From the NCBI RefSeq assembly GCF_001026905.1, contig NZ_LAQL01000003.1, positions 310,001 to 374,000 of the forward strand: DNA of 64,000 nt. Reading direction: 5' to 3'. The stretch is from Kiloniella spongiae (GTDB lineage: Bacteria > Pseudomonadota > Alphaproteobacteria > Kiloniellales > Kiloniellaceae). The notes beneath the pieces are model-generated. The model was not told where the DNA came from. It did no database searches and was given only the letters and a program-made list of their open reading frames with translations. This document shows, piece after piece, positions 1 through 64,000 of the stretch. The position numbers were made by a program, and so were the translations under genes. Position 1 is the first letter of the stretch, and every line of letters begins with the position of its first letter.

Positions 1-114
1 ATAACGCCTCTTTTACAGCAAAATACGAGATTTCATGGTGGTTTCGGACAGAGGGAAGCCTTTGTTGATCAATTGCCTATATCTTTATTTCAAAAGTTTA
101 CGGACTTGAAATGA
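1..114 (+). CDS. C-terminal end of an unidentified protein (truncated by window edge)
   Basis: Frame 1 is open from the first base and stops at TGA 112-114, giving 37 residues that end in LFQKFTDLK. The stop overlaps the ATG of the next gene as ATGA, the usual sign of translational coupling, so this is very likely the upstream member of an operon with the cyclotransferase-like gene. The fragment is too short to identify a family. Confidence 0.6.
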   Translation: MTPLLQQNTRFHGGFGQREAFVDQLPISLFQKFTDLK

Positions 115-536
115 CAAATATAAGTCCACGAGGAGTTTTCACACGGTCTGGTCTGTTTATGGACAAAGACTTGCTGGTAACAAAGGGAATAACACCTATT
201 TTTTCGCAGAAAGCGCGGGCGGATAACTTTGCTCTCAAAATAGGTGAACGCGCCTCACTTGTGAAAGAACAGGGGGCCAGATCATACGGTGTTGTCATGA
301 CTTTGGAACAAGCGAAAGTTCGTGAGCTCTATGCCGAGGAAAACGTTCAGGAATACAGACCAGAGAAACTAACTGTCGAATATGAAGACGGCATACAGGA
401 AGAAGTCACCTGTTACAACCTTCCCGTCAATCTGATCTGTGGTACCAACAGTGCGTATGCGCAAAAGTTATTGGAACTAACAACTGCCCTAGGATTTCCA
501 GATGATTTTCTAAAACATATCAGGTCTTTTGTTTAG
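111..536 (+). CDS. gamma-glutamylcyclotransferase (AIG2-like) family protein
   Basis: A 141-residue cytosolic protein with the length and motif order of the small GGCT/AIG2-like fold. It has a GLFMD loop near residue 14, where family members carry the substrate-binding YGxxM loop, then ERASLVKEQGARSYGVVM in the core, and a distal VTCYNLP strand. Known relatives cleave gamma-glutamyl amino compounds or act on modified amines; the substrate here is not predictable. The loop reads FTRSGLFMD rather than the common YFAYGS form, so activity may be altered. The ATG overlaps the stop of the upstream frame by 4 bp, and a GNAT gene follows 19 bp downstream, suggesting a small operon. Confidence 0.65.
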   Translation: MTNISPRGVFTRSGLFMDKDLLVTKGITPIFSQKARADNFALKIGERASLVKEQGARSYGVVMTLEQAKVRELYAEENVQEYRPEKLTVEYEDGIQEEVTCYNLPVNLICGTNSAYAQKLLELTTALGFPDDFLKHIRSFV

Positions 537-555
537 TTTTGATGGGGGAAATAGA

Positions 556-1014
556 ATGTTAATAACAAGGCCAATTGAAAACCGGGACCTCGATCTGATC
601 TGTGAACATCGGCATAAGATGTTCCAGGCAAGTGGAAAGCCTCGCGAAGAAGAGCTTGCAGCGATGGATTTGCCTTTTCGTGAATGGTTAGAGCCTCGTT
701 TAAATGATGGGCGCTATTTTGGCTTTGTCGTTGAAAGCGAGGATGAGGCCATTGGTGGTATTGGTTTGATGGTTATCGACTGGCCACCACATCCTTGGCA
801 TCCGCAGGATGATCGCCGGGGATATGTCCTTAATATGTTTGTTGAACCTGATTATCGCGGTCAGGGTATTGCGACGGATTTAATGAAGATGGCAGATGCT
901 GAGTTTCAACGTCGAGGCATTAGCTATGCAATCCTTCACGCAACCAGTAAGGGGCGTCCGCTTTATGAGCATCTGGGCTGGTCTGGAACGACAGAAATGG
1001 CAAAACAGTATTAA
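556..1014 (+). CDS. GNAT family N-acetyltransferase
   Basis: A 152-residue GNAT-fold acyltransferase. The acetyl-CoA binding motif A is visible as YVLNMFVEPDYRGQGIATDLM, with the RGQGIA pyrophosphate loop, and motif B ends in PLYEHLGW. I start it at the ATG at 556, preceded by GGGGGAAA at a good distance, rather than at an upstream in-frame ATG at 529 that overlaps the previous gene and lacks a ribosome site. Substrate unknown. The position 19 bp after the cyclotransferase-like gene suggests co-transcription. Confidence 0.8.
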   Translation: MLITRPIENRDLDLICEHRHKMFQASGKPREEELAAMDLPFREWLEPRLNDGRYFGFVVESEDEAIGGIGLMVIDWPPHPWHPQDDRRGYVLNMFVEPDYRGQGIATDLMKMADAEFQRRGISYAILHATSKGRPLYEHLGWSGTTEMAKQY

Positions 1015-1040
1015 GTGTGTCGGGTATTTTAATCGCTAGA

Positions 1041-1409
1041 TCAATTATCCTGCTCTTCCACCCACTCGGCTTGTCCAGCATCGTTGATACGCACGGTTAA
1101 TTCATAGAGCCCGCCGGGATCGCCGTAGTGGTCGAAAACGAAGGTAAAACACTTTTTACAATTAGTGGGCTGAGGTTCTTTTAACCTTAAATTATGGCCG
1201 TCTTGAACATAGATTTCCGCTGTTTCAACAAAGCTAAAGGCCGTTGCTTGCAGTGCGGTTTTCTCTTCAGGAGATATCGTAGCTGCCGTTGTATTCTGTA
1301 CTGTTTCATCTTCAACCATTTGATCTGGTTGCTGAGAGTAAAGGCCCGCCCCAATCGCGATGATCACGATAATAAGGAAGCTCGCCAAGGTCGTTTTGTT
1401 ATTTTTCAT
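1041..1409 (-). CDS. small exported or membrane-anchored protein, unknown function
   Basis: A 122-residue protein with an N-terminal hydrophobic segment (about residues 9-25, LASFLIIVIIAIGAG) after a lysine-rich start, so it is probably a signal anchor or secreted. The C-terminal part has a CKKC pair followed by FTFVFDHYGDPGG, which could form a disulfide or bind metal in the periplasm. The ATG follows GGGAATGAG. It lies 24 bp after the LysR stop on the same strand and is probably co-transcribed with it. I do not recognise the family. Confidence 0.6.
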   Translation of the reverse strand: MKNNKTTLASFLIIVIIAIGAGLYSQQPDQMVEDETVQNTTAATISPEEKTALQATAFSFVETAEIYVQDGHNLRLKEPQPTNCKKCFTFVFDHYGDPGGLYELTVRINDAGQAEWVEEQDN

Positions 1410-1433
1410 AAGCTCATTCCCAAAAGAAAGATT

Positions 1434-2303
1434 TTACCGCAATTTTTCGCGGATGAGTGTGATAAAATCGCGGACCCGTTGTGGCGGTTTGGTGTCAAAT
1501 TGGTGCAGGGCATAGATCGGGGCGTCACCAAGGGGAGATACTTTGATCAGAGAACTGCTTGCTTCGTCTGATGTTGTCGCGATGTCGGGTAATCTGGCAA
1601 TTCCGAGGCCATTTTGGGTGAGCTTGAGGATATCGGGCAAACTATTACAGCGCGCACGAGGCAGAACTTTAAAAGAAACGCCTTTGGGTAAGGTATAGGT
1701 TACGGGGTTTCCCTGCCATTCATTGGCAATATGATCCCAGTTTTCCAGATCGTTCAGGTTGTTTGGAATGCCGCCCTGAGCCTGGATATAATCAGGGTGT
1801 GCATAGAGACTTTCGCTTAGAGTACCGACCTTGGTCACACGGGCGGTTTGTCCAGCCAGTTTGCCAACACGAATGGCGAGATCAATATGCTCTTCTATCA
1901 ATTTGACAGAGGCATCTTCGGCTAGGAGACGGACTGACATTCGGGGATAACGATCAAGATAGAGCTTGATTGCCGGCGTAACAACAGCGGCGCAAAGCGC
2001 GTGAGGGGCCGTAATGGAAAGAGTGCCCTGTGGATTATCCTTGTCTTCCCATATGCTTTCCAGCGCGTTGTCATAGGCGTACTTTACCGCTAGGCAGCTA
2101 TCATAAAAGCGAGCACCTGTATCTGTCAGGGTCAGGGCACGGGTGCTGCGTTGAAGCAGGCGGGTATTCATATCTGCTTCCAACCGGGAAATGGTCTGGC
2201 TAATGGCGGATTTACTACGCCCCAAACGGATGGATGCCGTGGTGAAAGATCGCGTGTCGACGACTTCTATAAAGGTCAGCATGTCGTGCACATTGGGTTT
2301 CAT
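1434..2303 (-). CDS. LysR family transcriptional regulator
   Basis: A 289-residue LTTR. The N-terminal winged helix covers residues 1-65, with FTTASIRLGRSKSAISQTISRLEADM as its helix-turn-helix (positions about 20-45), followed by LTDTGARFYDSC and a periplasmic-binding-like effector domain. The style (RSTRALTLTDTG) matches the subgroup that usually regulates a divergent oxidoreductase or transporter gene. It is divergent from an NTF2-like gene starting at 2432, with a dyad just upstream at 2308-2323. Effector unknown. Confidence 0.88.
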   Translation of the reverse strand: MKPNVHDMLTFIEVVDTRSFTTASIRLGRSKSAISQTISRLEADMNTRLLQRSTRALTLTDTGARFYDSCLAVKYAYDNALESIWEDKDNPQGTLSITAPHALCAAVVTPAIKLYLDRYPRMSVRLLAEDASVKLIEEHIDLAIRVGKLAGQTARVTKVGTLSESLYAHPDYIQAQGGIPNNLNDLENWDHIANEWQGNPVTYTLPKGVSFKVLPRARCNSLPDILKLTQNGLGIARLPDIATTSDEASSSLIKVSPLGDAPIYALHQFDTKPPQRVRDFITLIREKLR

Positions 2304-2307
2304 TGTT

Positions 2308-2323
2308 TAGTTTTCTTAAACTA
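2308..2323. promoter_or_regulatory. dyad upstream of LysR gene (candidate LTTR box)
   Basis: A perfect inverted repeat TAGTTT-TCTT-AAACTA lies 5 bp upstream of the LysR start codon, in the 128-bp divergent region shared with the NTF2-like gene. Its place suggests an autoregulatory operator; this is inferred from geometry only. Confidence 0.4.
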
Positions 2324-2431
2324 TGTAATCATCTAATTCTATCTTATCGTCTTTGCCTTCTCATGCAATAAAGATCTTGAAACGAACCAGATGGTTCTAG
2401 CGTGGTTAATGCAATTTGTGGAAATGATGAG

Positions 2432-2797
2432 ATGACAACAGATCTAAAAGCAGCGGTTATAAAAGCCAGCGAAAAGTGGAAAGCAGCTTTTAATGCAGGT
2501 GATGCGGCGGGCTGTGCCGCTTGTTACGAAACCGATGCCATTATGGTTGCCAAGCCTTTTGGAACCTTTACCGGGCAGACTGAAATTCAGTCTTTTTGGC
2601 AGAACCTGATCAATGATGGCTTTACGGGGGTTGATTATTTGGGGCCGGAAATTACGGTTCTTGACGAAACGTCAGCTCTTTTGACCAGTGGCTGGAAGAT
2701 GAACAAAGCACACGGGGTTATCACACGAGAGCTCTGGGTGCTTCAGGCCGATGGCACCATGGTACTGCGCGAAGATCATTTTGAAGCCCAGGGATAA
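2432..2797 (+). CDS. SnoaL/DUF4440-like (NTF2 fold) protein
   Basis: A 121-residue protein with the cone-shaped NTF2-like fold: an N-terminal helix (AVIKASEKWKAAFNAGDAAG), then CYETDAIMVAKPFGTFTGQ and an IQSFWQNLI helix, and a strand-rich C-terminus ending WVLQADGTMVLREDHF. Such proteins serve as small-molecule isomerases, cyclases or binding proteins; none can be assigned here. The ATG at 2432 with GGAAATGATGAG upstream is preferred to the GTG at 2402. It is divergent from the LysR gene, a likely regulator. Confidence 0.7.
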   Translation: MTTDLKAAVIKASEKWKAAFNAGDAAGCAACYETDAIMVAKPFGTFTGQTEIQSFWQNLINDGFTGVDYLGPEITVLDETSALLTSGWKMNKAHGVITRELWVLQADGTMVLREDHFEAQG

Positions 2798-2923
2798 TCA
2801 TCATTAGAGGGGAAAAACCTATTCATTAGGGAGAGAGGAACGGAAGGGACGAGGCGATTGGAAATAAGATACTTCTTGGTGGATAGTTGTTCTAGCAAAT
2901 AAAGTGGCTATCAATGACAAGAT

Positions 2924-4795
2924 TTATGAAGCCTCACGGTACCGATCCAATGTTTCGTTGAGCTGCTGTTCGGTAAAGGGCTTGGTTAGAACATCGTCCA
3001 TGCCAGCTTCTAGGAACTCTGTGTGTCGCTCAAGGAAAGCTTCGGCAGTAAGTCCAATAATGGGCAGGTATTTGCCGTGATCAGTTGCTTTGATAACTTC
3101 TGTGGCTTCCATGCCGTTCATTTCGGGCATATGGATATCCATCAGAATCAGATCGGCCCAACCTTCCTGTGCGGCGTCCACAGCTTCTTTACCGTTTTCG
3201 ACGCGTTTGACTTCGCAACCGGATTTTTTGAGGAAGGCAATGGCAATAGTCGCGTTCAGATCATTGTCTTCTGCGACGAGTACCTTGATAGCTTTTTGCC
3301 GTTTGGGCGTTGTTATCAGGGGACTGTCCATATCTTCTATTGTTGATTCCATAAATGGAAGAACAACATCAAAGCGTGTTCCCCGTCCAAGTTCACTGTC
3401 GATGAAGACATCGCCGCCCATAAGCTCTGTGAGCTGTTTTACAATTGTTAGACCTAGTCCTGTGCCCCCGTGTTTGCGGTTAATAGTAGTATCTTCCTGA
3501 GTAAAGGGGGCGAAAATGGAATTTACCCTGTCGGGGGCAATGCCGGGGCCTGTATCAATGATTGAAATAAGAAAGGCGCAATCTTTGACTTCTTTAACCC
3601 GTACATCATTTCGGGGCAGACTGTTGATAGAAACTGTAATCGTGCCTTGTTCTGTGAACTTAATTGCATTGCTGATCAAGTTCCACAGAATTTGCCGTAA
3701 CCTGACGGGATCACCGTTGAGTATGGGGGCTTGATCAATACTATAAGTAACCCTTAGCTCTAAGCCTTTGTTGTCAATCAGGCTTTGAAAAGGAGTGGCG
3801 ATGACGGTGACAAGATCTTGCAGATCAAAAGTTTTTTCCTCTAGCTCAATGCTTGCTGCTTCGATCCTGCTCATGTCCAGCACATCGTTGATGATCGCGA
3901 GAAGTGTTTCGCCCGAAGATAATATCGTTTTCACTTTCTTCTGCTGATCTTTGTTCAGATCTGTATCCATCAATAGCTGAGCAAGACCCAAAACACCGTT
4001 TAGGGGTGTTCTGATTTCATGGCTCATGGTGGCGAGGAAGTTGGATTTTGCGGCATTGGCCGTGGTCGCTGCTTCTTGAGCTTTGTGGATGTCATTGAGC
4101 TGTCTGCGCATAATGTTGTCAGCATGACGAACGATGAGAAAAAGAACCCCGTAGAGCGCCCCGAAACAAAGCAAAAGCCCTGTTACGACCTGAAAAGTGG
4201 TTTTTTCAATATGTTCGATAAGTGGGGTGGCATCACTATATAGCTCAAAGACCCCTTCCAGTTCGCCGTCCGGGCCCTTGATCGGGATGTAGCTTTCGAC
4301 CAAATGGCGGTTCTTTACTTCGCCTTCAAAGGCCGGAAAAGTCTCACGAAAGGAATTTTTTGTGTGGGGTTGTTGATCTGCCAGCGTTGCTTCGAAGTTG
4401 GTGTTGCCGACTTTGCTGTCACCAATTTGTGCAAATTCTGATGAATAGATGGTTAGGCCATTTAAATCATACATTTTGATTTTCAGGATGGGTGTGCCTT
4501 TGGTCAGTGATCTGAGCCGTCTGTGAATATCCCAGGTTTCGGGGCGAACACGAAGGTTGTCCCCGTCAAGCCCCGAAACGCTATTCACATAGTTGCTGTA
4601 ACGGGGCCAAATGATATTGGCAAAGGACTGCGCGAGGGCAACATTCTGGGTTTCAATAATGTTTGTTAGTTGGGTGTTTTCTTTTTCCCAGTACAGAAAA
4701 GACAGGATGAAGGTCACAAGCAAAATAGCCAATGCACTTGTAATGGAAAAATATCGAAGCAACCTGAACAATATGACAACCCTATGTTTTCCCAT
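2924..4795 (-). CDS. hybrid sensor histidine kinase with C-terminal receiver domain
   Basis: A 623-residue inner-membrane kinase. Transmembrane helices at about 17-36 and 203-222 flank a roughly 165-residue periplasmic sensor region. The HisKA box FLATMSHEIRTPLNG places the phosphorylated His at 259. The ATP-binding domain shows the N box (WNLISNAIKF, about 371), DTGPGI (about 414) and GGTGLGL (about 443). The receiver domain starts near 504 with VLVAEDND, has the phospho-acceptor Asp at 553 in LMDIHMPEMNG and the Lys in LTKPF. No response regulator or Hpt gene is adjacent, so the output partner must be elsewhere. It is divergent from a VOC gene across a palindrome-containing intergenic region. 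Confidence 0.9.
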   Translation of the reverse strand: MGKHRVVILFRLLRYFSITSALAILLVTFILSFLYWEKENTQLTNIIETQNVALAQSFANIIWPRYSNYVNSVSGLDGDNLRVRPETWDIHRRLRSLTKGTPILKIKMYDLNGLTIYSSEFAQIGDSKVGNTNFEATLADQQPHTKNSFRETFPAFEGEVKNRHLVESYIPIKGPDGELEGVFELYSDATPLIEHIEKTTFQVVTGLLLCFGALYGVLFLIVRHADNIMRRQLNDIHKAQEAATTANAAKSNFLATMSHEIRTPLNGVLGLAQLLMDTDLNKDQQKKVKTILSSGETLLAIINDVLDMSRIEAASIELEEKTFDLQDLVTVIATPFQSLIDNKGLELRVTYSIDQAPILNGDPVRLRQILWNLISNAIKFTEQGTITVSINSLPRNDVRVKEVKDCAFLISIIDTGPGIAPDRVNSIFAPFTQEDTTINRKHGGTGLGLTIVKQLTELMGGDVFIDSELGRGTRFDVVLPFMESTIEDMDSPLITTPKRQKAIKVLVAEDNDLNATIAIAFLKKSGCEVKRVENGKEAVDAAQEGWADLILMDIHMPEMNGMEATEVIKATDHGKYLPIIGLTAEAFLERHTEFLEAGMDDVLTKPFTEQQLNETLDRYREAS

Positions 4796-4803
4796 CTGTA
4801 AAT

Positions 4804-4845
4804 CACAAATATTTGTGCAAGGACTTACAGGCAGTAATATTTGTG
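4804..4845. promoter_or_regulatory. 14-bp palindrome plus repeated half-site between kinase and VOC genes
   Basis: CACAAATATTTGTG at 4804-4817 is a perfect 14-bp palindrome; AATATTTGTG recurs at 4836-4845 in the same orientation. Both lie in the 102-bp divergent region, 9 bp upstream of the kinase ATG. This is a plausible binding site for an unidentified regulator. Confidence 0.45.
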
Positions 4846-4897
4846 ACTACTATAGAAAGCGCAGAGTTAATTCTCTCTTAAATTAAGGTATTTCAAG

Positions 4898-5701
4898 GTG
4901 AAACGTATTACTGCTACACATTTCCGGGTGCCGGATTTTACTGATCTTGGTGCGTTCTATGGCAGCCTGTTGGGGATGAAAGTTGTTCATCAAGATAGGG
5001 ACAGAATGGCTTTCAGTTTTGATGCTTCGCAAAACTCTCTGGTCTTTCAAAAAGCAGAGGTTACCGCCTATGACACCGGGCCAAAAGATTTTTACTGGAA
5101 AATAGGTATCACGGTACAGAACCTGGATGTGGTCGTCAGTTATTTACGGGAAAGAAGTGTGGTCTTAAGTGATCCCTATCAGTTCAGAGATATTGGCTAT
5201 ATGACAAAGATCATTGATCCCAAAGGCTTTCACATCGAATTGCTGCAACAGGGATTTGAGGGTAATGGAACACAGTTTGACCCCGGCGCTTACCCATCGG
5301 GTCATCCAATAGCAGACCAAGCTATTCTGGCGCATATTACGTTGAGAGTTACCGATCTGCTTCCGGCACGCCACTATTTCGAAAAGAAACTGGGGATGCG
5401 TTTGATGTCGATCCAGCCTGTAAGTGACAGAGGATTTTGCCTCTATTTCTATAGCTGGAATGAAGAAAACCTTCCCGATCCTGATCTGAAAGCCGTTGCC
5501 AATCGTGAATGGCTCTGGCGTCGTCCCTATAGCTTGATTGAGTTGCAGCATTGGGAAGATCCGGCGGCGCAGCTTTCACAAACGCCTATGGATCAAGCAG
5601 GTTTTGACGGTTTTTCTTTTGCGGGTGAGGGTGATCCGGTTCAGAACAAAGTTTCTTTCGCTGATTTGTCAGCGGTATTATTAAGGGAACAAACTATCTA
5701 A
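4898..5701 (+). CDS. two-domain VOC (glyoxalase/extradiol dioxygenase fold) protein
   Basis: A 267-residue protein with two vicinal-oxygen-chelate modules. The first covers about residues 1-117 (THFRVPDFTDLGAFYGSLLGMKV through IIDPKGFHIELLQ) and the second about 145-260 (ILAHITLRVTDLLPARHYFEKKLGMRL). Candidate metal ligands are the early His in each module (ATHFRV, LAHITL) and the Glu in HIELLQ. This could be a glyoxalase, dioxygenase or non-catalytic binding protein. It starts at GTG with AAGG 10 bp upstream. It has no same-strand neighbour. Confidence 0.75.
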   Translation: MKRITATHFRVPDFTDLGAFYGSLLGMKVVHQDRDRMAFSFDASQNSLVFQKAEVTAYDTGPKDFYWKIGITVQNLDVVVSYLRERSVVLSDPYQFRDIGYMTKIIDPKGFHIELLQQGFEGNGTQFDPGAYPSGHPIADQAILAHITLRVTDLLPARHYFEKKLGMRLMSIQPVSDRGFCLYFYSWNEENLPDPDLKAVANREWLWRRPYSLIELQHWEDPAAQLSQTPMDQAGFDGFSFAGEGDPVQNKVSFADLSAVLLREQTI

Positions 5702-5745
5702 AAGCTCCTGACAACAGGCTCTATGGAGTGAAAAATCTACTCTTC

Positions 5746-6837
5746 CTAACGCCGTTGTCCGCGCCCCAGAAGCCAGATAAAGAACAGGCCGCCGATCAGG
5801 CCGGTTATGATGCCGATGGGCATGTCTTCGGGGGCCATGATGGTACGCGCCGCGATATCGGCCCAGATTAGAAAGATTGCACCGACCAGTGCCGATCCGG
5901 GCAGAACATAACGATAGTTACCACCAACAAAACGTCGGAGGATATGGGGCACCATCAAACCGATAAAACCGATCATACCGGAAAAGGCAACCATGACGCC
6001 GGTGACAAGGGCCCCGACCACAAAGATCGTCAGGCGAAAACGGGCAACAGGAATACCCAATGTCGAGGCAGTTTCATCGCCGACTGTCATGGCATTGAGT
6101 TCAGTGGATTTCAGCCAGAAATACAGACCGCCAATGATGAGAATTATCAGAGGGTAGAGCAGCTGTGACCATTGGGCGAGACCAAGACCGCCGAGCATCC
6201 AGAAGACAACCGTGTGGGTTGAGCGAGGATCGCCGATAAAGATCAGGATATTAGCCCCGGCCATAACCACAAAGGAAACAGCAACCCCGGCAAGGATCAA
6301 GCGGTCTGCCGAGGTTGCTGATGTCATGCGTGACACCAGTAAAACCAGAGCAGATGCACCCAGTGCGCCGATGAAGGCAAACAGCGGTACTGTGATCAGG
6401 CCGAGAAAGAGGCCTGTATGTAATAACGCCAATATGGCACCAAAAGCTGCCCCGGAAGAGATCCCCAGAAGATGCGGATCTGCCAGTGGGTTTCGCGTGA
6501 CAGCTTGTAAGGTTGCTCCGACCAAGGCCAATCCGGCCCCGACCAATCCGGCGAGAATAACCCGGGGAAAACGAATATCCCAAACAATAGCTTCGCGCCC
6601 AGCAGACCAACTTTGTTCAAGGGTGCCAGAACTAAGTTTATTAATCAGAATGGACCAAACGGTTTGCTGCGGGACGGGGATCGCCCCTACAGATACGGCA
6701 AGTGAGATCGAAAAGATAAGACAGCAAAGCCCTGAAATCATGAGAAAGGCAAACTTTCTGTCATTCAGAAACACTTTCCATAAAGATTGTGTTGTCCAGT
6801 TCGACCTTTTCCCTGCTTGTGGTGTGATACTGCTCAT
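5746..6837 (-). CDS. BtuC/FecD-type ABC transporter permease
   Basis: A 363-residue FecCD-family inner-membrane permease with about ten hydrophobic helices. The family signature LVGATLQAVTRNPLADPHLLGISSGAAFGA is visible across residues about 104-133 in fragments (GATLQAVTRNPLADPHLLG), and FSGMIGFIGLMVPHILRRFVGG contains the coupling region near the C-terminus. It is the last gene of a minus-strand operon behind a cobalamin riboswitch, 61 bp after the binding-protein gene, so cobalamin or a corrinoid precursor is the most likely substrate. Sequence alone cannot exclude an iron chelate or haem. Confidence 0.88.
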   Translation of the reverse strand: MSSITPQAGKRSNWTTQSLWKVFLNDRKFAFLMISGLCCLIFSISLAVSVGAIPVPQQTVWSILINKLSSGTLEQSWSAGREAIVWDIRFPRVILAGLVGAGLALVGATLQAVTRNPLADPHLLGISSGAAFGAILALLHTGLFLGLITVPLFAFIGALGASALVLLVSRMTSATSADRLILAGVAVSFVVMAGANILIFIGDPRSTHTVVFWMLGGLGLAQWSQLLYPLIILIIGGLYFWLKSTELNAMTVGDETASTLGIPVARFRLTIFVVGALVTGVMVAFSGMIGFIGLMVPHILRRFVGGNYRYVLPGSALVGAIFLIWADIAARTIMAPEDMPIGIITGLIGGLFFIWLLGRGQRR

Positions 6838-6898
6838 CTTTGTCGATCTCTCTTTGATACCTATTCGCCTTGATAGCTACTTTTCGGTGCCTGTTCGT

Positions 6899-7894
6899 CT
6901 ATGAACCGTAAAAGGCTGTCGCCAGTTTCTTTACAGCTTCGATATTGCGGGGACCGGGTGTTGCTTCGACGTATTCCAGAACCACAAAACGCTCATTTTT
7001 GACCGCATCAATATTGGCAAAGGCGGGATTGTTTTTCATATAAGCGATTTTTTGCTCGGCTGTAACATTGCCATAGTTCACAATCACAACAACTTCGGGG
7101 TTACGATCTACCACAGCCTCCCAACCAACTGTCGCCCAGCTTTTGTCAAAATCATCCATGATGTTGGTGCCACCAGCTGCTTCGATTATGGCTGTTGGCA
7201 TGGCATAACGACCGGCGGTAAAGGGTTTATCTTCGCCGCTGTCATAAACGAAAACCCGTAGTGGATTGGCTGGTTTTTTCAAACCTTTTTCAAAATTGGA
7301 TAACTCTGTTTTATATTCCGAAACAAGTGTTTTTGCTTTTTCTTCGACGCCAAAAATCGCACCTAGATTAAGCAGGTCATTATACATATCCTGCATGGTG
7401 ACTTTGTTCTTTTCTCCGATATGGATGCAAGATTCAGTCAGTTCATAAACCTTGATATCAAAAGGCGTAAGGGTTTCCGGTGTTACTTCACCCCCGACTT
7501 TCATGCCATAGTTCCACCCGGCGAAATAGAAGTCGGCATCAGCCCCGATCAACACTTCTTTTGTTGGGTATTTTTCAGACAGTTCCGGTAACTCGGCAAC
7601 ACCATCGCGCATTTTTTCATCCAGCGTTTTCCAACCGGAAATACCTGTGTAGCCAACCATGCGATCGCGAAGGCCAAGAACCAGCATCATTTCCGTCAGA
7701 TTGACGTCGTTGGAAACAGCAGCCTTTGGCGGCGTGTCAAAAGTAACCTGGCGATTGCAGCTTGGAACCGTTACGGGATCTGCTGCGGCTTGTAAGGGAG
7801 ACAGAAGGGCAGTGGCAGTCAGTGTTAGTGATAAAATACCACCGGATAAAAAGCCGGGAAAATGACCAGAAGAGGAAAGAGATTTTTTATGCAT
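6899..7894 (-). CDS. periplasmic substrate-binding protein of corrinoid/siderophore-type ABC importer
   Basis: A 331-residue BtuF/FepB-like (class III) binding protein. Residues 1-37 form a signal peptide ending near PLQAAA. The two lobes are joined by the long helix around LLNLGAIFGVEEKAKTLVSE; VNLTEMMLVLGLRDRMVGYTG is the typical first-lobe helix, and AMPTAIIEAAGG with VIVNYGNVTAEQ mark the second lobe. It has a strong GGAGAAAAT ribosome site and sits 25 bp after the ATPase gene. The riboswitch upstream points to B12 or cobinamide as ligand. It has only two conserved cysteines (mature region CNRQ and ESC), which may form a disulfide. Confidence 0.85.
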   Translation of the reverse strand: MHKKSLSSSGHFPGFLSGGILSLTLTATALLSPLQAAADPVTVPSCNRQVTFDTPPKAAVSNDVNLTEMMLVLGLRDRMVGYTGISGWKTLDEKMRDGVAELPELSEKYPTKEVLIGADADFYFAGWNYGMKVGGEVTPETLTPFDIKVYELTESCIHIGEKNKVTMQDMYNDLLNLGAIFGVEEKAKTLVSEYKTELSNFEKGLKKPANPLRVFVYDSGEDKPFTAGRYAMPTAIIEAAGGTNIMDDFDKSWATVGWEAVVDRNPEVVVIVNYGNVTAEQKIAYMKNNPAFANIDAVKNERFVVLEYVEATPGPRNIEAVKKLATAFYGS

Positions 7895-7919
7895 TATTTT
7901 CTCCGTGAAAAGTATAAAT

Positions 7920-8717
7920 TCAAGGTTCGAGATGAAAGGTGAAGTGTGATTGATTACTTGGCATCAGTCGTTCAATCCGACTGGTTATGCCAAAGGCGCG
8001 ATCAACCAATTGTTCAGTGAGAACCTGATCCGAAGGACCAAAGGCCAGACAACGGCCATCGGCGAGGACCAGAACATCATCCGTATATTGCCCGACCAGA
8101 TTGAGGTCATGCAGGCTGGTGATGATGGTCATATCAAGGTTACGTAACAGCAAGAGCACTTCGAGTTGGTGACGAATATCTAGATGATTTGTTGGTTCAT
8201 CCAAAATCAGAACATGGGGTTCCTGGGCAAGAGCACGGGCAACCATTACGCGCTGTCGTTCGCCACCTGACAGAGTACCAAAGGATCGCTTGGCAAAGCC
8301 CTGCAGGTTCAAGGTTGCAAGGGCCGTATCGATAATGATTTTATCCCGCGAACCGATCTGTGAAAATCCACGCCTGTGAGGGGTGCGGCCCAGGGCAACG
8401 ATTTCCCCGACACTCAGGGCAAAATCTGTCGGCTGTTCCTGAAGAACGGCAGCGATTTTTTGTGCTGCAGTTCGGGGAGACAGTTGCCAGAGATCTTGGC
8501 CATCTATCGATACCTGCCCACTGCGGGGGCGATGGAACCGATAGAGCAGGCGCAGTAAGGTTGATTTTCCGGCGCCGTTGGGGCCGATAACCCCCAGTAT
8601 TCGGCCAGGTTCAGCATGAAAGCTGATATTAGATAAAAGGTCAGGTTGCCCCTTTGGACCCCAAGAGAGGTCGTTGGCCTGAAGTGATGTAGGGGCCTGA
8701 AGTGACGCATGTTTCAT
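7920..8717 (-). CDS. FecE/BtuD-type ABC transporter ATP-binding protein
   Basis: A 265-residue ATPase. It carries Walker A GPNGAGKST (about 44-52), the Q loop AVLQEQ, the signature LSGGERQRV (about 148), Walker B VLILDEPTNHLD (about 170) and the switch His in TIITSLHDLNL. This form is typical of importers of iron chelates, haem or cobalamin. It follows the 70-residue gene by 57 bp and precedes the binding-protein gene, all downstream of the B12 riboswitch. The order ATPase, binding protein, permease is complete for a functional importer; no outer-membrane BtuB receptor gene is in the window. Confidence 0.9.
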   Translation of the reverse strand: MKHASLQAPTSLQANDLSWGPKGQPDLLSNISFHAEPGRILGVIGPNGAGKSTLLRLLYRFHRPRSGQVSIDGQDLWQLSPRTAAQKIAAVLQEQPTDFALSVGEIVALGRTPHRRGFSQIGSRDKIIIDTALATLNLQGFAKRSFGTLSGGERQRVMVARALAQEPHVLILDEPTNHLDIRHQLEVLLLLRNLDMTIITSLHDLNLVGQYTDDVLVLADGRCLAFGPSDQVLTEQLVDRAFGITSRIERLMPSNQSHFTFHLEP

Positions 8718-8774
8718 TATTATGTCTTAATGTTTTAATGATTATATGTTATGTTATAACATTACTATATTTAC

Positions 8775-8987
8775 CTACCCGCAATAATCCGGTAGCGCAA
8801 GAGCAGAAATACACTGGCTTGGTTTCAGGATTTTCTGTGTGATAGTTAAGCGTTCAGGAACCCAAGGGAGTGAAACCCTAAATTTCATGTCTGATGGTTT
8901 TGTATAGGGTTTGACGGGCCTATTGGGATCGTTTGACGACAATAGGTCGAATATATTTGCGGTATTTTTCTTTGTTGTGGTTTCCAT
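8775..8987 (-). CDS. small protein of unknown function, first gene after the B12 riboswitch
   Basis: A 70-residue protein that starts at an ATG placed 5 bp after a perfect GGAGG. It has a Thr/Lys/Asn-rich N-terminus, the segment PNRPVKPYTKPSDMKF, a hydrophobic middle with SLPWVPERLTITQKIL and ends in PDYCG. It has no signal peptide, transmembrane helix or recognised domain. It is the first open frame after the riboswitch and precedes the transporter ATPase by 57 bp, so it should be made under low cobalamin. Whether it is a functional protein or mainly a translated leader cannot be decided from one sequence, though its ribosome site is the best in the operon. Confidence 0.6.
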   Translation of the reverse strand: METTTKKNTANIFDLLSSNDPNRPVKPYTKPSDMKFRVSLPWVPERLTITQKILKPSQCISALALPDYCG

Positions 8988-8988
8988 A

Positions 8989-9081
8989 GCACCCTCCGTG
9001 CCTGGACAAGAGGATGGAACAGGGATATCAGGTCGCGGCTGTTGCGCCGGATAACCATCTTTATCACCCTTTCCGAGGCAC
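8989..9081 (-). promoter_or_regulatory. putative expression platform of the cobalamin riboswitch (SD hairpin)
   Basis: Read on the minus strand, the ribosome site GGAGG (8997-8993) sits in the loop of a GCAC/GTGC hairpin (9001-8989) just before the ATG. The overlapping AGGCAC (9003-8998) is also complementary to GTGCCT further upstream (9081-9076), allowing a competing pairing. This suggests translational control by alternative helices rather than termination; no terminator-like T run is present between aptamer and gene. The structures are inferred by eye. Confidence 0.45.
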
Positions 9082-9104
9082 CCCGCCCGGTTAGCGTTTA
9101 CGAC

Positions 9105-9285
9105 AAAGATGGCAGGTCTCCTGACTTGCGGGTCGAAGCAACATCTGAACCTTCCCGAACCAGATTGGTTCAGTGGTTAATCTCAGAGTGGCTCGCCGCT
9201 TACAGTTGCGGGGGCAGTCACGGAATTGGCACCTGATGGTTACACCGCACCGTGTTCCCTTTTCATCCCGGACTCAGCTTTGATA
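9105..9285 (-). ncRNA. cobalamin riboswitch aptamer
   Basis: The reverse strand carries the conserved B12 riboswitch series in order: GGGAA and GGTG near the 5' end (about 9260-9245), GCCCCCGCAACTGTAAGCGG (9215-9196), the B12-box core GCCACTCTGAG (9192-9182), a GGGAAGG stem, and the 3' closing segment GACCCGCAAGTCAGGAGACC, followed by TGCC (about 9136-9111). These bind adenosylcobalamin in known examples and switch off downstream import or synthesis genes. It lies about 120 bp upstream of the first gene of the importer operon. Confidence 0.93.
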
Positions 9286-9440
9286 TCCAGAAACCATCGC
9301 TGCGGATGCTGTCAAAGTTCGGGGGAATAATCAAGGCGATTTTTTAAACGACATCTTGCAGTTTTAAATTATTAGGACTCAGGCTTGTTTCTGACAGTCA
9401 AGGCAACTATTACTAGAATAAATATCAATAAGGGGACTTG

Positions 9441-12212
9441 GTGTTGCGAAAACTGTCTTCAATCGTACTTTTTGTTATTATTTTTGCTGGGGTTGTTTCT
9501 TTTTCTGACAGAGGACAAGCCGCGGGCCTTAATGATGGCAATATTCGTGATCGTGGGATTTGCGCTGAAAATAATACAGAAAAATGCCTTGGATATAACA
9601 AGGATCATGCCCCCGAGAGTGCGTTGAATAGCACTATTCGCATTGAGAACTATCGAAAGGGGTGCGAACAGGGGGAGAGCTGGGATTGTTATAGTCTGGC
9701 ATGGAGCTACGACACGGGTGATGGCGTGGCTAGAGATACGGACAAGGCTATAAAATTCTATGGCAAAGCTTGCGATGCAAATGAATATTATGCCTGCACC
9801 AATTTGGGAAATTTTTACGAGTACGGGGATGGTACAGATGTGGATTTCAAGGCAGCCTTTCGTAATTATCAATTTGGTTGTGGCGGGGATGATGGGTTGG
9901 GCTGTTATCGTTTAGGGCGGCTATACGAAGAAGGTTCTGGATTACCCAAAAACATGGATCGTGCGATAGAGCTTTATGACCGTGCATGCCGATATGGTGA
10001 AGCGTTGGGCTGTTCTGTTCTGGGGTGGATCTATACAAACGGCATAGGTGTCAAACAGGATTTTGACGAAGGTATCGGGTTGTACCGAAAGGCGTGTGAT
10101 GCAGATGAAGGTACAGCCTGTTCCAATCTTGCGGGTTTTTACGACGAGGGAAAAATTCTCGATAGAGATATTGATGAAGCTATTACGTTATATCGAAAAG
10201 CATGTAATCTTGAAAATGCACTTGGGTGCAATAATCTGGCTTGGTCTTATGAATATGGCGAGGGGCTTGAAAAAGACCTGACAAAGGCTTTTGTGTTTTA
10301 TGAAAAATCCTGTGATCTAGGCTATTCATTAGCCTGTAGTAATCTTGGTTGGTTTTACGAAAATGGTCTTGGTGTTTCTGCCAATAAAGATAAAGCGTTA
10401 GAGCTTTATAAAATAGGATGTGATGGCGAAGAAGCGACTTCTTGCAACAGATTGGGCTGGTTTTGGGAAAATGGCACAGAAGGTGTCAAAGATCTATCCA
10501 AGGCACTTCAACTGTATAACAAATCTTGCGATCTTGAGTATAATGTTGGGTGTTTTAACGTCGGTATGGCTGCGGAACAAGGTCTGGGACGCGAAGTTGA
10601 TATAAATCGGGCGATTACTTATTTCAATAAATCTTGTGATGATGATTATGCTGACGCGTGTATGCGATTGGCAAGTATTTATGATGAGGGAACACTGGTC
10701 CGAGAAGATGATCGTAAAGCATCACAGTATTACCAACGCGCCTGTGATCTGGAGCTTGGGGATGGTTGTACCAATCTGGGTATTCTCTACAAAGATGGTG
10801 ATGGCCTTGATCAATCAGTGGATCAGGCATTGAAATATGTTCTCTTGGGCTGTGATAATGGCGATGGTCTGGGCTGTTTTAATGCAGGTTTTTTTTATGA
10901 CGACGGTACTCTGATTAAACAAAATTATGCAAAGGCCATCAGTTTTTATGAAAAGGCTTGTGATCTGGATATAGCATCGGCGTGTTTTAATCTGGGCGTT
11001 TTGCACGAAGAAGGAAATGGCTCAACGCAGAACGGTTTAATTGCTGTGTCGATGTATGAGAAATCCTGTCAGAAAGGGTTGCCCGACGGATGTACAACTG
11101 CGGGCATGTATCATGCGGAAGGTCTCGTACTTGAAGAGAACTTCGTAAAGTCGGCTTCTTATTTCAAAACCGCGTGTGACGGAGGGGATGCGTTGGGGTG
11201 TTCTCTTCTAGCCCGCAGTTATTATGATGGTGCAGGCGTCAAACAAAGCAAAGAAAAAGCTGCTAATCTTTTCACTCAGGCATGTGCTGAAAAAGAACCG
11301 GATGCCTGTCAGGTTCTGGCATGGATGTATATTGAAGGTGATGGCGTCGGCCAGGATATTGACCGAGGCTTTGACATGTTCGAAAGCGGGTGTGATCGCA
11401 ATGAAATGATGTCCTGTTTTGGTTTGGGGTGGGCCTATGATACTGGAACGGGTACTGATGTAAATACTGGAAAGGCCGAAGATTTATATCGTCGTACCTG
11501 TGATGCAGATGTCGGGGACGGATGTAATAATCTGGGTACTTTGTATGAGAATGGCCGCATTGGTAAATGGAACCAGACAAAAGCGGATAACCTGTATCAA
11601 AAAGCCTGTGATCTTGATTACTCCCTGGGGTGTTCTAATCTGGCGAGCAGTTATTTCAGGGCCGGAATGTTGAAGATTTCATCAGGTGAAAACAGACCCG
11701 AGTTTAAAAAAGCCGTTCCCCTGTTTTCGAAGGCTTGTGATGCTGTGGAAGGCAAGGGATGTTACAGTTTGGGCATGATGCAGGTCATGGGATATGGCAT
11801 CGAAAAAGATGTTAAAAAAGGTATTGGCCTGGTGGAACATTCCTGTGAAATAGGTTGGGCAGAAGGTTGTTCAGTTTTGGGAGGGTTTAACTTTATCGGT
11901 CATATGGTTGAGAAAGATATCAATAAATCCTATACTTATTTTACAAAGGCCTGTGATGCTGGTGAACCCACAGGATGTCTTGGTTTGGGGGATATCTATG
12001 ATGTTGGTGGCCCAGTGGAACAAGACAGTAAAAAGGCCGCATCTATCTTTCGTGAAGCCTGTGAAAATGATTTGGCTAGGGGATGTTCCAAGCTTGCCAA
12101 ACTTTACAAAAAAGGGCGTGGTGTGAGTAAGAGCTTAACCAAGGCAAAAGAGTATATGAATAAGGCCTGTACCCTTGGAAACCATCTGGACTGCTTGATG
12201 AAAGATCTGTGA
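9441..12212 (+). CDS. large exported Sel1-repeat protein with paired cysteines (Hcp-like)
   Basis: A 923-residue secreted protein: a signal peptide (LRKLSSIVLFVIIFAGVVSFS, cleaved near QAAG) and then 23 complete Sel1-like repeats of about 36 residues plus one partial. Nearly every repeat has the form LYxKACD-x5-GCxNLGxxYExG, with two cysteines about 8 residues apart. That is the pattern of the Helicobacter cysteine-rich proteins, where each pair forms an intra-repeat disulfide in a right-handed solenoid. A periplasmic or secreted scaffold is likely; no catalytic domain is visible. Repeat 19 carries a 7-residue insertion. I prefer the GTG at 9441 (AGGGGA upstream) over TTG codons at 9438 and 9444. 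A kinase gene follows after 280 bp. Confidence 0.85.
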   Translation: MLRKLSSIVLFVIIFAGVVSFSDRGQAAGLNDGNIRDRGICAENNTEKCLGYNKDHAPESALNSTIRIENYRKGCEQGESWDCYSLAWSYDTGDGVARDTDKAIKFYGKACDANEYYACTNLGNFYEYGDGTDVDFKAAFRNYQFGCGGDDGLGCYRLGRLYEEGSGLPKNMDRAIELYDRACRYGEALGCSVLGWIYTNGIGVKQDFDEGIGLYRKACDADEGTACSNLAGFYDEGKILDRDIDEAITLYRKACNLENALGCNNLAWSYEYGEGLEKDLTKAFVFYEKSCDLGYSLACSNLGWFYENGLGVSANKDKALELYKIGCDGEEATSCNRLGWFWENGTEGVKDLSKALQLYNKSCDLEYNVGCFNVGMAAEQGLGREVDINRAITYFNKSCDDDYADACMRLASIYDEGTLVREDDRKASQYYQRACDLELGDGCTNLGILYKDGDGLDQSVDQALKYVLLGCDNGDGLGCFNAGFFYDDGTLIKQNYAKAISFYEKACDLDIASACFNLGVLHEEGNGSTQNGLIAVSMYEKSCQKGLPDGCTTAGMYHAEGLVLEENFVKSASYFKTACDGGDALGCSLLARSYYDGAGVKQSKEKAANLFTQACAEKEPDACQVLAWMYIEGDGVGQDIDRGFDMFESGCDRNEMMSCFGLGWAYDTGTGTDVNTGKAEDLYRRTCDADVGDGCNNLGTLYENGRIGKWNQTKADNLYQKACDLDYSLGCSNLASSYFRAGMLKISSGENRPEFKKAVPLFSKACDAVEGKGCYSLGMMQVMGYGIEKDVKKGIGLVEHSCEIGWAEGCSVLGGFNFIGHMVEKDINKSYTYFTKACDAGEPTGCLGLGDIYDVGGPVEQDSKKAASIFREACENDLARGCSKLAKLYKKGRGVSKSLTKAKEYMNKACTLGNHLDCLMKDL

Positions 12213-12496
12213 GGTTAAGGAAGTATGTCAGCACAAGCTGTGAAATATGAAAAATAACGGCTGAAGCATACTGATTAACATTACACACGATTTCTTCGGG
12301 TTCTCAAAAATAAGAGCGCCCTGTAATAGCACTGTTGTTACTTTTGGTTGCATTATTTTACTGAAAGCGATCTATTTAAAAGGTGGCGGTATAAGGGGTT
12401 GATCAAAATCAGGGGGCCGAAAACGTGTCTGGGATTTGGTGGCGCAACTGTGTCGAGGTTGTTGGGGGTGCATTCTTAGGAGAACAGGGGGGCTAT

Positions 12497-15400
12497 GTGC
12501 CCGGTTTTCGCAAGATGTGTTGCACCTTTTTAGCTGCCTTGTTCCTTGTCTTGATTCCTCTCACTCAAACGGCTTTTGCCATAGATCTTACACCAGCAGA
12601 AAAAAGCTGGATTGAAGAACATCCCGTTGTTCGTATTGGCATTGATAGTGATTACGCACCCTATAGTTTTCAAAAAACCGAGGGAAGTTATCGCGGTATA
12701 GCACCGGATTTTGTTCGACATATCGAAAGCGAGACGGGGTTGAAGTTCGAGATCATCCCCGATTTGACCTGGCCGGAAATTATTGGTGGCGCGAAAGAAA
12801 AGACCATAGATGTTATCGCAACGGCGGTAAAAACCCCAAACCGTGACGAGTTTTTGAATTTCTCGCAAATCTATATCAATACGCCACTGGTTATTATATC
12901 TCAGGTCGGACGGCGAAATATTCAACACCCAACCGATATTATCGGCAAGCGTGTTGCCTTGGTTAAAGACTATACTTCGACACAGCGGGTACTGGCTGAT
13001 TATCCTGATATCGTTCCGGTTTATGTTGATACCCCGCTACAGGGGCTACAGGCTGTGGCGATTGATGATGCGGATGCTTACGTCGGTGTTCTGGGGGTGA
13101 GTATCTATGTGGCACAGGAATACGGATTGGTTAACCTGCGCGTGGCCAGCAAGTATGATCTGCGTAATAACGGGCAGCGTTTTGCGGTGCGCAAAGATTG
13201 GCCGGAACTTGTCGGGATTATTGACAAAGTCTTGAATGAAATGCCGTTACGTAAAAAAAACAGGATTACGTCTAACTGGATACCAATACTCGACGATATT
13301 ATTGATCGCTATAATCAAACGCCGTCCTTTGTTCTTAATGAGAAGGAGAAGGCGTGGTTACTGAATAATCCGGAAATCAAGGTTGGTATTATGAATGCCT
13401 GGCCGCCGATGGATTACATTGATGAGGAAGGGCAACCAAAGGGAATTGGTGTTGATCTTCTCTATCTTTTTAACAAGCGTTTGAACGGTGCTGTGAAGAC
13501 TGTTCCTGGTAATTGGGGAGTACTGCTGGAACAATTGAAACGGGGAGAGATTGATGCGCTGATGGATATTACCCCCTCTGCAACGCGCCGGGAAGAACTT
13601 CTTTTTACGACACCATACCTCAATGTACCTCACGTAATTTTCGCGCATAAAGACAGTTCATATTTTGAAAACCTGGACGATCTAGAGGGAAGAACTGTTG
13701 CCTTGGAAGAAGATTTTTTTCTGTCGAACCAGTTGGTTAAAAACCATCCTTTGATCAAGGTAAAAAGCTACCCTACGACCAGTGATGCATTGGACGCGGT
13801 AACAAAAAAACAGGTCGATGCCTATATCGGGAACAGGGCCGCGGCAATGTATGTTATCCGTAACGAGCTTATTGATAATATTTCCCAACATGGAAAGTTG
13901 GATGAGACATCTTCCATAAATGCGATTGCTGTTCGAAACGATAACCCGGTTTTACAGGCTATTCTGCAAAAGGCATTGGATAATATCTCGCTTTCAGAAC
14001 AACGTGTGATTTTAAAATACTGGGTCGAGGACCCACAGCGCAAGTTGTTATTGAGCAGCGAAGAACGGACTTGGCTCAAGGCACATCCAGTAATCAGGGT
14101 TGCGGCCGATCTGGAATTTCCACCAATTGAATACGTCGATGAAAACGGCGTTTTTAAGGGTGTTGCAATTGACTATTTGAACGAATTGTCCGAGCGTTTG
14201 GGCGTTACTTTTGAAATTAGTAAACAGTACAACTGGGCAACCAGTGTAGAGATGGTGAGAGATCGCGAACTTGATATGTTCTCTGCCGCTACTCCGACGA
14301 TTTCCCGCAAGGAATACAGTACCTTTACAGATCCTTATTTACAATTACCTCTCGTTATATTTGCTCTTGATAATGTTCCCTACATTGACGGTATTGCCGG
14401 CCTTAAGGACAAGAAAGTTGCAATTGTTGAAAACTATGCTGTTACCGAAAATATTCGGGCCGGTAATATGGGGCTGGAACTGGTTGAGGTCAAAACGGTT
14501 GCCGAGGGTATCAAGCTTTTGAATGCGCAAGAGGTTGATGCCTATATAGGCAGTATTCTGGTGACCGGTCAGACTTTGCGTGAAAAGGGGGTGTTGAACA
14601 TACGGGTTGCGGGGCAGACGCCCTTCATTAATGAAATCAGCATGGGTATACGAAGCGATTGGCCCGAGTTTGCCTTTATTATGAAAAAGGCGCTGCAATC
14701 AATCCCTGATGAAAAGCATCGTGAAATCAGAAACAAATGGATCGGATTGCAGATTGAACCGAAACCGGATTACACCATATTTTGGCAAATTGCAGCGGGA
14801 AGCCTGGGCATTCTGATCCTGTTTTTCGGGTGGAACACCTACTTGCAACGTCGCATGGATGCGCAAAGCAAAGCATTGCGAGAGAATAACACCCGGCTTA
14901 TTCATGAAGTCAAAGAGCGTCGGAAAGCGGAAGAGAGTGCCAACCGGGCCAACCGGGCAAAGGATACATTTCTGACCAACCTTTCCCATGAATTCCGGAC
15001 ACCGTTGAATGCCATTATCGGCTACACAGAATTCATGCTGCTGAACAAAAAGAAAAAAGTGAGTGAAGACAAATCCGCAGAGTATCTGGACCATATTCAA
15101 TCGGCCGGGCAACACATGCTCGAACTCGTCGATGATTTGATGGATTTATCGGTTATTGATCTGGGCGAAATGTCCTTAAACGAAGAGGTAACGTCCACTG
15201 GTGAAGTGATTGACATTGTTAAAGGTCTAATCGAAGGAAAGATAAATAGCCCCAAGAAAACAATTCACTGGCATGCGTCGGGCGCTCTTCCCCAAGTAAG
15301 GGTTGATGTTCGTCATGTGAAGCAAATACTGATTAATCTGGTGGAAAATGCGATCAAGTTTACGCCTGACGGTGGGGAAATCACTATTGCTGATCATATG

Positions 15401-15658
15401 ACAAAGGCTGGAGAAATAGTTCTCTCTGTTAAAGACACGGGCATCGGTATCCCCGAAGATGAAATTGATGATATCCTCGAAGTATTTCATCGTGGACAAG
15501 ATCCCCTGATACGATCTTCTGAAGGCACTGGGTTGGGGCTAACACTTTGTGTGCGTATGGCAGAACTTCACGACGGGGCAATCAAAGTGGAAAGCACGCG
15601 GGGCAAAGGCACAACGGTGAGCTTTATTATCCCAGCCAGCCGTGTCATCCAGAGCTAA
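12497..15658 (+). CDS. EvgS/BvgS-like sensor histidine kinase with three SBP_bac_3 domains
   Basis: A 1053-residue inner-membrane kinase. After a signal peptide (CCTFLAALFLVLIPLTQTAFA) come three tandem bacterial solute-binding-3 domains, at about 35-260, 277-515 and 518-745. Each opens with the linker type LxxxEKxWLxxHPxxxVG and contains VDAYIG. A transmembrane helix (about 763-782, IAAGSLGILILFFGW) leads through a coiled coil to the HisKA box NLSHEFRTPLNAIIGY with His at 831, and to the ATPase (LVENAIKF near 948, DTGIGIP, GTGLGL near 1011). It ends without receiver or Hpt domains. The GTG at 12497 follows AGGGGGG; a GTG at 12425 is the longer alternative. BvgS has two such domains, so three is unusual. 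No cognate regulator is adjacent. Confidence 0.9.
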   Translation: MPGFRKMCCTFLAALFLVLIPLTQTAFAIDLTPAEKSWIEEHPVVRIGIDSDYAPYSFQKTEGSYRGIAPDFVRHIESETGLKFEIIPDLTWPEIIGGAKEKTIDVIATAVKTPNRDEFLNFSQIYINTPLVIISQVGRRNIQHPTDIIGKRVALVKDYTSTQRVLADYPDIVPVYVDTPLQGLQAVAIDDADAYVGVLGVSIYVAQEYGLVNLRVASKYDLRNNGQRFAVRKDWPELVGIIDKVLNEMPLRKKNRITSNWIPILDDIIDRYNQTPSFVLNEKEKAWLLNNPEIKVGIMNAWPPMDYIDEEGQPKGIGVDLLYLFNKRLNGAVKTVPGNWGVLLEQLKRGEIDALMDITPSATRREELLFTTPYLNVPHVIFAHKDSSYFENLDDLEGRTVALEEDFFLSNQLVKNHPLIKVKSYPTTSDALDAVTKKQVDAYIGNRAAAMYVIRNELIDNISQHGKLDETSSINAIAVRNDNPVLQAILQKALDNISLSEQRVILKYWVEDPQRKLLLSSEERTWLKAHPVIRVAADLEFPPIEYVDENGVFKGVAIDYLNELSERLGVTFEISKQYNWATSVEMVRDRELDMFSAATPTISRKEYSTFTDPYLQLPLVIFALDNVPYIDGIAGLKDKKVAIVENYAVTENIRAGNMGLELVEVKTVAEGIKLLNAQEVDAYIGSILVTGQTLREKGVLNIRVAGQTPFINEISMGIRSDWPEFAFIMKKALQSIPDEKHREIRNKWIGLQIEPKPDYTIFWQIAAGSLGILILFFGWNTYLQRRMDAQSKALRENNTRLIHEVKERRKAEESANRANRAKDTFLTNLSHEFRTPLNAIIGYTEFMLLNKKKKVSEDKSAEYLDHIQSAGQHMLELVDDLMDLSVIDLGEMSLNEEVTSTGEVIDIVKGLIEGKINSPKKTIHWHASGALPQVRVDVRHVKQILINLVENAIKFTPDGGEITIADHMTKAGEIVLSVKDTGIGIPEDEIDDILEVFHRGQDPLIRSSEGTGLGLTLCVRMAELHDGAIKVESTRGKGTTVSFIIPASRVIQS

Positions 15659-15761
15659 TACGCTAAGAAGAATATTCTGGAAAAACAGATTTTTTCGCTC
15701 GAACCGGAAAGGGCACAGGATTGTGCTTGTATCCTCTATATTCTTATCTATTGGCGCAGTG

Positions 15762-16646
15762 TTATTTTGCTAAACGCTTGCGCAAGGCGTCGATCACCTT
15801 AGTTTCAGCCGAGGTAGAATAACCATCATCCATTGCGGCCTGGAAAGCATCAAGTGTGGCAGAGCCGATTTGGGGACTTAACCCAAGTTTGTGAGCGTAC
15901 TTCAAGCCATAATCTGTGTCTTTCAGTCGCCACTTGGTCGAGAAGAGAACATCTTTTTCGTGCTCTCCCTGAACCATAAGGGGGGCGTTGCGTGTGACTT
16001 GGGGACTGCCACATCCACCCGTACCGAGTGCTTTTGCCACTAGATCTAGATCTAATCCTGCGCGTTCAGCCGTGACTAAGCCTTCAGCCGCCGCGGCGAT
16101 TTGTATGGATCCCATCAGATTGACGATCAACTTATAGGCTGTGCCAGAACCAATGGGGCCAAAATAAAGCTGGTTTGACGAAATGATTTCCAGAAAGGGA
16201 CGAGCTTTATCAATTGTGCTTTGATCGCCTCCCAGAAAGAGGGTGAGTTGGCCGCTAGCGGCAGCATCAGGCAGTCCGGTTACAGGACAGTCCAGATAAT
16301 CTAACCCTTTCATTTTTGCGGCGAGGGACAGTTCTTCGACCCAGTCATGGGAAAGGGTCGAGCACTCTATGGCAAGGGTGCCGGGCCTGAGGTCGGCACT
16401 CAATACACCTTCCGGTCCCATCCACATTGCTTTTGAGGCCACGTCATCCCCCACCATAACAAAGATCGCATCGGCATTCTGTGCCGCCATCGCAGGGGAT
16501 ATTGCCAGTGTGGCCCCGCGTTCGACCAATGGCATGGCACGTTCGCGCGTCCGGTTAAACACATGGACTTCATGGCCTGCATCAATAAGCTGTCCTGCCA
16601 TACCTGTGCCCATCAGGCCGATTCCTAAAAATGCAATGCGCGCCAT
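15762..16646 (-). CDS. NAD(P)-dependent beta-hydroxyacid dehydrogenase (3-hydroxyisobutyrate dehydrogenase family)
   Basis: A 294-residue soluble oxidoreductase. The N-terminal Rossmann motif IAFLGIGLMGTGMAG is followed by VFNRTRERA; the arginine after the second strand favours NADP(H). The substrate motif appears as DCPVTGLPDAAASGQLTLFLGG (about 118-139), and the catalytic lysine is expected in GSGTAYKLIVNLM (about 168-180). Family members act on 3-hydroxyisobutyrate, tartronate semialdehyde, gamma-hydroxybutyrate or glyoxylate; the substrate here is not decided. Start ATG with AAGGGATC upstream. It stands alone between two convergently or independently oriented genes. Confidence 0.85.
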   Translation of the reverse strand: MARIAFLGIGLMGTGMAGQLIDAGHEVHVFNRTRERAMPLVERGATLAISPAMAAQNADAIFVMVGDDVASKAMWMGPEGVLSADLRPGTLAIECSTLSHDWVEELSLAAKMKGLDYLDCPVTGLPDAAASGQLTLFLGGDQSTIDKARPFLEIISSNQLYFGPIGSGTAYKLIVNLMGSIQIAAAAEGLVTAERAGLDLDLVAKALGTGGCGSPQVTRNAPLMVQGEHEKDVLFSTKWRLKDTDYGLKYAHKLGLSPQIGSATLDAFQAAMDDGYSTSAETKVIDALRKRLAK

Positions 16647-16770
16647 GTTATGATCCCTTGGGTTAGGAAAGGAGATTATCAGGAAGGATAGGTATCCTTG
16701 AACGAGAATTTTATTTTATCGGCCAAAGTGTTAGGTGCAAGGCTTCTTTGTGAAAGAGCTAACAAGCAGG

Positions 16771-17427
16771 CTAAATCCTGTACTTTTTCCTGACATCATT
16801 GATGCATCTTTGGCGTGACGTGATGGGAACCTCGTGGGGGGCAAAGTCGGCTTCTACCATGTTCAGATAAGCAACGGCAGTTTCCAGTCGTGATTTGCTG
16901 AGCGGAGATATGTTCGCAGGGCTGTGGTGTTGTTTCATATAATCGATAAAACGAACGAGAAGCTGCTTTTCAAAAATACCCCTTGGCAAGTTTTCCCGTG
17001 TGCACACCCCAAAGACACCACCCAGGAAATGGTTCCATGTCTCGTTAAAATGATTAGCTGTCAAATAATCAGATAAAGCCGGATATTCTTCTAGTAAGTC
17101 CTTGCCCTGTTCGCTTTCAAAGAAGTTTTGCCGAGCTTTTTGATAAGCCTGTCTAAAATAATTCTTGGCTATGTCTTCGGTATCCAGGTTTTTGGTTTTT
17201 AATATGTTGAGCCACTCCGGGTACGTTTTGGGATAAAAACGGCAGGTTTCCGAAAGTGTGTCTTGACTTACAAAAGAGATCGTTTTCAGGTTCGCGGTTA
17301 TTACATAAGATGGCTGCGGCGCTATTCTTTGTGAGATCAAAAGCCGGAGCTCTTCTTGTGAAACTTGAGACTGTTTAAGGAGAGAGGCTTCTTCGTAGAA
17401 GTTTTCATAGAGATAGTTGAGTAGCAT
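16771..17427 (-). CDS. DUF6058-like protein
   Basis: A 218-residue soluble protein. It opens with LLNYLYENFYEEASLL, continues with a helix-turn region (SQEELRLLISQRIAPQPSYV), has WNHFLGGVFGVCTREN in the middle, and ends FAPHEVPITSRQRCINDVRKKY. From memory this is the pattern of DUF6058 proteins, some of which sit in natural-product clusters; no mechanism is known to me. The ATG at 17427 with GGGAAA upstream is preferred to a TTG at 17463. It has no obvious operon partner. Confidence 0.55.
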   Translation of the reverse strand: MLLNYLYENFYEEASLLKQSQVSQEELRLLISQRIAPQPSYVITANLKTISFVSQDTLSETCRFYPKTYPEWLNILKTKNLDTEDIAKNYFRQAYQKARQNFFESEQGKDLLEEYPALSDYLTANHFNETWNHFLGGVFGVCTRENLPRGIFEKQLLVRFIDYMKQHHSPANISPLSKSRLETAVAYLNMVEADFAPHEVPITSRQRCINDVRKKYRI

Positions 17428-17791
17428 AGAATATTTCCCATAAGCTAAAGCTGAATAAGCCAAAGCCAGATAAACCGAATAGTGATCTCTGTTCTATCAT
17501 TTGTTTTGGATAAAATGCTTCGTTAATGAACGAAGTTTGACGATTTAAGAGGTTAAGTTTTTTATTGGTAATTATGAGTGCTTTTTCTAATGCTTAATGC
17601 AGATTTCACACCGCATGACTTGACCAAATGGGCAATTTTAGGCACTAATTTCTCTTGAATAACTCTTCTTTACGTCAACACAATCTGTACTCGCTTCATT
17701 TCCCACTATTCCCGACAGATTTATTCTGTGAGGGATGGATACTTGATAAACCAGGAAATGAAATCTGCGCTTAGTGAACAAAGGCAAAAAA
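17428..17791. other. intergenic region between divergent genes
   Basis: This 364-bp divergent region must hold the promoters of the DUF6058-like gene and of the ABC importer operon. I see a TTGACC hexamer at about 17620 but no convincing -10 partner, no riboswitch motif and no open frame longer than a few tens of codons. Confidence 0.4.
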
Positions 17792-18820
17792 ATGAAACTG
17801 AACCGTCGTGAAGCACTGGCATTGATGGGCGGCACCCTGGCTGCATCCACCATCGCTGCATCCACACTGGCAACACCTGCTGTTGCCAAAAACCGTAAAA
17901 TTACCGTTGGCGCGCTTCGCTTTACCAGTCATGCGGCCAGCTTTATCGCGCTGGAACGGGGATATTTTCAGGAAATGGGGCTGGATGTTGAACTGAAATT
18001 CTTTCAGGCGGCAACACCAATGGCCGTTGCTATTGCATCCGGAGATGTTGATTTTGCGGTTACCGCAATCTCTGGCGGGTTGATTTCGCTGGCGGACAAA
18101 GGCGCGATCAAGGTTATCGGCGGCGTTTTGTCAGAAGAACAGGGCATTGATGGTCAGAAAATACTGGTGTCTGATGCGGCCTTCAAGGCGGGGGTAACAT
18201 CATCGGACAAGCTGGATGGCAAGACCTTTGGCATGACCACAGCCGGATCATCGTTCCATTACATGGGATCTCAAATTGCTGCGAAGGAAGGCGTTGGCCT
18301 GAAATTCAAGCCGCTCCAGAAAGTCGGAGCCATCATAGGAGCGCTGAAAACCGGACAGATTGATGCCTGGTCTATTGTCCCGCATATTGCCAAGCCACTA
18401 GCTGGATCAGGCGCGGTACACATCATTGGTGATGTATCTGATTACTTGCCGGATTATCAGGTCACAACGGCCTTTACCTCTGCCAAAAATGCGGCGAAAG
18501 AGCCGGAAATGACACGGAACTTTATTGCCGCCTACAGCAAAGGCATTGCCGACTATAACGCCGCCATGGTTGATGGTACGTTGGGGGACGCGGGCCGCGC
18601 AGAAATGGTCGATTTGATCCACCAGTATGTTTATGCCGACAAGCCACGAGAAAAGGCCGCTAAATCCATTATCAACGGATCAATGCGCCTGAACCCAGGC
18701 GTGGCAATGAATGTGGGGTCCATCGAAAAGCAGCTTAACTGGTTCAAGTCTGAAAAGCTGGTAAGCGGTACAATCGGTTTGGATCAACTGATTGATACCA
18801 GCTACGTAAAGACACTTTAA
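17792..18820 (+). CDS. ABC transporter substrate-binding protein, SsuA/NMT1 type, probable Tat export
   Basis: A 342-residue class II binding protein. The N-terminus has NRREALALMGGTLAASTIAAS, a twin-arginine plus hydrophobic stretch that ends near TPAVAK, so Tat export is likely. The mature part begins KITVGALRFTSHAASFIALERGYF and has GLDVELKFFQ and SGDVDFAVTAI, which are typical of nitrate/sulfonate/taurine/thiamine-precursor binding proteins. The ATG at 17792 with AAGG seven bases upstream is favoured over a GTG at 17774. It is followed by its ATPase (131-bp gap with a hairpin) and permease. Substrate not determined. Confidence 0.86.
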   Translation: MKLNRREALALMGGTLAASTIAASTLATPAVAKNRKITVGALRFTSHAASFIALERGYFQEMGLDVELKFFQAATPMAVAIASGDVDFAVTAISGGLISLADKGAIKVIGGVLSEEQGIDGQKILVSDAAFKAGVTSSDKLDGKTFGMTTAGSSFHYMGSQIAAKEGVGLKFKPLQKVGAIIGALKTGQIDAWSIVPHIAKPLAGSGAVHIIGDVSDYLPDYQVTTAFTSAKNAAKEPEMTRNFIAAYSKGIADYNAAMVDGTLGDAGRAEMVDLIHQYVYADKPREKAAKSIINGSMRLNPGVAMNVGSIEKQLNWFKSEKLVSGTIGLDQLIDTSYVKTL

Positions 18821-18902
18821 GAGCTTTATCTATTTTGCCAGTAGACGGTCTATTGGCAGCCGATCTATTGTCAGACAGCCTGTTGGCGAGGAATTTTAAG
18901 CG

Positions 18903-18920
18903 GCGGAGTTTATGCTCCGC
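18903..18920 (+). terminator. GC-rich hairpin between binding-protein and ATPase genes
   Basis: GCGGAG-TTTATG-CTCCGC forms a 6-bp GC-rich stem followed by TGTTT. It lies in the 131-bp gap after the binding-protein gene. Such intercistronic hairpins commonly protect the 3' end of the more abundant binding-protein message or attenuate downstream genes. Confidence 0.4.
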
Positions 18921-18951
18921 TGTTTCCATATAATTATAACAAGTTGGTGTT

Positions 18952-19719
18952 ATGGATATTAAGCTTTCTGGCATTCATCACAGCTACGGCGAGAGAGAAG
19001 TTCTGCGCAATATAAATCTGGATATTGCTTCGGGGCAAATCGTTTGTATTGTCGGACCGTCTGGTTGTGGGAAATCAACGCTGTTGCGCCTGATCGGCGG
19101 GCTGGAACGACCATCTTTGGGCGACATTCTTCAGGTTGGTGATGTGCCCGAAGGGTGCCTTAATCCATTGACCTATGTCTTTCAGGATTTTGCCCTGTTG
19201 CCGTGGCGCAGCGTGGCGGGCAACATTTCGCTGGTTCTGGAAGATCACGGGATTAGTCGGGTCGAAAGCCAGGATATCATCAATAATGTTCTTGAGCGTT
19301 GCAAACTCAGCGATTTTGCGGATGTTTTTCCCAAACAGATTTCCGGCGGTATGAAACAACGGGTCGCCATCGCCCGTGCCTTGGCAGTTAACCCAGCGGT
19401 TATGTTGATGGACGAGCCTTTGTCGGCGCTGGACAGCCAAACCCGCGAGCTTTTGATGGATGATATTGTCTCGCTCTGGACCCGCAAGCCCTTTACCGCC
19501 GTGTATGTAACACACAATCTGGCTGAGGCTGTGCGTTTGGGGCACCGGATTGTGGTGCTTTCCCGCCGTCCGGGGGAAATTCGCGAAGTTGTGACGATTG
19601 ATAAGCCGTTGTCTGAACGCAGACATGCCGACCCGGATCTGGAGCAGCAACAAAATACCCTGTGGCAGATGATGCGGGATGAGGCCATGGCCGCCGATGC
19701 GGAGTTGATCAATGCCTAA
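18952..19719 (+). CDS. SsuB/TauB-type ABC transporter ATP-binding protein
   Basis: A 255-residue ATPase with Walker A GPSGCGKST (about 34-42), the Q-loop region YVFQDFALLPWRSV, the signature ISGGMKQRV (about 128), Walker B VMLMDEPLSALD and the switch His in VYVTHNLAEA. The QDxxLLPWRxV form is characteristic of nitrate/sulfonate/taurine importers. Its last 8 bp overlap the start of the permease gene, indicating translational coupling. Confidence 0.9.
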   Translation: MDIKLSGIHHSYGEREVLRNINLDIASGQIVCIVGPSGCGKSTLLRLIGGLERPSLGDILQVGDVPEGCLNPLTYVFQDFALLPWRSVAGNISLVLEDHGISRVESQDIINNVLERCKLSDFADVFPKQISGGMKQRVAIARALAVNPAVMLMDEPLSALDSQTRELLMDDIVSLWTRKPFTAVYVTHNLAEAVRLGHRIVVLSRRPGEIREVVTIDKPLSERRHADPDLEQQQNTLWQMMRDEAMAADAELINA

Positions 19720-20584
19720 TGATTCAAAGCCAGATTCAAAAGGTGCGAAGTCAAATTTTGATTATACAAAACAAGCACCCGGCTCTCATTTGGCAACAAA
19801 ACAACAACCTGTACCCTTTCGGGGCGGCGGATTTGCCCCGGTATCCCGCCCTTGGATGGGCTTTGTGGTGTTCTTCGTCCTGATTGCCTTTCTTGAGGCA
19901 GGAACCCGGATCGGGTTTATTTCGGCCCTGACGATCCCCAAACCATCGGATGTCTTCAACACCTTTGTCGAGCTTTATAGTTCTGGGTTGTTATGGACAC
20001 ATCTGATGCCGAGTTTGACCCGTTTTGTCATCGGGGCCGCCATCGGGACTGTACTGGGCGTTAGTCTGGGCATTGCCATTGGCCTGTTTTCCTATGTCCG
20101 GGCTGGTCTGGTTCCCTTGGTCGCAGCTCTCTTCCCTGTGCCAAAGATCGCGTTGTTACCGCTTTTTGTGATCTGGTTTGGCATTGACGAAGCTTCCAAA
20201 TACGCCCTGATAGCCTTTGGTACTTTCACGCCGATGGTTGTTGCCACCTATGGGGCCGTGGACAATGTGGATCGCGGTCTGATCCGTATGGGGCAAAGCT
20301 TTAACCTCGCGTGGTTTTCCATTGTGCGCAAAATTGTTTTGCCGGGGGCCATGGCGGGCATTCTATCCGGCCTGCGGATCGCCCTTGCCATTGCTATTAT
20401 CCTGCTGGTTGCCGCCGAAATGCTAGGCGCAGAATACGGCATCGGTGCCTATATCCTTCAGGCAGGATCACTCTATGACCTCGAACGGCTTTTCACTGGT
20501 GTTGCCATTCTCTCGATCCTTGGCGTACTTGTGAATTCAGCCATCGGATTGATTGAAAAGCGCGTACTGCGGTGGCGGATGTGA
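19712..20584 (+). CDS. SsuC/TauC-type ABC transporter permease
   Basis: A 290-residue BPD-type permease. A polar N-terminal tail of about 45 residues precedes roughly six transmembrane helices. PKPSDVFNTFVEL and the cytoplasmic coupling loop (MGQSFNLAWFSIVRKIVLPGAMAGILSGLR, EAA loop near 195-225) match the sulfonate/taurine/nitrate permease group. It completes a one-of-each importer (binding protein, ATPase, permease). No desulfonating oxygenase or other substrate-specific enzyme is adjacent, so the substrate stays open. Confidence 0.88.
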   Translation: MPNDSKPDSKGAKSNFDYTKQAPGSHLATKQQPVPFRGGGFAPVSRPWMGFVVFFVLIAFLEAGTRIGFISALTIPKPSDVFNTFVELYSSGLLWTHLMPSLTRFVIGAAIGTVLGVSLGIAIGLFSYVRAGLVPLVAALFPVPKIALLPLFVIWFGIDEASKYALIAFGTFTPMVVATYGAVDNVDRGLIRMGQSFNLAWFSIVRKIVLPGAMAGILSGLRIALAIAIILLVAAEMLGAEYGIGAYILQAGSLYDLERLFTGVAILSILGVLVNSAIGLIEKRVLRWRM

Positions 20585-20684
20585 GGGGGAAGTTCTAGAA
20601 ACTATAAAAATTGAAAATTTAACTTATGTTTTGTAAAATTTAATAATAGTAACTTTTTGTATTTCAGTTGAGTACTTTATCTCT

Positions 20685-21497
20685 ATGCATCTTTATTTAA
20701 AAACATATTTTGGGATGATATTAGCCGTTACTTTGTTTTTGTTTCCTTTGCCGAGTAAGGCATCTTATCTTCAAGATATACAAAATGAATTTCTTAAGTT
20801 TTCTTGTGAAAAGAACATTGGACAAGGTTGTTTTAGCTTAGGTTATAATTATGAGACAGGCGCAGGATTTGAAAAAGATAGTAGCTTAGCAATAGAACTG
20901 TACGTCAAAGCTTGCAATCTTAATTTTTATCACAGTTGTGCATACTTGGGCCATGTTTTCTATGAAGGCAAATTGGTTGAGAAAGATTTAAGTAAAGCTG
21001 TTATATATCTTCAGAAATCCTGTAAGAATAAGTATCAACTGGGTTGTCATTTACTCGCTATTCGTTACCTCGGCGGAGAAGGCGTCGAACTGAATGGTGA
21101 GAAGGCTTTGAATTTATTTAATATTGCTTGTGAGAGTGGAGTCAAACAGAGCTGTGTTGAGGCGGGAAGAATATACAAAAAGGGAGATGCCGTAGATCAA
21201 GACTATGTTAGAGCTGCTAAGTATTTTAATACTGGCTGTGAAGAAGATATTGCCAGAAGCTGTAATTATTTAGGAAATATGTATTTTAAAGGACAAGGTG
21301 TTGAGAAGGATGCCAATATGGCATTTGAGCTATATTCTCAGGCATGTGACTTAAATTACGGGGCAGGATGTTATTCCCTTGGAGTTATGTATTTTATTGG
21401 TCGTGGCAGGGAGCAGAGTTTTTCCAAAGCTAGGAAGTATTATAAGCTGTCATGTGGTTTTAATTACGTTAAGGCATGTAATAAACTCAAAGAGTAA
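20685..21497 (+). CDS. exported Sel1-repeat protein with paired cysteines, AT-rich
   Basis: A 270-residue paralogue of the 923-residue protein at 9441. A signal peptide (YFGMILAVTLFLFPLPSKA) is followed by six complete Sel1-like repeats and a partial seventh, again with two cysteines per repeat (for example YSQACDLNYGAGCYSLG). A disulfide-stapled periplasmic solenoid is inferred. The coding sequence and its upstream region are clearly more AT-rich than the flanking ABC operon and the LysE gene, which may mark separate acquisition. An in-frame ATG at 20715 is an alternative start but would shorten the n-region of the signal. Confidence 0.82.
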   Translation: MHLYLKTYFGMILAVTLFLFPLPSKASYLQDIQNEFLKFSCEKNIGQGCFSLGYNYETGAGFEKDSSLAIELYVKACNLNFYHSCAYLGHVFYEGKLVEKDLSKAVIYLQKSCKNKYQLGCHLLAIRYLGGEGVELNGEKALNLFNIACESGVKQSCVEAGRIYKKGDAVDQDYVRAAKYFNTGCEEDIARSCNYLGNMYFKGQGVEKDANMAFELYSQACDLNYGAGCYSLGVMYFIGRGREQSFSKARKYYKLSCGFNYVKACNKLKE

Positions 21498-21623
21498 ATT
21501 CAAATCTAACTGATATTTCCTCCTTATGTTTTCTTATCTAAGTCATCAAAAAATTTCATTGGTCATAAACACATAATCGCATCAAATTACTGCCCATCTT
21601 TTTCAGATGAGGATTTCCCGGCG

Positions 21624-22268
21624 ATGATTGATGTATCTGTTTTGCCGTTGTTTTTGACGGCAATTTTCTTTGTGGTCATTGCACCGGGGCCTGATTTGGT
21701 TTTGATTACGGCCTATTCTTCTACGCGCGGATTTCATTTTGGCTTGATGATTTCGCTGGGGATTTTTATTGCCGGTGTTATCCAGACATTGCTGGTTGCT
21801 TTTGGTCTGGGGCAACTTATGCAGGCAATGCCAGGTGCTGCACTTGGCGTGAAGATTGTCGGTGCGTGCTATCTGGGATGGCTAGGCTATAAACGTTTGC
21901 TGTGCTGGTATCGGAATGAACAACTTTCACTTGATCAGCCTGATGATACTTCTTTAAGTAAATACGATCTGGTGAGCAAAGGACTTTTAAGTAATTTATT
22001 AAATCCAAAAGCTCTGCTGTCATTTTCTCTGTTTCTGCCTCAATTTACCACCGGAACAGGGGGCTTAACCACGCAAATTCTTATTCTCGGTTTTCTTCTT
22101 TCCAGCTTTGCGCTTTTGATAAATTGTGGATTTTCTCTCTTCTTTAGCCAGGTTGGGCAGGCACTTGGCAAAAGACTGAAATCAATTCAGAACCTAGGCA
22201 GGCACCTCGACGGCTTGCTTGGTGTTATCTTTGTTGGCTTGGCAACACGGCTTGCCTTGAGCAGATAG
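21624..22268 (+). CDS. LysE/RhtB family amino-acid exporter
   Basis: A 214-residue inner-membrane protein with about six hydrophobic helices and the family hallmark APGPDLVLITAYSSTRG at about residues 17-33. NLLNPKALLSFSLFLPQF (about 123-140) is the second conserved block. RhtB relatives export homoserine, threonine or related metabolites. It is a single gene with a GAGG ribosome site and no regulator next to it. Confidence 0.88.
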   Translation: MIDVSVLPLFLTAIFFVVIAPGPDLVLITAYSSTRGFHFGLMISLGIFIAGVIQTLLVAFGLGQLMQAMPGAALGVKIVGACYLGWLGYKRLLCWYRNEQLSLDQPDDTSLSKYDLVSKGLLSNLLNPKALLSFSLFLPQFTTGTGGLTTQILILGFLLSSFALLINCGFSLFFSQVGQALGKRLKSIQNLGRHLDGLLGVIFVGLATRLALSR

Positions 22269-22324
22269 GATAGATGCCCAGCAATTAAATCAGGTTGGTC
22301 GTAACTCAAACGGATTTTTGCTTA

Positions 22325-23203
22325 TTAGTGGGATGTGAATTGGTTATGAATAGTTTTAATCAAAGGCATAAGCCAATCTTCGATATCGGGAACCTGCAAT
22401 CCATAACTTGCTGCCAATTCCGGGTTTAGGGATCTGCTTGAAGGAACGAAAAAATCGGATGAAAAACTATTGGGAGATATGTTGTTTTCGATTATTGGTG
22501 CCCTTTCCACAACGGCCTCTATTCTTTCCAGTAAAGATTGAACGGTAATGAGAGCGCACGGCGCGACATTGAACGGTCCGTTATAGTCGATCTCTTTCAG
22601 AGCAGCTAAAGCGTTCGCTATATCTGTTTCATGTATAATTGATAGACTGGCTTGAGGGCACGGGACGTATAGAGGTGTTTTATTCTTTACCGCATCAATC
22701 AGAGACCTCAGGCGGTTGGTGTAATCTGTTTCACCAAAAACAAAAGGTATCCTTGCTGCGATAACAGGAATTTTTGCATTCTGATATAAAAATGCTTCAG
22801 CGTTCTGTTTCCCAGCTGCATATGTGAATTGGGAACGCAAGCCCGACTCATATTGGAATTTATAAGGATCAAAATTGGTTTCTTTCATATTCGCACCGTC
22901 AGGATAAACGGCTTCAGAAGACGCTATAATAAGCTTTTTTGTTTTGTTTTTTATGGCTTCCAGGGTTGCGATAGCATCATTCGTACAATAGCAAATTTGA
23001 TCATAAACAACATCCCAATGGCTCTCTGTATTAAGGGCATCAGTAAAATCATTTCTATCCGCTTTTATATGAGAAGTTTTTTGCGGGTAGGGAATGTCAT
23101 TGTTGCCTCGGCTCAGTATGGTGACGTCATGCTTTTGCTCTAACAGTGCAGAGACAAGGTTTTTTCCAAAGAAACGCGTACCACCAATGACAAGTATTTT
23201 CAT
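22325..23203 (-). CDS. NAD(P)-dependent epimerase/reductase (atypical SDR)
   Basis: A 292-residue extended SDR. The dinucleotide motif is GGTRFFGKNLV near the N-terminus, and the catalytic Tyr-x3-Lys appears as YAAGKQNAE (about 128-136). IPFVFGETDYTNRL and NVAPCALITVQSLLERI fit sugar-nucleotide epimerases or UDP-glucose 4-epimerase-like reductases of unknown substrate. It starts 16 bp after the LysR stop on the same strand with AAGAGAT upstream, so the pair is probably one transcript. Confidence 0.8.
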   Translation of the reverse strand: MKILVIGGTRFFGKNLVSALLEQKHDVTILSRGNNDIPYPQKTSHIKADRNDFTDALNTESHWDVVYDQICYCTNDAIATLEAIKNKTKKLIIASSEAVYPDGANMKETNFDPYKFQYESGLRSQFTYAAGKQNAEAFLYQNAKIPVIAARIPFVFGETDYTNRLRSLIDAVKNKTPLYVPCPQASLSIIHETDIANALAALKEIDYNGPFNVAPCALITVQSLLERIEAVVERAPIIENNISPNSFSSDFFVPSSRSLNPELAASYGLQVPDIEDWLMPLIKTIHNQFTSH

Positions 23204-23219
23204 TTGATCTCTTATGCCT

Positions 23220-24116
23220 TTAGTCTTGGCTAAATCGTTTCATACGTGGCAGAAACCAGTTGATAAAACTGGTTGCGCTTTCGGGTAGGTTGGCGAAGTC
23301 ACGGGCGACTAGCCAATAGCTGCCTTGATAAAAAGAGCTTTCAAAGGGGATTATCAGGCGGCCTGAGCTTAGATCTTCCCTTATAAACTTGCGATCACAA
23401 AAGCCAGCACCATGGCCGTCGATAATAGCCTGCAAAATCAGGGCGGCATTATCATAGATTGGACCGCGTTCGATCTCGCCAGAGTTGATTTTGTGCGGAG
23501 CAAACCATTTTTTCCAGTCATCCCGATTGTCTTCATGAAGTAAAGTATAATGAAGAAGGTCCCGTGGGCTTTTTAAGGGCATGTTCGCTTTGATATATTT
23601 GGGTGAGATTGCCGGAGTTACCTCAACATCCAACAGATGTTTGCTTTGTGTGCCATCCCATGTTTGATCGCTTGGTGAAAAACGGATCGCTAGTTGAGCA
23701 TCGTGAGACCTGAAATCAATTAATCTGTGATCTGCTTCCAGGTTCAGGTCAATTTCAGGGTGTGCATCCTTGAACTCTTTGAAAATCGTGAGCAAACAGG
23801 ATGCAAAGGATGGTTCAATACTAATTGTCAGAACCGAGGAGGGCGTCGTATCGTTTATTTCATTCAGGCAATTGCCAATAGCATCAAATGACTGTGTTAA
23901 TGTTGCGAGCAAGTGTGACCCTTCAGCGGTTAGACGTACCTGGCGGTGTTCGCGCCTAAAAAGCTTTTTGCCCAATTGTGCTTCCAGATCACGAACCTGT
24001 CGGCTAATAGCTGCTTGAGAAACGAAAAGTTCCTGTGCAGCCTCGGTAAAGCTTTCATGGCGACCCGCAGCTTCAAAACTCCGCAGCGCAGCCCATGGTA
24101 TAAGGTTTCTTTTCAT
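23220..24116 (-). CDS. LysR family regulator, GcvA-like
   Basis: A 298-residue LTTR that opens with the GcvA-like block LIPWAALRSFEAAGRHESF, with SFTEAAQELFVSQAAISRQ as helix-turn-helix and LEAQLGKKLFRREHRQVRL as wing. The effector domain includes DAQLAIRFSP and IIDGHGAGFCDRKFI. It leads the reductase gene by 16 bp. A perfect dyad immediately upstream (24119-24133) is a probable autoregulatory site. Related regulators often control glycine cleavage, beta-lactamase or efflux genes, but the neighbour is a reductase. Confidence 0.88.
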   Translation of the reverse strand: MKRNLIPWAALRSFEAAGRHESFTEAAQELFVSQAAISRQVRDLEAQLGKKLFRREHRQVRLTAEGSHLLATLTQSFDAIGNCLNEINDTTPSSVLTISIEPSFASCLLTIFKEFKDAHPEIDLNLEADHRLIDFRSHDAQLAIRFSPSDQTWDGTQSKHLLDVEVTPAISPKYIKANMPLKSPRDLLHYTLLHEDNRDDWKKWFAPHKINSGEIERGPIYDNAALILQAIIDGHGAGFCDRKFIREDLSSGRLIIPFESSFYQGSYWLVARDFANLPESATSFINWFLPRMKRFSQD

Positions 24117-24118
24117 GC

Positions 24119-24133
24119 ATAACCTCAGGTTAT
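24119..24133. promoter_or_regulatory. LTTR box (T-N11-A dyad) upstream of GcvA-like gene
   Basis: ATAACCTCAGGTTAT is a perfect 15-bp dyad with the canonical T-N11-A LysR spacing, 3 bp before the start codon. A near copy (ATAACATGAGGTTAT) overlaps the start of another LysR gene at 55997-56011, which supports a real operator type. Confidence 0.55.
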
Positions 24134-24208
24134 TCGAACTAACTCCATAACTCGTTTGTCAGTTCGGCGCAAGCGCGCCTTAAATAGGAAGCGCAAGGAG
24201 AAGAGAAA

Positions 24209-24319
24209 ATGCTGAAAAAGATATTTGATGCTTTGAACCAGACAATTTTGTTACTGACCTTGCGGTATGAGCATAGTGATCAGAAGAAAACAGATTGTAG
24301 AAACGATCCCGGAAATTAA
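24209..24319 (+). CDS. 36-residue small protein candidate
   Basis: A short frame that starts with ATG at 24209 behind AAGGAGAAGAG, a strong ribosome site, and ends with TAA. The product begins LKKIFDALNQTILLLTLRY, a possible amphipathic or membrane-associated helix, then a charged tail ending in CRNDPGN. It is divergent from the GcvA-like gene. The evidence is only the ribosome site and the sensible composition; it may be untranslated. Confidence 0.35.
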   Translation: MLKKIFDALNQTILLLTLRYEHSDQKKTDCRNDPGN

Positions 24320-24364
24320 GGGTTTTTATTGTCAGAAATAGTGCGGGAATTGAAATATGGTTCG

Positions 24365-25231
24365 CTATACCAGATCCCAGATTGAAAAGCCCTGTTCCAT
24401 ATCATTATCTTGTTGGGACAGGGTGTCTGGTTGAAGCTCTGTTACCTCTGGCGGGTAGTAGCTGAGAATGTCGTAAACCTCGTGGTGGGTGATCAGCAAG
24501 TAATGGGTTGGCGCTCGCTTTTCAAAACGATTGTAGCTTTCTTTGTCCAGCCATTTGAAAAATTTGGAATTCTCCACTGTAAAAAGCCCGTAACCAGTTG
24601 AGGCAACAAGGGATGGGTCCATGGTTGCGAGCATCCGCAGACGATAGCTTTCTGTAGATTGGCGATAACTTATGGTTTTGGGGAAGCAGATGCAAAAACG
24701 TGCTTTTTGCTCTGATGCCGTTTCTTCTTGTCCATTGGGGTCGTTTTGGACCAACAGCGTGATTTTTTTATTGTTCTCAATTAGACCAAGTGTAGTGATT
24801 TTCCGGGGCAGAGACGGCGTGGTTTCATAAAGGCTATAGATTTCACGCTTTTTCTTTAGAACCTTGTTCTTAAAGGCAATACTGTTTTTCCGCGGCGAAA
24901 GCTTTTTGGCACTGGATGTCAAAAAATTGAGAACCCCTGAACCTGTTTTCCCATAGCTATCAGGTACAGATTGACTGGTCAGGCGTTTGAGGAGCAGGCG
25001 AAAGTGGAACATTTCCAGTTCCATTCGACCACTTTCTTTGGGATCAAAGATGTCAAAAATACCGACCTTGCGACGTACAGCATCCAGCTTGATGTCATAG
25101 AGGTTGAAATGGTGTTCGCGAAAACGGGGGCCGCGCCCGGAAATCATTTCATCGATTTCTGTTTCCAATATCCGTTTTGTCTCTGGATTACATTCATCCA
25201 GTAAAAAGCGTTCTGCCAGATTTGGTTTCAT
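24365..25231 (-). CDS. uncharacterised protein
   Basis: A 288-residue soluble protein with no signal peptide or membrane segment. Visible features are an acidic N-terminus, FDIFDPKESGRMELEMFHFRLLLKRL (about 59-84), a basic stretch SPRKNSIAFKNKVLKKKRE in the middle, and a low-complexity acidic tail ending QGFSIWDLV. I do not recognise a domain; the ESGRMELEMFHFR layout is a little like PAS-associated bacterial proteins of alphaproteobacteria but I would not assert it. It lies 148 bp downstream of another unknown gene on the same strand. Confidence 0.6.
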   Translation of the reverse strand: MKPNLAERFLLDECNPETKRILETEIDEMISGRGPRFREHHFNLYDIKLDAVRRKVGIFDIFDPKESGRMELEMFHFRLLLKRLTSQSVPDSYGKTGSGVLNFLTSSAKKLSPRKNSIAFKNKVLKKKREIYSLYETTPSLPRKITTLGLIENNKKITLLVQNDPNGQEETASEQKARFCICFPKTISYRQSTESYRLRMLATMDPSLVASTGYGLFTVENSKFFKWLDKESYNRFEKRAPTHYLLITHHEVYDILSYYPPEVTELQPDTLSQQDNDMEQGFSIWDLV

Positions 25232-25379
25232 TCGCGGGACATTCTTCTTGTCTGATTAATGATGGCATTATTTACGCCAACATCAGGGATCTATCACTGC
25301 CTATATCACTTCGGACAATAGCCCGGCATTATTACAGAATTGTTTTGTTTGACTAAAAAATTGATCTGAGAATTCGGTT

Positions 25380-25790
25380 TTAACCTTTTATACCAAGTCT
25401 TATGGCCTTTTCCGGCGCAAGAACCAGTAGGAGTTTTCTATAGAGTTCATAGAGGTCAGAATAGGGAATTGTGTATTGGTGGCTTGGAGTAATTGTATAA
25501 GGCGATTTCTGTTTTGATAATTCAAACAGTTGAACCAACATGCCGCCGTCAACCAGAATGCGATCCGGTTTTTCACCGTTAAATTTATTTTGCAGCCGTC
25601 CCCACAAGGTTTTGTCTTTATCCATAATTTTGCGCATCACCTTGAGTTTTTCTTCTGTTGCGATGATCAAGTTCTCAGGGCTATAGGTAGCGGTGGAGAG
25701 AAGCTCGGTGACCCCGTTTAGAACCCCGTTCAAAATCCCATCCCCAAGCCAAGGGTTCGGATGGGGATCCCTGTATTCTTTAATGTTCAT
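25380..25790 (-). CDS. uncharacterised protein
   Basis: A 136-residue soluble protein, rich in Leu and Lys, with GILNGVLNGVTELLSTATYSP near the N-terminus and LYELYRKLLLVLAPEKAIRLG at the C-terminus, probably helical. No family is recognised. The ATG at 25790 is used; a TTG at 25796 has a better placed AAGG and is the main alternative. It lies upstream of the 288-residue unknown on the same strand. Confidence 0.5.
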   Translation of the reverse strand: MNIKEYRDPHPNPWLGDGILNGVLNGVTELLSTATYSPENLIIATEEKLKVMRKIMDKDKTLWGRLQNKFNGEKPDRILVDGGMLVQLFELSKQKSPYTITPSHQYTIPYSDLYELYRKLLLVLAPEKAIRLGIKG

Positions 25791-26132
25791 AGACAATAGA
25801 ACCTTATTGGGCTGTGGGTGAAATTATCTGTGATGCCTGTTTCTTTGCTTTTTTCATTTGGTCTTCGCTTTGTGCCTTGAAAGTCTGTGTTGATCAAGGC
25901 TTTGGAAAATCAACACTGGTATAGCCTTTAACAGTCACAAAAGAGTGATCGTGTGACAGGGGAAAGATTAATCATTAATCCCTATATTAAATGCCTCGCA
26001 TCAGTGTGTCGCCAACCATACTGAATCTACGTCCTGTGACATGTCATGCCCCATCAGTGCAACGGAGGTTTTATGGTGAGGGTGATTTGTCAAAGGTACG
26101 CAAAATATAGATAAAAGAAATAAGGCCGAATA
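25791..26132. other. intergenic region between divergent genes
   Basis: 342 bp with promoters expected for both directions. The only notable item is a 13-codon frame at 26073-26114 behind a perfect GGAGG, ending 18 bp before the kinase start; it could be a leader peptide or chance. No hairpin with a T run is seen. Confidence 0.35.
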
Positions 26133-28100
26133 ATGAGTAAGGCGGAACAGGCACCTGCCGTGAAAAAAACTAGCGTAACGAACGGCTTTCTGGCACTTAG
26201 CCGGAGCAAGCTGACGACAAGAATTGCGATTACCATTTTTATGAGCATTCTGATCGTTGAAGCAGTTATTCTGGTTCCTTCCTATAATAATTTTAAACGT
26301 GATCTCCTCGCCCGTTTGGCTGACACAGGACAAACGGCGGTTATTACCGGTTTTCAGAATCACGTGCGATCCATTCTGGGAACAGGTGGTGCTGAACAGG
26401 AAAATCCCCTGATCACGGGTGAGAAAATTTCCCGAATTACGCGTTTCAAAGGCGGCACTCTTTATGATGAAGGTGGTGAAAAGATTGGTTCATTCGGTGA
26501 AATACCGGAATTGAGCTTAACCGATTATATGCAAAATCAGGAAAGGGCCCGCTTGAACAGTGATGAAACCCGCTATGATACAGTGTGGTTACCGCAAGAA
26601 ACCGGATTACCGTTTGTTGTGATAAGCCGTCTGGATGCGAGCTGGATAGCGGCTGAGCTGACTGCCTTTACGTGGCGTATAATCGGATTGGTTCTTCTTC
26701 TTTCTATATCAATATCTGTTGTAGCCCTTGTTTTCCTTGGTCGTATGGTTCTTAACCCGCTTTTGGAATTACGAAGCCATCTTGTCAGGGCGCAAGAAGA
26801 TCCGGGGAATACGGATCGTGTTGCGATGTCAGGATCCCAGATTAAAAATGAATTCGGGGAAATGGTTACGGCTCTGAATGTTCTTCTGTCTCGGGTTTCT
26901 GATCTTCGCGTGGCAGAACGGGCAATGAACGAACAGCGCTTTACCGATTTTGCCAACTCGGCATCGGACTGGTTTTGGGAAACGGATCAGGATTTAAACA
27001 TTACGATGGTGTCTGATGGTTTTCCGGATATTCCAGGTGTTTCAACCAAAGACATGGTTGGAAAAAACTGGACCGCGCTGAAACATGACCGTATCCGTGT
27101 TGAAAACCTCGATGACTATCTGGTGGTTATGACCCAACAAGGCTGTTTCCGCGATATGGAATTTAGCTATATCTGCAAGGAAGATCGCCAACACTATCAA
27201 TCGCTTTCCGCAAACCCGTACTATAACAATGACGGCAGCTTTGCCGGCTATCGAGGGACAGGACGTGATATATCGATAAGTTATATTGCTGAAAAGAAGT
27301 TGCGTGAAGCCAAGATGCAGGCCGAAAAAGCACAGATTGTTGCGGAAGAAGCTAACAAAGCAAAATCGCAATTTCTAACGAATATGAGCCATGAGTTACG
27401 TACCCCTTTGAATGCGATCAATGGATTTTCCGAAGTAATCATTCAGACGGCTCTGCAAAAGGATGAGGATAAACACTACGCTGATTTTGCGCAGGATATT
27501 TACCAGTCCGGTAATCGGCTCTTGGAAATCCTGAACGATATCCTGGATCTTTCGCGCATAGAAGCCGATGCGATGGAATTAAGTGAAGATGCTTTTGATG
27601 TGAAATCCCTGATTACGTTCTGTAACAAGGAAATGACGGGTACCTTTGAAAAAGAGGTCCGAAAGAAAGATATCAGGTTTATACCTGCGGATCTGCAAGA
27701 TGATATTTACTTAAATGCTGATGCAAAAAAACTTAAACAGGTTCTACGCAACCTTTTGTCCAATGCAGTGAAATTCAACAAAGAAGGCGGAGAGATGCAA
27801 TTTAGTATTCTTGAAGAAGAGACAGGAGATATCTGTTTTGAAGTTAGGGATACAGGGATTGGTATTGCTGAAAAAGATTTATCCGGAGTATTAAAGCCCT
27901 TTCAGCAAGCCAATGGACAGATCACACGCAGCCACGAAGGAACAGGTTTGGGTCTTGCGATTTCAGCCGCTTTGATCGATTTGCACGAGGGGGGCTTCAT
28001 CATCGAAAGTCAATTGGGTGAGGGAACAACTGTAAAGTTCAGCCTCCCTGTAACCTGCCGAATAAAAATCGAAGATGGCCAGATGGTTGCCTATGCCTAA
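26133..28100 (+). CDS. PAS-domain sensor histidine kinase
   Basis: A 655-residue inner-membrane kinase. Transmembrane helices at about 29-48 and 180-200 flank a short periplasmic domain; then HAMP (LNPLLELRSHLVRAQED), a PAS domain at about 270-385 (SDWFWETDQDLNI through GYRGTGRDIS), and a coiled coil. The HisKA box SQFLTNMSHELRTPLNA has its His at 420, and the ATPase carries LRNLLSNAVKF, DTGIGIA and GTGLGL. There is no receiver domain and no adjacent response regulator. Its stop overlaps the convergent azlD stop by 4 bp. Confidence 0.9.
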   Translation: MSKAEQAPAVKKTSVTNGFLALSRSKLTTRIAITIFMSILIVEAVILVPSYNNFKRDLLARLADTGQTAVITGFQNHVRSILGTGGAEQENPLITGEKISRITRFKGGTLYDEGGEKIGSFGEIPELSLTDYMQNQERARLNSDETRYDTVWLPQETGLPFVVISRLDASWIAAELTAFTWRIIGLVLLLSISISVVALVFLGRMVLNPLLELRSHLVRAQEDPGNTDRVAMSGSQIKNEFGEMVTALNVLLSRVSDLRVAERAMNEQRFTDFANSASDWFWETDQDLNITMVSDGFPDIPGVSTKDMVGKNWTALKHDRIRVENLDDYLVVMTQQGCFRDMEFSYICKEDRQHYQSLSANPYYNNDGSFAGYRGTGRDISISYIAEKKLREAKMQAEKAQIVAEEANKAKSQFLTNMSHELRTPLNAINGFSEVIIQTALQKDEDKHYADFAQDIYQSGNRLLEILNDILDLSRIEADAMELSEDAFDVKSLITFCNKEMTGTFEKEVRKKDIRFIPADLQDDIYLNADAKKLKQVLRNLLSNAVKFNKEGGEMQFSILEEETGDICFEVRDTGIGIAEKDLSGVLKPFQQANGQITRSHEGTGLGLAISAALIDLHEGGFIIESQLGEGTTVKFSLPVTCRIKIEDGQMVAYA

Positions 28101-28396
28101 ATCAGGACACCCCGTAACACTATTAGACAGACGATACCTGACAGGACGCTAAGCACCAGTGAATATCGCAGGGCGATGAGGCCCGCGAGAGCAATGGCAA
28201 TAGCTTCGGCAGGACCGTTGATAACCATTGATGGTGCAACCAGTGCGGCCAAAACAGCAGTAGGTACGGCCTCTAGTGCGGCTTCAAGACGGTGATGTGT
28301 GGTACCAAAGCGTGAAAGGACCAAGTGACCACCTGTTCGGGTCGCATAGGTAGCAAGGGCACAGGCCAGGATTAAGAAAATCGTAGTATCATGCAT
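28097..28396 (-). CDS. azlD: AzlD family branched-chain amino-acid exporter small subunit
   Basis: A 99-residue membrane protein with about four hydrophobic segments (FLILACALATYATRTGGH, AVPTAVLAALVAP, IALAGLIALRYS). This is the length and pattern of AzlD/YgaH, the small partner of AzlC in branched-chain amino-acid (and analogue) export. Its start overlaps the azlC stop by 8 bp, so the two are translationally coupled. Confidence 0.88.
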   Translation of the reverse strand: MHDTTIFLILACALATYATRTGGHLVLSRFGTTHHRLEAALEAVPTAVLAALVAPSMVINGPAEAIAIALAGLIALRYSLVLSVLSGIVCLIVLRGVLI

Positions 28397-29207
28397 TTGC
28401 TGTTTCCTCTTCCATCTTGTGTTTAACTGGTTTGCTTAACGCTGCTGCGGTTATTAATCCGGCGATGCCGCCAAGAGTAATATGCCAGGGGCTTCCGATC
28501 GTGAACCATGCAAGTAATGAGACACTTGCACTAATGGCAAGAACGGGGACGAAGTTCGGGCGTTTGTGAAAGCCTGCGACAAGGCCTGTAAAATAAAGGG
28601 GCAAGATGAAATCCAGCCCATAGGTTGCGGGTGAGTCAATCAGCGAACCAAACAGTGCGCCAACGCAATTGGCCGCGATCCATGTGGAATAAATCATCGC
28701 TGCATAGGCAAAATAATAAGCAGGTCTAAGGCCCGATTTTGCGGCGCGAGATTCAGAAGAGGCAAATTGGGGATCAACCAGCAGGAAAAAAGCCAATGCC
28801 TTTTGAAGCGTTGAAAAAGCCCCCATTGTTCGCCCGATTGATGCCGAGTAGAGTACGTGTCTGAAATTTACGGCGAAGACCGCTAGAACAATGGACCAGA
28901 CGGGCACATTTTGACCCATCAGATCTATCATGACGTATTGACTGGCCGCGGCATAGATTGACAACGAGGTCAGCATAGTTTCCCCAAAACTCAATCCGCT
29001 TTCAATGGCGACCGCACCAAAAACGGCGGCAAAGGGAACAATGGCAAACAGAATGGGAGAGACATCTTTGATGCCATCCTTTATGTCCGATGCCATGCTT
29101 ATTTCAAGGTGTGTTTCTGATTTTTTTTCTGGTTTCTTTTCTGGGTTTGTTTCCTGTGTTTCATCGGGGGGAACCATGACCTCTGACGCATATGTTTTAT
29201 CACTCAT
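28389..29207 (-). CDS. azlC: AzlC family branched-chain amino-acid exporter large subunit
   Basis: A 272-residue membrane protein with an unusually long, charged N-terminal tail (repeated EKKPEKKSE) before the first helix. The core has SPILFAIVPFAAVFGAVAIESGL and SIYAAASQYVMIDLMG, typical of AzlC. The ATG at 29207 behind GAGGAAG is preferred to a more upstream start at 29225. It pairs with azlD and is divergent from an XRE-cupin regulator, the usual control gene for this exporter type. Confidence 0.9.
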   Translation of the reverse strand: MSDKTYASEVMVPPDETQETNPEKKPEKKSETHLEISMASDIKDGIKDVSPILFAIVPFAAVFGAVAIESGLSFGETMLTSLSIYAAASQYVMIDLMGQNVPVWSIVLAVFAVNFRHVLYSASIGRTMGAFSTLQKALAFFLLVDPQFASSESRAAKSGLRPAYYFAYAAMIYSTWIAANCVGALFGSLIDSPATYGLDFILPLYFTGLVAGFHKRPNFVPVLAISASVSLLAWFTIGSPWHITLGGIAGLITAAALSKPVKHKMEEETANA

Positions 29208-29338
29208 ATGACTTCCTCTTAACAAAAGCCAAATTCACTGATCAAAGTTTATTGGCCTGATTTATTGTAACTGTTCTCGCGCTTGATCACGGATGCTCCA
29301 AATAGCTTGGTCGGGATAAAGGTCGAAAACCTTGACTT

Positions 29339-29380
29339 TTGTTCGTTAAACAAGAATATTGTTCTGTATAATGAACAATA
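29339..29380. promoter_or_regulatory. operator-like inverted repeats between azlCD and the XRE-cupin gene
   Basis: TATTGTTC-N8-GAACAATA (29357-29380) is a perfect 8-bp inverted repeat whose spacer contains TATAAT (29367-29372). A second dyad TTGTT-N5-AACAA lies at 29339-29353, and GGAACAAAA recurs closer to the regulator gene. The most likely ligand is the adjacent XRE-cupin regulator acting on itself and azlCD. Confidence 0.6.
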
Positions 29381-29448
29381 ATATGTCGTTCGTCAAATAG
29401 AACGTTTGTTTTTTATACGGAACAAAATTGAGGGAGCAAAGGTAAAGC

Positions 29449-29997
29449 ATGACCCCGGTATCTCTAATTGCGCAGGCGATACAACGAGAACGTACACGTG
29501 CCAAGATGAGCTTGTCTGCCTTGGCTTCTCAGGCGGGTGTTGCTAAATCAACCCTGTCTCAGCTGGAAGGAGGGCAAGGAAATCCCAGCCTTGAAACTCT
29601 ATGGGCTATCGCTTCTGCGTTGAATATACCGCTGAGCTTTCTGTTCGAGACACCAAAATCAGATTTCAGAATTATCAGGGCCGATGAAGAAGATCAATTG
29701 TCGTCTGATCTATCCGGGCTTTCTTCTACCTTGTTGGCCGATTGCCCCAAATCTTGCCGACGGGATTTTTATCGGGTTTATCTTAAAAGCGGATCGGTAA
29801 GAGAGGCTGCGGCCCATACACAAAGCACAGTAGAACATGCCTTTATCTGCCGTGGAAAGGTCCGCCTTGGCCCCGAGGACAATTTACAGGAACTGTCCGA
29901 AGGCGATTATTTCCGCTATCCTGCGGATGTAAAGCACTCCTACGAAGCCCTGTCAGATAAGGCAATGCTCGTCCTGATTATGGAAAACCCGGGGTGA
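29449..29997 (+). CDS. XRE family regulator with cupin domain
   Basis: A 182-residue regulator: an HTH_XRE domain at residues about 7-62 (TRAKMSLSALASQAGVAKSTLSQLEGGQGNPSLETL) and a C-terminal cupin at about 105-180 (HTQSTVEHAFICRGKVRLG, LSEGDYFRYPADVKHSYEA). The cupin would bind a small ligand, probably an amino acid. The histidines in STVEHAF and VKHSYEA could hold a metal. The divergent azlCD and the inverted repeats between them argue for control of amino-acid export. Start ATG with AAAGG upstream. Confidence 0.88.
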   Translation: MTPVSLIAQAIQRERTRAKMSLSALASQAGVAKSTLSQLEGGQGNPSLETLWAIASALNIPLSFLFETPKSDFRIIRADEEDQLSSDLSGLSSTLLADCPKSCRRDFYRVYLKSGSVREAAAHTQSTVEHAFICRGKVRLGPEDNLQELSEGDYFRYPADVKHSYEALSDKAMLVLIMENPG

Positions 29998-30002
29998 AGT
30001 AT

Positions 30003-30773
30003 TTATTGTTTTACGCACTCTGGAATAAACTTGATTAAAGTAGGTTCTGGGTCTTGTTGAATCTGATTTTTCAAAAATGCATTAAAGGCATCCTTGAGAA
30101 AAAGATCCAAAAAAGGAAGTGTGTTCCCAACACACTTCTCAATACGATATCTAGCTAAAACAGTCGGAGGCATTATCTCGTTTCGAGTGGTTGGCCCAAC
30201 TAACTTAGACACGAACACTAAATGCTTTGGTATATTATTCCTGAATTTATCAGTTTCAGCTTTTGCCAAATCAGGCTTAACTGCGAATAATCTATCGTAA
30301 CCATAAGCCATTTCTCCGAACTCTTTAGCATTTATCACATAAGTGCCAAGCACTTCTGACGGTCCTTGTGGAAACTTTTGATGCCATGCCTCAGCAAGAG
30401 TCCGTGCCTGTGTGATATTCAAGATGATGTGTCGCTGCTTTTCACGTTGAGTGACTTGTATGAGAGGCAAGATGATGCCTTTGTGACTATCACTAACTTT
30501 AATTAAAGTAGGCCTGGGTAAAGAAATCTCTTTTGGGGACAGCCCGACAGAACGAACACTGTTATAGATTGTCAAATAATACTGTCTTAAGAGTTTATAA
30601 CGTTCATCGTTTCGATATCTTTCATAGAAGCTCTCTAGTGTATTATATTCAAGGTCAGGATAGCCTATTTGATCTACATCTCTAGCTTGTGCATAGCCAG
30701 AAAGAAGAAACGAAGATGTAAAAAGCACCCACAAAAACAACCATAATTTTATACGCTTACGTACGTTAATCAT
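30003..30773 (-). CDS. exported protein of unknown function
   Basis: A 256-residue protein with a clear signal peptide (LWLFLWVLFTSSFLLSGYAQA, cleaved near residue 31). The mature part is mixed alpha/beta with basic stretches and ends in ECVKQ; a second Cys is in IEKCVGN. It has the AAGAGAC ribosome site. No family recognised. It is the last gene of a minus-strand run from 32832 with a 21-bp gap, likely one operon, which also contains a second exported unknown, a histidine phosphatase and an EF-Tu domain III-like protein. Confidence 0.6.
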   Translation of the reverse strand: MINVRKRIKLWLFLWVLFTSSFLLSGYAQARDVDQIGYPDLEYNTLESFYERYRNDERYKLLRQYYLTIYNSVRSVGLSPKEISLPRPTLIKVSDSHKGIILPLIQVTQREKQRHIILNITQARTLAEAWHQKFPQGPSEVLGTYVINAKEFGEMAYGYDRLFAVKPDLAKAETDKFRNNIPKHLVFVSKLVGPTTRNEIMPPTVLARYRIEKCVGNTLPFLDLFLKDAFNAFLKNQIQQDPEPTLIKFIPECVKQ

Positions 30774-30794
30774 TTAAGTCTCTTAATTCTGTGC

Positions 30795-31109
30795 TCAATC
30801 ATTAACCTTGGTTACAACGCCCGACCCGGTAACACGGGATGCCTCCTGGATAAAGAAATGGCGCCCTTCTGTTATTTCAGGTGCATGATCGTGTTTAACG
30901 CAATAGAAATCCATATTCACAAGATATGTCTTTCCCGGTTTATATTCGGTGTACCCTTCTAGAGAATGCACTTTGCATCCGTTAATGCCACAACTGAGAC
31001 TTACATGTTGCCAAGCCCCTGATGCCAAAGGAGCATCTTTCCCTTCATGATATCCGCGTCCTCCTTCTGATGCCGTTAAGAATTTAATTTTTGCATCAAA
31101 ATTAAGCAT
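30795..31109 (-). CDS. free-standing EF-Tu domain III-like beta-barrel protein
   Basis: A 104-residue protein resembling the C-terminal (tRNA- and EF-Ts-contacting) barrel of elongation factor Tu. DAKIKFLTASEGGR matches the domain's opening strand and EGGR turn, YKPGKTYLVNMDF matches the MPGDNVxMxVEL region, and GRHFFIQEASRVTGSGVV matches GLRFAIREGGRTVGAGVV. GTPase domains are absent. The ATG at 31109 lies 8 bp inside the upstream phosphatase gene, so translation is coupled. It carries a CGINGC pair and FYC, absent from EF-Tu. Function unknown. A longer start at 31181 would overlap the phosphatase by 80 bp and is less likely. Confidence 0.6.
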   Translation of the reverse strand: MLNFDAKIKFLTASEGGRGYHEGKDAPLASGAWQHVSLSCGINGCKVHSLEGYTEYKPGKTYLVNMDFYCVKHDHAPEITEGRHFFIQEASRVTGSGVVTKVND

Positions 31110-31755
31110 AGGTTTTTTCTCGAAGTGTGTCATGCACGTCAAGATGGGGTGTTGCCCCAAATTGATGCAGATGTAATTCATTGTTACGAAATGAAAATTT
31201 GTGCATAGATGTGTGAGATACGTTTAAGAATATTTTGCTTTTTGCCTCGATATCTAAATTCAAAGCGACGGCAGTTAGTGTAGAAATGACGCCTGTTGAT
31301 GTTACTATTAAAGCACTGTCAGATTGTTCGGCTATTTCTTTTAGGGCTTCCAATATACGAGTACGAAAATCGACATAAGATTCTACATTGCTGCTGATAC
31401 TATTATTTTTCCACTTTGTGAGTAAAACGGGAATATAAGCTTGGAAGGCAATATCAGTGTCGGGTTTGACTAAGCCATGTTTGTCTTCCAGATGTTTGGC
31501 GATCCCGAAAAAATCAAATTCGTTCAATCTTTTATCGATATGGTGGGGAATACTAGATAATGCCAGTGATTTTGCTGTCTCAATTTGCCTGTTCATAGTG
31601 CCTGAGATGATGCGATCAAATTGGTGGGATTGGCTTATAAAGTATCCTAAACATCTGGCTTGGGCATATCCCAGTTCACTTAGCGCATCATAGCTCTTTT
31701 CATCCCTCGCACTGGAGTGAGCCTGTCCGTGCCTGATCAATGTTAATTCTGTCAT
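31102..31755 (-). CDS. histidine phosphatase superfamily protein
   Basis: A 217-residue phosphoglycerate-mutase-like protein. The catalytic RHG motif is in LTLIRHGQAHSSA at the N-terminus (His about 9). A second Arg is in SGTMNRQIETAKSLA, Glu in LNEFDFFG, and the late-domain histidine is probably in NVSHTSMHKF rather than the common GH motif. Phosphatases of this fold act on sugar phosphates, nucleotides or phosphohistidine; no substrate can be named. It starts 3 bp after the stop of an exported unknown and overlaps the next gene by 8 bp, showing a tight operon. Confidence 0.82.
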   Translation of the reverse strand: MTELTLIRHGQAHSSARDEKSYDALSELGYAQARCLGYFISQSHQFDRIISGTMNRQIETAKSLALSSIPHHIDKRLNEFDFFGIAKHLEDKHGLVKPDTDIAFQAYIPVLLTKWKNNSISSNVESYVDFRTRILEALKEIAEQSDSALIVTSTGVISTLTAVALNLDIEAKSKIFLNVSHTSMHKFSFRNNELHLHQFGATPHLDVHDTLREKTYA

Positions 31756-31758
31756 GGT

Positions 31759-32832
31759 TTAATGTTCTAGCGCGGTAAGTTTATCTGCTAAACAACTACT
31801 GGCGGCACGAATATCTTCCGGTGATGTTGGTTGATGGTGTGAGTTATAAAGAACATTACCTTCTAGATCTTTATATATTCTGCGTTGTAGGATGTAGCGT
31901 AATAAAGTGTTTCTTGAGCGTTTACTCTTTAAATACGTATTTTGCGAAATAACAGATTCTAAAGGTGTATCATGGCCCGCAATGACATCGTAACTGCTGA
32001 TTAATTGATTCGCCATAATCGTACAAGATTTGTATTGGGATGGACATTCTGCACGACATAGAGATTTAATAGGTCTGAAAACTGGGGTTGCCATTGTCCA
32101 GTTTTTTAACTCTTTTGCTTGTTTTTGTTTAATAAAAGGTGAAACAAAATATCCGTGATATATAGCTTTCCTTAGTTGTTCAAAACGTTGGTCTTTTGTT
32201 TTGTACGGCACGCTCATTAAAGCAAGTGGGTTTCCTCTTTTGAGTTCTTGTTTGGCTTCGTTTATATATTTCTTATCAGACGTCAAAACTGCTGATTGCC
32301 AGATTAAGTGTCGTCTTTCGTAAGATACGAGATTATCATTTGCCAGAGATATTATTTCTTTTGTTGTACCATATCCTGGCATACGTGAGATCGCTTTTGA
32401 GGCGGCTTCATGTTCGCCAATATTTATTAATTCTCTGATAGTGCTTTCTTGTACAAGTGGCTCTTGAATTTTTCGCATGGTTATTGCGAATGAATTGCCT
32501 TTTTCAGCCTCTACTCTTTCCCACGAAGTTCCGGATAAGCCTTTTTCTGATCGCATCAGAGATCTTTGTTCTTTACGATTTAAAGACTTGAAGTATTTTG
32601 AAATGCTTTGAACCTGTATGCGCTCTATCCCTGATAGTGTTAATCGTGCTGCGACATTTCCGTTTTTTGCCAGTTCAGCGAGAAGTGGAAGAGAGGTTTT
32701 ATCATCATCATCCAGCCAAGCCTTGATGGCCTCTTTAAATTGGGGAGCATTGGCTCCGTCAAGCTCCACGGCATGTGCGGAGTTTTTGGCGATTGAGGCG
32801 AGAATAAAGAGAGCGATAAGAAGTTTTTTCAT
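31759..32832 (-). CDS. exported protein of unknown function, possibly helical-repeat
   Basis: A 357-residue protein with a signal peptide (KLLIALFILASIAKNSAHA). The beginning of the mature part (FKEAIKAWLDDDDKTSLPLLAELAKNGNVAARLTL) looks like one Sel1/TPR-type helical pair; the rest is helical and Lys/Arg rich, with a CRAECPSQYKSC cysteine cluster near residue 260 that may form disulfides. No assigned family. It leads a four-gene minus-strand operon, 3 bp before the histidine phosphatase. Confidence 0.6.
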   Translation of the reverse strand: MKKLLIALFILASIAKNSAHAVELDGANAPQFKEAIKAWLDDDDKTSLPLLAELAKNGNVAARLTLSGIERIQVQSISKYFKSLNRKEQRSLMRSEKGLSGTSWERVEAEKGNSFAITMRKIQEPLVQESTIRELINIGEHEAASKAISRMPGYGTTKEIISLANDNLVSYERRHLIWQSAVLTSDKKYINEAKQELKRGNPLALMSVPYKTKDQRFEQLRKAIYHGYFVSPFIKQKQAKELKNWTMATPVFRPIKSLCRAECPSQYKSCTIMANQLISSYDVIAGHDTPLESVISQNTYLKSKRSRNTLLRYILQRRIYKDLEGNVLYNSHHQPTSPEDIRAASSCLADKLTALEH

Positions 32833-32941
32833 AGATTTAATGGCTCAATATCTAAGTTCTAGGCTATCTGTAGTTTAGGTGGATAATTTGATTTTCACAA
32901 ATAAACAAACTTCACTTCAGAATTCTGTTTCATAATGAAAT

Positions 32942-33379
32942 TCAACCCTTTGACTGTGTCTTGTTTTCGACAATTCTGCGCATCAGGTCAAGTAACTGTG
33001 TTTGTTCGTCAGGACTTAGGACTTCGAGAAATGAACGGTTAACTCTCATAGCTGCGTCGATTGCATCTTTTTGAATTGCCTTTGCTTTTTCAGTAGCGAC
33101 AATTGCTTTCGCTCTTTTATCGCTGGGCATTGGTCTGCGTTCGATTAATCCGTCACGTTCCATTCTGGTGATCGTATTCGCCATTGTTGCCTGTTCTACA
33201 TCTAATCTTTCGACAAGATCTTTCTGGGTCAGGTCATCTGCTTTCCACACTTCCAGCAAAGTCATGAATTGAGCAGGGGCAATTCCCAGCGGAGCGATTT
33301 CATCTCGCAACCCCTGAAAGAACAGTCTCGTCATATGATTGGTCAAGTAACCCGCTGATTTCATTTTCCAATTTGTCAT
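32942..33379 (-). CDS. MarR family transcriptional regulator
   Basis: A 145-residue MarR protein: helices around FQGLRDEIAPLGIAPAQFMTLLEVW, the recognition region LTQKDLVERLDVEQATMANTI and the wing MERDGLIERRPMPSDKRAK. It is divergent from a three-gene operon beginning at 33456; two palindromes in between (33399-33438) are its likely operators, so it probably represses both itself and that operon. Ligand unknown; the target genes suggest an aromatic, quinone-like or oxidant signal. Confidence 0.88.
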   Translation of the reverse strand: MTNWKMKSAGYLTNHMTRLFFQGLRDEIAPLGIAPAQFMTLLEVWKADDLTQKDLVERLDVEQATMANTITRMERDGLIERRPMPSDKRAKAIVATEKAKAIQKDAIDAAMRVNRSFLEVLSPDEQTQLLDLMRRIVENKTQSKG

Positions 33380-33398
33380 AATGAATCTTTATACTTGA

Positions 33399-33438
33399 AT
33401 AGCATGCTATGTAGTGTTACATAAACATAGTACGCTAT
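33399..33438. promoter_or_regulatory. two MarR operator-like palindromes
   Basis: ATAGCATGCTAT at 33399-33410 is a perfect 12-bp palindrome; ATAGTACGCTAT at 33427-33438 is a near copy. Their centres are 28 bp apart, between marR and the divergent operon, the second ending 17 bp before the first ATG. The pair is well placed for repression in both directions. Confidence 0.65.
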
Positions 33439-33455
33439 ATAAATTGGAGAAGCAA

Positions 33456-33827
33456 ATGACTGCAAAATTCAAAGAACTCGACAATATCGTCACCCTTGCT
33501 GATCAGATGGGATCAGAAGAAGGACCGATTGTACTCATTAATGTGTTCACCGTTGATCCTGCGGATGAGAGCGCTTTGTTAAAGGCATGGTCTTATGATG
33601 CAGATTTTATGAAAGATCAGCCTGGGTATATCTCTACACAAATGCACAAGGGGATCGCCGGTAGCTCGACCTTTGTAAATTATGCGATTTGGAAAGACGT
33701 TGAGAGTTTCAGAAATGCCTTTACCCAGCCTGAATTCCAAAGACGTATCGCAGAGTATCCGGCCAGCGCAGTTGCTGCGCCCCATCTATTCAAAAAAATC
33801 GCGGTTGGCGGTCATTGTGTTGCCTGA
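33456..33827 (+). CDS. antibiotic biosynthesis monooxygenase (ABM)-domain protein
   Basis: A 123-residue cytosolic protein with a dimeric ferredoxin-like ABM domain: IVLINVFTVDPADESALLKAW, ADFMKDQPGYISTQMHKGI, FVNYAIWKDVESFRNAF. Such domains occur in quinol monooxygenases, haem-degrading enzymes and many proteins without known reaction. The ATG at 33456 follows GGAGAAG. It is the first gene of an operon with the EF-hand/ABM fusion and cytochrome b561, opposite marR. Its ABM region aligns by eye with the C-terminal half of the next gene, so the two are paralogues. Confidence 0.8.
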   Translation: MTAKFKELDNIVTLADQMGSEEGPIVLINVFTVDPADESALLKAWSYDADFMKDQPGYISTQMHKGIAGSSTFVNYAIWKDVESFRNAFTQPEFQRRIAEYPASAVAAPHLFKKIAVGGHCVA

Positions 33828-33855
33828 TTATCCTTAAAGAAAAGAGGAAAAGGTT

Positions 33856-34626
33856 ATGAGAACTCTATTTTTAGTCAGTATTATTTTTGCCAGCTTTGTT
33901 TCTACATCTGCTTTTGCTGTTGATAAGGAGCTAGAGGATTTAAATCAAACAACGTTTGATTCTGTCGACGCAAATCATGATGGCAGGGCTTCCTTACGAG
34001 AAATTGAGCTTTTTCAAGATATTGTCATGCTGTCTATGGATAGTAACGATGATGGTGTCGTTACTCTTAAAGAGTATCTTGTCTGGGATATGGGATGGGA
34101 CGAGTTAGCGAAAAGCCGAAATAAACTCGTTGAATATCAAACTGCCCGGGAAAGTATATTTAAAACCTGGGATCGTAACAATGATGGGGCGTTGTCTCTG
34201 GAAGAACAAAAGCTTTCTCCAGAGCGTGACTTTCATGTTGGACAGCAAGATCTGGCAAAGCCCCTTAACCTAAAACAGTTTATGTCCCGTTTGCGTATTA
34301 TTCTCGCAATGAATGAGACGGTTACAGAGGATGAACACGTTACACTGATTAACGCATTCATCGTGCCAGTTGGCAAAGAAGCCGAAGCTGTAAAGTTTTG
34401 GGACAAAGCGGCTGATTTCATGCGCGGTCAACCGGGGTATGTTTCCACGGCGTTGCATCAATCAATCCTTCCTGATGCCAAATATATGCTTATTAACGTG
34501 GCACAATGGGAGAGTGTTGACGCATTCAAAGCAGCCAGCAAGGCACTGGGTACCGAAAGTGGAATTAAGCCACTGGAAGGCCTTGTTCCTAATCCTTCGC
34601 TCTACAAAGTAATCCGTGCCGATTAA
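33856..34626 (+). CDS. exported EF-hand/ABM-domain fusion protein
   Basis: A 256-residue protein: a signal peptide (residues 1-21, FLVSIIFASFVSTSAFA), three canonical EF-hand loops at D38-E49 (DANHDGRASLRE), D62-E73 (DSNDDGVVTLKE) and D106-E117 (DRNNDGALSLEE), then an ABM domain at about 160-255 (TLINAFIVPVGKEAEAVKFW, ADFMRGQPGYVSTALHQ). Each loop keeps the calcium-ligand positions 1, 3, 5 and 12. It is inferred to be a periplasmic calcium-responsive member of the ABM family. The ABM half is a paralogue of the preceding gene, 28 bp upstream; cytochrome b561 follows after 11 bp. Confidence 0.82.
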   Translation: MRTLFLVSIIFASFVSTSAFAVDKELEDLNQTTFDSVDANHDGRASLREIELFQDIVMLSMDSNDDGVVTLKEYLVWDMGWDELAKSRNKLVEYQTARESIFKTWDRNNDGALSLEEQKLSPERDFHVGQQDLAKPLNLKQFMSRLRIILAMNETVTEDEHVTLINAFIVPVGKEAEAVKFWDKAADFMRGQPGYVSTALHQSILPDAKYMLINVAQWESVDAFKAASKALGTESGIKPLEGLVPNPSLYKVIRAD

Positions 34627-34637
34627 GGAGAGAGAGT

Positions 34638-35189
34638 ATGTCTATTCAAAGTACCAATTCGAATTACGGCCTTGTTGCGGTATCCATTCATTGGTTATCG
34701 GCACTATTAATTCTCGCTTTGGTTGGGACTGGTTTTAAGGCAGCTAACACACTTGATTTGGATATAAAAGCCGAGATCCTTAGTGCCCATGTGCCACTTG
34801 GAATAACGGTCTTCTTGCTGACACTATTACGTGTTTTCTGGTGGTGGTTTTTTGATACGAAACCGGCTGCCCTTGGAAATGATCGGAGCTTGAAAGAGAA
34901 ATTGGCAAAGGGTGTACATCTTCTGTTTTATCTTCTCATTTTTGGCATGGCCTTTAGCGGCATCGGAATGTTTGTCTTATCGGGCGCTGGATCTGTGATT
35001 TTTGGTGGTGAAGGTGGGGTTTTACCTGATTTCACACGGTATCCACCTCGTATCCCGCACGGTATTGGTGCACGCCTAATAATCGTTCTGTTTGTTTTGC
35101 ACGCTGGTGCAGCCCTTTATCATCATTTTATCAAGCGCGATATTACGCTCCGTAGAATGTGGTTTGGCAAAAATACAGATAGCAACTAG
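34638..35189 (+). CDS. cytochrome b561
   Basis: A 183-residue four-helix membrane cytochrome. The candidate haem-ligand histidines are in SIHWLSA, SAHVPLG, RIPHGIG and VLHAGAALYHHF. It has the family opening (YGLVAVSIHWLSALLI) and ends with HHFIKRDITLRRMWFG, as in YodB/YceJ-like proteins. It moves electrons between quinol and periplasmic acceptors. AAGGAGAG precedes the ATG, 11 bp after the fusion gene, so it should be co-expressed with it; it may supply or accept electrons for the exported ABM protein. Confidence 0.88.
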   Translation: MSIQSTNSNYGLVAVSIHWLSALLILALVGTGFKAANTLDLDIKAEILSAHVPLGITVFLLTLLRVFWWWFFDTKPAALGNDRSLKEKLAKGVHLLFYLLIFGMAFSGIGMFVLSGAGSVIFGGEGGVLPDFTRYPPRIPHGIGARLIIVLFVLHAGAALYHHFIKRDITLRRMWFGKNTDSN

Positions 35190-35254
35190 ACGCGTGATGC
35201 TGTTCGTTTTTAGCTGCCGATTTCAATTTGTTTCAAACGCCTGTTTCATAATAT

Positions 35255-35280
35255 AAACTCATCCTGTTCAGTATGGGTTT
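35255..35280. repeat. 26-bp imperfect dyad upstream of serine recombinase
   Basis: AAACTCATCCTG-TT-CAGTATGGGTTT is a 12+12 inverted repeat with two mismatches per arm pair, ending 13 bp before the recombinase ATG. Size and position fit a resolvase binding subsite or autorepressor site. The matching distant partner site was not found in the window. Confidence 0.45.
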
Positions 35281-35293
35281 AATGAGTGGCGAG

Positions 35294-35923
35294 ATGAAAA
35301 TCGGTTATGCACGGACGTCCGGGGAAGGGCAGAATTTAGAGCAGCAGATTGCAGCCCTGAAGGCCGAGGGCTGTGACAAGGTGTTTTCTGAAATTCTGTC
35401 GTCCAATCGGGTCATCTGTCCTGCGTTAGAAGATGCTCTGGCCGAACTTGGGGCGGGGGATAGTCTTGTGGTCTGGCGGTTGGATAGGCTTGGACGTCGC
35501 ACGGTTGATTTGATAACTTTTCTTCAGGAATTACAATCACGGGAGATTTATTTTCAATCGTTATGCGAGGGGTTGAATTCCGGCACACCGCTGGGAAAGA
35601 TGTTTCATGGTTTTATTGCGGCTCTGGCTGATAACGAGAGAGATTTGTCCATAGAGCGAACGCTTAAAGTTATGGCAAGTGCCAAACCCCGAAACACCAA
35701 ATCGGGAAATCTAAAAAAACAAAAAATTAAACCTTGTAAAGAAGACAAGTCAAAAGAGCTTTCTAGACAGGATATCGAAGCAGCACTTGTGCTTTTGTCG
35801 CCATCAAGTTCATTTGGTGCAAAACCAACATTATCTGCTGTAGCAGAAGCTTTGAATGTTAGCACAAATGCCCTGTCGCACCGCCTTAAAGAGCTTGAGT
35901 TGGATAAAGCCTTGTCGATTTGA
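35294..35923 (+). CDS. serine recombinase (resolvase/invertase family)
   Basis: A 209-residue small serine recombinase. The catalytic domain opens KIGYARTSGEGQNLEQQ, where the Ser of TSGEGQ is the nucleophile, and contains VVWRLDRLGRRTVDLITFL with the active-site arginines and GKMFHGFIAALADNERDL. A Lys-rich linker leads to a C-terminal helix-turn-helix (SAVAEALNVSTNALSHRL). The ATG at 35294 is preferred over those at 35273 and 35282, which lie in or near a dyad. No transposase, terminal repeat or clear invertible segment is next to it, so it may be a relic of an integrated element. Confidence 0.85.
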   Translation: MKIGYARTSGEGQNLEQQIAALKAEGCDKVFSEILSSNRVICPALEDALAELGAGDSLVVWRLDRLGRRTVDLITFLQELQSREIYFQSLCEGLNSGTPLGKMFHGFIAALADNERDLSIERTLKVMASAKPRNTKSGNLKKQKIKPCKEDKSKELSRQDIEAALVLLSPSSSFGAKPTLSAVAEALNVSTNALSHRLKELELDKALSI

Positions 35924-36107
35924 TCAGAAAAGATCAACGGCGTGGGAAGATCATATAGGTCAACTCATACTGATTAATGTACCCTGATTAATACACACTG
36001 GGATAAATCATCCCGAGTTAGGTCACACGAAGCCCGTTTAGGGAGCTATTTTACCTTGTGACTTGAAAAATCTCTTGGATATTTGCTCAAGGATACTCAG
36101 GCAGTGC

Positions 36108-36341
36108 TTAATGACTTCGCAATTCAGATATAAGATGCTGCATTTCGCCTTCTGAAAACTCGAATTCCGGTCCTTCTTCCATCGCTGTAAGTTGCATCAA
36201 CTTGCAATCGAGATAGCGGGAAAGCTCACTACGATGATTATGGTGGATTTTGCCCGCGAGCTTTGCAATTTTACGCGCACGGTAGCCATGTGCCATTTCT
36301 TTTCCCAAAGCTTCACTAAGATTTTTTGCACTGTAGGTCAC
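36108..36341 (-). CDS. small uncharacterised protein
   Basis: A 77-residue basic/acidic helical protein (NLSEALGKEMAHGYRARKIAKLAGKIHH, then SRYLDCKLMQLTAMEEGPEFEFSEGEMQHL). It starts at GTG with AAAGGAG at an ideal distance. There is no recognised domain; size and charge pattern could suit an antitoxin-like or nucleoid-associated role but nothing shows it. It lies in the gene-poor stretch after the recombinase. Confidence 0.55.
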   Translation of the reverse strand: MTYSAKNLSEALGKEMAHGYRARKIAKLAGKIHHNHRSELSRYLDCKLMQLTAMEEGPEFEFSEGEMQHLISELRSH

Positions 36342-36386
36342 GATTTGAACTCCTTTAAGCCCTTATAAACCTCTACCCCTTTGGGA

Positions 36387-36653
36387 GTGAGATTAAATAC
36401 TTGCAAGGCAACAACAAATAAAACCGCTCTGAAAACGTTAGTGAAAGAAACCGCACAAAAAGAGGCTCTGGATATCTTCCGAAGTCACGAAAGTAACAAA
36501 TGTCTTTCCAAGCCTTGTGAACAGGGTGCTCAATGTGTTTGTGGAGTACCAGAATATGCCAAAATAAACGTAAAAAGAGATGCTTTAAAGGCATTTAACC
36601 TTGAAGGAAACATCTTGATAACCTCCTGTCCGACTGATTTTATTATGGTGTAA
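36387..36653 (+). CDS. possible small cysteine-containing protein
   Basis: An 88-residue frame with protein-like composition in its C-terminal two thirds: SNKCLSKPCEQGAQCVCG, then YAKINVKRDALKAFNLEGNIL and an ending SCPTDFIMV. Four of its cysteines are clustered as Cx4Cx5CxC, a possible metal site or disulfide knot. The start is uncertain: GTG at 36387 has no clear ribosome site, and a GTG further in is possible. It is divergent from the 77-residue gene. I am not sure it is real. Confidence 0.35.
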   Translation: MRLNTCKATTNKTALKTLVKETAQKEALDIFRSHESNKCLSKPCEQGAQCVCGVPEYAKINVKRDALKAFNLEGNILITSCPTDFIMV

Positions 36654-37010
36654 TTGTTATGACGTAATTTTTTGTGATTTCACCGATTGATAAAAACCAG
36701 ACATTATAAAAACCAGGTATTAAGTGTCGTCAGTAGAAGATTAACAAAAAAAACTTAGGGTTTTTGAGCTTCTTCTACATCGTCTCTCAGAATTGTTCAG
36801 AGCAGAGAAACAAGTATTTGTTTTTGCATGTTTTTGATGAATTCAATCAAAAACACAAGATTACTATAGCACAATTTTATCTTTTTTGCCTGCCTGATTG
36901 AAGGCGAATTCATAAAAGTGCAACATTAGAGTCACATAACAGGCGTAATGTTTTTAAATAAACTAAAACAAGCAATATGAATTATTCAGAATAAAGTCGG
37001 GGAGGACGCA
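36654..37010. other. AT-rich region with direct repeats and a long hairpin
   Basis: 357 bp without a gene. TAAAAACCAG occurs twice as a direct repeat (36691-36700 and 36707-36716, 16-bp period). GTAGAAGA (36733-36740) pairs with TCTTCTAC (36771-36778), with an inner AAAAAC/GTTTTT stem (36749-36765), making a stacked hairpin. No T run follows directly. Confidence 0.5.
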
Positions 37011-37148
37011 ATGTTCTGGGATGAGACATCTGATAATGCGGCATTGGTGCCGTTCTTATCTCTACGCATTCGTCTGGCAAGGTTTTGGTCAAAGCTAAGC
37101 GCGGGCTTTAGAGGGCACGACAGAAAACCAACCAGAAAGCTTGATTAA
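37011..37148 (+). CDS. 45-residue small protein candidate
   Basis: The ATG at 37011 follows GGGGAGGA, one of the strongest ribosome sites in the window. The product is basic, with an acidic start (WDETSD) and a helix-prone LRIRLARFWSKLSAGF followed by a Lys/Arg tail. No family is recognised. Its length and basic helix recall small DUF1127-like alphaproteobacterial proteins, without matching them. Confidence 0.45.
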   Translation: MFWDETSDNAALVPFLSLRIRLARFWSKLSAGFRGHDRKPTRKLD

Positions 37149-37260
37149 CCAAAAAGTGGGATTGCTGGAACTTGAACTGAACGAACCGTAGTTTGGGAAA
37201 GGATTGATCTGCGACATCTTTTCTTGATGTAATCTGAATTAGTTCCGACTTAGTGTGTGT

Positions 37261-37502
37261 TTAGTTCTGGCGTAACCATTTATCGGCGACATCTCCGAGT
37301 GTTTTAGGATCTCCGTTTTTAATCCAACTCATAAATGTTCTGTTGAATTTAAAATCCTCCCGCATTGCGATTTCATAAAGCGTCTCACATTCTGGGTGTG
37401 TTTGTAGCTTTCAGTGATTGGTGTCTCACGGGTTAATTGGGATGAATGCCAATTAATATTTTCTACAATATTTTTTGGTGATTTTTTTTCGGTTTTGCTC
37501 AT
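37261..37502 (-). pseudogene. frameshifted DUF6434-like gene
   Basis: From ATG 37502 the first frame reads WHSSQLTRETPITESYKHTQ, NVRRFMKSQCG and then stops early. The next frame continues the same domain as EDFKFNRTFMSWIKNGD and LGDVADKWLRQN to a stop at 37261. The joined reading matches, from memory, the DUF6434 domain (TxxTpITdsYKNTQNVRRF...FKF...FMxWIK...LGDAxxxW). The switch lies at a GGG run (37359-37361 on the opposite strand); one extra G would restore the frame. It is either a genuine pseudogene or a homopolymer sequencing error. Confidence 0.65.
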
Positions 37503-37585
37503 TTGCTTTTCCCGGCTATCAAATTGTCTCTATCGTGTAGTAATCCTTGTTTGACTGCCCATATTGGGTATGTAACCGAGTGTAA

Positions 37586-37993
37586 TTATGTGACTGGTCG
37601 CCACCCACAGATTAGATTTTCCTGTGAAATAAAGCCAATGCCATGGTAATGCGCGACGTCATTTTTTGACCAGATTGCATGATAGATCTCGCCTTCCCGT
37701 GTGATTACCAAATCCCACGGATCGCTCTCTTGTCCATCCGGGCCAGCATATGTAATTTTATAATCCCCAATAAAGGGGTCGTTTTCAGGGGCGTCGTCCC
37801 CGGCATCGTGCTTCTCAGTAACATATGGAACAGCAATACCCTTGCAAACAACATCAATGCCTTCCTGAGCACTGAATGCCCAGTGGGCAAGTAGAGTACC
37901 GTTTGGGTTTCTAGCGATATTATCAGTTGCATTAACAGGCGTATAGGTAACTGCACCAATGGGGTTGTTAAGTGTATCGAATGATTCAGGCAT
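37586..37993 (-). CDS. uncharacterised protein, possible small beta-barrel
   Basis: A 135-residue protein without a signal peptide. The C-terminal half has the strand-turn pattern FIGDYKITYAGPDGQ, WDLVITREGEIYHAIW and GIGFISQENLICGWRP, which resembles small beta-barrel domains with repeated G-x-Y and G-x-W turns found in many bacterial unknowns. Function unknown. Start ATG with GAGAAAT upstream. No same-strand partner within 80 bp. Confidence 0.6.
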   Translation of the reverse strand: MPESFDTLNNPIGAVTYTPVNATDNIARNPNGTLLAHWAFSAQEGIDVVCKGIAVPYVTEKHDAGDDAPENDPFIGDYKITYAGPDGQESDPWDLVITREGEIYHAIWSKNDVAHYHGIGFISQENLICGWRPVT

Positions 37994-38177
37994 GATTATT
38001 TCTCAAAAAATTATGTCGTCAATGACAAGAGGCATCTGGCATATAGGTGAAAGGATTTAATTTTTTTAAGACAGGATCATGACAATAGACTAAATTGATA
38101 TCTATTATAAAAGAAAATATTCTTTTCTCACTGAGTTACGCGCATAGGTATTCCAGTTCTCCCAATAGGTGAGGTGA

Positions 38178-39302
38178 ATGACAGAGTCTGTAACGGCAGA
38201 GTTTAATGCTGATGACGTTCTTGAATACGCCACGGACAGTATTCTTGTTACCGATTGCAATTTGGATACTCCCGGACCAAAAATTATTTATGTAAATCAG
38301 TCTTTTGAAAAAATGACAGGCTGGTCTCGTGCCGAAATTCTGGGCAAATCCCCTAGGATTTTACAGGGCGAGAAAACGGACCATCGCATTTTTGATAATA
38401 TGAGAGAAGTCCTTGCCGCGGGTGAGATCTGGCAAGGCCAGACCATCAACTATCGCAAGAATGGGTCTGAGTTCATGATGGAATGGTGTATTTCCCTCGT
38501 TCCAGAACGAAAAGGATCCTTTGGGCAGGATGGGAAGGCAAATTGTTGTGTCGCCGTACAGCGCGATATCACAAAGCGCGTTGAAACAGAGAACAAGTTG
38601 ATACAAGCCCGGCAGGATACAGCTGAGGCAAATCGAAAGCGGATCAATCTCGCCCGATATTTTTCACCGCAAACTGCAGAGCATCTATCTGATCATGATA
38701 ATCCGTTGGGACAGATGCGCCGTCAGAATGTGGCGGTGTTGTTTATTGATATTCAGGGTTCTACAACCATTGCAGAAAAGCTGGACCCAGAACGCGTAGT
38801 GGCTATTTTGCAATCTTTCTATAGCAGAATGGCCAAAGTAATTTTTTCTTATAACGGTTCGATAGAACATTTCGCGGGGGACTCATTACTGGCAATCTTT
38901 GGGATGCCTGAAGCAGGAAACAAAGATGCGGTCAATGCCCTGAAATGTTCTTATGACATGACGGAAGAGCTGGACCGCTGGAATCAGAAACGTATTGAAC
39001 AAGGTCGCCAAAAAATTGTCGCTGATATCTCGGTTCATTACGGTGAAGTGGTCTTGGGGGACATCGGTGTTCGAGAGTCCATGAGTTTCACGGTGATTGG
39101 CGATACAGTCAACACAACGAGCCGGCTTCAGGAACTGTGCCGCAAGTTCGACAAACGGGTTCTGGTCAGTGAAGATGTTCTCAAGCAAGCTGAAACCGAG
39201 GGACTTAAAAGCTGGCGCGATTACTATTGTCATGAAGGTACGCACAAGGTCAGGGGGCGAGAAGAAGCCATTAGCGTGTATGGTGGAATTGATCCTGATT
39301 AG
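38178..39302 (+). CDS. PAS domain-containing class III adenylate/guanylate cyclase
   Basis: A 374-residue soluble signalling enzyme. The PAS domain (about 10-130) has GWSRAEILGKSPRILQG and a following PAC segment VQRDITKRVETENKL. A short helix leads to the cyclase domain from about 180: VAVLFIDIQGSTTIAEKL with the first metal Asp, HFAGDSLLAIFG with the second, and VVLGDIGVRESMSFTVIGDTVNTTSRLQ near 295-322, with the transition-state Asn/Arg expected there. The PAS motif (no Cys in the GxNCRFLQ form) argues against a LOV photoreceptor. The product is probably cAMP. Strong ribosome site GAGG. Confidence 0.87.
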   Translation: MTESVTAEFNADDVLEYATDSILVTDCNLDTPGPKIIYVNQSFEKMTGWSRAEILGKSPRILQGEKTDHRIFDNMREVLAAGEIWQGQTINYRKNGSEFMMEWCISLVPERKGSFGQDGKANCCVAVQRDITKRVETENKLIQARQDTAEANRKRINLARYFSPQTAEHLSDHDNPLGQMRRQNVAVLFIDIQGSTTIAEKLDPERVVAILQSFYSRMAKVIFSYNGSIEHFAGDSLLAIFGMPEAGNKDAVNALKCSYDMTEELDRWNQKRIEQGRQKIVADISVHYGEVVLGDIGVRESMSFTVIGDTVNTTSRLQELCRKFDKRVLVSEDVLKQAETEGLKSWRDYYCHEGTHKVRGREEAISVYGGIDPD

Positions 39303-39473
39303 GCAATCGACTGTCGCGCCGTTTCTTTTGTGTATTTATTCATAAAACTCATGAAGTAATGAAAAGATATCGTTTTTCTTCGCATCTGCACAAATGCTAT
39401 CTCCTGACCAGAATATAGGTTAAGGCTCGTTAAGCGAGCAAAGGCAACAATAGTTGTGTTCGGAGATAAAGTA

Positions 39474-40913
39474 ATGACAAATGATAATATCCAGGCCGAC
39501 ATCTTTTTAGCAAAAAATGAAATTCGTGCTCAGTTCTCGCAAGCAATGTCAACAATGTACAAGGAAGAAGTTCCTGCTTATGGCGAGCTGATGGATCTTG
39601 TCGCAGATGTCAATGCGGCTGTTCTGGAACAAGACAAAGGTCTCCACGAACAACTAACCCATACAGACGGGCTGGATCGTATTACCGAAGAACGTCATGG
39701 TGCTATTCGTGTTGGAACTGAAAAAGAGCTTTTTACTCTGCGTCGTCTTTTTGCTGTGATGGGGATGGAGCCAGTCAGTTACTACGATTTGTCTGTTGCG
39801 GGTATCCCCGTGCATTCCACTGCTTTTCGCCCGGTTGACGAGGCTGATCTGAACCGGAACCCCTTCAGAATTTTTACATCCTTGTTGCGTCTGGAACTTA
39901 TCGAAGACGAAGCACTGCGCGCAGCGGCGCAAGAGGTTCTGGATAACCGTGAAATATTTACGACTGCGGCATTAAACCTGATTGATCGTGCCGAAACACA
40001 GGGCGGGTTGGATGCTGAAGATGCGACACAGTTTGTTACTGAGGCCCTGGAAACATTCCGCTGGCATAGCAAGGCAAATATCGACAAGGAGTTTTATAAT
40101 AAACTGCATGACGAACACCGCCTGATTGCAGATATCGTTAGCTTTCATGGCCCCCATATCAACCATTTGACGCCACGGACGCTGGATATCGATGCGGTTC
40201 AGGTCGGCATGCCTGAACGGGGAATTGATCCCAAAGCTGTTATCGAAGGGCCACCGCAACGTAACTGCCCGATCCTGCTACGCCAGACATCATTCAAGGC
40301 CTTGGAAGAAAAGGTATTTTTCAAGCAGGTTGGCGGAAAAGGGACAGAGGTCAAATGGGAAGAGGGATCACACACCGCCCGTTTTGGCGAGATTGAACAA
40401 CGCGGTACTGCCCTGACCCCGAAAGGTCGGGCGCTGTATGACGAGTTGCTGGACAAAACCCGTGCAGGTGTGCGCGCTGGTGAGGGGACTTACCAAGACC
40501 TTTTGGTTAAAAACTTTTCGGCTTTCCCTGATAGCTACGAGGAACTGCGCGCCGAAGGTTTGGCGTTCTTCCGATATTCTCTGACTGATAAGGGCGCGAC
40601 TATTGCTAAATCTGTGGGGGTGTCCGGCACGGTTGATGGCTTGCTGGAAGCAGGCATCTTGCGTATGGATCCTATTGTTTATGAAGATTTTCTGCCAGTG
40701 TCAGCCGCGGGTATTTTTCAATCCAATCTCGGCGATGGTGGGGCAGAGGTCGTTTACAGCAACCCAAGTCAGGAGGCTTTCGAAAAGGCACTGGGTGCAA
40801 GGGTACTGGACGAACTGGCTCTCTATGCCGAGTTGGAGCAGGCATCTTTGAACCGCTGTCTTGAAAAGCTATCAGAGAAATCTCTGAAGAGCGGAACCCC
40901 GGTCGCAGCGTAA
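39474..40913 (+). CDS. hglS: 2-oxoadipate dioxygenase/decarboxylase (HglS/YdcJ, VOC superfamily)
   Basis: A 479-residue protein matching YdcJ/HglS almost from end to end: IRAQFSQAMSTMYKEEVPAYG, VERHGAIRVG-type motif (ERHGAIRVGTEKEL), YYDLSVAGIPVHSTAFRP, INHLTPRTLDID, ILLRQTSFKALEEKV, RFGEIEQRG and EDFLPVSAAGIFQSNLG. HglS converts 2-oxoadipate with O2 to D-2-hydroxyglutarate in lysine catabolism; the His of HGAIRVG, the His of HINHLTP and the Glu of GEIEQRG are likely iron ligands. The ATG at 39474 (GGAG upstream) is preferred to 39456. The next gene is a D-2-hydroxyglutarate dehydrogenase-like flavoprotein, the next step of that pathway. Confidence 0.9.
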   Translation: MTNDNIQADIFLAKNEIRAQFSQAMSTMYKEEVPAYGELMDLVADVNAAVLEQDKGLHEQLTHTDGLDRITEERHGAIRVGTEKELFTLRRLFAVMGMEPVSYYDLSVAGIPVHSTAFRPVDEADLNRNPFRIFTSLLRLELIEDEALRAAAQEVLDNREIFTTAALNLIDRAETQGGLDAEDATQFVTEALETFRWHSKANIDKEFYNKLHDEHRLIADIVSFHGPHINHLTPRTLDIDAVQVGMPERGIDPKAVIEGPPQRNCPILLRQTSFKALEEKVFFKQVGGKGTEVKWEEGSHTARFGEIEQRGTALTPKGRALYDELLDKTRAGVRAGEGTYQDLLVKNFSAFPDSYEELRAEGLAFFRYSLTDKGATIAKSVGVSGTVDGLLEAGILRMDPIVYEDFLPVSAAGIFQSNLGDGGAEVVYSNPSQEAFEKALGARVLDELALYAELEQASLNRCLEKLSEKSLKSGTPVAA

Positions 40914-40980
40914 AGTAGCGGCATAATCAATCATGGCTATGTAAAATACCTTTGCCTATAACATGGTTCTACATCTTAAC

Positions 40981-41013
40981 GGGTGCCCTGTAGCTGTCGA
41001 GTTAGGGGCACCC
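40981..41013 (+). terminator. GC-rich hairpin between hglS and the flavoprotein gene
   Basis: GGGTGCCC (40981-40988) pairs with GGGCACCC (41006-41013) across a 17-nt loop. There is no T run, so it may be a weak terminator, attenuator or processing signal in the 132-bp gap. Confidence 0.4.
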
Positions 41014-41045
41014 CAACTGTTTATTAAAAGTCAGAGTTTATTAAA

Positions 41046-42533
41046 ATGACATCCTTGTCCCAGAAAAGTTTTGTGGCTTCACAAGACTTTGACGCCCTGA
41101 AAGACATTGTTGGTGAAAAAGGACTGATGTGGCCAGACGGTCATGGCGGGGATGATTTTGCCGTTTATGAAACCTGTGTGCGTTATGGCGCGGGAAAGGC
41201 AGCTTTTGTTGTGCGCCCGGCGAACAGTAAAGAAACATCCCGGGTGTTAGCCTATTGTTACGGGCGGGGGATTACCCTTATTCCGCAATCTGGCAACAGT
41301 GGGCTGGTCGGGGCCTCGACACCTGATAGTTCGGGAACACAAGGTGTTCTCAGTTTTGATCGCCTGATCAGGACTTCTGAGATGGGAACGGATAGTTCAG
41401 ACCAGATTATCTTTGACGAAGAAAACCGTTCGGTCATGGTGGGCGCAGGTGTCCGTCTGTCTGACTTGAATGCTTTTCTCGAGCCCAAGGGCTATGTTTT
41501 CCCCATAGATCTCGGTGCTGATCCGCGCATAGGCGGTATGATCGCCACCAATACAGGCGGAGCCCGTTTTTTGCGGTATGGTGATGTGCGCCAGAACACC
41601 TTGGGGGTGAAGGTTGTCTTGGCCGACGAGGCTGGGACCGAACTAGATTTTATGTCCGGCTTGCGCAAGGACAATACGGGCATCGACTGGAAGCATCTGT
41701 TTATTGGTACAACGGGTGTTTTGGGCGTGGTTACAGAAGCCGTATTGAATGTCGTCAGGTTGCCGCAACAATCCACGGCTGCACTGTTGGTGCCTCGTGA
41801 TGAAGCGGCAGTTCTCAAGCTATTACTGGAAATGGAGCAACGCTGTGATACCAATCTGACTGCTTTCGAAGGCATGTCAGCAAACGCAATCCGTGCCGCC
41901 TTTGATCATGTGCCGTCTTTGCGTAATCCTTTCCCGGGTGGCGACGTTCCTGATTATGTGTTGCTGGTTGAATTGTCCCGGACCTGGGCCAAGCGTGAAA
42001 GTGAACAGAACCTGGACGAATTAATGGAAGTGGTGTTGGCTGAAATCTGGGAAGATGAAGAGGCACCGTTAGAAAATGCCTTTATTGGACGCCCTGAAGA
42101 AATGTGGGCCTTGCGGCATGCCCTATCCGAAGGCGTGAAACACGCGGGTAAACTGGTGGCTTTTGACGTGTCATTCCGACGTGGCGACCTGATGAGGTTC
42201 CGGGCCTTTATGGCACAGGAGCTACCGGAAAAGTTTCCGAATGTATGGATCTGTGATTTTGGTCATGTGGGGGATGGTGGTCTGCACTTTAATCTCTCGA
42301 TACCACAGGATGATCCTCGCTTGAATGACACGGCTTTTATGCCGTCTTTACGCGAATGGGTCGTGAAGATCGTTGTGGAAAAATACAATGGCAGTTTCTC
42401 TGCCGAACACGCCATAGGACGCAGTAACCAGGGTTTTTATGATCTCTATACCCCTGAAAAAGTGAAAGAGCTGGCTGGGAAAATAAAGGGCGCCCTGTCT
42501 CCCGGTGAACTGGGCGATGTGAAATTGGGTTAG
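41046..42533 (+). CDS. FAD-binding oxidoreductase, probable D-2-hydroxyglutarate dehydrogenase
   Basis: A 495-residue flavoprotein of the VAO/PCMH group. The FAD-binding domain (about 30-230) has VLAYCYGRGITLIPQSGNSGLVG and the FAD-contact run GADPRIGGMIATNTGGARFLRYG. The FAD_oxidase_C domain ends with FGHVGDGGLHFNLSIP and SAEHAIGRSNQGFYDLYTP, with metal-ligand histidines in FGHVGDGGLH and Glu-His in AEHAIG. Lactate, glycolate and D-2-hydroxyglutarate dehydrogenases share this form; the hglS neighbour makes D-2-hydroxyglutarate the best guess, giving 2-oxoglutarate. The ribosome site is weak. Confidence 0.82.
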   Translation: MTSLSQKSFVASQDFDALKDIVGEKGLMWPDGHGGDDFAVYETCVRYGAGKAAFVVRPANSKETSRVLAYCYGRGITLIPQSGNSGLVGASTPDSSGTQGVLSFDRLIRTSEMGTDSSDQIIFDEENRSVMVGAGVRLSDLNAFLEPKGYVFPIDLGADPRIGGMIATNTGGARFLRYGDVRQNTLGVKVVLADEAGTELDFMSGLRKDNTGIDWKHLFIGTTGVLGVVTEAVLNVVRLPQQSTAALLVPRDEAAVLKLLLEMEQRCDTNLTAFEGMSANAIRAAFDHVPSLRNPFPGGDVPDYVLLVELSRTWAKRESEQNLDELMEVVLAEIWEDEEAPLENAFIGRPEEMWALRHALSEGVKHAGKLVAFDVSFRRGDLMRFRAFMAQELPEKFPNVWICDFGHVGDGGLHFNLSIPQDDPRLNDTAFMPSLREWVVKIVVEKYNGSFSAEHAIGRSNQGFYDLYTPEKVKELAGKIKGALSPGELGDVKLG

Positions 42534-42605
42534 AAGGTTTTAGCTCTTGTCTCGTCATCTCAACCTCTATTAATCTGCAGCTTATGATTGCTGATTGGGG
42601 GGACG

Positions 42606-42839
42606 ATGAAAGCTATTTTACTTGTTGTGATATTCGCTGCAGCAAAAATCGTGTATGTTTCTATTTTACGGTTTTTGATAGTCGGCTGGTTTACCGTTAC
42701 GACCAAGTTCATGGAAAATATGCTGGCAAACGTGCCTGATGGTGCTGACTGGGCAATATTTTGGGGGCGCATACTTGGCTTTGTCTCTCATCCCCTTCTT
42801 TGGATTTTTATTTTAGGTGCGAATTATGGAAATAGTTAA
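42606..42839 (+). CDS. small membrane protein, unknown function
   Basis: A 77-residue protein with two hydrophobic segments (AILLVVIFAAAKIVYVSILRFLIVGW and ILGFVSHPLLWIFILGANYG). The ATG at 42606 follows GGGGGGACG, a strong ribosome site. Two-helix hairpin topology is likely. No family recognised; it may follow the dehydrogenase transcript 72 bp upstream. Confidence 0.55.
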   Translation: MKAILLVVIFAAAKIVYVSILRFLIVGWFTVTTKFMENMLANVPDGADWAIFWGRILGFVSHPLLWIFILGANYGNS

Positions 42840-42853
42840 AGTACCCGTTAAAC

Positions 42854-43630
42854 CTAATAATTGGGAATATAATAGGGCGCACCTGTCATCATGTTCCGGT
42901 ATTTTCCCTCTGTAACCAATTCGAGAATGGTGGTCGAGAAGGTATTCATAAGTTCCACGCCTTCTTCGTCTGGATAAAAGGTAAAAGAGCCACCCCAAAA
43001 ATCAATCACGTCGCTGTGGTGAAGCCCTTCCAACAGCCCCTGTTCCCTGAGTGTTGGTATCCAGCCTGTCTGGATAATACCGGCATCGACCCTTTCACCA
43101 AGGATCATTTTGGGAATAAGCTCGTTACCATTCGTGATTGATTTTGTTATTTTTTCATTATTTTCCAATTCGACAGGAATGCCATAACCTCTGGCGCTTA
43201 CAACACTTTTACCTTCCAAATCAGCAATCTGGTGGGCAACAGGGTCTTCTTTTCTCGTGAAAATATGATACCCGCCCATGATGATTGGCATGGAATAGAT
43301 GGGCAAAAATGTATATCCGGCTTCTTTAAATCGGTCTGTATCGCCACTGATAATATAGGGCCAGATAATGTCTATTTCCCGCTTGAAAAACAGGTTCTGA
43401 CACCGCAAGGCCGGTGCGAATTGCAGTTCGAATGCGTGTCCTGTTTTGTCGGAAACCCGTTTGATAATTTCCTGATAGAAATTAAACAACGGCTGTGGGC
43501 CTTCTTTATCCTCTGTCATACCGCCCGGAATTTCAACGGTGCAAACACTGTAGTTTTTTGCATATGAAGAAGATGTACCAAATGTCAGGGACAAGGCTAG
43601 TGCGATAGATACTACAAATAACTTCTTCAT
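42854..43630 (-). CDS. SBP_bac_3-type periplasmic binding protein (stand-alone)
   Basis: A 258-residue exported protein: a signal peptide (KKLFVVSIALALSLTFGTSSSYA), then YSVCTVEIPGGM, ALRCQNLFFKREIDIIWPYI, DLEGKSVVSARGYGIPVE, and ERVDAGIIQTGWIP. This is the amino-acid-type solute-binding fold found in ABC systems and as free-standing sensors in alphaproteobacteria. No permease or ATPase is adjacent, so the partner is unknown. The ATG at 43630 follows AGGGAAG closely; a TTG at 43645 is possible. Confidence 0.75.
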   Translation of the reverse strand: MKKLFVVSIALALSLTFGTSSSYAKNYSVCTVEIPGGMTEDKEGPQPLFNFYQEIIKRVSDKTGHAFELQFAPALRCQNLFFKREIDIIWPYIISGDTDRFKEAGYTFLPIYSMPIIMGGYHIFTRKEDPVAHQIADLEGKSVVSARGYGIPVELENNEKITKSITNGNELIPKMILGERVDAGIIQTGWIPTLREQGLLEGLHHSDVIDFWGGSFTFYPDEEGVELMNTFSTTILELVTEGKYRNMMTGAPYYIPNY

Positions 43631-43779
43631 CTCTTCCCTGAACAATAATATCTAATGAATGCAATATTGGTCAGGATACAGGGAAATCCTTAGTGATTTA
43701 ATAATGAGGCAAGTTGAGACGTTTTGAAGAGTTCGTTAGAGAGAAGACTTAGGAGTAGAGTTTTACTTTTTTAAGCGAT

Positions 43780-45018
43780 TTACACACTCAGGCCTCTGTC
43801 CACAACCCGATCACTGCGTCGGGATGCGATTAAGATTACTAGTGCAATGGTGATGATCACGAGTGATAGCTGGATTGCTGTTTGATAGCTATAGGCACTG
43901 GCGATCAAGCCCATAGATACATTGCCCATCATACCGCCGAGAAAGAGGCTGTTCATATAAAGCGAGGTGGCACGACCCAGACGACCATTAGCGAAGCTTT
44001 GGACGAAAGTAATACTGACACCGGCAAAAATGCCGTAGTACAGTCCTTCCAACACGGCCCCTAGGACGAGTTGGGGTAAGCTATCTACCTGTGAGAGAAT
44101 ATAGAAGGTCGGCATGGCGATCAGTGTTGCGGCATAGAGTGCGGTTCTGGCGCTGAATTTTTGCATGGCATAGGGGATCAGCAAAATAACGGCAACTTCG
44201 GTCAGACACTTGAGGGTAAATGCAAGACCCGGGGCATAGGTTGGAAGGTTTGCCTCTTGTGTGAAGTAGAGCGGTAAGGCAGCGCTGGTCAGAATGTGTG
44301 CGCCGGAAATAAAGAGACAAGCGGCTGCAGCCAGCCATAAACCCTGATTGAGAGATTTGTGTTCGGAAGAATTTTGTTCTGATGAGGGCTCTTTAGCTGC
44401 GGCAGTAAAATCTGATGGCACGACAAAGAACCATAGGATAACCCACAAAAATGCGAGAGAGACCGCGGTATAAAAAACAAAGCTATTGCCCCATTGTCCT
44501 GCAATGAAAAAAGAAAGTGCAGGGGCTATCATCCAGGCAGACGAGGTCATGCTGCGCAGATATGAGTTATAGGTGGTAATGGCAATACCCTGTTGCTCTG
44601 CATAAGCTCTACCAAAGCTATACATCAGAGATGTCGAAGCATTTGAGAAGCTAAAACAAATGCTGATAAAGCCGATGATCACCCCATAGGAAGGAGAAAG
44701 AGAAAGCGTTGTCGTTGCAGTTAGAAAAGCGATTGCAGATATGGCAATCAGTGGACGTACCCGCGCACCTTTGTCAAAGCGTTCTCCGAACTGCCGGTTC
44801 ATTAATAGAGACAGGACGCTGACAAGGCCAACATAGATACTGATTTCCCAAGGATCACGACCCAGTTCATCAATGATGAAAAAGCCCATAAAGGGCACGA
44901 TCATGGCATTACAAAAGACCCCGGTAAAAAGCAGAAGTAAAATAAGATAAGCTTGCCTGTTTAGCGATGCATTTTCTAAGGATGCTTTTTCGGCATGTGG
45001 CTTTTGGGGGCGGGGCAT
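43780..45018 (-). CDS. MFS transporter, SetA-like sugar/drug efflux type
   Basis: A 412-residue transporter with about twelve transmembrane helices. LLFTGVFCNAMIVPFMGFFIIDELG starts helix 1, and YNSYLRSMTSSAWMIAPALSFFIAG resembles the characteristic mid-region of sugar efflux transporters (SetA group). VSLALWV-type loops separate two six-helix halves, with a polar linker at about 208-230 (EPSSEQNSSEHKS). The substrate could be sugar, drug or amino-acid derivative. It is downstream of a homoserine dehydrogenase-like gene on the same strand with a 72-bp gap. Confidence 0.78.
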   Translation of the reverse strand: MPRPQKPHAEKASLENASLNRQAYLILLLLFTGVFCNAMIVPFMGFFIIDELGRDPWEISIYVGLVSVLSLLMNRQFGERFDKGARVRPLIAISAIAFLTATTTLSLSPSYGVIIGFISICFSFSNASTSLMYSFGRAYAEQQGIAITTYNSYLRSMTSSAWMIAPALSFFIAGQWGNSFVFYTAVSLAFLWVILWFFVVPSDFTAAAKEPSSEQNSSEHKSLNQGLWLAAAACLFISGAHILTSAALPLYFTQEANLPTYAPGLAFTLKCLTEVAVILLIPYAMQKFSARTALYAATLIAMPTFYILSQVDSLPQLVLGAVLEGLYYGIFAGVSITFVQSFANGRLGRATSLYMNSLFLGGMMGNVSMGLIASAYSYQTAIQLSLVIITIALVILIASRRSDRVVDRGLSV

Positions 45019-45090
45019 TATTTAGTCGTTTTCTGTAAAAAGTTTAATTTTCTGTTGAAGCACACTAAGAGAAACGCACAGGGGAGAGGT

Positions 45091-46110
45091 TTAAAAAGCT
45101 TTTTTTGCAAATATGTTCACAGCATCGCGCAACATGGATGCCGCAGTGGGTACTGGTTCGCGCTCCCATAGCTTGTGGTACATGATGCCGTAGATGTCGG
45201 TGTGGAGTTCCACCGCCATTTCCCAGCCTGTACAATGGGCGAGGAAGCTGTCTTGTGGCAAGGCGAGGGGCTTAACTGATAGTTTGCCATTTTCATATGT
45301 AGCAACCAGCTTGATTTGTTTGTTTTCAGTCTGAGCGGCTTTCAGGTCAGATTCGGTAATATTTTCGATGCCTGTGACATCAACATCCTCGAGAGTAACA
45401 GCCTGTCCTAAAATAGTATTGGCAATAATGACGAGCTTGTTTGCGGTATCCCAGCCACCAACATCAAGGCTGGGGTCGGTTTCGGCAATGCCGCGTTCCT
45501 GTGCTTCTGCCAGGGCATCATCATAAGAACGCCCGGTTGCCATTTCATCCAGAATAAAGTTACTGGTGGAATTAAAGATACCCTGGAGCTTGTTGATATC
45601 ACCAGCGATCAGATCACGTCTGCCGATATTGAGGATTGGCAAGCCGCCGCAGACTGTGGCACTCATTTCCAACGACGCACCGGTTTCTTTCGCGAGGTTC
45701 TGTAGCTCTTCATAGGCAAGTGCGACAGGGCCTTTGTTGGCAAGCACGACTGAAACCCCCATGGACAAAGCTGTGCGTGTGATGCCAAGGCCGGGTTCAC
45801 CTGTTTTTAGATTGACGGGGGAAGCTTCGAAAACCAGATCAATTTCTGTGTCCGCTAAAACATTTTGAATGTTGGCATCTTTTCTAAAACCCTGAAAGGC
45901 TGAGGCACCTTCACCGGCATGTTTTCTGTCAATAATATCCTGTGCGCCAAAACCATCGATGTTGACTGCGACGCCCGAGCTATCGGAAATACAGACAATC
46001 TGAAAGCAGATACCATGATCGCGTTGTAATCTTTCTTGCTTGTTGATCAGGATTGTCAAAAGATTTTGATTTACCGAACCAAGGCCTACAAGAGCTGCTT
46101 TGATAATCAT
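45091..46110 (-). CDS. homoserine dehydrogenase-like NAD(P)-dependent oxidoreductase
   Basis: A 339-residue protein with the homoserine dehydrogenase layout but without the C-terminal ACT domain. The Rossmann motif is KAALVGLGSVNQNLL, NKGPVAL lies at about 115, SATVCGGLPILN at about 142, and GIFNSTSNFILDEM matches the G(x)NGTxNYI substrate motif with Ser for Gly/Thr changes. EAQERGIAETDPSLDVGGWDTANKLVIIA is the catalytic block with Lys in ANKL. It is a short form likely outside main threonine synthesis. The ATG at 46110 fits the family start; a GTG at 46164 is longer. Confidence 0.78.
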   Translation of the reverse strand: MIIKAALVGLGSVNQNLLTILINKQERLQRDHGICFQIVCISDSSGVAVNIDGFGAQDIIDRKHAGEGASAFQGFRKDANIQNVLADTEIDLVFEASPVNLKTGEPGLGITRTALSMGVSVVLANKGPVALAYEELQNLAKETGASLEMSATVCGGLPILNIGRRDLIAGDINKLQGIFNSTSNFILDEMATGRSYDDALAEAQERGIAETDPSLDVGGWDTANKLVIIANTILGQAVTLEDVDVTGIENITESDLKAAQTENKQIKLVATYENGKLSVKPLALPQDSFLAHCTGWEMAVELHTDIYGIMYHKLWEREPVPTAASMLRDAVNIFAKKAF

Positions 46111-46262
46111 GGAATATGCTTTCAAGGAAAACTTTGAAAAATAAAGCGGGTTGGAATGAGACACTTAAAAAATAGGCTTTGCAAGCCTTGCGTGTGTTGT
46201 TTGGTTTGAAATTAAAAAAATCAAGGCCACTTTATTATAAGGCTTATAGAAAGGGATCAAGT

Positions 46263-46469
46263 TTGGAAGGAATTGTTGCAGCCCTGTTTCTGATTGTAAT
46301 GGTTGCTTTCTGGTCCGTTATCAGAATGGCAGTTGTCAGAATAATCTATCAGATCGTTCTTATGCCGGTTTTTATCAGTATGTTCGTATATCATTGGCTG
46401 ATCAGGATAAATCATAAGACCGTGATTGTAAAAATGAAGACTTTACTTATCCTGATTTGGGGCCAATAA
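46263..46469 (+). CDS. possible small membrane protein
   Basis: A 68-residue frame with one long or two short hydrophobic segments (IVAALFLIVMVAFWSVI, IIYQIVLMPVFISMFVYHW). A TTG at 46263 follows AGGGATC; longer starts exist. Its end overlaps the convergent Rossmann-protein gene by 27 bp. Weak case. Confidence 0.25.
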   Translation: MEGIVAALFLIVMVAFWSVIRMAVVRIIYQIVLMPVFISMFVYHWLIRINHKTVIVKMKTLLILIWGQ

Positions 46470-47009
46470 CGATTCAGTTTGACCGATAGTGCTTTCTTTT
46501 TCCTGAGGCGCTTTTATTACTCTAATTACCCCTTGGCTAATTTCTTGATGAGAAAGCCATCGGCTTTTGCCCAATTCCACCTGAAAACCGAGGATGACGA
46601 TTTGGAGAGATACATTATCCGGCAAGGTCGAACGCTCGAATTTTTTATTGGCATGTTCTTTTTCAAGGTTTTGAAAATCACTGCCAACGACCCATATGAT
46701 GCGTGCGATGTCAGAGCAGCAGCTAGTGGATAGTTCTTCCAGCAGTGATGCGCCATCCTGGTGTATCCAGAGCAGGATCAGATCATATTTATTTGGGTTG
46801 AGAGTTTTGGATAAATTTTGTCGTTGCTGGGGTATTTTGTAATTACAGCTCGTACCTTTGGCCTGATAACCTTGATCTCTTAGTTGGTTTACAAAGGGGG
46901 CTGGATTTCTAGAGATAATCGTTGTTTGCTCGGAATGTTCAGCCAACCACAGACCTGCGGCAGACAACATACCTGTGGTGCCTATTTGTAGTGTGTTTTG
47001 AAAGTGCAA
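46443..47009 (-). CDS. short Rossmann-fold (SDR-like) protein
   Basis: A 188-residue protein that opens with a nucleotide-binding motif (IGTTGMLSAAGLWLAEH) followed by TTIISRNPAPF, so NAD(P) binding is likely. Further on, YDLILLWIHQDGASLLEEL and RIIWVVGSDFQ fit strands of a small Rossmann fold, and WLSHQEISQGVIRVI is a family-like C-terminal helix. It lacks a Tyr-x3-Lys catalytic pair, so it may bind rather than convert a substrate. It starts at TTG inside the first bases of a 22-bp inverted repeat that also contains its AGGCTG ribosome site. Confidence 0.7.
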   Translation of the reverse strand: MHFQNTLQIGTTGMLSAAGLWLAEHSEQTTIISRNPAPFVNQLRDQGYQAKGTSCNYKIPQQRQNLSKTLNPNKYDLILLWIHQDGASLLEELSTSCCSDIARIIWVVGSDFQNLEKEHANKKFERSTLPDNVSLQIVILGFQVELGKSRWLSHQEISQGVIRVIKAPQEKESTIGQTESLLAPNQDK

Positions 47010-47057
47010 CAGCCTATAACCTAAATATTTAAAATAATATTTAGGTTATAGGCTGTT
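47008..47057. repeat. 22-bp perfect inverted repeat over the start of the SDR-like gene
   Basis: The arms 47008-47029 and 47036-47057 are exact reverse complements, separated by TAAAAT. The arm starts AACAGCCTATAACC. The stem lies between the helicase stop (47092) and the SDR-like gene, reaching its TTG and covering its ribosome site. There is no T run, so a classical terminator is unlikely; RNA folding would hide the start. Confidence 0.7.
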
Positions 47058-47091
47058 AACGCTTTTGTTGAGTAAAATAATTTTTTAAACG

Positions 47092-48573
47092 CTAAGCAGC
47101 GTTAGAGCTCTTATTGCCGGGTCTGTTTCTGGATTTGTTGGCAGATCGGTTGCTTGGTCTGTTACCTGGACGGTTGTTTGCCCGATTACCTGATTTGTTA
47201 TCGGCGTTATTATTGGGCTTACTACCTGACTTACCTTGACCCGATTTGTCTTGGTTCGGTTTAGCATCTTGCCTTCCGGCAGTTGGCTTTGATTTACCAG
47301 TTGGTTTTGAGCTGTTTCCACGGCGACTTTTGTTGCCTGGCTTACCGTTACTGGGTTTACCGTTACGGGCGTTCCGGTTTGGTCGTCCACCATTCTTACC
47401 GTCTTTTGAGCTGCCAGCAGGGGCTGCGGCAATGCCTTCTTCGTGATAAGGATGATCTTCAAAAACTGGCACGCTTTGGCGGATGTTCTTTTCGATATCT
47501 TTCAGATAAGCACGTTCTTCGTGATCGCAGAAGGAATAGGAGATACCTGTGGCACCAGCACGCGCTGTGCGACCAATACGGTGAACATAGCTGTCCGGTT
47601 CGTTCGGAAGTTCGAAGTTGATGACGTGAGTCACCCCATCCACATCAATACCACGTGCGGCAACATCGGTGGCAACAAGCGCACGGATCGCGCCATCACG
47701 GAAATCGGCCAGTGCGCGTTGACGGGCATTTTGAGACTTATTGCCGTGAATAGCGGCAGATGTAATACCCAGTTTTTCCAAAAATTCAGAAACACGGTTC
47801 GCGCCGTGTTTAGTTCTGGTAAAAATCAGAACCCGTTTGATTGCGTCGTCCTTGAGTACATGTCCCAGCAAGTCACGTTTGCGGCTTTTGGGCACCATCA
47901 TCACATGTTGTTCAACCTTTTCAGCTGTGGTGGCCGCAGGGGCAACCTCAACACGGACGGGGTTGATTAGAATAGTGTTGGCCAATGTTGTGACAGACTT
48001 TGGCATGGTGGCAGAAAGCAGGACGGTTTGACGTTTATCAGGCAGTTCCTTGATGATCTTTTTGATGTCGCGGATAAAGCCCATGTCGAGCATCCGGTCA
48101 GCTTCATCAAGGACTAGGAATTCAACTTCGTTCAGCTTGATATGGCCCTGAGACATCAGATCAAGCAAACGACCGGGTGTTGCGATCAAAATATCAACAC
48201 CGGGGGCCATTGCCTTGATCTGTGGTTTCTCTGACGCGCCACCAAAAACGATGGTGCTGCGCAAGTGCAGATATTTGGAATAGTCACGGACGTTATCAGA
48301 AATCTGGATGGCAAGCTCACGTGTTGGTGCAAGGATCAGTGATCTTGCTGTTTTGGCCTTGCGTTTGCCTTCGCCTTTGAGCAGATATTGTATCAGCGGT
48401 AATGAAAAGGCCGCGGTTTTTCCGGTTCCGGTCTGGGCGACACCAATCAGATCTTTTCCCTCCAGAATGTTGGGAATAGCCCGTGACTGGATAGGCGTCA
48501 TCTGTTCATAACCGCCTTCCTTGATTGCACGGAGAATAGGGTCACGAAGACCTAGATCGGAAAAATTGCTCAT
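47092..48573 (-). CDS. rhlE: DEAD-box RNA helicase, RhlE-like
   Basis: A 493-residue ATP-dependent RNA helicase. The Q motif (FSDLGLRDPILRAIKEGGYEQMTPIQ), motif I AQTGTGKTAAF, motif II DEAD in VLDEADRMLDMGF, motif III SAT, and motifs V-VI (ATDVAARGIDVDGV, HRIGRTARAG) are all present in residues 1-375. The last 110 residues form a basic, low-complexity tail rich in Asn, Lys, Gly and Ser (NRPGNRPSNRSANKS-type repeats) that probably binds RNA. It likely acts in cold adaptation or ribosome assembly. The ATG at 48573 is preferred to a TTG at 48582. Confidence 0.9.
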   Translation of the reverse strand: MSNFSDLGLRDPILRAIKEGGYEQMTPIQSRAIPNILEGKDLIGVAQTGTGKTAAFSLPLIQYLLKGEGKRKAKTARSLILAPTRELAIQISDNVRDYSKYLHLRSTIVFGGASEKPQIKAMAPGVDILIATPGRLLDLMSQGHIKLNEVEFLVLDEADRMLDMGFIRDIKKIIKELPDKRQTVLLSATMPKSVTTLANTILINPVRVEVAPAATTAEKVEQHVMMVPKSRKRDLLGHVLKDDAIKRVLIFTRTKHGANRVSEFLEKLGITSAAIHGNKSQNARQRALADFRDGAIRALVATDVAARGIDVDGVTHVINFELPNEPDSYVHRIGRTARAGATGISYSFCDHEERAYLKDIEKNIRQSVPVFEDHPYHEEGIAAAPAGSSKDGKNGGRPNRNARNGKPSNGKPGNKSRRGNSSKPTGKSKPTAGRQDAKPNQDKSGQGKSGSKPNNNADNKSGNRANNRPGNRPSNRSANKSRNRPGNKSSNAA

Positions 48574-49057
48574 TATCGCCAAATTTCAAATTAAAAGAGT
48601 GCGGTTTCACTATAGCTGAATAGCCTCTCTGTCAATCAACGATACTGCGGGGCAGCCATGCCAAAGCAGTATTTGGGTGTTGTTTTTTGTGACGTATTCA
48701 GGGGCTGTGTTCAGGGTTCATGTATGTATCAATGTTTGCATGATGTCTGTTTTCAAGCGGCAAGAATAAACCGGATAGGTAAAGAAAAGAAAAAGATGCA
48801 GGCTGATTGTTGAGTGAAAGATTGATCTTCGGTGTTGATATGATTTTAAAGGAAAACATTAAAAATAAATACTTAAAATCAATTGATTAGGGGGGATTTC
48901 CCTTTTTATTTGAAAGTTACTCTTGTGGTGAGGGGGGTGAGAGTGTATCCCTTTGGGTAGTGCTAAAGGGATACACTCTGTGTTGTTCTTATCATATGAG
49001 TGATCGTCCCCTAGGTTCTTTAATGAATGTTTAGTTGAATTATATTAGGAAATTTTT
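48574..49057. other. intergenic region with strong hairpin
   Basis: 484 bp between the helicase and XRE genes, which are divergent, so both promoters lie here. It holds no convincing ORF. The main structure is the 15-bp stem annotated at 48940-48979; TTGATT-like A/T-rich stretches near 48860-48890 could be promoter elements. Confidence 0.4.
48940..48979 (+). terminator. 15-bp perfect stem-loop upstream of XRE gene
   Basis: AGAGTGTATCCCTTT (48940-48954) pairs perfectly with 48965-48979 around a 10-nt loop. GTGTTGTTCTT follows, a weak U-rich tail. It ends 78 bp before the XRE start, so it could terminate a short upstream transcript or act as an attenuator. Confidence 0.5.
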
Positions 49058-49450
49058 ATGACATATATCACAATGGGCGAACGTATCGAGGCAGCACGTA
49101 AGAGTAAGGGATTGAGTGCATCCCAGCTTGCGCGCCGTGTCGGTGTTAAAGTTTCGACCATGAATAATTGGGAAAGTGACCGTTCGGAGCCGCGTGCCAA
49201 CAAGCTTGTGGCGCTGGCCGGTGTATTGAGTGTGAATATGATTTGGTTGCTGGAAGGGTCTGAAGACAATACCAGCCTGCCGCCGAATGTTGAAGTTATT
49301 GAAACGGCTGACCTGCAAAGCAAAATTACCCGCCTGCAATCCATGCACGAGCGTATGGTGCAACTTCTTTTTGAAATTTCCAGCGAAGTAAACCGCGTTC
49401 AACGTGGCATTAAAGATGATCAGGCAGAACAGGACGCTGCCCAAGTATAA
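49058..49450 (+). CDS. XRE family transcriptional regulator
   Basis: A 130-residue DNA-binding protein: HTH_XRE at about 8-62 (GERIEAARKSKGLSASQLARRVGVKVSTMNNWESDRSEPRANKL) and a C-terminal helical part (LQSKITRLQSMHERMVQLLFEISSEV) that may dimerise as a coiled coil. No ligand domain. Single gene after a hairpin-rich 5' region. Target genes unknown. Confidence 0.85.
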   Translation: MTYITMGERIEAARKSKGLSASQLARRVGVKVSTMNNWESDRSEPRANKLVALAGVLSVNMIWLLEGSEDNTSLPPNVEVIETADLQSKITRLQSMHERMVQLLFEISSEVNRVQRGIKDDQAEQDAAQV

Positions 49451-49562
49451 TTTGGGTTATAATTTCGGCATCGGTATTTAATCGGTTGCCAGTTTTAAAT
49501 TATTCTCAGAACTTTTTTTCTAAAGTGGATTGTTTTGTCATCTAGATTTCAGAAGTGTTTGG

Positions 49563-50144
49563 TTAAAACCGTTTTCTGATTTTCTGGATAAAACGATCCA
49601 CTTTTTCTTTACTCAGGCTTTCGCTACCGTAAAGGGAAAGCATTTGGAAACGGCATTTGGGCGCACAGGTACCACGGATTGCAGTTTTAAGAACCCGCCG
49701 TACAGGTTGGCGTAAAATCAACAGATCAACCCATCTAGGTGAGCCAAGGGTAGTTATGACCTTCATCTCAACCAGATTATCGAGTTTTGGCAAAATAGCC
49801 TTGTTGTTATCTGCATGGTCATAAGCATGCCCCGGCGCCCATACCCGATCAAACCAGCCTTTGAGTATCGCGGGAAAACCAAACCACCAGGTCGGAAAGA
49901 TCAGCACAAGGCTCTGTGTTTCTTTTAGCTGTGTAAGGTCCTGTTCCAATGCAGTGCTATCAAAGCTTTCGGCAAAATAACTCTGTCGTTCGGCATGAGT
50001 GAGGGGTGGCGCAAAGCGTTCTGTATAGAGATCCTTTACCGTGATCTCATTCCCCTTGGTTTCCAAATGCGCGATTGTCTCGTTTGCAAGATGTTTGCAC
50101 AAACTATCCTCTAACGGATGCGCTATAACAACCAGGCACTTCAC
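49563..50144 (-). CDS. flavodoxin-fold NAD(P)H quinone reductase-like protein (KefF/MdaB type)
   Basis: A 193-residue flavoprotein-like enzyme. KCLVVIAHPLEDSLCKHLA is the phosphate-loop start of the family, FPTWWFGFPAILKGWFDRVWAPGHAYD is the FMN-contact and dimer region (about 85-111), and ITTLGSPRWVDLL follows. It likely reduces quinones or azo/nitro compounds with NAD(P)H. It starts at GTG with GGAG eight bases upstream. Alone on its strand; it sits downstream of the SOD region, a possible oxidative-stress setting. Confidence 0.82.
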   Translation of the reverse strand: MKCLVVIAHPLEDSLCKHLANETIAHLETKGNEITVKDLYTERFAPPLTHAERQSYFAESFDSTALEQDLTQLKETQSLVLIFPTWWFGFPAILKGWFDRVWAPGHAYDHADNNKAILPKLDNLVEMKVITTLGSPRWVDLLILRQPVRRVLKTAIRGTCAPKCRFQMLSLYGSESLSKEKVDRFIQKIRKRF

Positions 50145-50221
50145 AGTTTTTTCTCCGGATTAGAAAAGTATTATTTTAGATTTTGAATGTCTTATGACGT
50201 AGAAGCAATATGTCATAAATT

Positions 50222-50262
50222 AAAAAGACAGACCCATCAGGTTGAGATTATTAATAGGCCTG
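50222..50262 (-). terminator. terminator-like hairpin downstream of sodC
   Basis: On the minus strand, CAGGCCTA pairs with TGGGTCTG (two G-U pairs), followed by a CTTTTT tail. It is closely related in sequence to the terminator at 51661-51705, as part of a duplicated 3' segment. Confidence 0.55.
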
Positions 50263-50285
50263 CCTTTTAAAACTCTTCTAATTCG

Positions 50286-50355
50286 CTATGTAGCACTAAA
50301 ATAGATCGGAACCGCTGGTTTTAGCCAGGTCGCTTTGACTGCTACGGCAACTTCT
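50286..50355 (-). pseudogene. relic of the 3' end of a lectin-like gene (copy of 51718-52365)
   Basis: One minus-strand frame here reads RSSQSDLAKTSGSDLF, stop, CYIAN, stop. The intact gene at 51718 ends RGCSQSDLTKTGGSGLFYCFAAD. The DNA downstream, through the terminator hairpin, is also similar. This looks like the decayed end of a second copy, with sodC lying between the two. Confidence 0.7.
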
Positions 50356-50367
50356 TGATCAGAAAAA

Positions 50368-50919
50368 TCAGGATACTTTCTTGATGATACCGCATGCGAC
50401 GCGCGAGCCTGCGCCAGCTGCATCGCCGTAAGTATCTGCTTTTTCATGAACGACGATTGCAGAACCATCATTATCCATAAGACTGTTAATTAACCCTTCT
50501 TTCAAGGTAACCGCTTGGGCAAAAACGTCGGTTTTTACGATACCATTTGTATCTGCAATAATGTTGGAGAGATCGCCAGCATGGCTGCCGTTCCCAGCAA
50601 AACCATGTCCTTTATCAAAAGGATTAAAATGGCCGCCGGCTGCCTTAAAGTTATCTGAACAGCTTGCGGTTTCATGGATATGAAAGCCGTGTGTGCCTGG
50701 GGTGATTCCTTTAATATCAACTTGTAAAAGTACTCTGTCATGTAGCTCAACAAGCCTAACGGAACCTGCGCCTTTTCCATCGGCAGTATTAAGTTTTGCT
50801 GTCGCAGTAATTGTCTCATTCCCGTACGATGGAGGGATGGACAAGAAGAAGGCTAATGAAAAAAGTGCAACAGAGGTTAGTAAAGTCATTACTATTGGGG
50901 AGTAGATTATTTTTTGCAT
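50368..50919 (-). CDS. sodC: periplasmic Cu/Zn superoxide dismutase
   Basis: A 183-residue exported enzyme: a signal peptide (IVMTLLTSVALFSLAFFLSIPPSYG), then the metal-site motifs GFHIHETASC, GGHFNPFDKGHGFAGNGSHAGDLSNI (Zn/Cu His and Asp) and VVHEKADTYGDAAGAGSRVACGII with the C-terminal disulfide Cys and functional Arg. All copper and zinc ligands expected for SodC appear present. It removes periplasmic superoxide. The ATG at 50919 is preferred to a TTG at 50922. It is followed by a relic and terminator copied from the lectin-like gene nearby. Confidence 0.93.
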   Translation of the reverse strand: MQKIIYSPIVMTLLTSVALFSLAFFLSIPPSYGNETITATAKLNTADGKGAGSVRLVELHDRVLLQVDIKGITPGTHGFHIHETASCSDNFKAAGGHFNPFDKGHGFAGNGSHAGDLSNIIADTNGIVKTDVFAQAVTLKEGLINSLMDNDGSAIVVHEKADTYGDAAGAGSRVACGIIKKVS

Positions 50920-51140
50920 CAAACAGGGATCCTTTGAAATTGAGATACCTGATTAACACCACAGGATCAAAAATATTCAGATATTTCTAATCCCGTGGCT
51001 GAATAACCCAATGAAGAATGCGAGGTCCCATATGTTCTGCGTTTATTGGGGGCATCATGTTGAGTAATTATCTTGGCTTTCGTGAAGAGGCAAAATGATC
51101 AAATAAGGCCAGGCTGAACCTTCAACTTTAAATTGATTGA

Positions 51141-51536
51141 TTAATTTGCATCGAGAGAAAATGTTTTCCCGATAATAAATGGCGCACGGAAATCGTCAGA
51201 AATGTAGTAGTAAAGTCCCTGATCTTTATCGTGATGAATAGAAAAACATCCCCATTCAGGCTCTGCCCAAAGGCCCGTCCAACTGGAACAGTATTTATCA
51301 TTCTCAACCTTGTAGCGTGCTTCGGAAGGTTCGGCGTCTCCATTCTTTATCCAAAGTGTTAATCCGGATTTGGAAAAATACTGTCTGGTGTGAGATCCAA
51401 AATGAATGCCTTCAACAGTTTTCCCGACAAGAAGTTCTTTGATCTGTGCGGTATTAAGGGCTGTCTCTTCCGCCATTGCTGTTTGTCCGGAAAGTAATAT
51501 CCCGGAGAGGGCAAACAAAGCCATGATCCATTTCAT
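51141..51536 (-). CDS. small exported protein, DUF995-like
   Basis: A 131-residue protein with a signal peptide (WIMALFALSGILLSGQTAMA). The mature part (LNTAQIKELLVGKTVEGIHFG, TLWIKNGDAEPSEARYKVENDKYCSSW, GCFSIHHD) has the LxGKTVxG opening and Cys/Trp pattern of DUF995-type alphaproteobacterial proteins, from memory. The ATG at 51536 follows AGGAAA and is preferred over 51605. Function unknown. It lies between sodC and the lectin-like gene, all on the minus strand. Confidence 0.62.
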   Translation of the reverse strand: MKWIMALFALSGILLSGQTAMAEETALNTAQIKELLVGKTVEGIHFGSHTRQYFSKSGLTLWIKNGDAEPSEARYKVENDKYCSSWTGLWAEPEWGCFSIHHDKDQGLYYYISDDFRAPFIIGKTFSLDAN

Positions 51537-51660
51537 TATAAGTTTCCTGCTATAGACTAAACCGAAAACTACTATTGTTTGTTTTAGGGATTTAAAACAA
51601 AACACATATACGTGAAGTTCGCTTGATGGTTATCAGGTTATTTCTCGGCGATTTATTAGG

Positions 51661-51705
51661 TGTAAAAACAGACCCATCGGGATAAGTTCCTTCTGGGCCT
51701 GTCTT
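51661..51705 (-). terminator. rho-independent terminator of the lectin-like gene
   Basis: Minus strand: CAGGCCCA pairs with TGGGTCTG, followed by TTTTT. It sits 13 bp after the stop of the gene at 51718-52365 and is similar to the element after sodC. Confidence 0.65.
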
Positions 51706-51717
51706 ACCAAATTTCTT

Positions 51718-52365
51718 CTAGTCCGCTGCAAAGCAGTAGAACAGACCGGAACCACCCGTCTTGGTCAAGTCACTTTGGCTGCAACCGCGGCTGTCGTGGG
51801 CGGCGTTCCAAGATATGTTGCCGCCGCCGTGGCGATCATGATGCCCGACAGTTGCGGCACCTTCGCCGGAACTAGTCCAGTTGCTGCAGGTGTGATCATT
51901 TTTATCCCGTGGGAAATAGGCTGTACCGTCTGACATGGCCCCGGTGAGAATGTCGTGCTGGTTTGGCTTGTCGCCACGCCCGTTGACCCTGTTACCGTTT
52001 TCATCAACGGCGGTGCGTTTGATGATATTGGGATTGAGGTGTAACTCGTCCACGTCACTGGCAATCAGGACACCGTGAGCATTATACCAAGGGCCGAGGC
52101 CGATGCGATCACGTGGTGAGACACCGCGTTTGCCTTCTTCCTGTGTGCCCAGATAGGCCCGCCATGTACGACCTTTTGAACCCGCAGCTTCTGCAAGCTT
52201 GGCACAGTGGGCATCTGCCCCTTCCAGACCACCGAGATTAGCGCCTTGTCCAGATCCGACAGATGTCACAAAGAAGCCCATAGGGTGATCTTCGGCTGCT
52301 ATTGCCTGTGGCATTGCCATCAGGAAGAGTGTTCCGGCGACGGCGAAGGTTTTTGATATTGTCAT
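51718..52365 (-). CDS. exported C-type-lectin/endostatin-like fold protein
   Basis: A 215-residue protein with a signal peptide (TFAVAGTLFLMAMPQAIA). The mature part reads FVTSVGSGQGANLGGLEGADAHCAKLAEAAG, TWRAYLGTQ, RIGLGPWYNAHGVLIASDV, HTCSNWTSSGEGAATVGHHDR and CSQSDLTKTGG with a closing FYCFA. The Cys, Trp and His pattern is that of the endostatin/C-type-lectin-like proteins of Gram-negative bacteria. It is probably periplasmic or surface-located; the ligand is unknown. A decayed copy of its 3' end lies beyond sodC. Confidence 0.78.
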   Translation of the reverse strand: MTISKTFAVAGTLFLMAMPQAIAAEDHPMGFFVTSVGSGQGANLGGLEGADAHCAKLAEAAGSKGRTWRAYLGTQEEGKRGVSPRDRIGLGPWYNAHGVLIASDVDELHLNPNIIKRTAVDENGNRVNGRGDKPNQHDILTGAMSDGTAYFPRDKNDHTCSNWTSSGEGAATVGHHDRHGGGNISWNAAHDSRGCSQSDLTKTGGSGLFYCFAAD

Positions 52366-52756
52366 GGTATGAATATCTCCGTTTTATGCGGTTTATAGTC
52401 GTTCATATTAACTTTTCTGATAGTTGTTTGATCTTTCATGTAGGTTAAAACTACACTTTTCTCTTCACGCCTTGAGCAAAGTTAATCTGAATAACTATAA
52501 TTATTGAGCTAAAAAACGTTGGCGTAAAAAACTGAAACAGGTGTGTCATTCTCTTGGGCGATGAGTATGGCCTATAAATCAGTCATGGGGCCAGTCACGG
52601 GATTTGACTTGCCTTCACTTTAATGAGAGCAGGTCCAGATGAGAATAATCCGGAAAAAATTCATAACGAAAAGCCCTCATAATACATCTACCATATATCG
52701 TAGGGGAGGCAGAAGGTATGAGGGCTTTATATTTTGCGGTCGGATGCCGTAAAGCG
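52366..52756. other. intergenic region
   Basis: 391 bp between the lectin-like gene's start and the end of the cysteine-desulfurase-like gene, both on the minus strand. It must hold the lectin-like gene's promoter. A hairpin at 52669-52728 is listed separately; otherwise nothing recognisable. Confidence 0.5.
52669..52728 (-). terminator. long-loop stem downstream of cysteine-desulfurase-like gene
   Basis: AAAGCCCTCATA (52670-52681) pairs with TATGAGGGCTTT (52717-52728), a 12-bp perfect stem with a 35-nt loop. On the minus strand it is followed by TTTT, fitting termination of the gene ending at 52757. Confidence 0.5.
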
Positions 52757-54019
52757 TTAGACGTTGGTCACGATGTTTTCGATAGAATCAAGGATGGTCT
52801 GTACTTCTTCGGCAGTGTTGTAATGGGCGATGCCAATGCGCAAAATACCTTCGTCCATTGGAATGCCGAGGCTTTCAACAACACCAATGGCATAGTTATG
52901 GCCGCTCCAGACGAAGATGTTTTCTTCACTTAACGCTTTTGCCAGAGGATCCGGCTTTACCTTGTTATGGCGGATAGAAACTGTGGGTACCCGCGCCTTC
53001 ATCTGGTTCTGTGCCGTAGGGCCAAAGATCTCGATGCCGTCAATTTTTTGCAAGCCTTCGATAAGCTGGCTGGTCAGGTTTTCTTCGTATTCTATTGCGG
53101 CGTTAAAGGCCGCCGCCATCTGGGTTCTGCGAGATCCGGTTTGGCCCAGTTCGCCACCCAACCAGGCGTAATAATCTATGGCGGCGGTCAAGCCAGCCAA
53201 CAATTCAATGGCGGGGGTGCCGGTTTCATACTTGGTCGCCAGCGTTTCGGGCACACAGCGACATTTATAGGCGTGCATTTTTTCAAGCAAGGATCGCTTG
53301 CCCCAGAGGACCCCGATATGAGGGCCAAAGAACTTATAGGGCGAACAGATCAGGAAATCACAGTCGAGATCTTTGACGTCAATCTGGTGATGCGGGGCCA
53401 GTTGAACGGCATCAACATAAACCAGCACATCTGATTTATGGGCCTCTGCAATAATGGATTTAACGTCGTTAATGGCCCCGGTCAGATTGCTGGCATAGTT
53501 CAGGGCGAGAAGCTTTGTTTTATCGGTGATCAGGCTTTTGATGTGTTCGGGTTCGATCTTCCAGCTAGCCTTGTCAAAGTCGGCCCATTTAATGACCAGA
53601 TCCAGATCTTGCGCAATCTCGAGCCAAGCAGCGACATTGCCTTCGTGATCCATACGGGTAACGATGATTTCATCTCCCGGATTGAAATCACGACAGATAC
53701 TACGCGACATGTGCATGGTCAGTGTTGTCATGGTAGCACCGATAATGATTTCACCGGGATCATCGGTGCCCATGAAATCCCCCATGGCGAGATGACAATC
53801 ATCAACAACTTTTTCTGCGGCAATTGATGTTGGAAAGTATCCGCCAAGATTGGCATTGGCGTTGAGAAAACAGTCGGAAACGGCCTCGATAACGCGCGAT
53901 GTTACCTGTGTCCCGGCAGGGTTATCCAGATAAATCCGCCTTTGCTCTTTACCGTTTATGTTATCGGTCAGGGACAGAGAGGGAAATTGCGCGCGAACGT
54001 TTTCAATCGGGAAGGTCAT
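52757..54019 (-). CDS. cysteine desulfurase-like aminotransferase class V (VC1184 subfamily)
   Basis: A 420-residue PLP enzyme. YLDNPAGTQVTSRVIEAV opens the fold, HEGNVAAWLEIA and YVDAVQLAPHHQIDVKDLDCDFL give the PLP-ring His and Asp/Gln contacts, and the Schiff-base Lys is in SPYKFFGPHIGVLWG at about 233. The active-site Cys loop (SACSS) of true NifS/IscS is missing, as in the 'cysteine desulfurase-like' VC1184 group, so the enzyme may be a lyase or aminotransferase instead. Strong GAGG ribosome site. Genes for a LuxR and a LysR regulator lie upstream on the same strand. Confidence 0.82.
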   Translation of the reverse strand: MTFPIENVRAQFPSLSLTDNINGKEQRRIYLDNPAGTQVTSRVIEAVSDCFLNANANLGGYFPTSIAAEKVVDDCHLAMGDFMGTDDPGEIIIGATMTTLTMHMSRSICRDFNPGDEIIVTRMDHEGNVAAWLEIAQDLDLVIKWADFDKASWKIEPEHIKSLITDKTKLLALNYASNLTGAINDVKSIIAEAHKSDVLVYVDAVQLAPHHQIDVKDLDCDFLICSPYKFFGPHIGVLWGKRSLLEKMHAYKCRCVPETLATKYETGTPAIELLAGLTAAIDYYAWLGGELGQTGSRRTQMAAAFNAAIEYEENLTSQLIEGLQKIDGIEIFGPTAQNQMKARVPTVSIRHNKVKPDPLAKALSEENIFVWSGHNYAIGVVESLGIPMDEGILRIGIAHYNTAEEVQTILDSIENIVTNV

Positions 54020-54143
54020 GTTTTAATCCTCAGAAACCACATTATTCTGGAAGGATTGTTGTCAGGCCTTTCGGGATCAAACAATCATCCTAAAGGATGA
54101 GTTTGGGATGTTTCGGTCATTTAGTTCTTAGCGGGGCCAGTTC

Positions 54144-54998
54144 TTAGTGAGGCCTGGGTAACCTTAACGCAAAAAGCTCTGCTTGTGATGAGATGCCGAG
54201 TTTGCGGTAGAGATTACGTCTGTGTGTTTTGACCGTTGGTAAGGCAATGCCAAGTTTTAAGCCAATGGCTTCTGATCCGTGGCCAGAGAGAATGAGATCC
54301 ATGATGCTAGCTTCACGGGGGGTAAGATCACAGAGTTCCGGTATCAAAGCTTGTTGCGTGGTCTCTTTTGTTAGGCCCAGAGCTTCACAGTGTTTTTTGA
54401 TCGCGCTGATGATAATGGGCACCAGCTCTTGTGAGCGTTCAAGCAAGGGGGCGTTTTTATCTCTGTGATCGACCTTTTGCGACAGGGATATTTCAATCAC
54501 ATCGTCACCGGGCAGGGGAATAGCCAGCATTAATTCCTGCATACCCATCGGCCAGCCATCGGTAACATAGCCGATTTCCTCCATCTGATCAGGGCGCATT
54601 TTGTAATCGTCAGGGCTTTTGGATTTTTCTGCATAAGAGCGTGACGAAATTTCCCGTGACAGGGCTTCCATCGTATGCAGGCCGGGCTTCAGACCTTCGC
54701 GACAGGCGTGGTAAAATGGGTTGATCTGCCAGGTGCTTTGCAGGAAGTTTTTTAGGCCATCGCGATATCCCAGCGGACTTAAACCGTCATAGAGAACCTG
54801 TGGCCGCTGTTCTTTTTCATATTGGAAGATCATGCAGAATTCATAGGGGATAACATGTTTTAACTGCTCTGCGACCCACGGGAAGAAATTCGTTTTTCCG
54901 ATGTTATCAATAAGTGCGCTTACCCAAAGAGAGGTGTTGAAATGTGCATAGCCAGGGTCAGGTTTGAAGCCTGTTGATTGTACAATTTCATCTGACAT
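54144..54998 (-). CDS. LuxR family transcriptional regulator
   Basis: A 284-residue regulator. The C-terminal LuxR_C HTH is clear at about 222-282 (LTPREASIMDLILSGHGSEAIGLKLGIALPTVKTHRRNLYRKLGI). The N-terminal ~200 residues have no standard autoinducer, REC or PAS motif; FYHACREGLKPGLHTMEAL and EISLSQKVDHRDKNAPL suggest a GAF-like or unique sensing fold. Strong ribosome site GGGGAGG. It is upstream of the aminotransferase-like gene on the same strand with a 124-bp gap, and downstream of a LysR gene. Confidence 0.85.
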   Translation of the reverse strand: MSDEIVQSTGFKPDPGYAHFNTSLWVSALIDNIGKTNFFPWVAEQLKHVIPYEFCMIFQYEKEQRPQVLYDGLSPLGYRDGLKNFLQSTWQINPFYHACREGLKPGLHTMEALSREISSRSYAEKSKSPDDYKMRPDQMEEIGYVTDGWPMGMQELMLAIPLPGDDVIEISLSQKVDHRDKNAPLLERSQELVPIIISAIKKHCEALGLTKETTQQALIPELCDLTPREASIMDLILSGHGSEAIGLKLGIALPTVKTHRRNLYRKLGISSQAELFALRLPRPH

Positions 54999-55100
54999 CT
55001 ATGACCTCCCCAGCGCGTAGTTTGTTTTGATACCTGTTTGTTATCGTATCGAAAGTATATCAAGATCTTTGAGGCTGTCTATCGGCATGAGAGACAAGTT

Positions 55101-56003
55101 TCATGTAACATCTTTGATTGATGCGAGAACTGATTCCATGACGGCTGGTACAGGTGAAATTAAGGGGTTTAGGGCTGAGCGCACGAGTACGATGGGCTCT
55201 TTGGCTTCCGGGTCGGTGATGGGGATCGCTTTCAGGGGCTTGCCGTCATAGCTCTGGTTCGTAGGTGGGACTGTATAGCTGATACCGATCCCTTCGCCGT
55301 TTGCTGCGAGTGAGCGCATAACTTCCAGTGAGGCGGCCCTGTGGGCGACTTTTGGCAAAAGCCCCTGATTTTGAAAAAGCCGGATCATATGGTGGATAGA
55401 AAGTCCCTGATCAGTCAGAACCAAGGGCGTATCGGCTAGATTTACCAGATTAAGCGCGGATGCCTTTGCCAGAGGATGATCGGGTGCTATCAGAGCATGT
55501 GGAGACAAGGTCGTTATGATTGTTTTGTCAAAGCTGGCATCTAGGCCCAAATCGTAAGACAGGGCAAATTCAATACTACCGTTCTGCATATTGTTGGCCA
55601 GCGTATCAAAGTTTCCAACCTGCGGCGTGATCTTTAATTCGGGGAAATGTTGTTTCAGGTTTGTCAGTATCGGGGCCAGATACCTTGGTGCTAAATCTTC
55701 GAAACAGCCGACTGTTATAGGCAAAAGATCATGGAAGGTATGGGCATCGGGATCTTCCAGACGGGCCGCTTCTGTCAGCAGTTTTTCTGCGCTTTTGACA
55801 TAGGATTTACCATAGGTCGTCAGGGTAATGGGGGAACCTTTGCGGCGAATAAAGATTTTTTGCCTTTGACGTGTTTCTACCTGTGTTATCGCGACAGAGA
55901 GCGCGGGTTGGGATACATTGAGGAACTGGGCGGCTTCTGTGAGGCTGCCTGCCTTTGCGATCGCGACGATGTATTCCATTTGGCGAAGTGTAATATATAA
56001 CAT
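55101..56003 (-). CDS. LysR family transcriptional regulator
   Basis: A 300-residue LTTR: ITLRQMEYIVAIAKAGSLTEAAQFLNVSQPALSVAITQVE is the winged helix (residues about 4-44), and the effector domain has ITVGCFEDLAPRYLAPIL and AANGEGIGISYTVPP. It is divergent from phyH-like and P1-peptidase genes and probably controls them; a dyad overlaps its start codon. Effector unknown. Confidence 0.88.
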   Translation of the reverse strand: MLYITLRQMEYIVAIAKAGSLTEAAQFLNVSQPALSVAITQVETRQRQKIFIRRKGSPITLTTYGKSYVKSAEKLLTEAARLEDPDAHTFHDLLPITVGCFEDLAPRYLAPILTNLKQHFPELKITPQVGNFDTLANNMQNGSIEFALSYDLGLDASFDKTIITTLSPHALIAPDHPLAKASALNLVNLADTPLVLTDQGLSIHHMIRLFQNQGLLPKVAHRAASLEVMRSLAANGEGIGISYTVPPTNQSYDGKPLKAIPITDPEAKEPIVLVRSALNPLISPVPAVMESVLASIKDVT

Positions 56004-56015
56004 GAGGTTATGTTA
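55997..56015. promoter_or_regulatory. LTTR-type dyad at the start of the LysR gene
   Basis: TAACAT-GAGGTT-ATGTTA (55998-56015) is a perfect 6-bp inverted repeat, and ATAACATGAGGTTAT (55997-56011) is nearly identical to the dyad before the GcvA-like gene at 24119. It overlaps the start codon, so repressor binding would block expression of lysR itself; the divergent operon begins 110 bp away. Confidence 0.5.
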
Positions 56016-56124
56016 ATCTTAAGTAATCATTATTTGAAATTATTATATAAGTCTTTCATTCTTCTTTCCAGAAAAACAGGCCAAATTTACTAAATCTAAA
56101 GGCATAACTGTTTGGGGAGTTAAG

Positions 56125-56925
56125 ATGATGGTACATCCATTAATCACACAAAAGCATGTTGATGACTATCAACACGATGGTGTTGTTCTCATCAAAGGTC
56201 TTTTCAAAGATCATGTTGAAGAGCTCAGGGCGGGGGTTGAAACCAATATGGCGGATCCCGGACCTTATGCCGCTGAAAACCTTAAAGAAGGAGAGCAGGG
56301 GCGGTTTTTTGATGATTATTGCAATTGGACCCGTATTCCTGAATTTGAAAATGTGATCCGGCATTCCCCAGTCGCGGCGGTTGCTGCTGATTTGATGCAG
56401 TCTAAAAGTGTTCAGGTTTTTCACGATCATGTTCTGGTGAAAGAACCGGGAACATCGAAACCAACCCCGTGGCATCAGGACGGACCTTACTATTTTGTCG
56501 AAGGGCAACAGACGGTGAGCTTTTGGGCACCTTTAGACCCGGTGACCGAGGCTTCATTGCGGTGCGTTGCTGGCTCTCATCAATGGGAAAAACCTGTTTT
56601 ACCGACACGATGGTTGTCTGAAGAAGATTTTTATGCCGGTGAGGATATCTATATGCCGGTGCCGGACCCCGATGCAGAAAACATGAAGGTTGTTGAATGG
56701 GCCATGGAGCCGGGCGATGCCGTTGCTTTTAATTATAAAATTTTGCATGGCGCGCGCGGAAATAATGCGCCCTGTCGTCGTCGGGCTTTTTCCCTCAGGT
56801 TGCTTGGGGATGATGCTCGCTATGTTGAACGGGCCGGTCCAACATCACCGCCTTTTCCCGGACACGGTATGAAAGCGGGTGAAAAGTTGCGTGAAGATTG
56901 GTTTCCAACGATACTGAATGGCTAA
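56125..56925 (+). CDS. phytanoyl-CoA dioxygenase family (Fe(II)/2-oxoglutarate) oxygenase
   Basis: A 266-residue oxygenase. The Fe(II) facial triad is visible as the His-x-Asp in PWHQDGPYYF (about 117) and the distal His in NYKILHGARGNN (about 208), with the 2-oxoglutarate Arg in RRRAFSLRLLGDD. PhyH relatives hydroxylate acyl-CoA, amino acids or halogenated compounds; no substrate can be fixed. It starts behind GGGGAG and is 37 bp upstream of a P1-family peptidase gene, likely co-transcribed and controlled by the divergent LysR. Confidence 0.85.
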   Translation: MMVHPLITQKHVDDYQHDGVVLIKGLFKDHVEELRAGVETNMADPGPYAAENLKEGEQGRFFDDYCNWTRIPEFENVIRHSPVAAVAADLMQSKSVQVFHDHVLVKEPGTSKPTPWHQDGPYYFVEGQQTVSFWAPLDPVTEASLRCVAGSHQWEKPVLPTRWLSEEDFYAGEDIYMPVPDPDAENMKVVEWAMEPGDAVAFNYKILHGARGNNAPCRRRAFSLRLLGDDARYVERAGPTSPPFPGHGMKAGEKLREDWFPTILNG

Positions 56926-56962
56926 GAACTTTCAATCTCAGGTCAAAATATAAAGGTCTGCC

Positions 56963-58102
56963 ATGCCAAATACCCCGTCTGATAATGCCTTTGACAGTAA
57001 GACGATGACACCTTCGGGGAAAATGAGGGCAGCGGGGCTTGGTTTGCAGTTTCCGGGAATACCAGGCCAGCACAATTCGATCACTGATGTCACCGGTGTC
57101 AGTGTCGGTTATGCAACCCTGATAAAAGGACAGGGAGCCTTGAAGGTTGGAAAAGGCCCTGTGCGAACGGGTGTGACGGCCATTCTGCCACGTCCGAAAT
57201 CAGAGGCCTGTACACCTGTTTTTGCAGGATGTTTTTCCTTTAATGGCAATGGTGAGCTGACGTCTTCGCACTATCTGGAAGAAGTCGGCTTGTTGACCTT
57301 GCCGATTACCATCACCAACACCCATGCCTGTGGCTTGACCCGTGATGCCACGTTGCGCTGGGCCAGTCAGAATTACCCTGCTGAATTTCTGGATGATTTT
57401 GGATTGCCTGTCGCCGCAGAAACCTATGACGGGTTTTTAAATGATATCAACGGGTTTCATGTCACGAACGAGCACGTGTTCGAGGCCATTGAATCCGCCA
57501 CATCCGGTCCGATAGAAGAGGGTAGTGTCGGCGGTGGTACGGGTATGAAGAGTTTTGGTTTTAAGGCCGGGTCCGGTACGGCTTCGCGTCGGGTTGAATA
57601 TGCGGGACAGGATTATATTGTCGGCACATTTGTACAATCCAATTTTGGCAAACGAGATGATCTGACAATTCTGGGACATCCTATTGGTAAAGTTCTGTCA
57701 GAACCAGAGATGATTGAAAATACTGTCAACACAGAGCTGAGTTCTATTATCGGTATTATTGCGACGGATGCGCCGTTGCTTCCCCATCAACTCAAACGCT
57801 TGGCGCGTCGGGCGGCTTTGGGTATGGGGAAAACCGGCGGGATCGGTGCGCATGGCTCCGGTGATATCTTCCTGGCCTTTTCAACAGCCAATGGTGATGT
57901 TTTGGGGGACACGAAACCAGCGGTTCAAAAGGCCGCCTTTATTCCGGATGCTGATCTGGATTTCCTGTTTGAAGCTGTTATCCGTTCAACTGAAGAAGCG
58001 ATAATCAATTCAATGGTTGCCAATGAAGGTATGGAAGGTCGTGACGGGAACTTCGTCCCAGCACTACCGCATTCTGCTCTTAAAAATTTGATGAAAACTT
58101 GA
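56963..58102 (+). CDS. P1 family (DmpA/BapA-type) aminopeptidase
   Basis: A 379-residue N-terminal nucleophile hydrolase. NSITDVTGVSVGYATL and RTGVTAILPRP open the fold; SVGGGTGMKSFGFKAGSGTASR and AHGSGDIFLAFSTANGD (about 297-312) are the hallmark motifs, and the Ser in HGSGD is the expected auto-cleavage residue and nucleophile. Family members cut beta-amino or D-amino-acid peptides and amides, so a role in utilising unusual peptides or acylated amines with the upstream PhyH is plausible. It has the AAAGG ribosome site. No signal peptide, so cytosolic. Confidence 0.88.
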   Translation: MPNTPSDNAFDSKTMTPSGKMRAAGLGLQFPGIPGQHNSITDVTGVSVGYATLIKGQGALKVGKGPVRTGVTAILPRPKSEACTPVFAGCFSFNGNGELTSSHYLEEVGLLTLPITITNTHACGLTRDATLRWASQNYPAEFLDDFGLPVAAETYDGFLNDINGFHVTNEHVFEAIESATSGPIEEGSVGGGTGMKSFGFKAGSGTASRRVEYAGQDYIVGTFVQSNFGKRDDLTILGHPIGKVLSEPEMIENTVNTELSSIIGIIATDAPLLPHQLKRLARRAALGMGKTGGIGAHGSGDIFLAFSTANGDVLGDTKPAVQKAAFIPDADLDFLFEAVIRSTEEAIINSMVANEGMEGRDGNFVPALPHSALKNLMKT

Positions 58103-58182
58103 ACGAGAAAATTAAATTATAGGGCTTAGATGAATGGGATTTTCTGCCTGTTTATTAAGTGACAAGTGGGGTGAGCAGATGA

Positions 58183-58578
58183 TTAACTGCCTTGTTCTTC
58201 GGGACGTTCCTGCAGCATTTTTCGGGCAAGTTTAGCCCATTCATCGATCAATGCCTTAGCCATGATCACTTTTCCCATGTTTTCTGGTGAGGGCGATGGG
58301 ATATCCTGAGCAACAAGACCTTCGACGATGGCCCGGACCTGAAGCGTGCTGATATCTACCGTAAAGTGGTCCGTGTTTTGACTGTCGATGTCCTGATCGG
58401 ATTTGTCCAGAGGCGTCCCATGGACAATATTGCGTATGGTTAACGCTAGTTCAGGGTTGTGTTTGCGTAAAAGCTCATAGGTGAACATCAGGCTTCCGCG
58501 ACTAAAAACATCGGGTGCATTGTTTGAATAGCGGGCGGTGTTGTCTGGTGAACAGGCCGAAGAAAATTTTAGTGACAT
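58183..58578 (-). CDS. uncharacterised protein
   Basis: A 131-residue soluble protein with an N-terminal Ser/Asn-rich part and a helical core: MFTYELLRKHNPELALTIRNIVHG, STLQVRAIVEGLVAQDIP and NMGKVIMAKALIDEWAKLARKML. The ribosome site is GAGGAAA. No family recognised. An ATG at the MFTYELL methionine is a shorter alternative. It is convergent with the P1 peptidase. Confidence 0.6.
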   Translation of the reverse strand: MSLKFSSACSPDNTARYSNNAPDVFSRGSLMFTYELLRKHNPELALTIRNIVHGTPLDKSDQDIDSQNTDHFTVDISTLQVRAIVEGLVAQDIPSPSPENMGKVIMAKALIDEWAKLARKMLQERPEEQGS

Positions 58579-58763
58579 TGGTTTGTTTTCCTCGCTATCC
58601 AGTTTGAATTATTATATTTTTAGTTATTACTTTTTCTTTTCAGCAATAGAATAGCTGTAAAGTGTTAAGGAGAACTCAATTCTTATTTAATGCCATCTTA
58701 ACAACCCATCTCGATGCTTTGCGAAAAAGCCAGGATAGGAAAGTTTGGACAAGGAAAACGGGC

Positions 58764-59303
58764 ATGATGTTTCTAAAAGTTTTTATGGGGCTATTGGTAG
58801 GGATTTGTTTTCTCATAGTAGTGGGATTGATTTTTATTGGGCGTGATCGCGGTCTTGAACTTGTCTTCGGTCCGGTTGAAGAAAAGAAGGTTGATTTTGC
58901 AACCTTGTCGTTGGCACCAACACCAAATCAGTTTCTGGTCTGCCCAAAAAAACTCTGTCAGGCATCAGCCCATCGCGAAAGCCCAGTTTACAATCTATCT
59001 GTTGACGAGTTAAAGGCCGAGTGGCTGGCATTTATCAAGAAGCAGCCCCGTACGGAACCCTGGATAGCGCCGAGTGCGGAACTGGGGGATCTTGAGACTG
59101 TGGTGGACGATGAAAACCTACAGTACGATTTTATTCAGCGTAGTGAATGGATGCGCTATCCTGATAGTATTACAATTCGCTTTATTCCGCTGGGATCAAC
59201 AACCTCGACACTGGCGATCTATAGCCGTTCCCACTATGGGAAAAGCGACTTTGGGGTCAACGAACAGCGAATTACAAACTGGCTCTCTCAGATGTCGGGT
59301 TGA
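58764..59303 (+). CDS. DUF1499 family membrane-anchored protein
   Basis: A 179-residue protein with an N-terminal transmembrane helix (MGLLVGICFLIVVGLIFIG) followed by the DUF1499 layout: TPNQFLVCPKKLCQASAHRESPVYNLSVDELKAEW, then IQRSEWMRYPDSITIRFI and LAIYSRSHYGKSDFGVNEQRITNWL. The CPKKLC pair is characteristic. Function unknown; DUF1499 proteins occur in photosynthetic and other bacteria at the envelope. The ATG at 58764 (AAGGAA seven bases upstream) is preferred to earlier in-frame starts. Confidence 0.8.
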   Translation: MMFLKVFMGLLVGICFLIVVGLIFIGRDRGLELVFGPVEEKKVDFATLSLAPTPNQFLVCPKKLCQASAHRESPVYNLSVDELKAEWLAFIKKQPRTEPWIAPSAELGDLETVVDDENLQYDFIQRSEWMRYPDSITIRFIPLGSTTSTLAIYSRSHYGKSDFGVNEQRITNWLSQMSG

Positions 59304-59467
59304 ATTATTTACGCCTCTGTTAAAGCTATTTTAAAATTTTTCTAAAATACTGAAATCTCTAAACGAGGGTGTGCTCCTTGGTAATTTGCTCGCAAGATTA
59401 TGAGGCCTGTGACTTTACAGTACAAAGTTCGGAATAATTAATTCGCAAAGTAATAAGGAAGATCACA

Positions 59468-59587
59468 ATGGTATTTTTAAAATCGCTATTTTCTCTTTTA
59501 TCAAATTTAAACCAGATTTCTGTCGGACCGAAACCTGAGGTACCTTGCCGTATTTCTGTTAAAGTGGGTCGTCAGAAACAAAAATAA
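59468..59587 (+). CDS. 39-residue basic small protein candidate
   Basis: The ATG at 59468 follows AAGGAAG at a good distance. The product is VFLKSLFSLLSNLNQ (possible amphipathic helix), then PKPEVPCR and a Lys/Arg-rich end. The overall design resembles the 36-residue frame at 24209 (a basic start with a Leu/Phe helix), though not in alignment. No family is known. Confidence 0.4.
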   Translation: MVFLKSLFSLLSNLNQISVGPKPEVPCRISVKVGRQKQK

Positions 59588-59700
59588 TCTGTGTGTTCCG
59601 TTTATTCGGTTTAGTTGTATCCGGTCACTTGCAAGACTGAATTTTATAACGGTTTTTCTTGTTATCTAACCGCTAATAGATGCAATACAATGTGCTGATG

Positions 59701-60282
59701 TTATTCTGAAATCGGCGTTCCATCGGGTTTGAAAAAGGCATTTGGCCTGTTCTTTCCCCGGACTTTATCAATGAATAGTCGTGTGAAAATTTTAATCATC
59801 AGGCCAATCGGGAATTTCTCTGCTGACTTTTCGGCTGGTGGCATTGTTTTAATTTCAGTGCCCTCGGGTTTAACAGCACCTTGCTCCATAACTGAATAGC
59901 GAACAGGTCCCAGAATTTTGTCACGATCATTACCGCAGCTGATAAAATTATGAGCGATGCCCACAAAGGGGAGTTTCGGCCCAACCATGTTCCCTGCGGG
60001 TGTCTTGCAACAGTCGGTATACCAGCGGTAGATACCTTTTTCCGATAACTTCAAATAACGCAGCTGATCCTGCCCTTCTGTAATTTCCACTTGAGAAGGC
60101 GTGATCTGAAAAATATCGGTGCCACCGTGGGCGTTGAGTACATCCCCTTCGCGACCGATTTCTCTGGCAAAATTTTGACAATCCTTGCAATAACAAATCA
60201 CGCGCCGTCCAGTTGTCGGAGAGATCTTATGCGCCACTCCTTTTACCTTGCCGCAAGAACATTCAAGCGCGATATCAGTCAT
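59701..60282 (-). CDS. DUF6151 family protein (GFA-like zinc fold)
   Basis: A 193-residue protein with the zinc-binding GFA-like pattern: LECSCGKVKG at the N-terminus, RRVICYCKDCQNFA (CxCxxC) and WYTDCCKTPAGN in the middle. The tail LMIKIFTRLFIDKVRGKNRPNAFF is basic and amphipathic. From memory this is the DUF6151 group of alphaproteobacteria and relatives; the substrate is unknown, although GFA enzymes handle glutathione-formaldehyde adducts. It is preceded by AGGTAAA. Confidence 0.75.
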   Translation of the reverse strand: MTDIALECSCGKVKGVAHKISPTTGRRVICYCKDCQNFAREIGREGDVLNAHGGTDIFQITPSQVEITEGQDQLRYLKLSEKGIYRWYTDCCKTPAGNMVGPKLPFVGIAHNFISCGNDRDKILGPVRYSVMEQGAVKPEGTEIKTMPPAEKSAEKFPIGLMIKIFTRLFIDKVRGKNRPNAFFKPDGTPISE

Positions 60283-60382
60283 GGTTTTACCTATGAAATA
60301 TTATCTCATTTATGAATAGAGATAGTAATGATTTATCGAATAAGAACAATAGTTTTAGAGAGCTTGATATGACCGTTATGAC

Positions 60383-60412
60383 AAAAAAATCCCCGGCTAA
60401 GGGAAGCCGGGG
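60383..60412 (-). terminator. strong rho-independent terminator (minus strand)
   Basis: CCCCGGCT (60391-60398) pairs with AGCCGGGG (60405-60412) around AAGGGA; the A run 60383-60389 reads as a U run on minus-strand RNA. It is one of the best terminators in the window. The nearest minus-strand gene upstream (LysR, ending 60969) is 557 bp away, so an untranslated RNA or long 3' tail in between is implied. Confidence 0.8.
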
Positions 60413-60466
60413 AAGTTAGCAAGTTGACACAAACTATACTTGCTCAGGGTAGGGAGGTTTTAAGTC

Positions 60467-60628
60467 GTGAAACAAAGTAATGAATATAATTCTTGGGGAC
60501 GGTGTCTCGAAAATATTGAAAAAACCGGCAAGAATTTTCGCCGTTATGATGGAACAAACGAAGAGCAAAGAGAGATAAGGGGAGTGATGCGCGTTCTTGA
60601 AAAATCGGGGAAGAAAAGCAAAGCCTGA
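60467..60628 (+). CDS. 53-residue small protein candidate
   Basis: A GTG at 60467 follows AGGGAGG by 9 bp. The product is hydrophilic and Lys/Glu/Arg-rich (RCLENIEKTGKNFRRYDGTN, EEQREIRGVMRVLEKSGKK), which is typical of a real small protein. A rival minus-strand frame overlaps it but has shadow-like composition. No family recognised. Confidence 0.35.
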   Translation: MKQSNEYNSWGRCLENIEKTGKNFRRYDGTNEEQREIRGVMRVLEKSGKKSKA

Positions 60629-60968
60629 ATGGGCTGGTACTGGTAGAGATGGAATTCTGATCTATGAGGCCGTTACCCTCTGTATGATCAGTCATCTTGT
60701 TGTCCCCCTAGTGGTTTCGTTAAACACTCAGGTAACGCACTCACGTCAACAACTTTCCATATACTATAACCTGAAAATACTTCTTTTGAGAAGCGGAATT
60801 TTATATAAGTGTAATAGTGGTTGTATATCAGTAGGTTCTTGAGGGCTATATTTGGGGTATTCTGTGTGTTTTGTAGTACGTTACACTATTGTGGATTTTC
60901 GTGGAAAAACGTCAAAAGGTTGAAGTGTTATGGTGTATGTTTTTTTGGTAATGCACAATATCAAACAC
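60629..60968. other. intergenic region, possible minus-strand RNA
   Basis: 340 bp without a convincing gene. Because a strong minus-strand terminator lies at 60383-60412, part of this stretch may be a LysR 3' tail or the body of a small RNA. No clear promoter was found. Confidence 0.35.
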
Positions 60969-61880
60969 CTATCCAACGGTTAGTTCATGTCTTTTAATCT
61001 GAAATTGGTCTTTACAAAGGTTTAGAAATAACCTTGCAAGGCGAGAAAGACTTTGCGGCCCCTGATGAACAGCAAAAAGTGTTATTTCAGGGAAAAGCCA
61101 TGAAGGTAATAGTTTGGCGAGCTCTCCTGCGTCAATTTTTTCTGAACACAAGATTGATGGTGCTTCGGCAATACCCATCCCAAGTTTTGCTGCTTCAATA
61201 ACCCCCATGTAATCGTTTATTGATAAATTGGGAGAGAAAGAGTGCTCATAGGTGTTTTGGCTATTCTGCAATCGCCAGGTTAGCTCTGGTTTATTATGAA
61301 ACCCAAAGCCGATTAGCGAATGCTTTTTTAGATCATTTGGTTGTTTTATAGAGGATTTAACAGCGAGATAGCTTGGTGCTGCGATCAGGATGTGGCGATA
61401 TTTTAGTAGTGACACGAAAACATGATCGTGTTTGTCTGGTAGGGCTACCCGAAAAGATAAATCAAGCTTGTCATCCTCAAAGTTTAACAACCGTTCTGAA
61501 ATGGAAACATTTACCATTGCCTGTTTGTATTGGTTTTGAAATTTTTTGACAATTGGAAGGAATAGCGGTTCAGCTAGGTTGGGAGGAACAGATATATGAA
61601 GTTGCCCTTGTTCGGTTGACCTTTGTTGGCGAAGTGTTTGATTTGCAAAATTGAATAGTGCTAAGCCTTCGTGACAGTGTTGATAATAAATCTTGCCGAT
61701 ATCTGTTAATTCAACGGTACGTGTTGTTCGCATCAGTAATTTTGTCTCAAGAGATTTTTCAAGCTCAGTGATCTTCCGGCTTACTGTGGAGAGGGGAAGG
61801 GAAAGTTCTTTTGCGGCCTTGGTGAAGCTTTTGGTTTGAACGACGTGAACGAAAACTGCCATCGCGTTGTAGCGCATCAT
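60969..61880 (-). CDS. LysR family transcriptional regulator
   Basis: A 303-residue LTTR: RYNAMAVFVHVVQTKSFTKAAKELSLPLSTVSRKITELEKSLE is the winged helix, then TRTVELTDIGKIYY. The SLPLSTVSRKI form is the CrgA/AaeR-like group often linked to quinone- or aromatic-responsive genes. The ATG at 61880 fits the family; the TTG at 61910 overlaps a TTGAAA-N18-TATAAT promoter-like sequence on the same strand. It is divergent from a VOC gene at 61996. Confidence 0.85.
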   Translation of the reverse strand: MMRYNAMAVFVHVVQTKSFTKAAKELSLPLSTVSRKITELEKSLETKLLMRTTRTVELTDIGKIYYQHCHEGLALFNFANQTLRQQRSTEQGQLHISVPPNLAEPLFLPIVKKFQNQYKQAMVNVSISERLLNFEDDKLDLSFRVALPDKHDHVFVSLLKYRHILIAAPSYLAVKSSIKQPNDLKKHSLIGFGFHNKPELTWRLQNSQNTYEHSFSPNLSINDYMGVIEAAKLGMGIAEAPSILCSEKIDAGELAKLLPSWLFPEITLFAVHQGPQSLSRLARLFLNLCKDQFQIKRHELTVG

Positions 61881-61995
61881 ATTATACCATATATGGAAGA
61901 TGTCTTTCAAATATACATCTTTATTCCAAAATAAAAAACTTGATAATAATTATTGAGAGGTAAAAAAATTACTTTATCAATGAAGGTATATTGCC

Positions 61996-62346
61996 ATGAA
62001 CAATAACAACCATATTAATTATATTGAGTTCCCTTTACGGGATGTATCCAAAACAAAAGCGTTTTATGAGGCTTGTTTCGGGTGGGTGTTTCAGGATTGG
62101 GGACCGGATTATATCAGCTTTTCCGGTGCCGGTATCGAGGGTGGTTTTAACGGTGAAAGCAAGCGTTCGGTTACAGACCCCGGCGTGTTGGTTGTCCTGT
62201 ACAGCGATGATCTGGATCTGATTTTTGCCAAGGTGAAACAGGCTGGTGGTGCTATTAAACAGAGTATTTATGAGTTTCCCGGCGGCAAGCGATTTCACTT
62301 TGAAGATCCAAACGGCAATGAACTTGCGATCTGGTCAGATGGGTAA
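61996..62346 (+). CDS. single-domain VOC (glyoxalase-like) protein
   Basis: A 116-residue VOC protein: INYIEFPLRDVSKTKAFYEACFGW opens the module, ISFSGAGIEGGFNGE follows, and HFEDPNGNELAIWS closes it with Glu as likely metal ligand. It resembles PhnB/bleomycin-resistance-type proteins and probably works as a dimer. It is divergent from a LysR gene across 115 bp, a likely regulator. AAGG lies 10 bp upstream. Confidence 0.82.
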   Translation: MNNNNHINYIEFPLRDVSKTKAFYEACFGWVFQDWGPDYISFSGAGIEGGFNGESKRSVTDPGVLVVLYSDDLDLIFAKVKQAGGAIKQSIYEFPGGKRFHFEDPNGNELAIWSDG

Positions 62347-62511
62347 TTAGGGCGTTTTTTATTTCCGTCAATTTATTAAGTCATCCTGTTTCATAAGGAA
62401 AAGATTCCGTGAATTCTTGATGTGAATAGGGAGATTTTTCTGATTATACGACCAGTGCGAATAAAACATGATGTGTAGCTAAAGAAATTAATTTCACGCC
62501 TTATTCTAACG

Positions 62512-62525
62512 AGTGTTTGTTCACT
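62512..62525. promoter_or_regulatory. inverted repeat before the GNAT/LuxR-type pair
   Basis: AGTG-TTTGTT-CACT lies 16 bp upstream of the GNAT ATG, with a second, offset dyad TAACG...CGTTA around it. Not a classical lux box, but the position suits regulator binding. Confidence 0.35.
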
Positions 62526-62541
62526 TAAACGTTAGGATAAA

Positions 62542-63099
62542 ATGATGACTAAATCCGCTATTGATGTTTCTATTGTTAAGACCTTGGAAGAGTTAGAGTG
62601 TGCCTACGATATAAGGCGTGAAGTTTTTATGGCTGAAGGGGGAGAGCCGGAAGATGAACAATTTGATGGAAATGATTTGTGTTCTGTCCATTTAATTGCG
62701 CGATGGAACGAGAGAATTTGTGGCACGATGCGAATTCGGATTATCTCTATGGACGAAGGTGGTACGGTAATTTGGGAACGCCTTTCTGTGTTGAAGGAGG
62801 CTAGAGAGAAAAATCCCTGGATTTTTCGATCTTTGCTTTTAAACGCAAAGAGATACACAGAAATGATGGGCCTAAAAACTGTGATTGGTATTGTCGAAGA
62901 TCCAAAGCTAATGCGGTTTTGGAAGCTGTATGGTTTTAAGCCAACCGGGGAAGAGCCTCTTAATTATCGCGGACATGAATATGTGCCGATTAAATTGTCT
63001 TTGGAGACAATAAAGGGCAAGGTTAAAGTAAGGGAGGAAGTTTCTCTGCGACAGGCTGTTCGTGCTTTTCCAGATGTTTTTGCTCAAGCGCAAGGATAA
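62542..63099 (+). CDS. LuxI-like GNAT N-acyltransferase
   Basis: A 185-residue GNAT protein whose layout recalls acyl-homoserine lactone synthases and N-acyl amino acid synthases. R25/R26 and F29 sit in DIRREVFMAEGG; D42 and D45 lie in EQFDGNDLCSVHLIARW (LuxI Asp-x2-Asp); R64 is in GTMRIR, and E79-R80 in WERLSVL stand where LuxI has its conserved Glu/Arg block. The LuxI Trp is absent. Motif VIGIVEDPKLMRFWKLYGFKPTG then follows the GNAT C-terminal pattern. Its product is not predictable. An LuxR-type gene starts 9 bp after its stop. Ribosome site AGGATAAA. Confidence 0.72.
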   Translation: MMTKSAIDVSIVKTLEELECAYDIRREVFMAEGGEPEDEQFDGNDLCSVHLIARWNERICGTMRIRIISMDEGGTVIWERLSVLKEAREKNPWIFRSLLLNAKRYTEMMGLKTVIGIVEDPKLMRFWKLYGFKPTGEEPLNYRGHEYVPIKLSLETIKGKVKVREEVSLRQAVRAFPDVFAQAQG

Positions 63100-63107
63100 A
63101 CATAAGT

Positions 63108-63809
63108 GTGAAAGAGCTAAAATTTGTACAAGATATTCTCCAGGCGGAAACGCCTGGAGAAACGAGTGATCTTATTTTAAATGTGGGTTTTAATGGCTTG
63201 TTCTTTCAACGGTGGTATCCCGATATTATGGATAACTGGGAAGGTCATCTTGCCGAAGGATTTCAAGAGCACTACTACGCAGCACAGATATATCGTTTTT
63301 GTCCTGTTGCTCGAGCTATTCATCAATGGCATCGAAACTATACTTTTGCTGAGGCTCGTCGTTCCATTCTTGTGGGAAATGAACAAGCAAAACTCGCGGA
63401 TAGTTTATGGAAATTTTTTGGAATGGAGGATGGTGTTGTTGTATTCTCAGGGCGTTGTAATCTTAAATCAGCCTTAATTCTGACAACGGATCGTCCTGTC
63501 GAAGAGTTGTATCAAAAATATTCTGGTGTTTTGGCCTTGGCGGCGGATAAACTGGATAAGCAACTTTATCCGGGACATACGTTATTGCGGCAATTGAGCA
63601 GAGAAAACATAACGCTTTCTCCTATCCAGCAAAAAATTCTGAAGCTGCAGATTAATCAGCCTGAACTCTCTAATGCGGCAATGGCTGAAATGTTGGGGAT
63701 TTCCGTGAATACGTTGTTTTCCCATCATAAGAAAATTGCGAAAAAGGAAGGTGTCACCACTTTTACCGGTGCAATAATTAAACAACTTCACAAAAATACT
63801 TCGGATTAA
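63108..63809 (+). CDS. LuxR-type regulator with autoinducer-binding-like N-terminal domain
   Basis: A 233-residue protein. The N-terminal part (about 20-150) has FFQRWYPDIMDNW, HYYAAQIYRFCPVARAIHQWHRNYTF and KSALILTTDRPVEEL, which resembles the autoinducer-binding fold; the usual Asp-Pro is Cys-Pro and the nearby Trp is shifted, so the ligand may differ from acyl-homoserine lactone. The C-terminal HTH (about 168-228) is LSPIQQKILKLQ, NAAMAEMLGISVNTLFSHHKKIAKKEGV. It starts at GTG only 8 bp after the GNAT stop, so co-translation is very likely. AAGGAT lies 12 bp upstream, a little far. Confidence 0.75.
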   Translation: MKELKFVQDILQAETPGETSDLILNVGFNGLFFQRWYPDIMDNWEGHLAEGFQEHYYAAQIYRFCPVARAIHQWHRNYTFAEARRSILVGNEQAKLADSLWKFFGMEDGVVVFSGRCNLKSALILTTDRPVEELYQKYSGVLALAADKLDKQLYPGHTLLRQLSRENITLSPIQQKILKLQINQPELSNAAMAEMLGISVNTLFSHHKKIAKKEGVTTFTGAIIKQLHKNTSD

Positions 63810-63842
63810 TCTACTGTAACTTTTAAATTTAAAGTCAGAACT

Positions 63843-64000
63843 TTAGATAGGATCGTTTGACCGGGTATTTGAATTCGATGTTTTGGCTAATTTGTGCTCG
63901 TGGTTTTCCCGGTTTTGTGCGATTGAATCTTCTAGCTCATTAATGGCTTTGAGTGCTTTTGACAGATAACTCTCTTTACTGGCCGGAGCTCGTTTTGGTG
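63843..64000 (-). CDS. C-terminal end of a protein running beyond the window
   Basis: A minus-strand frame open from the window edge to TAA 63843-63845, with a charged helical end: KESYLSKALKAINELEDSIA, then ENHEHKLAKTSNSN. It is convergent with the LuxR-type gene. Too little is visible to name it. Confidence 0.5.
   Translation of the reverse strand, partial: PKRAPASKESYLSKALKAINELEDSIAQNRENHEHKLAKTSNSNTRSNDPI

Follow-up and report, generated by a model that had tools for sequence, protein, structure and literature searches.

Does a GNAT-fold acyltransferase gene followed directly by a LuxR-type regulator gene in Kiloniella spongiae specify a signal synthase together with the receptor of its product? 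To our knowledge, many LuxR-type receptors are without a known ligand. According to passages of PMC10134790, many luxR solos have uncharacterised synthase genes beside them as possible sources of their signals, and the pair considered here would be an instance of this. The stretch analysed (the window, 64,000 nt of contig NZ_LAQL01000003.1) contains both genes, and its open reading frames bear out the extents and the 8 bp spacing, from GNAT stop to regulator start, that a first-pass annotation had given (Table 1). A convergent XRE-type gene follows on the opposite strand; it adjoins the pair in four Kiloniella loci and also adjoins the unpaired regulator of another genus genome (G001), and an XRE-type gene lies near some pairs of the family f112. 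A sigma-70 scan around the pair returned 1 match, below the number in shuffled sequences (mean 3.3).

Table 1. Features discussed in the text, in window positions unless a locus or residues are named.
Feature	Position	Strand	Remarks
GNAT-fold acyltransferase, candidate signal synthase	62542..63099	+	ORF, ATG start, 185 aa
LuxR-type regulator	63108..63809	+	ORF, GTG start, 233 aa
Regulator, autoinducer-domain homology	residues ~1-165		
Regulator, HTH	residues ~166-230		
Regulator, pocket residues	F52 Y56 C65 P66 F80 G109		
Inverted repeat TTATTCTAACG/CGTTAGGATAA	62501..62540	+	just upstream of GNAT start, overlaps presumed Shine-Dalgarno
XRE-type gene	63843 to beyond 64000 (L005:2802-3182)	-	convergent with pair
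Second module of the window genome (C14 pair)	L021 (G000:C14) 1498-2693		
Ordinary LuxI beside canonical LuxR	L001 (G000:C11) 567-2028		
Unpaired regulator L027	L027 (G001:C19) 1249-2031		
L108 pair	L108 (G161:C15) 1201-2558		clade GNAT overlapping LuxR by 4 bp

The regulator had been described as an autoinducer-like ligand domain joined to a LuxR HTH, and profile comparison supports both halves. With the HTH removed, the N-domain profile matches 29 canonical LuxR N-domains over 148 columns (probability 97.6, E 3.5e-12); 30 column-shuffled profiles reach a probability of at most 0.74. Response-regulator profiles, used as further controls, scored 0.10 and GNAT profiles 0.97. These 29 N-domains derive from 30 PF03472 loci, one of which (L100) gave no ORF. 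An earlier comparison had used 21 canonical LuxRs from 23 profile-matched ORFs, a 141-aa and a 409-aa ORF being dropped; since that set was picked by similarity, the comparison was run again on the 29 PF03472 N-domains and gave the same outcome. The C-domain profile matches the 21 canonical LuxRs at E 1.3e-11, as a LuxR/GerE HTH does. Single-sequence Pfam and NCBIfam searches with the window regulator find mainly HTH models, below cut-off: GerE, which 3 of 13 regulators match at E 0.01, is below cut-off, and Autoind_bind (PF03472), matched by 2 of 13 (best E 0.0019), misses it. A PDB profile search returned TraR over positions 22-225 (E 4e-7) together with many HTH-only matches, one of them as strong as TraR. 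The predicted structure is poor (pLDDT 51.5); all 11 of its Foldseek matches at E<=0.001 are RhlR, CviR, LasR and TraR chains. The TM-scores of these matches are no better than 0.2-0.3, and by Z the highest rank goes to LasR ligand domains (8.5, rmsd 3.8, 115 aligned). By profile homology, the N-domain of the regulator and the LuxR autoinducer-binding domain are divergent homologues.

An excerpt of PMC4235431 gives six pocket positions for TraR (W57, Y61, D70, P71, W85 and G113). Cys65-Pro66 of the window regulator, already noticed in the first-pass annotation in place of the usual Asp-Pro, aligns with the LuxR Asp-Pro, and Cys65 falls at the Asp70 position. The six positions read F (20), Y (21), C (21), P (14) or A (7), F (17) and G (18) in 21 regulators of this kind, against W (18), Y (16), D (20), P (20), W (21) and G (20) in the 21 canonical LuxRs. 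The pocket Cys is therefore a family trait, and the consensus F-Y-C-[P/A]-F-G is not the AHL-sensing motif W-Y-D-P-W-G. We take Trp57 and Asp70 of TraR to make head-group and amide contacts with the ligand. The receptor has lost both residues and retains Tyr61, which contacts the acyl side of the ligand, so that the ligand of Cys-type modules is probably an acylated compound other than homoserine lactone. Within the HTH, Pro185 is invariant (13/13 regulators) at a site that we read from the alignment as presumably a conserved Gly in LuxR proteins.

What kind of enzyme accompanies this receptor? High similarity to a well-known housekeeping N-acetyltransferase had been named as the result that would speak against a signal synthase, and the similarity is not high: the best PDB sequence match is SACOL1063 at E 4.9e-6. 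A PDB profile search at E 0.01 returns only SACOL1063 (1.2e-12), YjcF (6.5e-8) and PA0115 (1.4e-4). Single-sequence Pfam and NCBIfam searches list GNAT models, FeeM, an exosortase acyltransferase and the MSMEG_0567 GNAT, all below cut-off; the FeeM model (PF21926) gives 16.2 bits where the cut-off is 27 (E 0.0092). Of 12 family GNATs, 5 match that model with E values no higher than 0.01, the lowest being 3.7e-5. The LuxI model PF00765 matches none of the 12 at E 0.01. The predicted structure (pLDDT 68.9) matches SACOL1063, YjcF, FeeM, PA0115 and ElaA among many GNATs, with Z 16.7 for 5jph_A (SACOL1063; rmsd 2.5, 141 aligned) and 16.2 for 1q2y (YjcF; rmsd 2.4, 139 aligned). FeeM chains hold ranks 6-9 in the Foldseek list and rank 43 by Z (13.4, rmsd 2.9, 151 aligned, 16% identity), which is not above generic GNATs; LuxI-type chains are absent among the best 50 structure matches listed, an absence that excludes nothing. 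On the model and its matches the enzyme has a GNAT fold of the ElaA/YjcF branch, and FeeM-like chemistry is weakly hinted at.

The residues named in the first-pass annotation are all present (R25, F29, D42-x2-D45, R64 and E79-R80) and the LuxI-type Trp is absent, as it had said; the description of their order as LuxI-like did not hold, for they form no LuxI signature. The strict acidic pattern E-x-[..]-D-[GN]-x-D..H occurs in 17/20 paired GNATs, 20/29 unpaired relatives, 3/7 ElaA-type proteins and 0/16 LuxI proteins, and a looser form in 18/20, 27/29, 5/7 and 2/16, respectively. An ERLAV-like strand (15/20, 20/29, 1/7 and 0/16 in the same order) is common to the unpaired relatives and not to ElaA or LuxI. 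Conversely, the LuxI hallmark ExDx[FY]D, present in 16/16 LuxI proteins, is found in 1/20 paired GNATs, there in the C-terminal tail of L073, and the LuxI N-terminal Trp pattern in 15/16 against 0/20. Compared as profiles with the 16 LuxI proteins, the paired clade reaches a probability of 94.6 (E 6.7e-8), the unpaired relatives 96.4 and the ElaA-type GNATs 96.0; a special LuxI kinship is rejected, as GNATs outside the clade score equal or higher. The acetyl-CoA P-loop [QR]xxGx[GA] is kept in 7/7 ElaA-type proteins and occurs in 1/20 paired GNATs (L077, off-site in the alignment), 4/29 unpaired relatives and 1/16 LuxI proteins. Because it is also gone in 25 of the 29 unpaired relatives, its absence predates the pairing and does not point to a signal role; it is compatible with membership of the GNAT superfamily. 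It is no more than possible that the acyl donor is something else than acetyl-CoA.

The 20 paired GNATs form one clade with support 0.988 in a FastTree phylogeny (midpoint root) that includes the 29 unpaired relatives and the 7 ElaA-type proteins. Outside this clade, no LuxR-type neighbour was found at 34, 16 and 10 GNAT loci (60, some genomes counted twice), the last set being the remaining matches of the first GNAT profile search; none of the 7 ElaA-type loci has one. The neighbour test used profiles at E 1e-3 on ORFs of >=100 aa within about 1.5 kb on each side (less for L013). Profile scores alone do not fully separate paired from unpaired GNATs: with a seven-row profile, three paired ones (G161:C15, 98.4 bits; G266, 81.9; G096, 64.1) fall short of the highest-scoring unpaired GNAT (106.4), and the clean gap seen with a later profile is partly built in, because that profile was made from paired GNATs. 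In the genus g92, three loci (L063, L069 and L070) carry tandem pairs of related GNATs with no LuxR neighbour.

Is the pairing itself conserved? An orthologous pair with 80-89% identity is present in three other genomes of the genus Kiloniella. Nine genus genomes, that of the window included, comprise four with the orthologous pair, one with that regulator alone (G001) and four (G002, G003, G005, which is 77% complete, and G008) with neither the regulator nor a clade GNAT; G002 has an ElaA-like match at E 9.6e-4. The window genome harbours a second, diverged module at C14, 26-32% identical to the first and flanked, by eye, by what we take to be fliI/fliJ-like genes on one side and a LysR-type gene on the other, with counterparts in G001 and G007. 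In all 20 GNAT-regulator pairs examined the GNAT precedes the regulator and both genes share a strand; 12 pairs overlap or abut, while the gap is 8-23 bp in 5 and 124-215 bp in 3, the overlaps being upper estimates because the start was taken as the first ATG/GTG/TTG. The genes flanking the pairs differ between families, as judged by eye.

More widely, the regulator profile passes E 1e-5 in 9 of a sample of 385 class genomes, 2 being HTH-only matches and 7, our own included, full-length; all seven full-length hits have a GNAT match directly upstream. In a sample of 398 phylum genomes a full-length regulator occurs in the window genome alone, five others matching only from about residue 109. 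Among 14 genomes of family f112, ten have an adjacent pair, three have neither gene, none has a clade GNAT only, and one (G443) has the regulator only, as one unpaired and one decayed copy (L083). Two regulators, L027 and L079, are intact without a GNAT, and both keep the Cys. L027 shows an apparent tandem duplication around the invariant Cys, as if decaying after loss of its partner. Viral contigs hold no relatives of either protein and plasmid records no relative of the regulator; the window GNAT matches two remote GNATs among the plasmid records, from Gloeothece and Aureimonas, and the L108 GNAT matches the same Aureimonas one, whose 9 annotated neighbours include a LysR but not a LuxR.

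Trees of the GNATs and regulators of 19 Cys-type pairs have 11 of 16 splits in common (Mantel r 0.912, 0/5000 permutations as high), an agreement that is partly ordinary shared species descent. In both trees the window pair falls beside the G355 pair and the C14 pair beside the G438 pair, so the two modules of the window genome are different sub-types, each beside a module of another taxonomic family. These matching groupings indicate that modules were inherited or moved as units across taxonomic families. The survey of related genomes that the first-pass annotation had suggested thus finds the pair co-conserved, and the synthase-then-receptor layout it had recognised is both conserved and co-inherited.

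One pair differs from the Cys-type modules in its receptor. The GNAT of L108 lies inside the clade of 20, and its LuxR partner (260 aa, PF03472 E 1.3e-18) has an intact W-Y-D-P-W-G. No other single observation argues as well for the product being the receptor ligand as this clade GNAT beside a textbook LuxR, although it is one instance. An ORF near L108 that we take, by eye, to be ParA-like is the sole hint of a plasmid for this locus, since megablast of L108 against plasmid records gave no match.

Upstream of the pair, the four orthologues have in common a conserved 40-nt stretch that precedes the GNAT start and covers the presumed Shine-Dalgarno; the DNA further upstream is not conserved. 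The 11-bp inverted repeat was detected in the window and L004 and not, at equal settings, in L003 and L002; RNA folding gives a stem in all four (-14.0 to -16.9 kcal/mol, z -3.05 to -3.71, or z -2.0 to -2.7 for the same stems with other ends). The hairpin is not a general feature of pairs, as the mean fold z over 20 GNAT starts is -1.29 with positive values for L077 and L080; 21 canonical LuxR starts average -0.15, three of them below -2. For these folds five starts were shifted by hand, those of L074 and L075 to the codon preceding the start; at L081 the upstream DNA was too short. C14-type modules have a different hairpin (z -3.3 in L020 of G007, -1.4 in L010, -0.8 in L021). A 30-nt pattern of the element, allowing up to 3 mismatches, has one match each in the window genome (G000) and G007, at the pair itself, and none in G001, G004 and G006; having missed the known copies in the latter two genomes, the pattern is too stringent for other sites to be ruled out. 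The element may be a translational hairpin or an operator.

Taken together, we regard the pair as a real, co-inherited enzyme-receptor module, undescribed as far as the papers listed in a search of the open-access literature show, and most likely for chemical signalling. With moderate confidence, we read the two genes as self-contained: a GNAT-derived synthase would make an acylated small molecule and its neighbour would sense that product. The GNAT, a member of the ElaA/YjcF branch that would have been recruited to this role independently of LuxI, would acylate a small amine-bearing acceptor with a thioester as donor, its product would bind the N-terminal domain of the adjoining LuxR-type protein, and the ligand-bound regulator would act on transcription through its C-terminal HTH. 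Homology, pairing, gene order, co-inheritance and the pocket motif are the observations on which this reading is built; from them we infer an acylated product that serves as the ligand and leaves the cell. A further step, which we propose tentatively and would not yet back over its negation, is a LuxI-independent quorum-sensing-type system in which an ElaA/YjcF-branch GNAT, recruited independently of LuxI, serves as synthase for LuxR receptors that mostly have an invariant Cys for the AHL-anchoring Asp, with a new acylated signal and possibly a thiol contact. Against a signalling module count the best matches of the GNAT, which are presumed acetyltransferases, the two unpaired regulators, the decayed copy in G443, the narrow range and the poor regulator model. 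Of the acyl-signal system first suspected here, the altered-pocket receptor, the conserved layout and the distinctness from luxI/luxR stand, and the special kinship with LuxI falls.

A tight, co-inherited operon would be equally expected if the regulator were a metabolite sensor controlling an adjacent acyltransferase that modifies or detoxifies the metabolite; the ligand would then be the substrate and there would be no cell-cell signalling. ElaA/YjcF-type proteins as the nearest solved relatives of the GNAT suit this alternative, as do flanking genes that differ (by eye) between families. We consider it unlikely nevertheless, for the sensor domain is homologous to AHL receptors and one clade GNAT, that of L108, is partnered with a LuxR whose AHL motif is intact.

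It is quite improbable that the GNAT acylates the regulator itself, for instance at the invariant Cys65 or a Lys, making the pair a post-translational switch. The agreement of the two trees would fit such a switch, and so would the presence of Cys65 in all 21 regulators, even where Ala follows it (7/21); however, Cys65 occupies the alignment position of Asp70, a ligand-contacting residue of LuxR proteins that the L108 partner also has, and the unpaired L027 and L079 keep the Cys. We give just as little credence to reading the GNAT as a highly divergent LuxI whose product is an ordinary AHL. The profile match to the 16 LuxI proteins and the AHL motif of the L108 LuxR point that way, but unpaired and ElaA-type GNATs match LuxI equally or better, the hallmark and Trp patterns are missing (apart from the L073 tail), and PF00765 recognises none of the GNATs searched. 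Chance or hitchhiking neighbours with no functional link, which a narrow distribution and differing flanks might suggest, are barely credible in a survey that already contradicts them, with the clade paired 20/20, no LuxR-type neighbour in the loci examined outside it and two diverged modules in one genome.

Found here only next to LuxR-type genes, the GNAT clade offers a concrete enzyme together with a concrete receptor that could report on it. A product that proved to be a new acyl signal would extend the signal classes by one and account for the Cys pocket, and AHL-like signalling would then have arisen more than once from the GNAT fold.

How does the module compare with known systems? Among the papers listed in a search of the open-access literature, outside which many subscription papers and all preprints lie, none dealt with a GNAT paired with a LuxR regulator or with a LuxR carrying an Asp70-to-Cys change. 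D70 changes listed in the excerpted text of PMC4338825 are to S, I, G, A, W, E, R, Q and N; neither that paper nor PMC10134790, both on LuxR solos, contains the words GNAT, acetyltransferase or cysteine, and no such pair is described in the portions available of PMC6000730, PMC8776678, PMC9654057, PMC11580390 and PMC4602140.

On the enzyme side, ElaA, YjcF, PA0115 and SACOL1063 provide the best sequence and fold matches and partly share the acidic motif; the ElaA-type proteins differ in keeping the P-loop (7/7) and having no LuxR-type neighbour (0/7). We take all four to be acetyltransferases. The N-acyl amino acid synthase FeeM shares the GNAT fold and weak Pfam FeeM matches (5/12), and is set apart by the low identity in the structural match, a Z not above generic GNATs and a window GNAT under the Pfam cut-off. 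PpyS of Photorhabdus is, as far as we know, not a GNAT. Excerpts of PMC4235431, PMC10134790 and PMC4414361 describe PpyS/PluR and DarABC/PauR of Photorhabdus as non-LuxI synthases with LuxR-type receptors of altered motif, the PluR and PpyS genes being adjacent and DarABC a three-gene operon. PluR and PauR keep Asp70 (T-Y-D-Q-C-S and T-Y-D-Q-Y-I in the excerpt of PMC4235431), where the receptors described here have Cys.

With LuxI/LuxR the module shares adjacent enzyme and LuxR-type receptor genes, a homologous receptor domain and, in L108, the W-Y-D-P-W-G receptor; it differs in a GNAT without LuxI hallmarks and in the F-Y-C-[P/A]-F-G pocket. The first-pass annotation was right that this is not classic luxI/luxR: a PF00765 search of the window genome at E 0.001 finds C11 only and not this GNAT. 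At C11 an ordinary LuxI (PF00765, E 7.5e-46) sits beside a canonical LuxR, and with that separate system in the genome the GNAT module would be an additional channel. By analogy, the module would resemble LuxI/LuxR in its working and PpyS/PluR in concept, with an enzyme that is no LuxI and, in the Cys-type, a receptor without the AHL motif.
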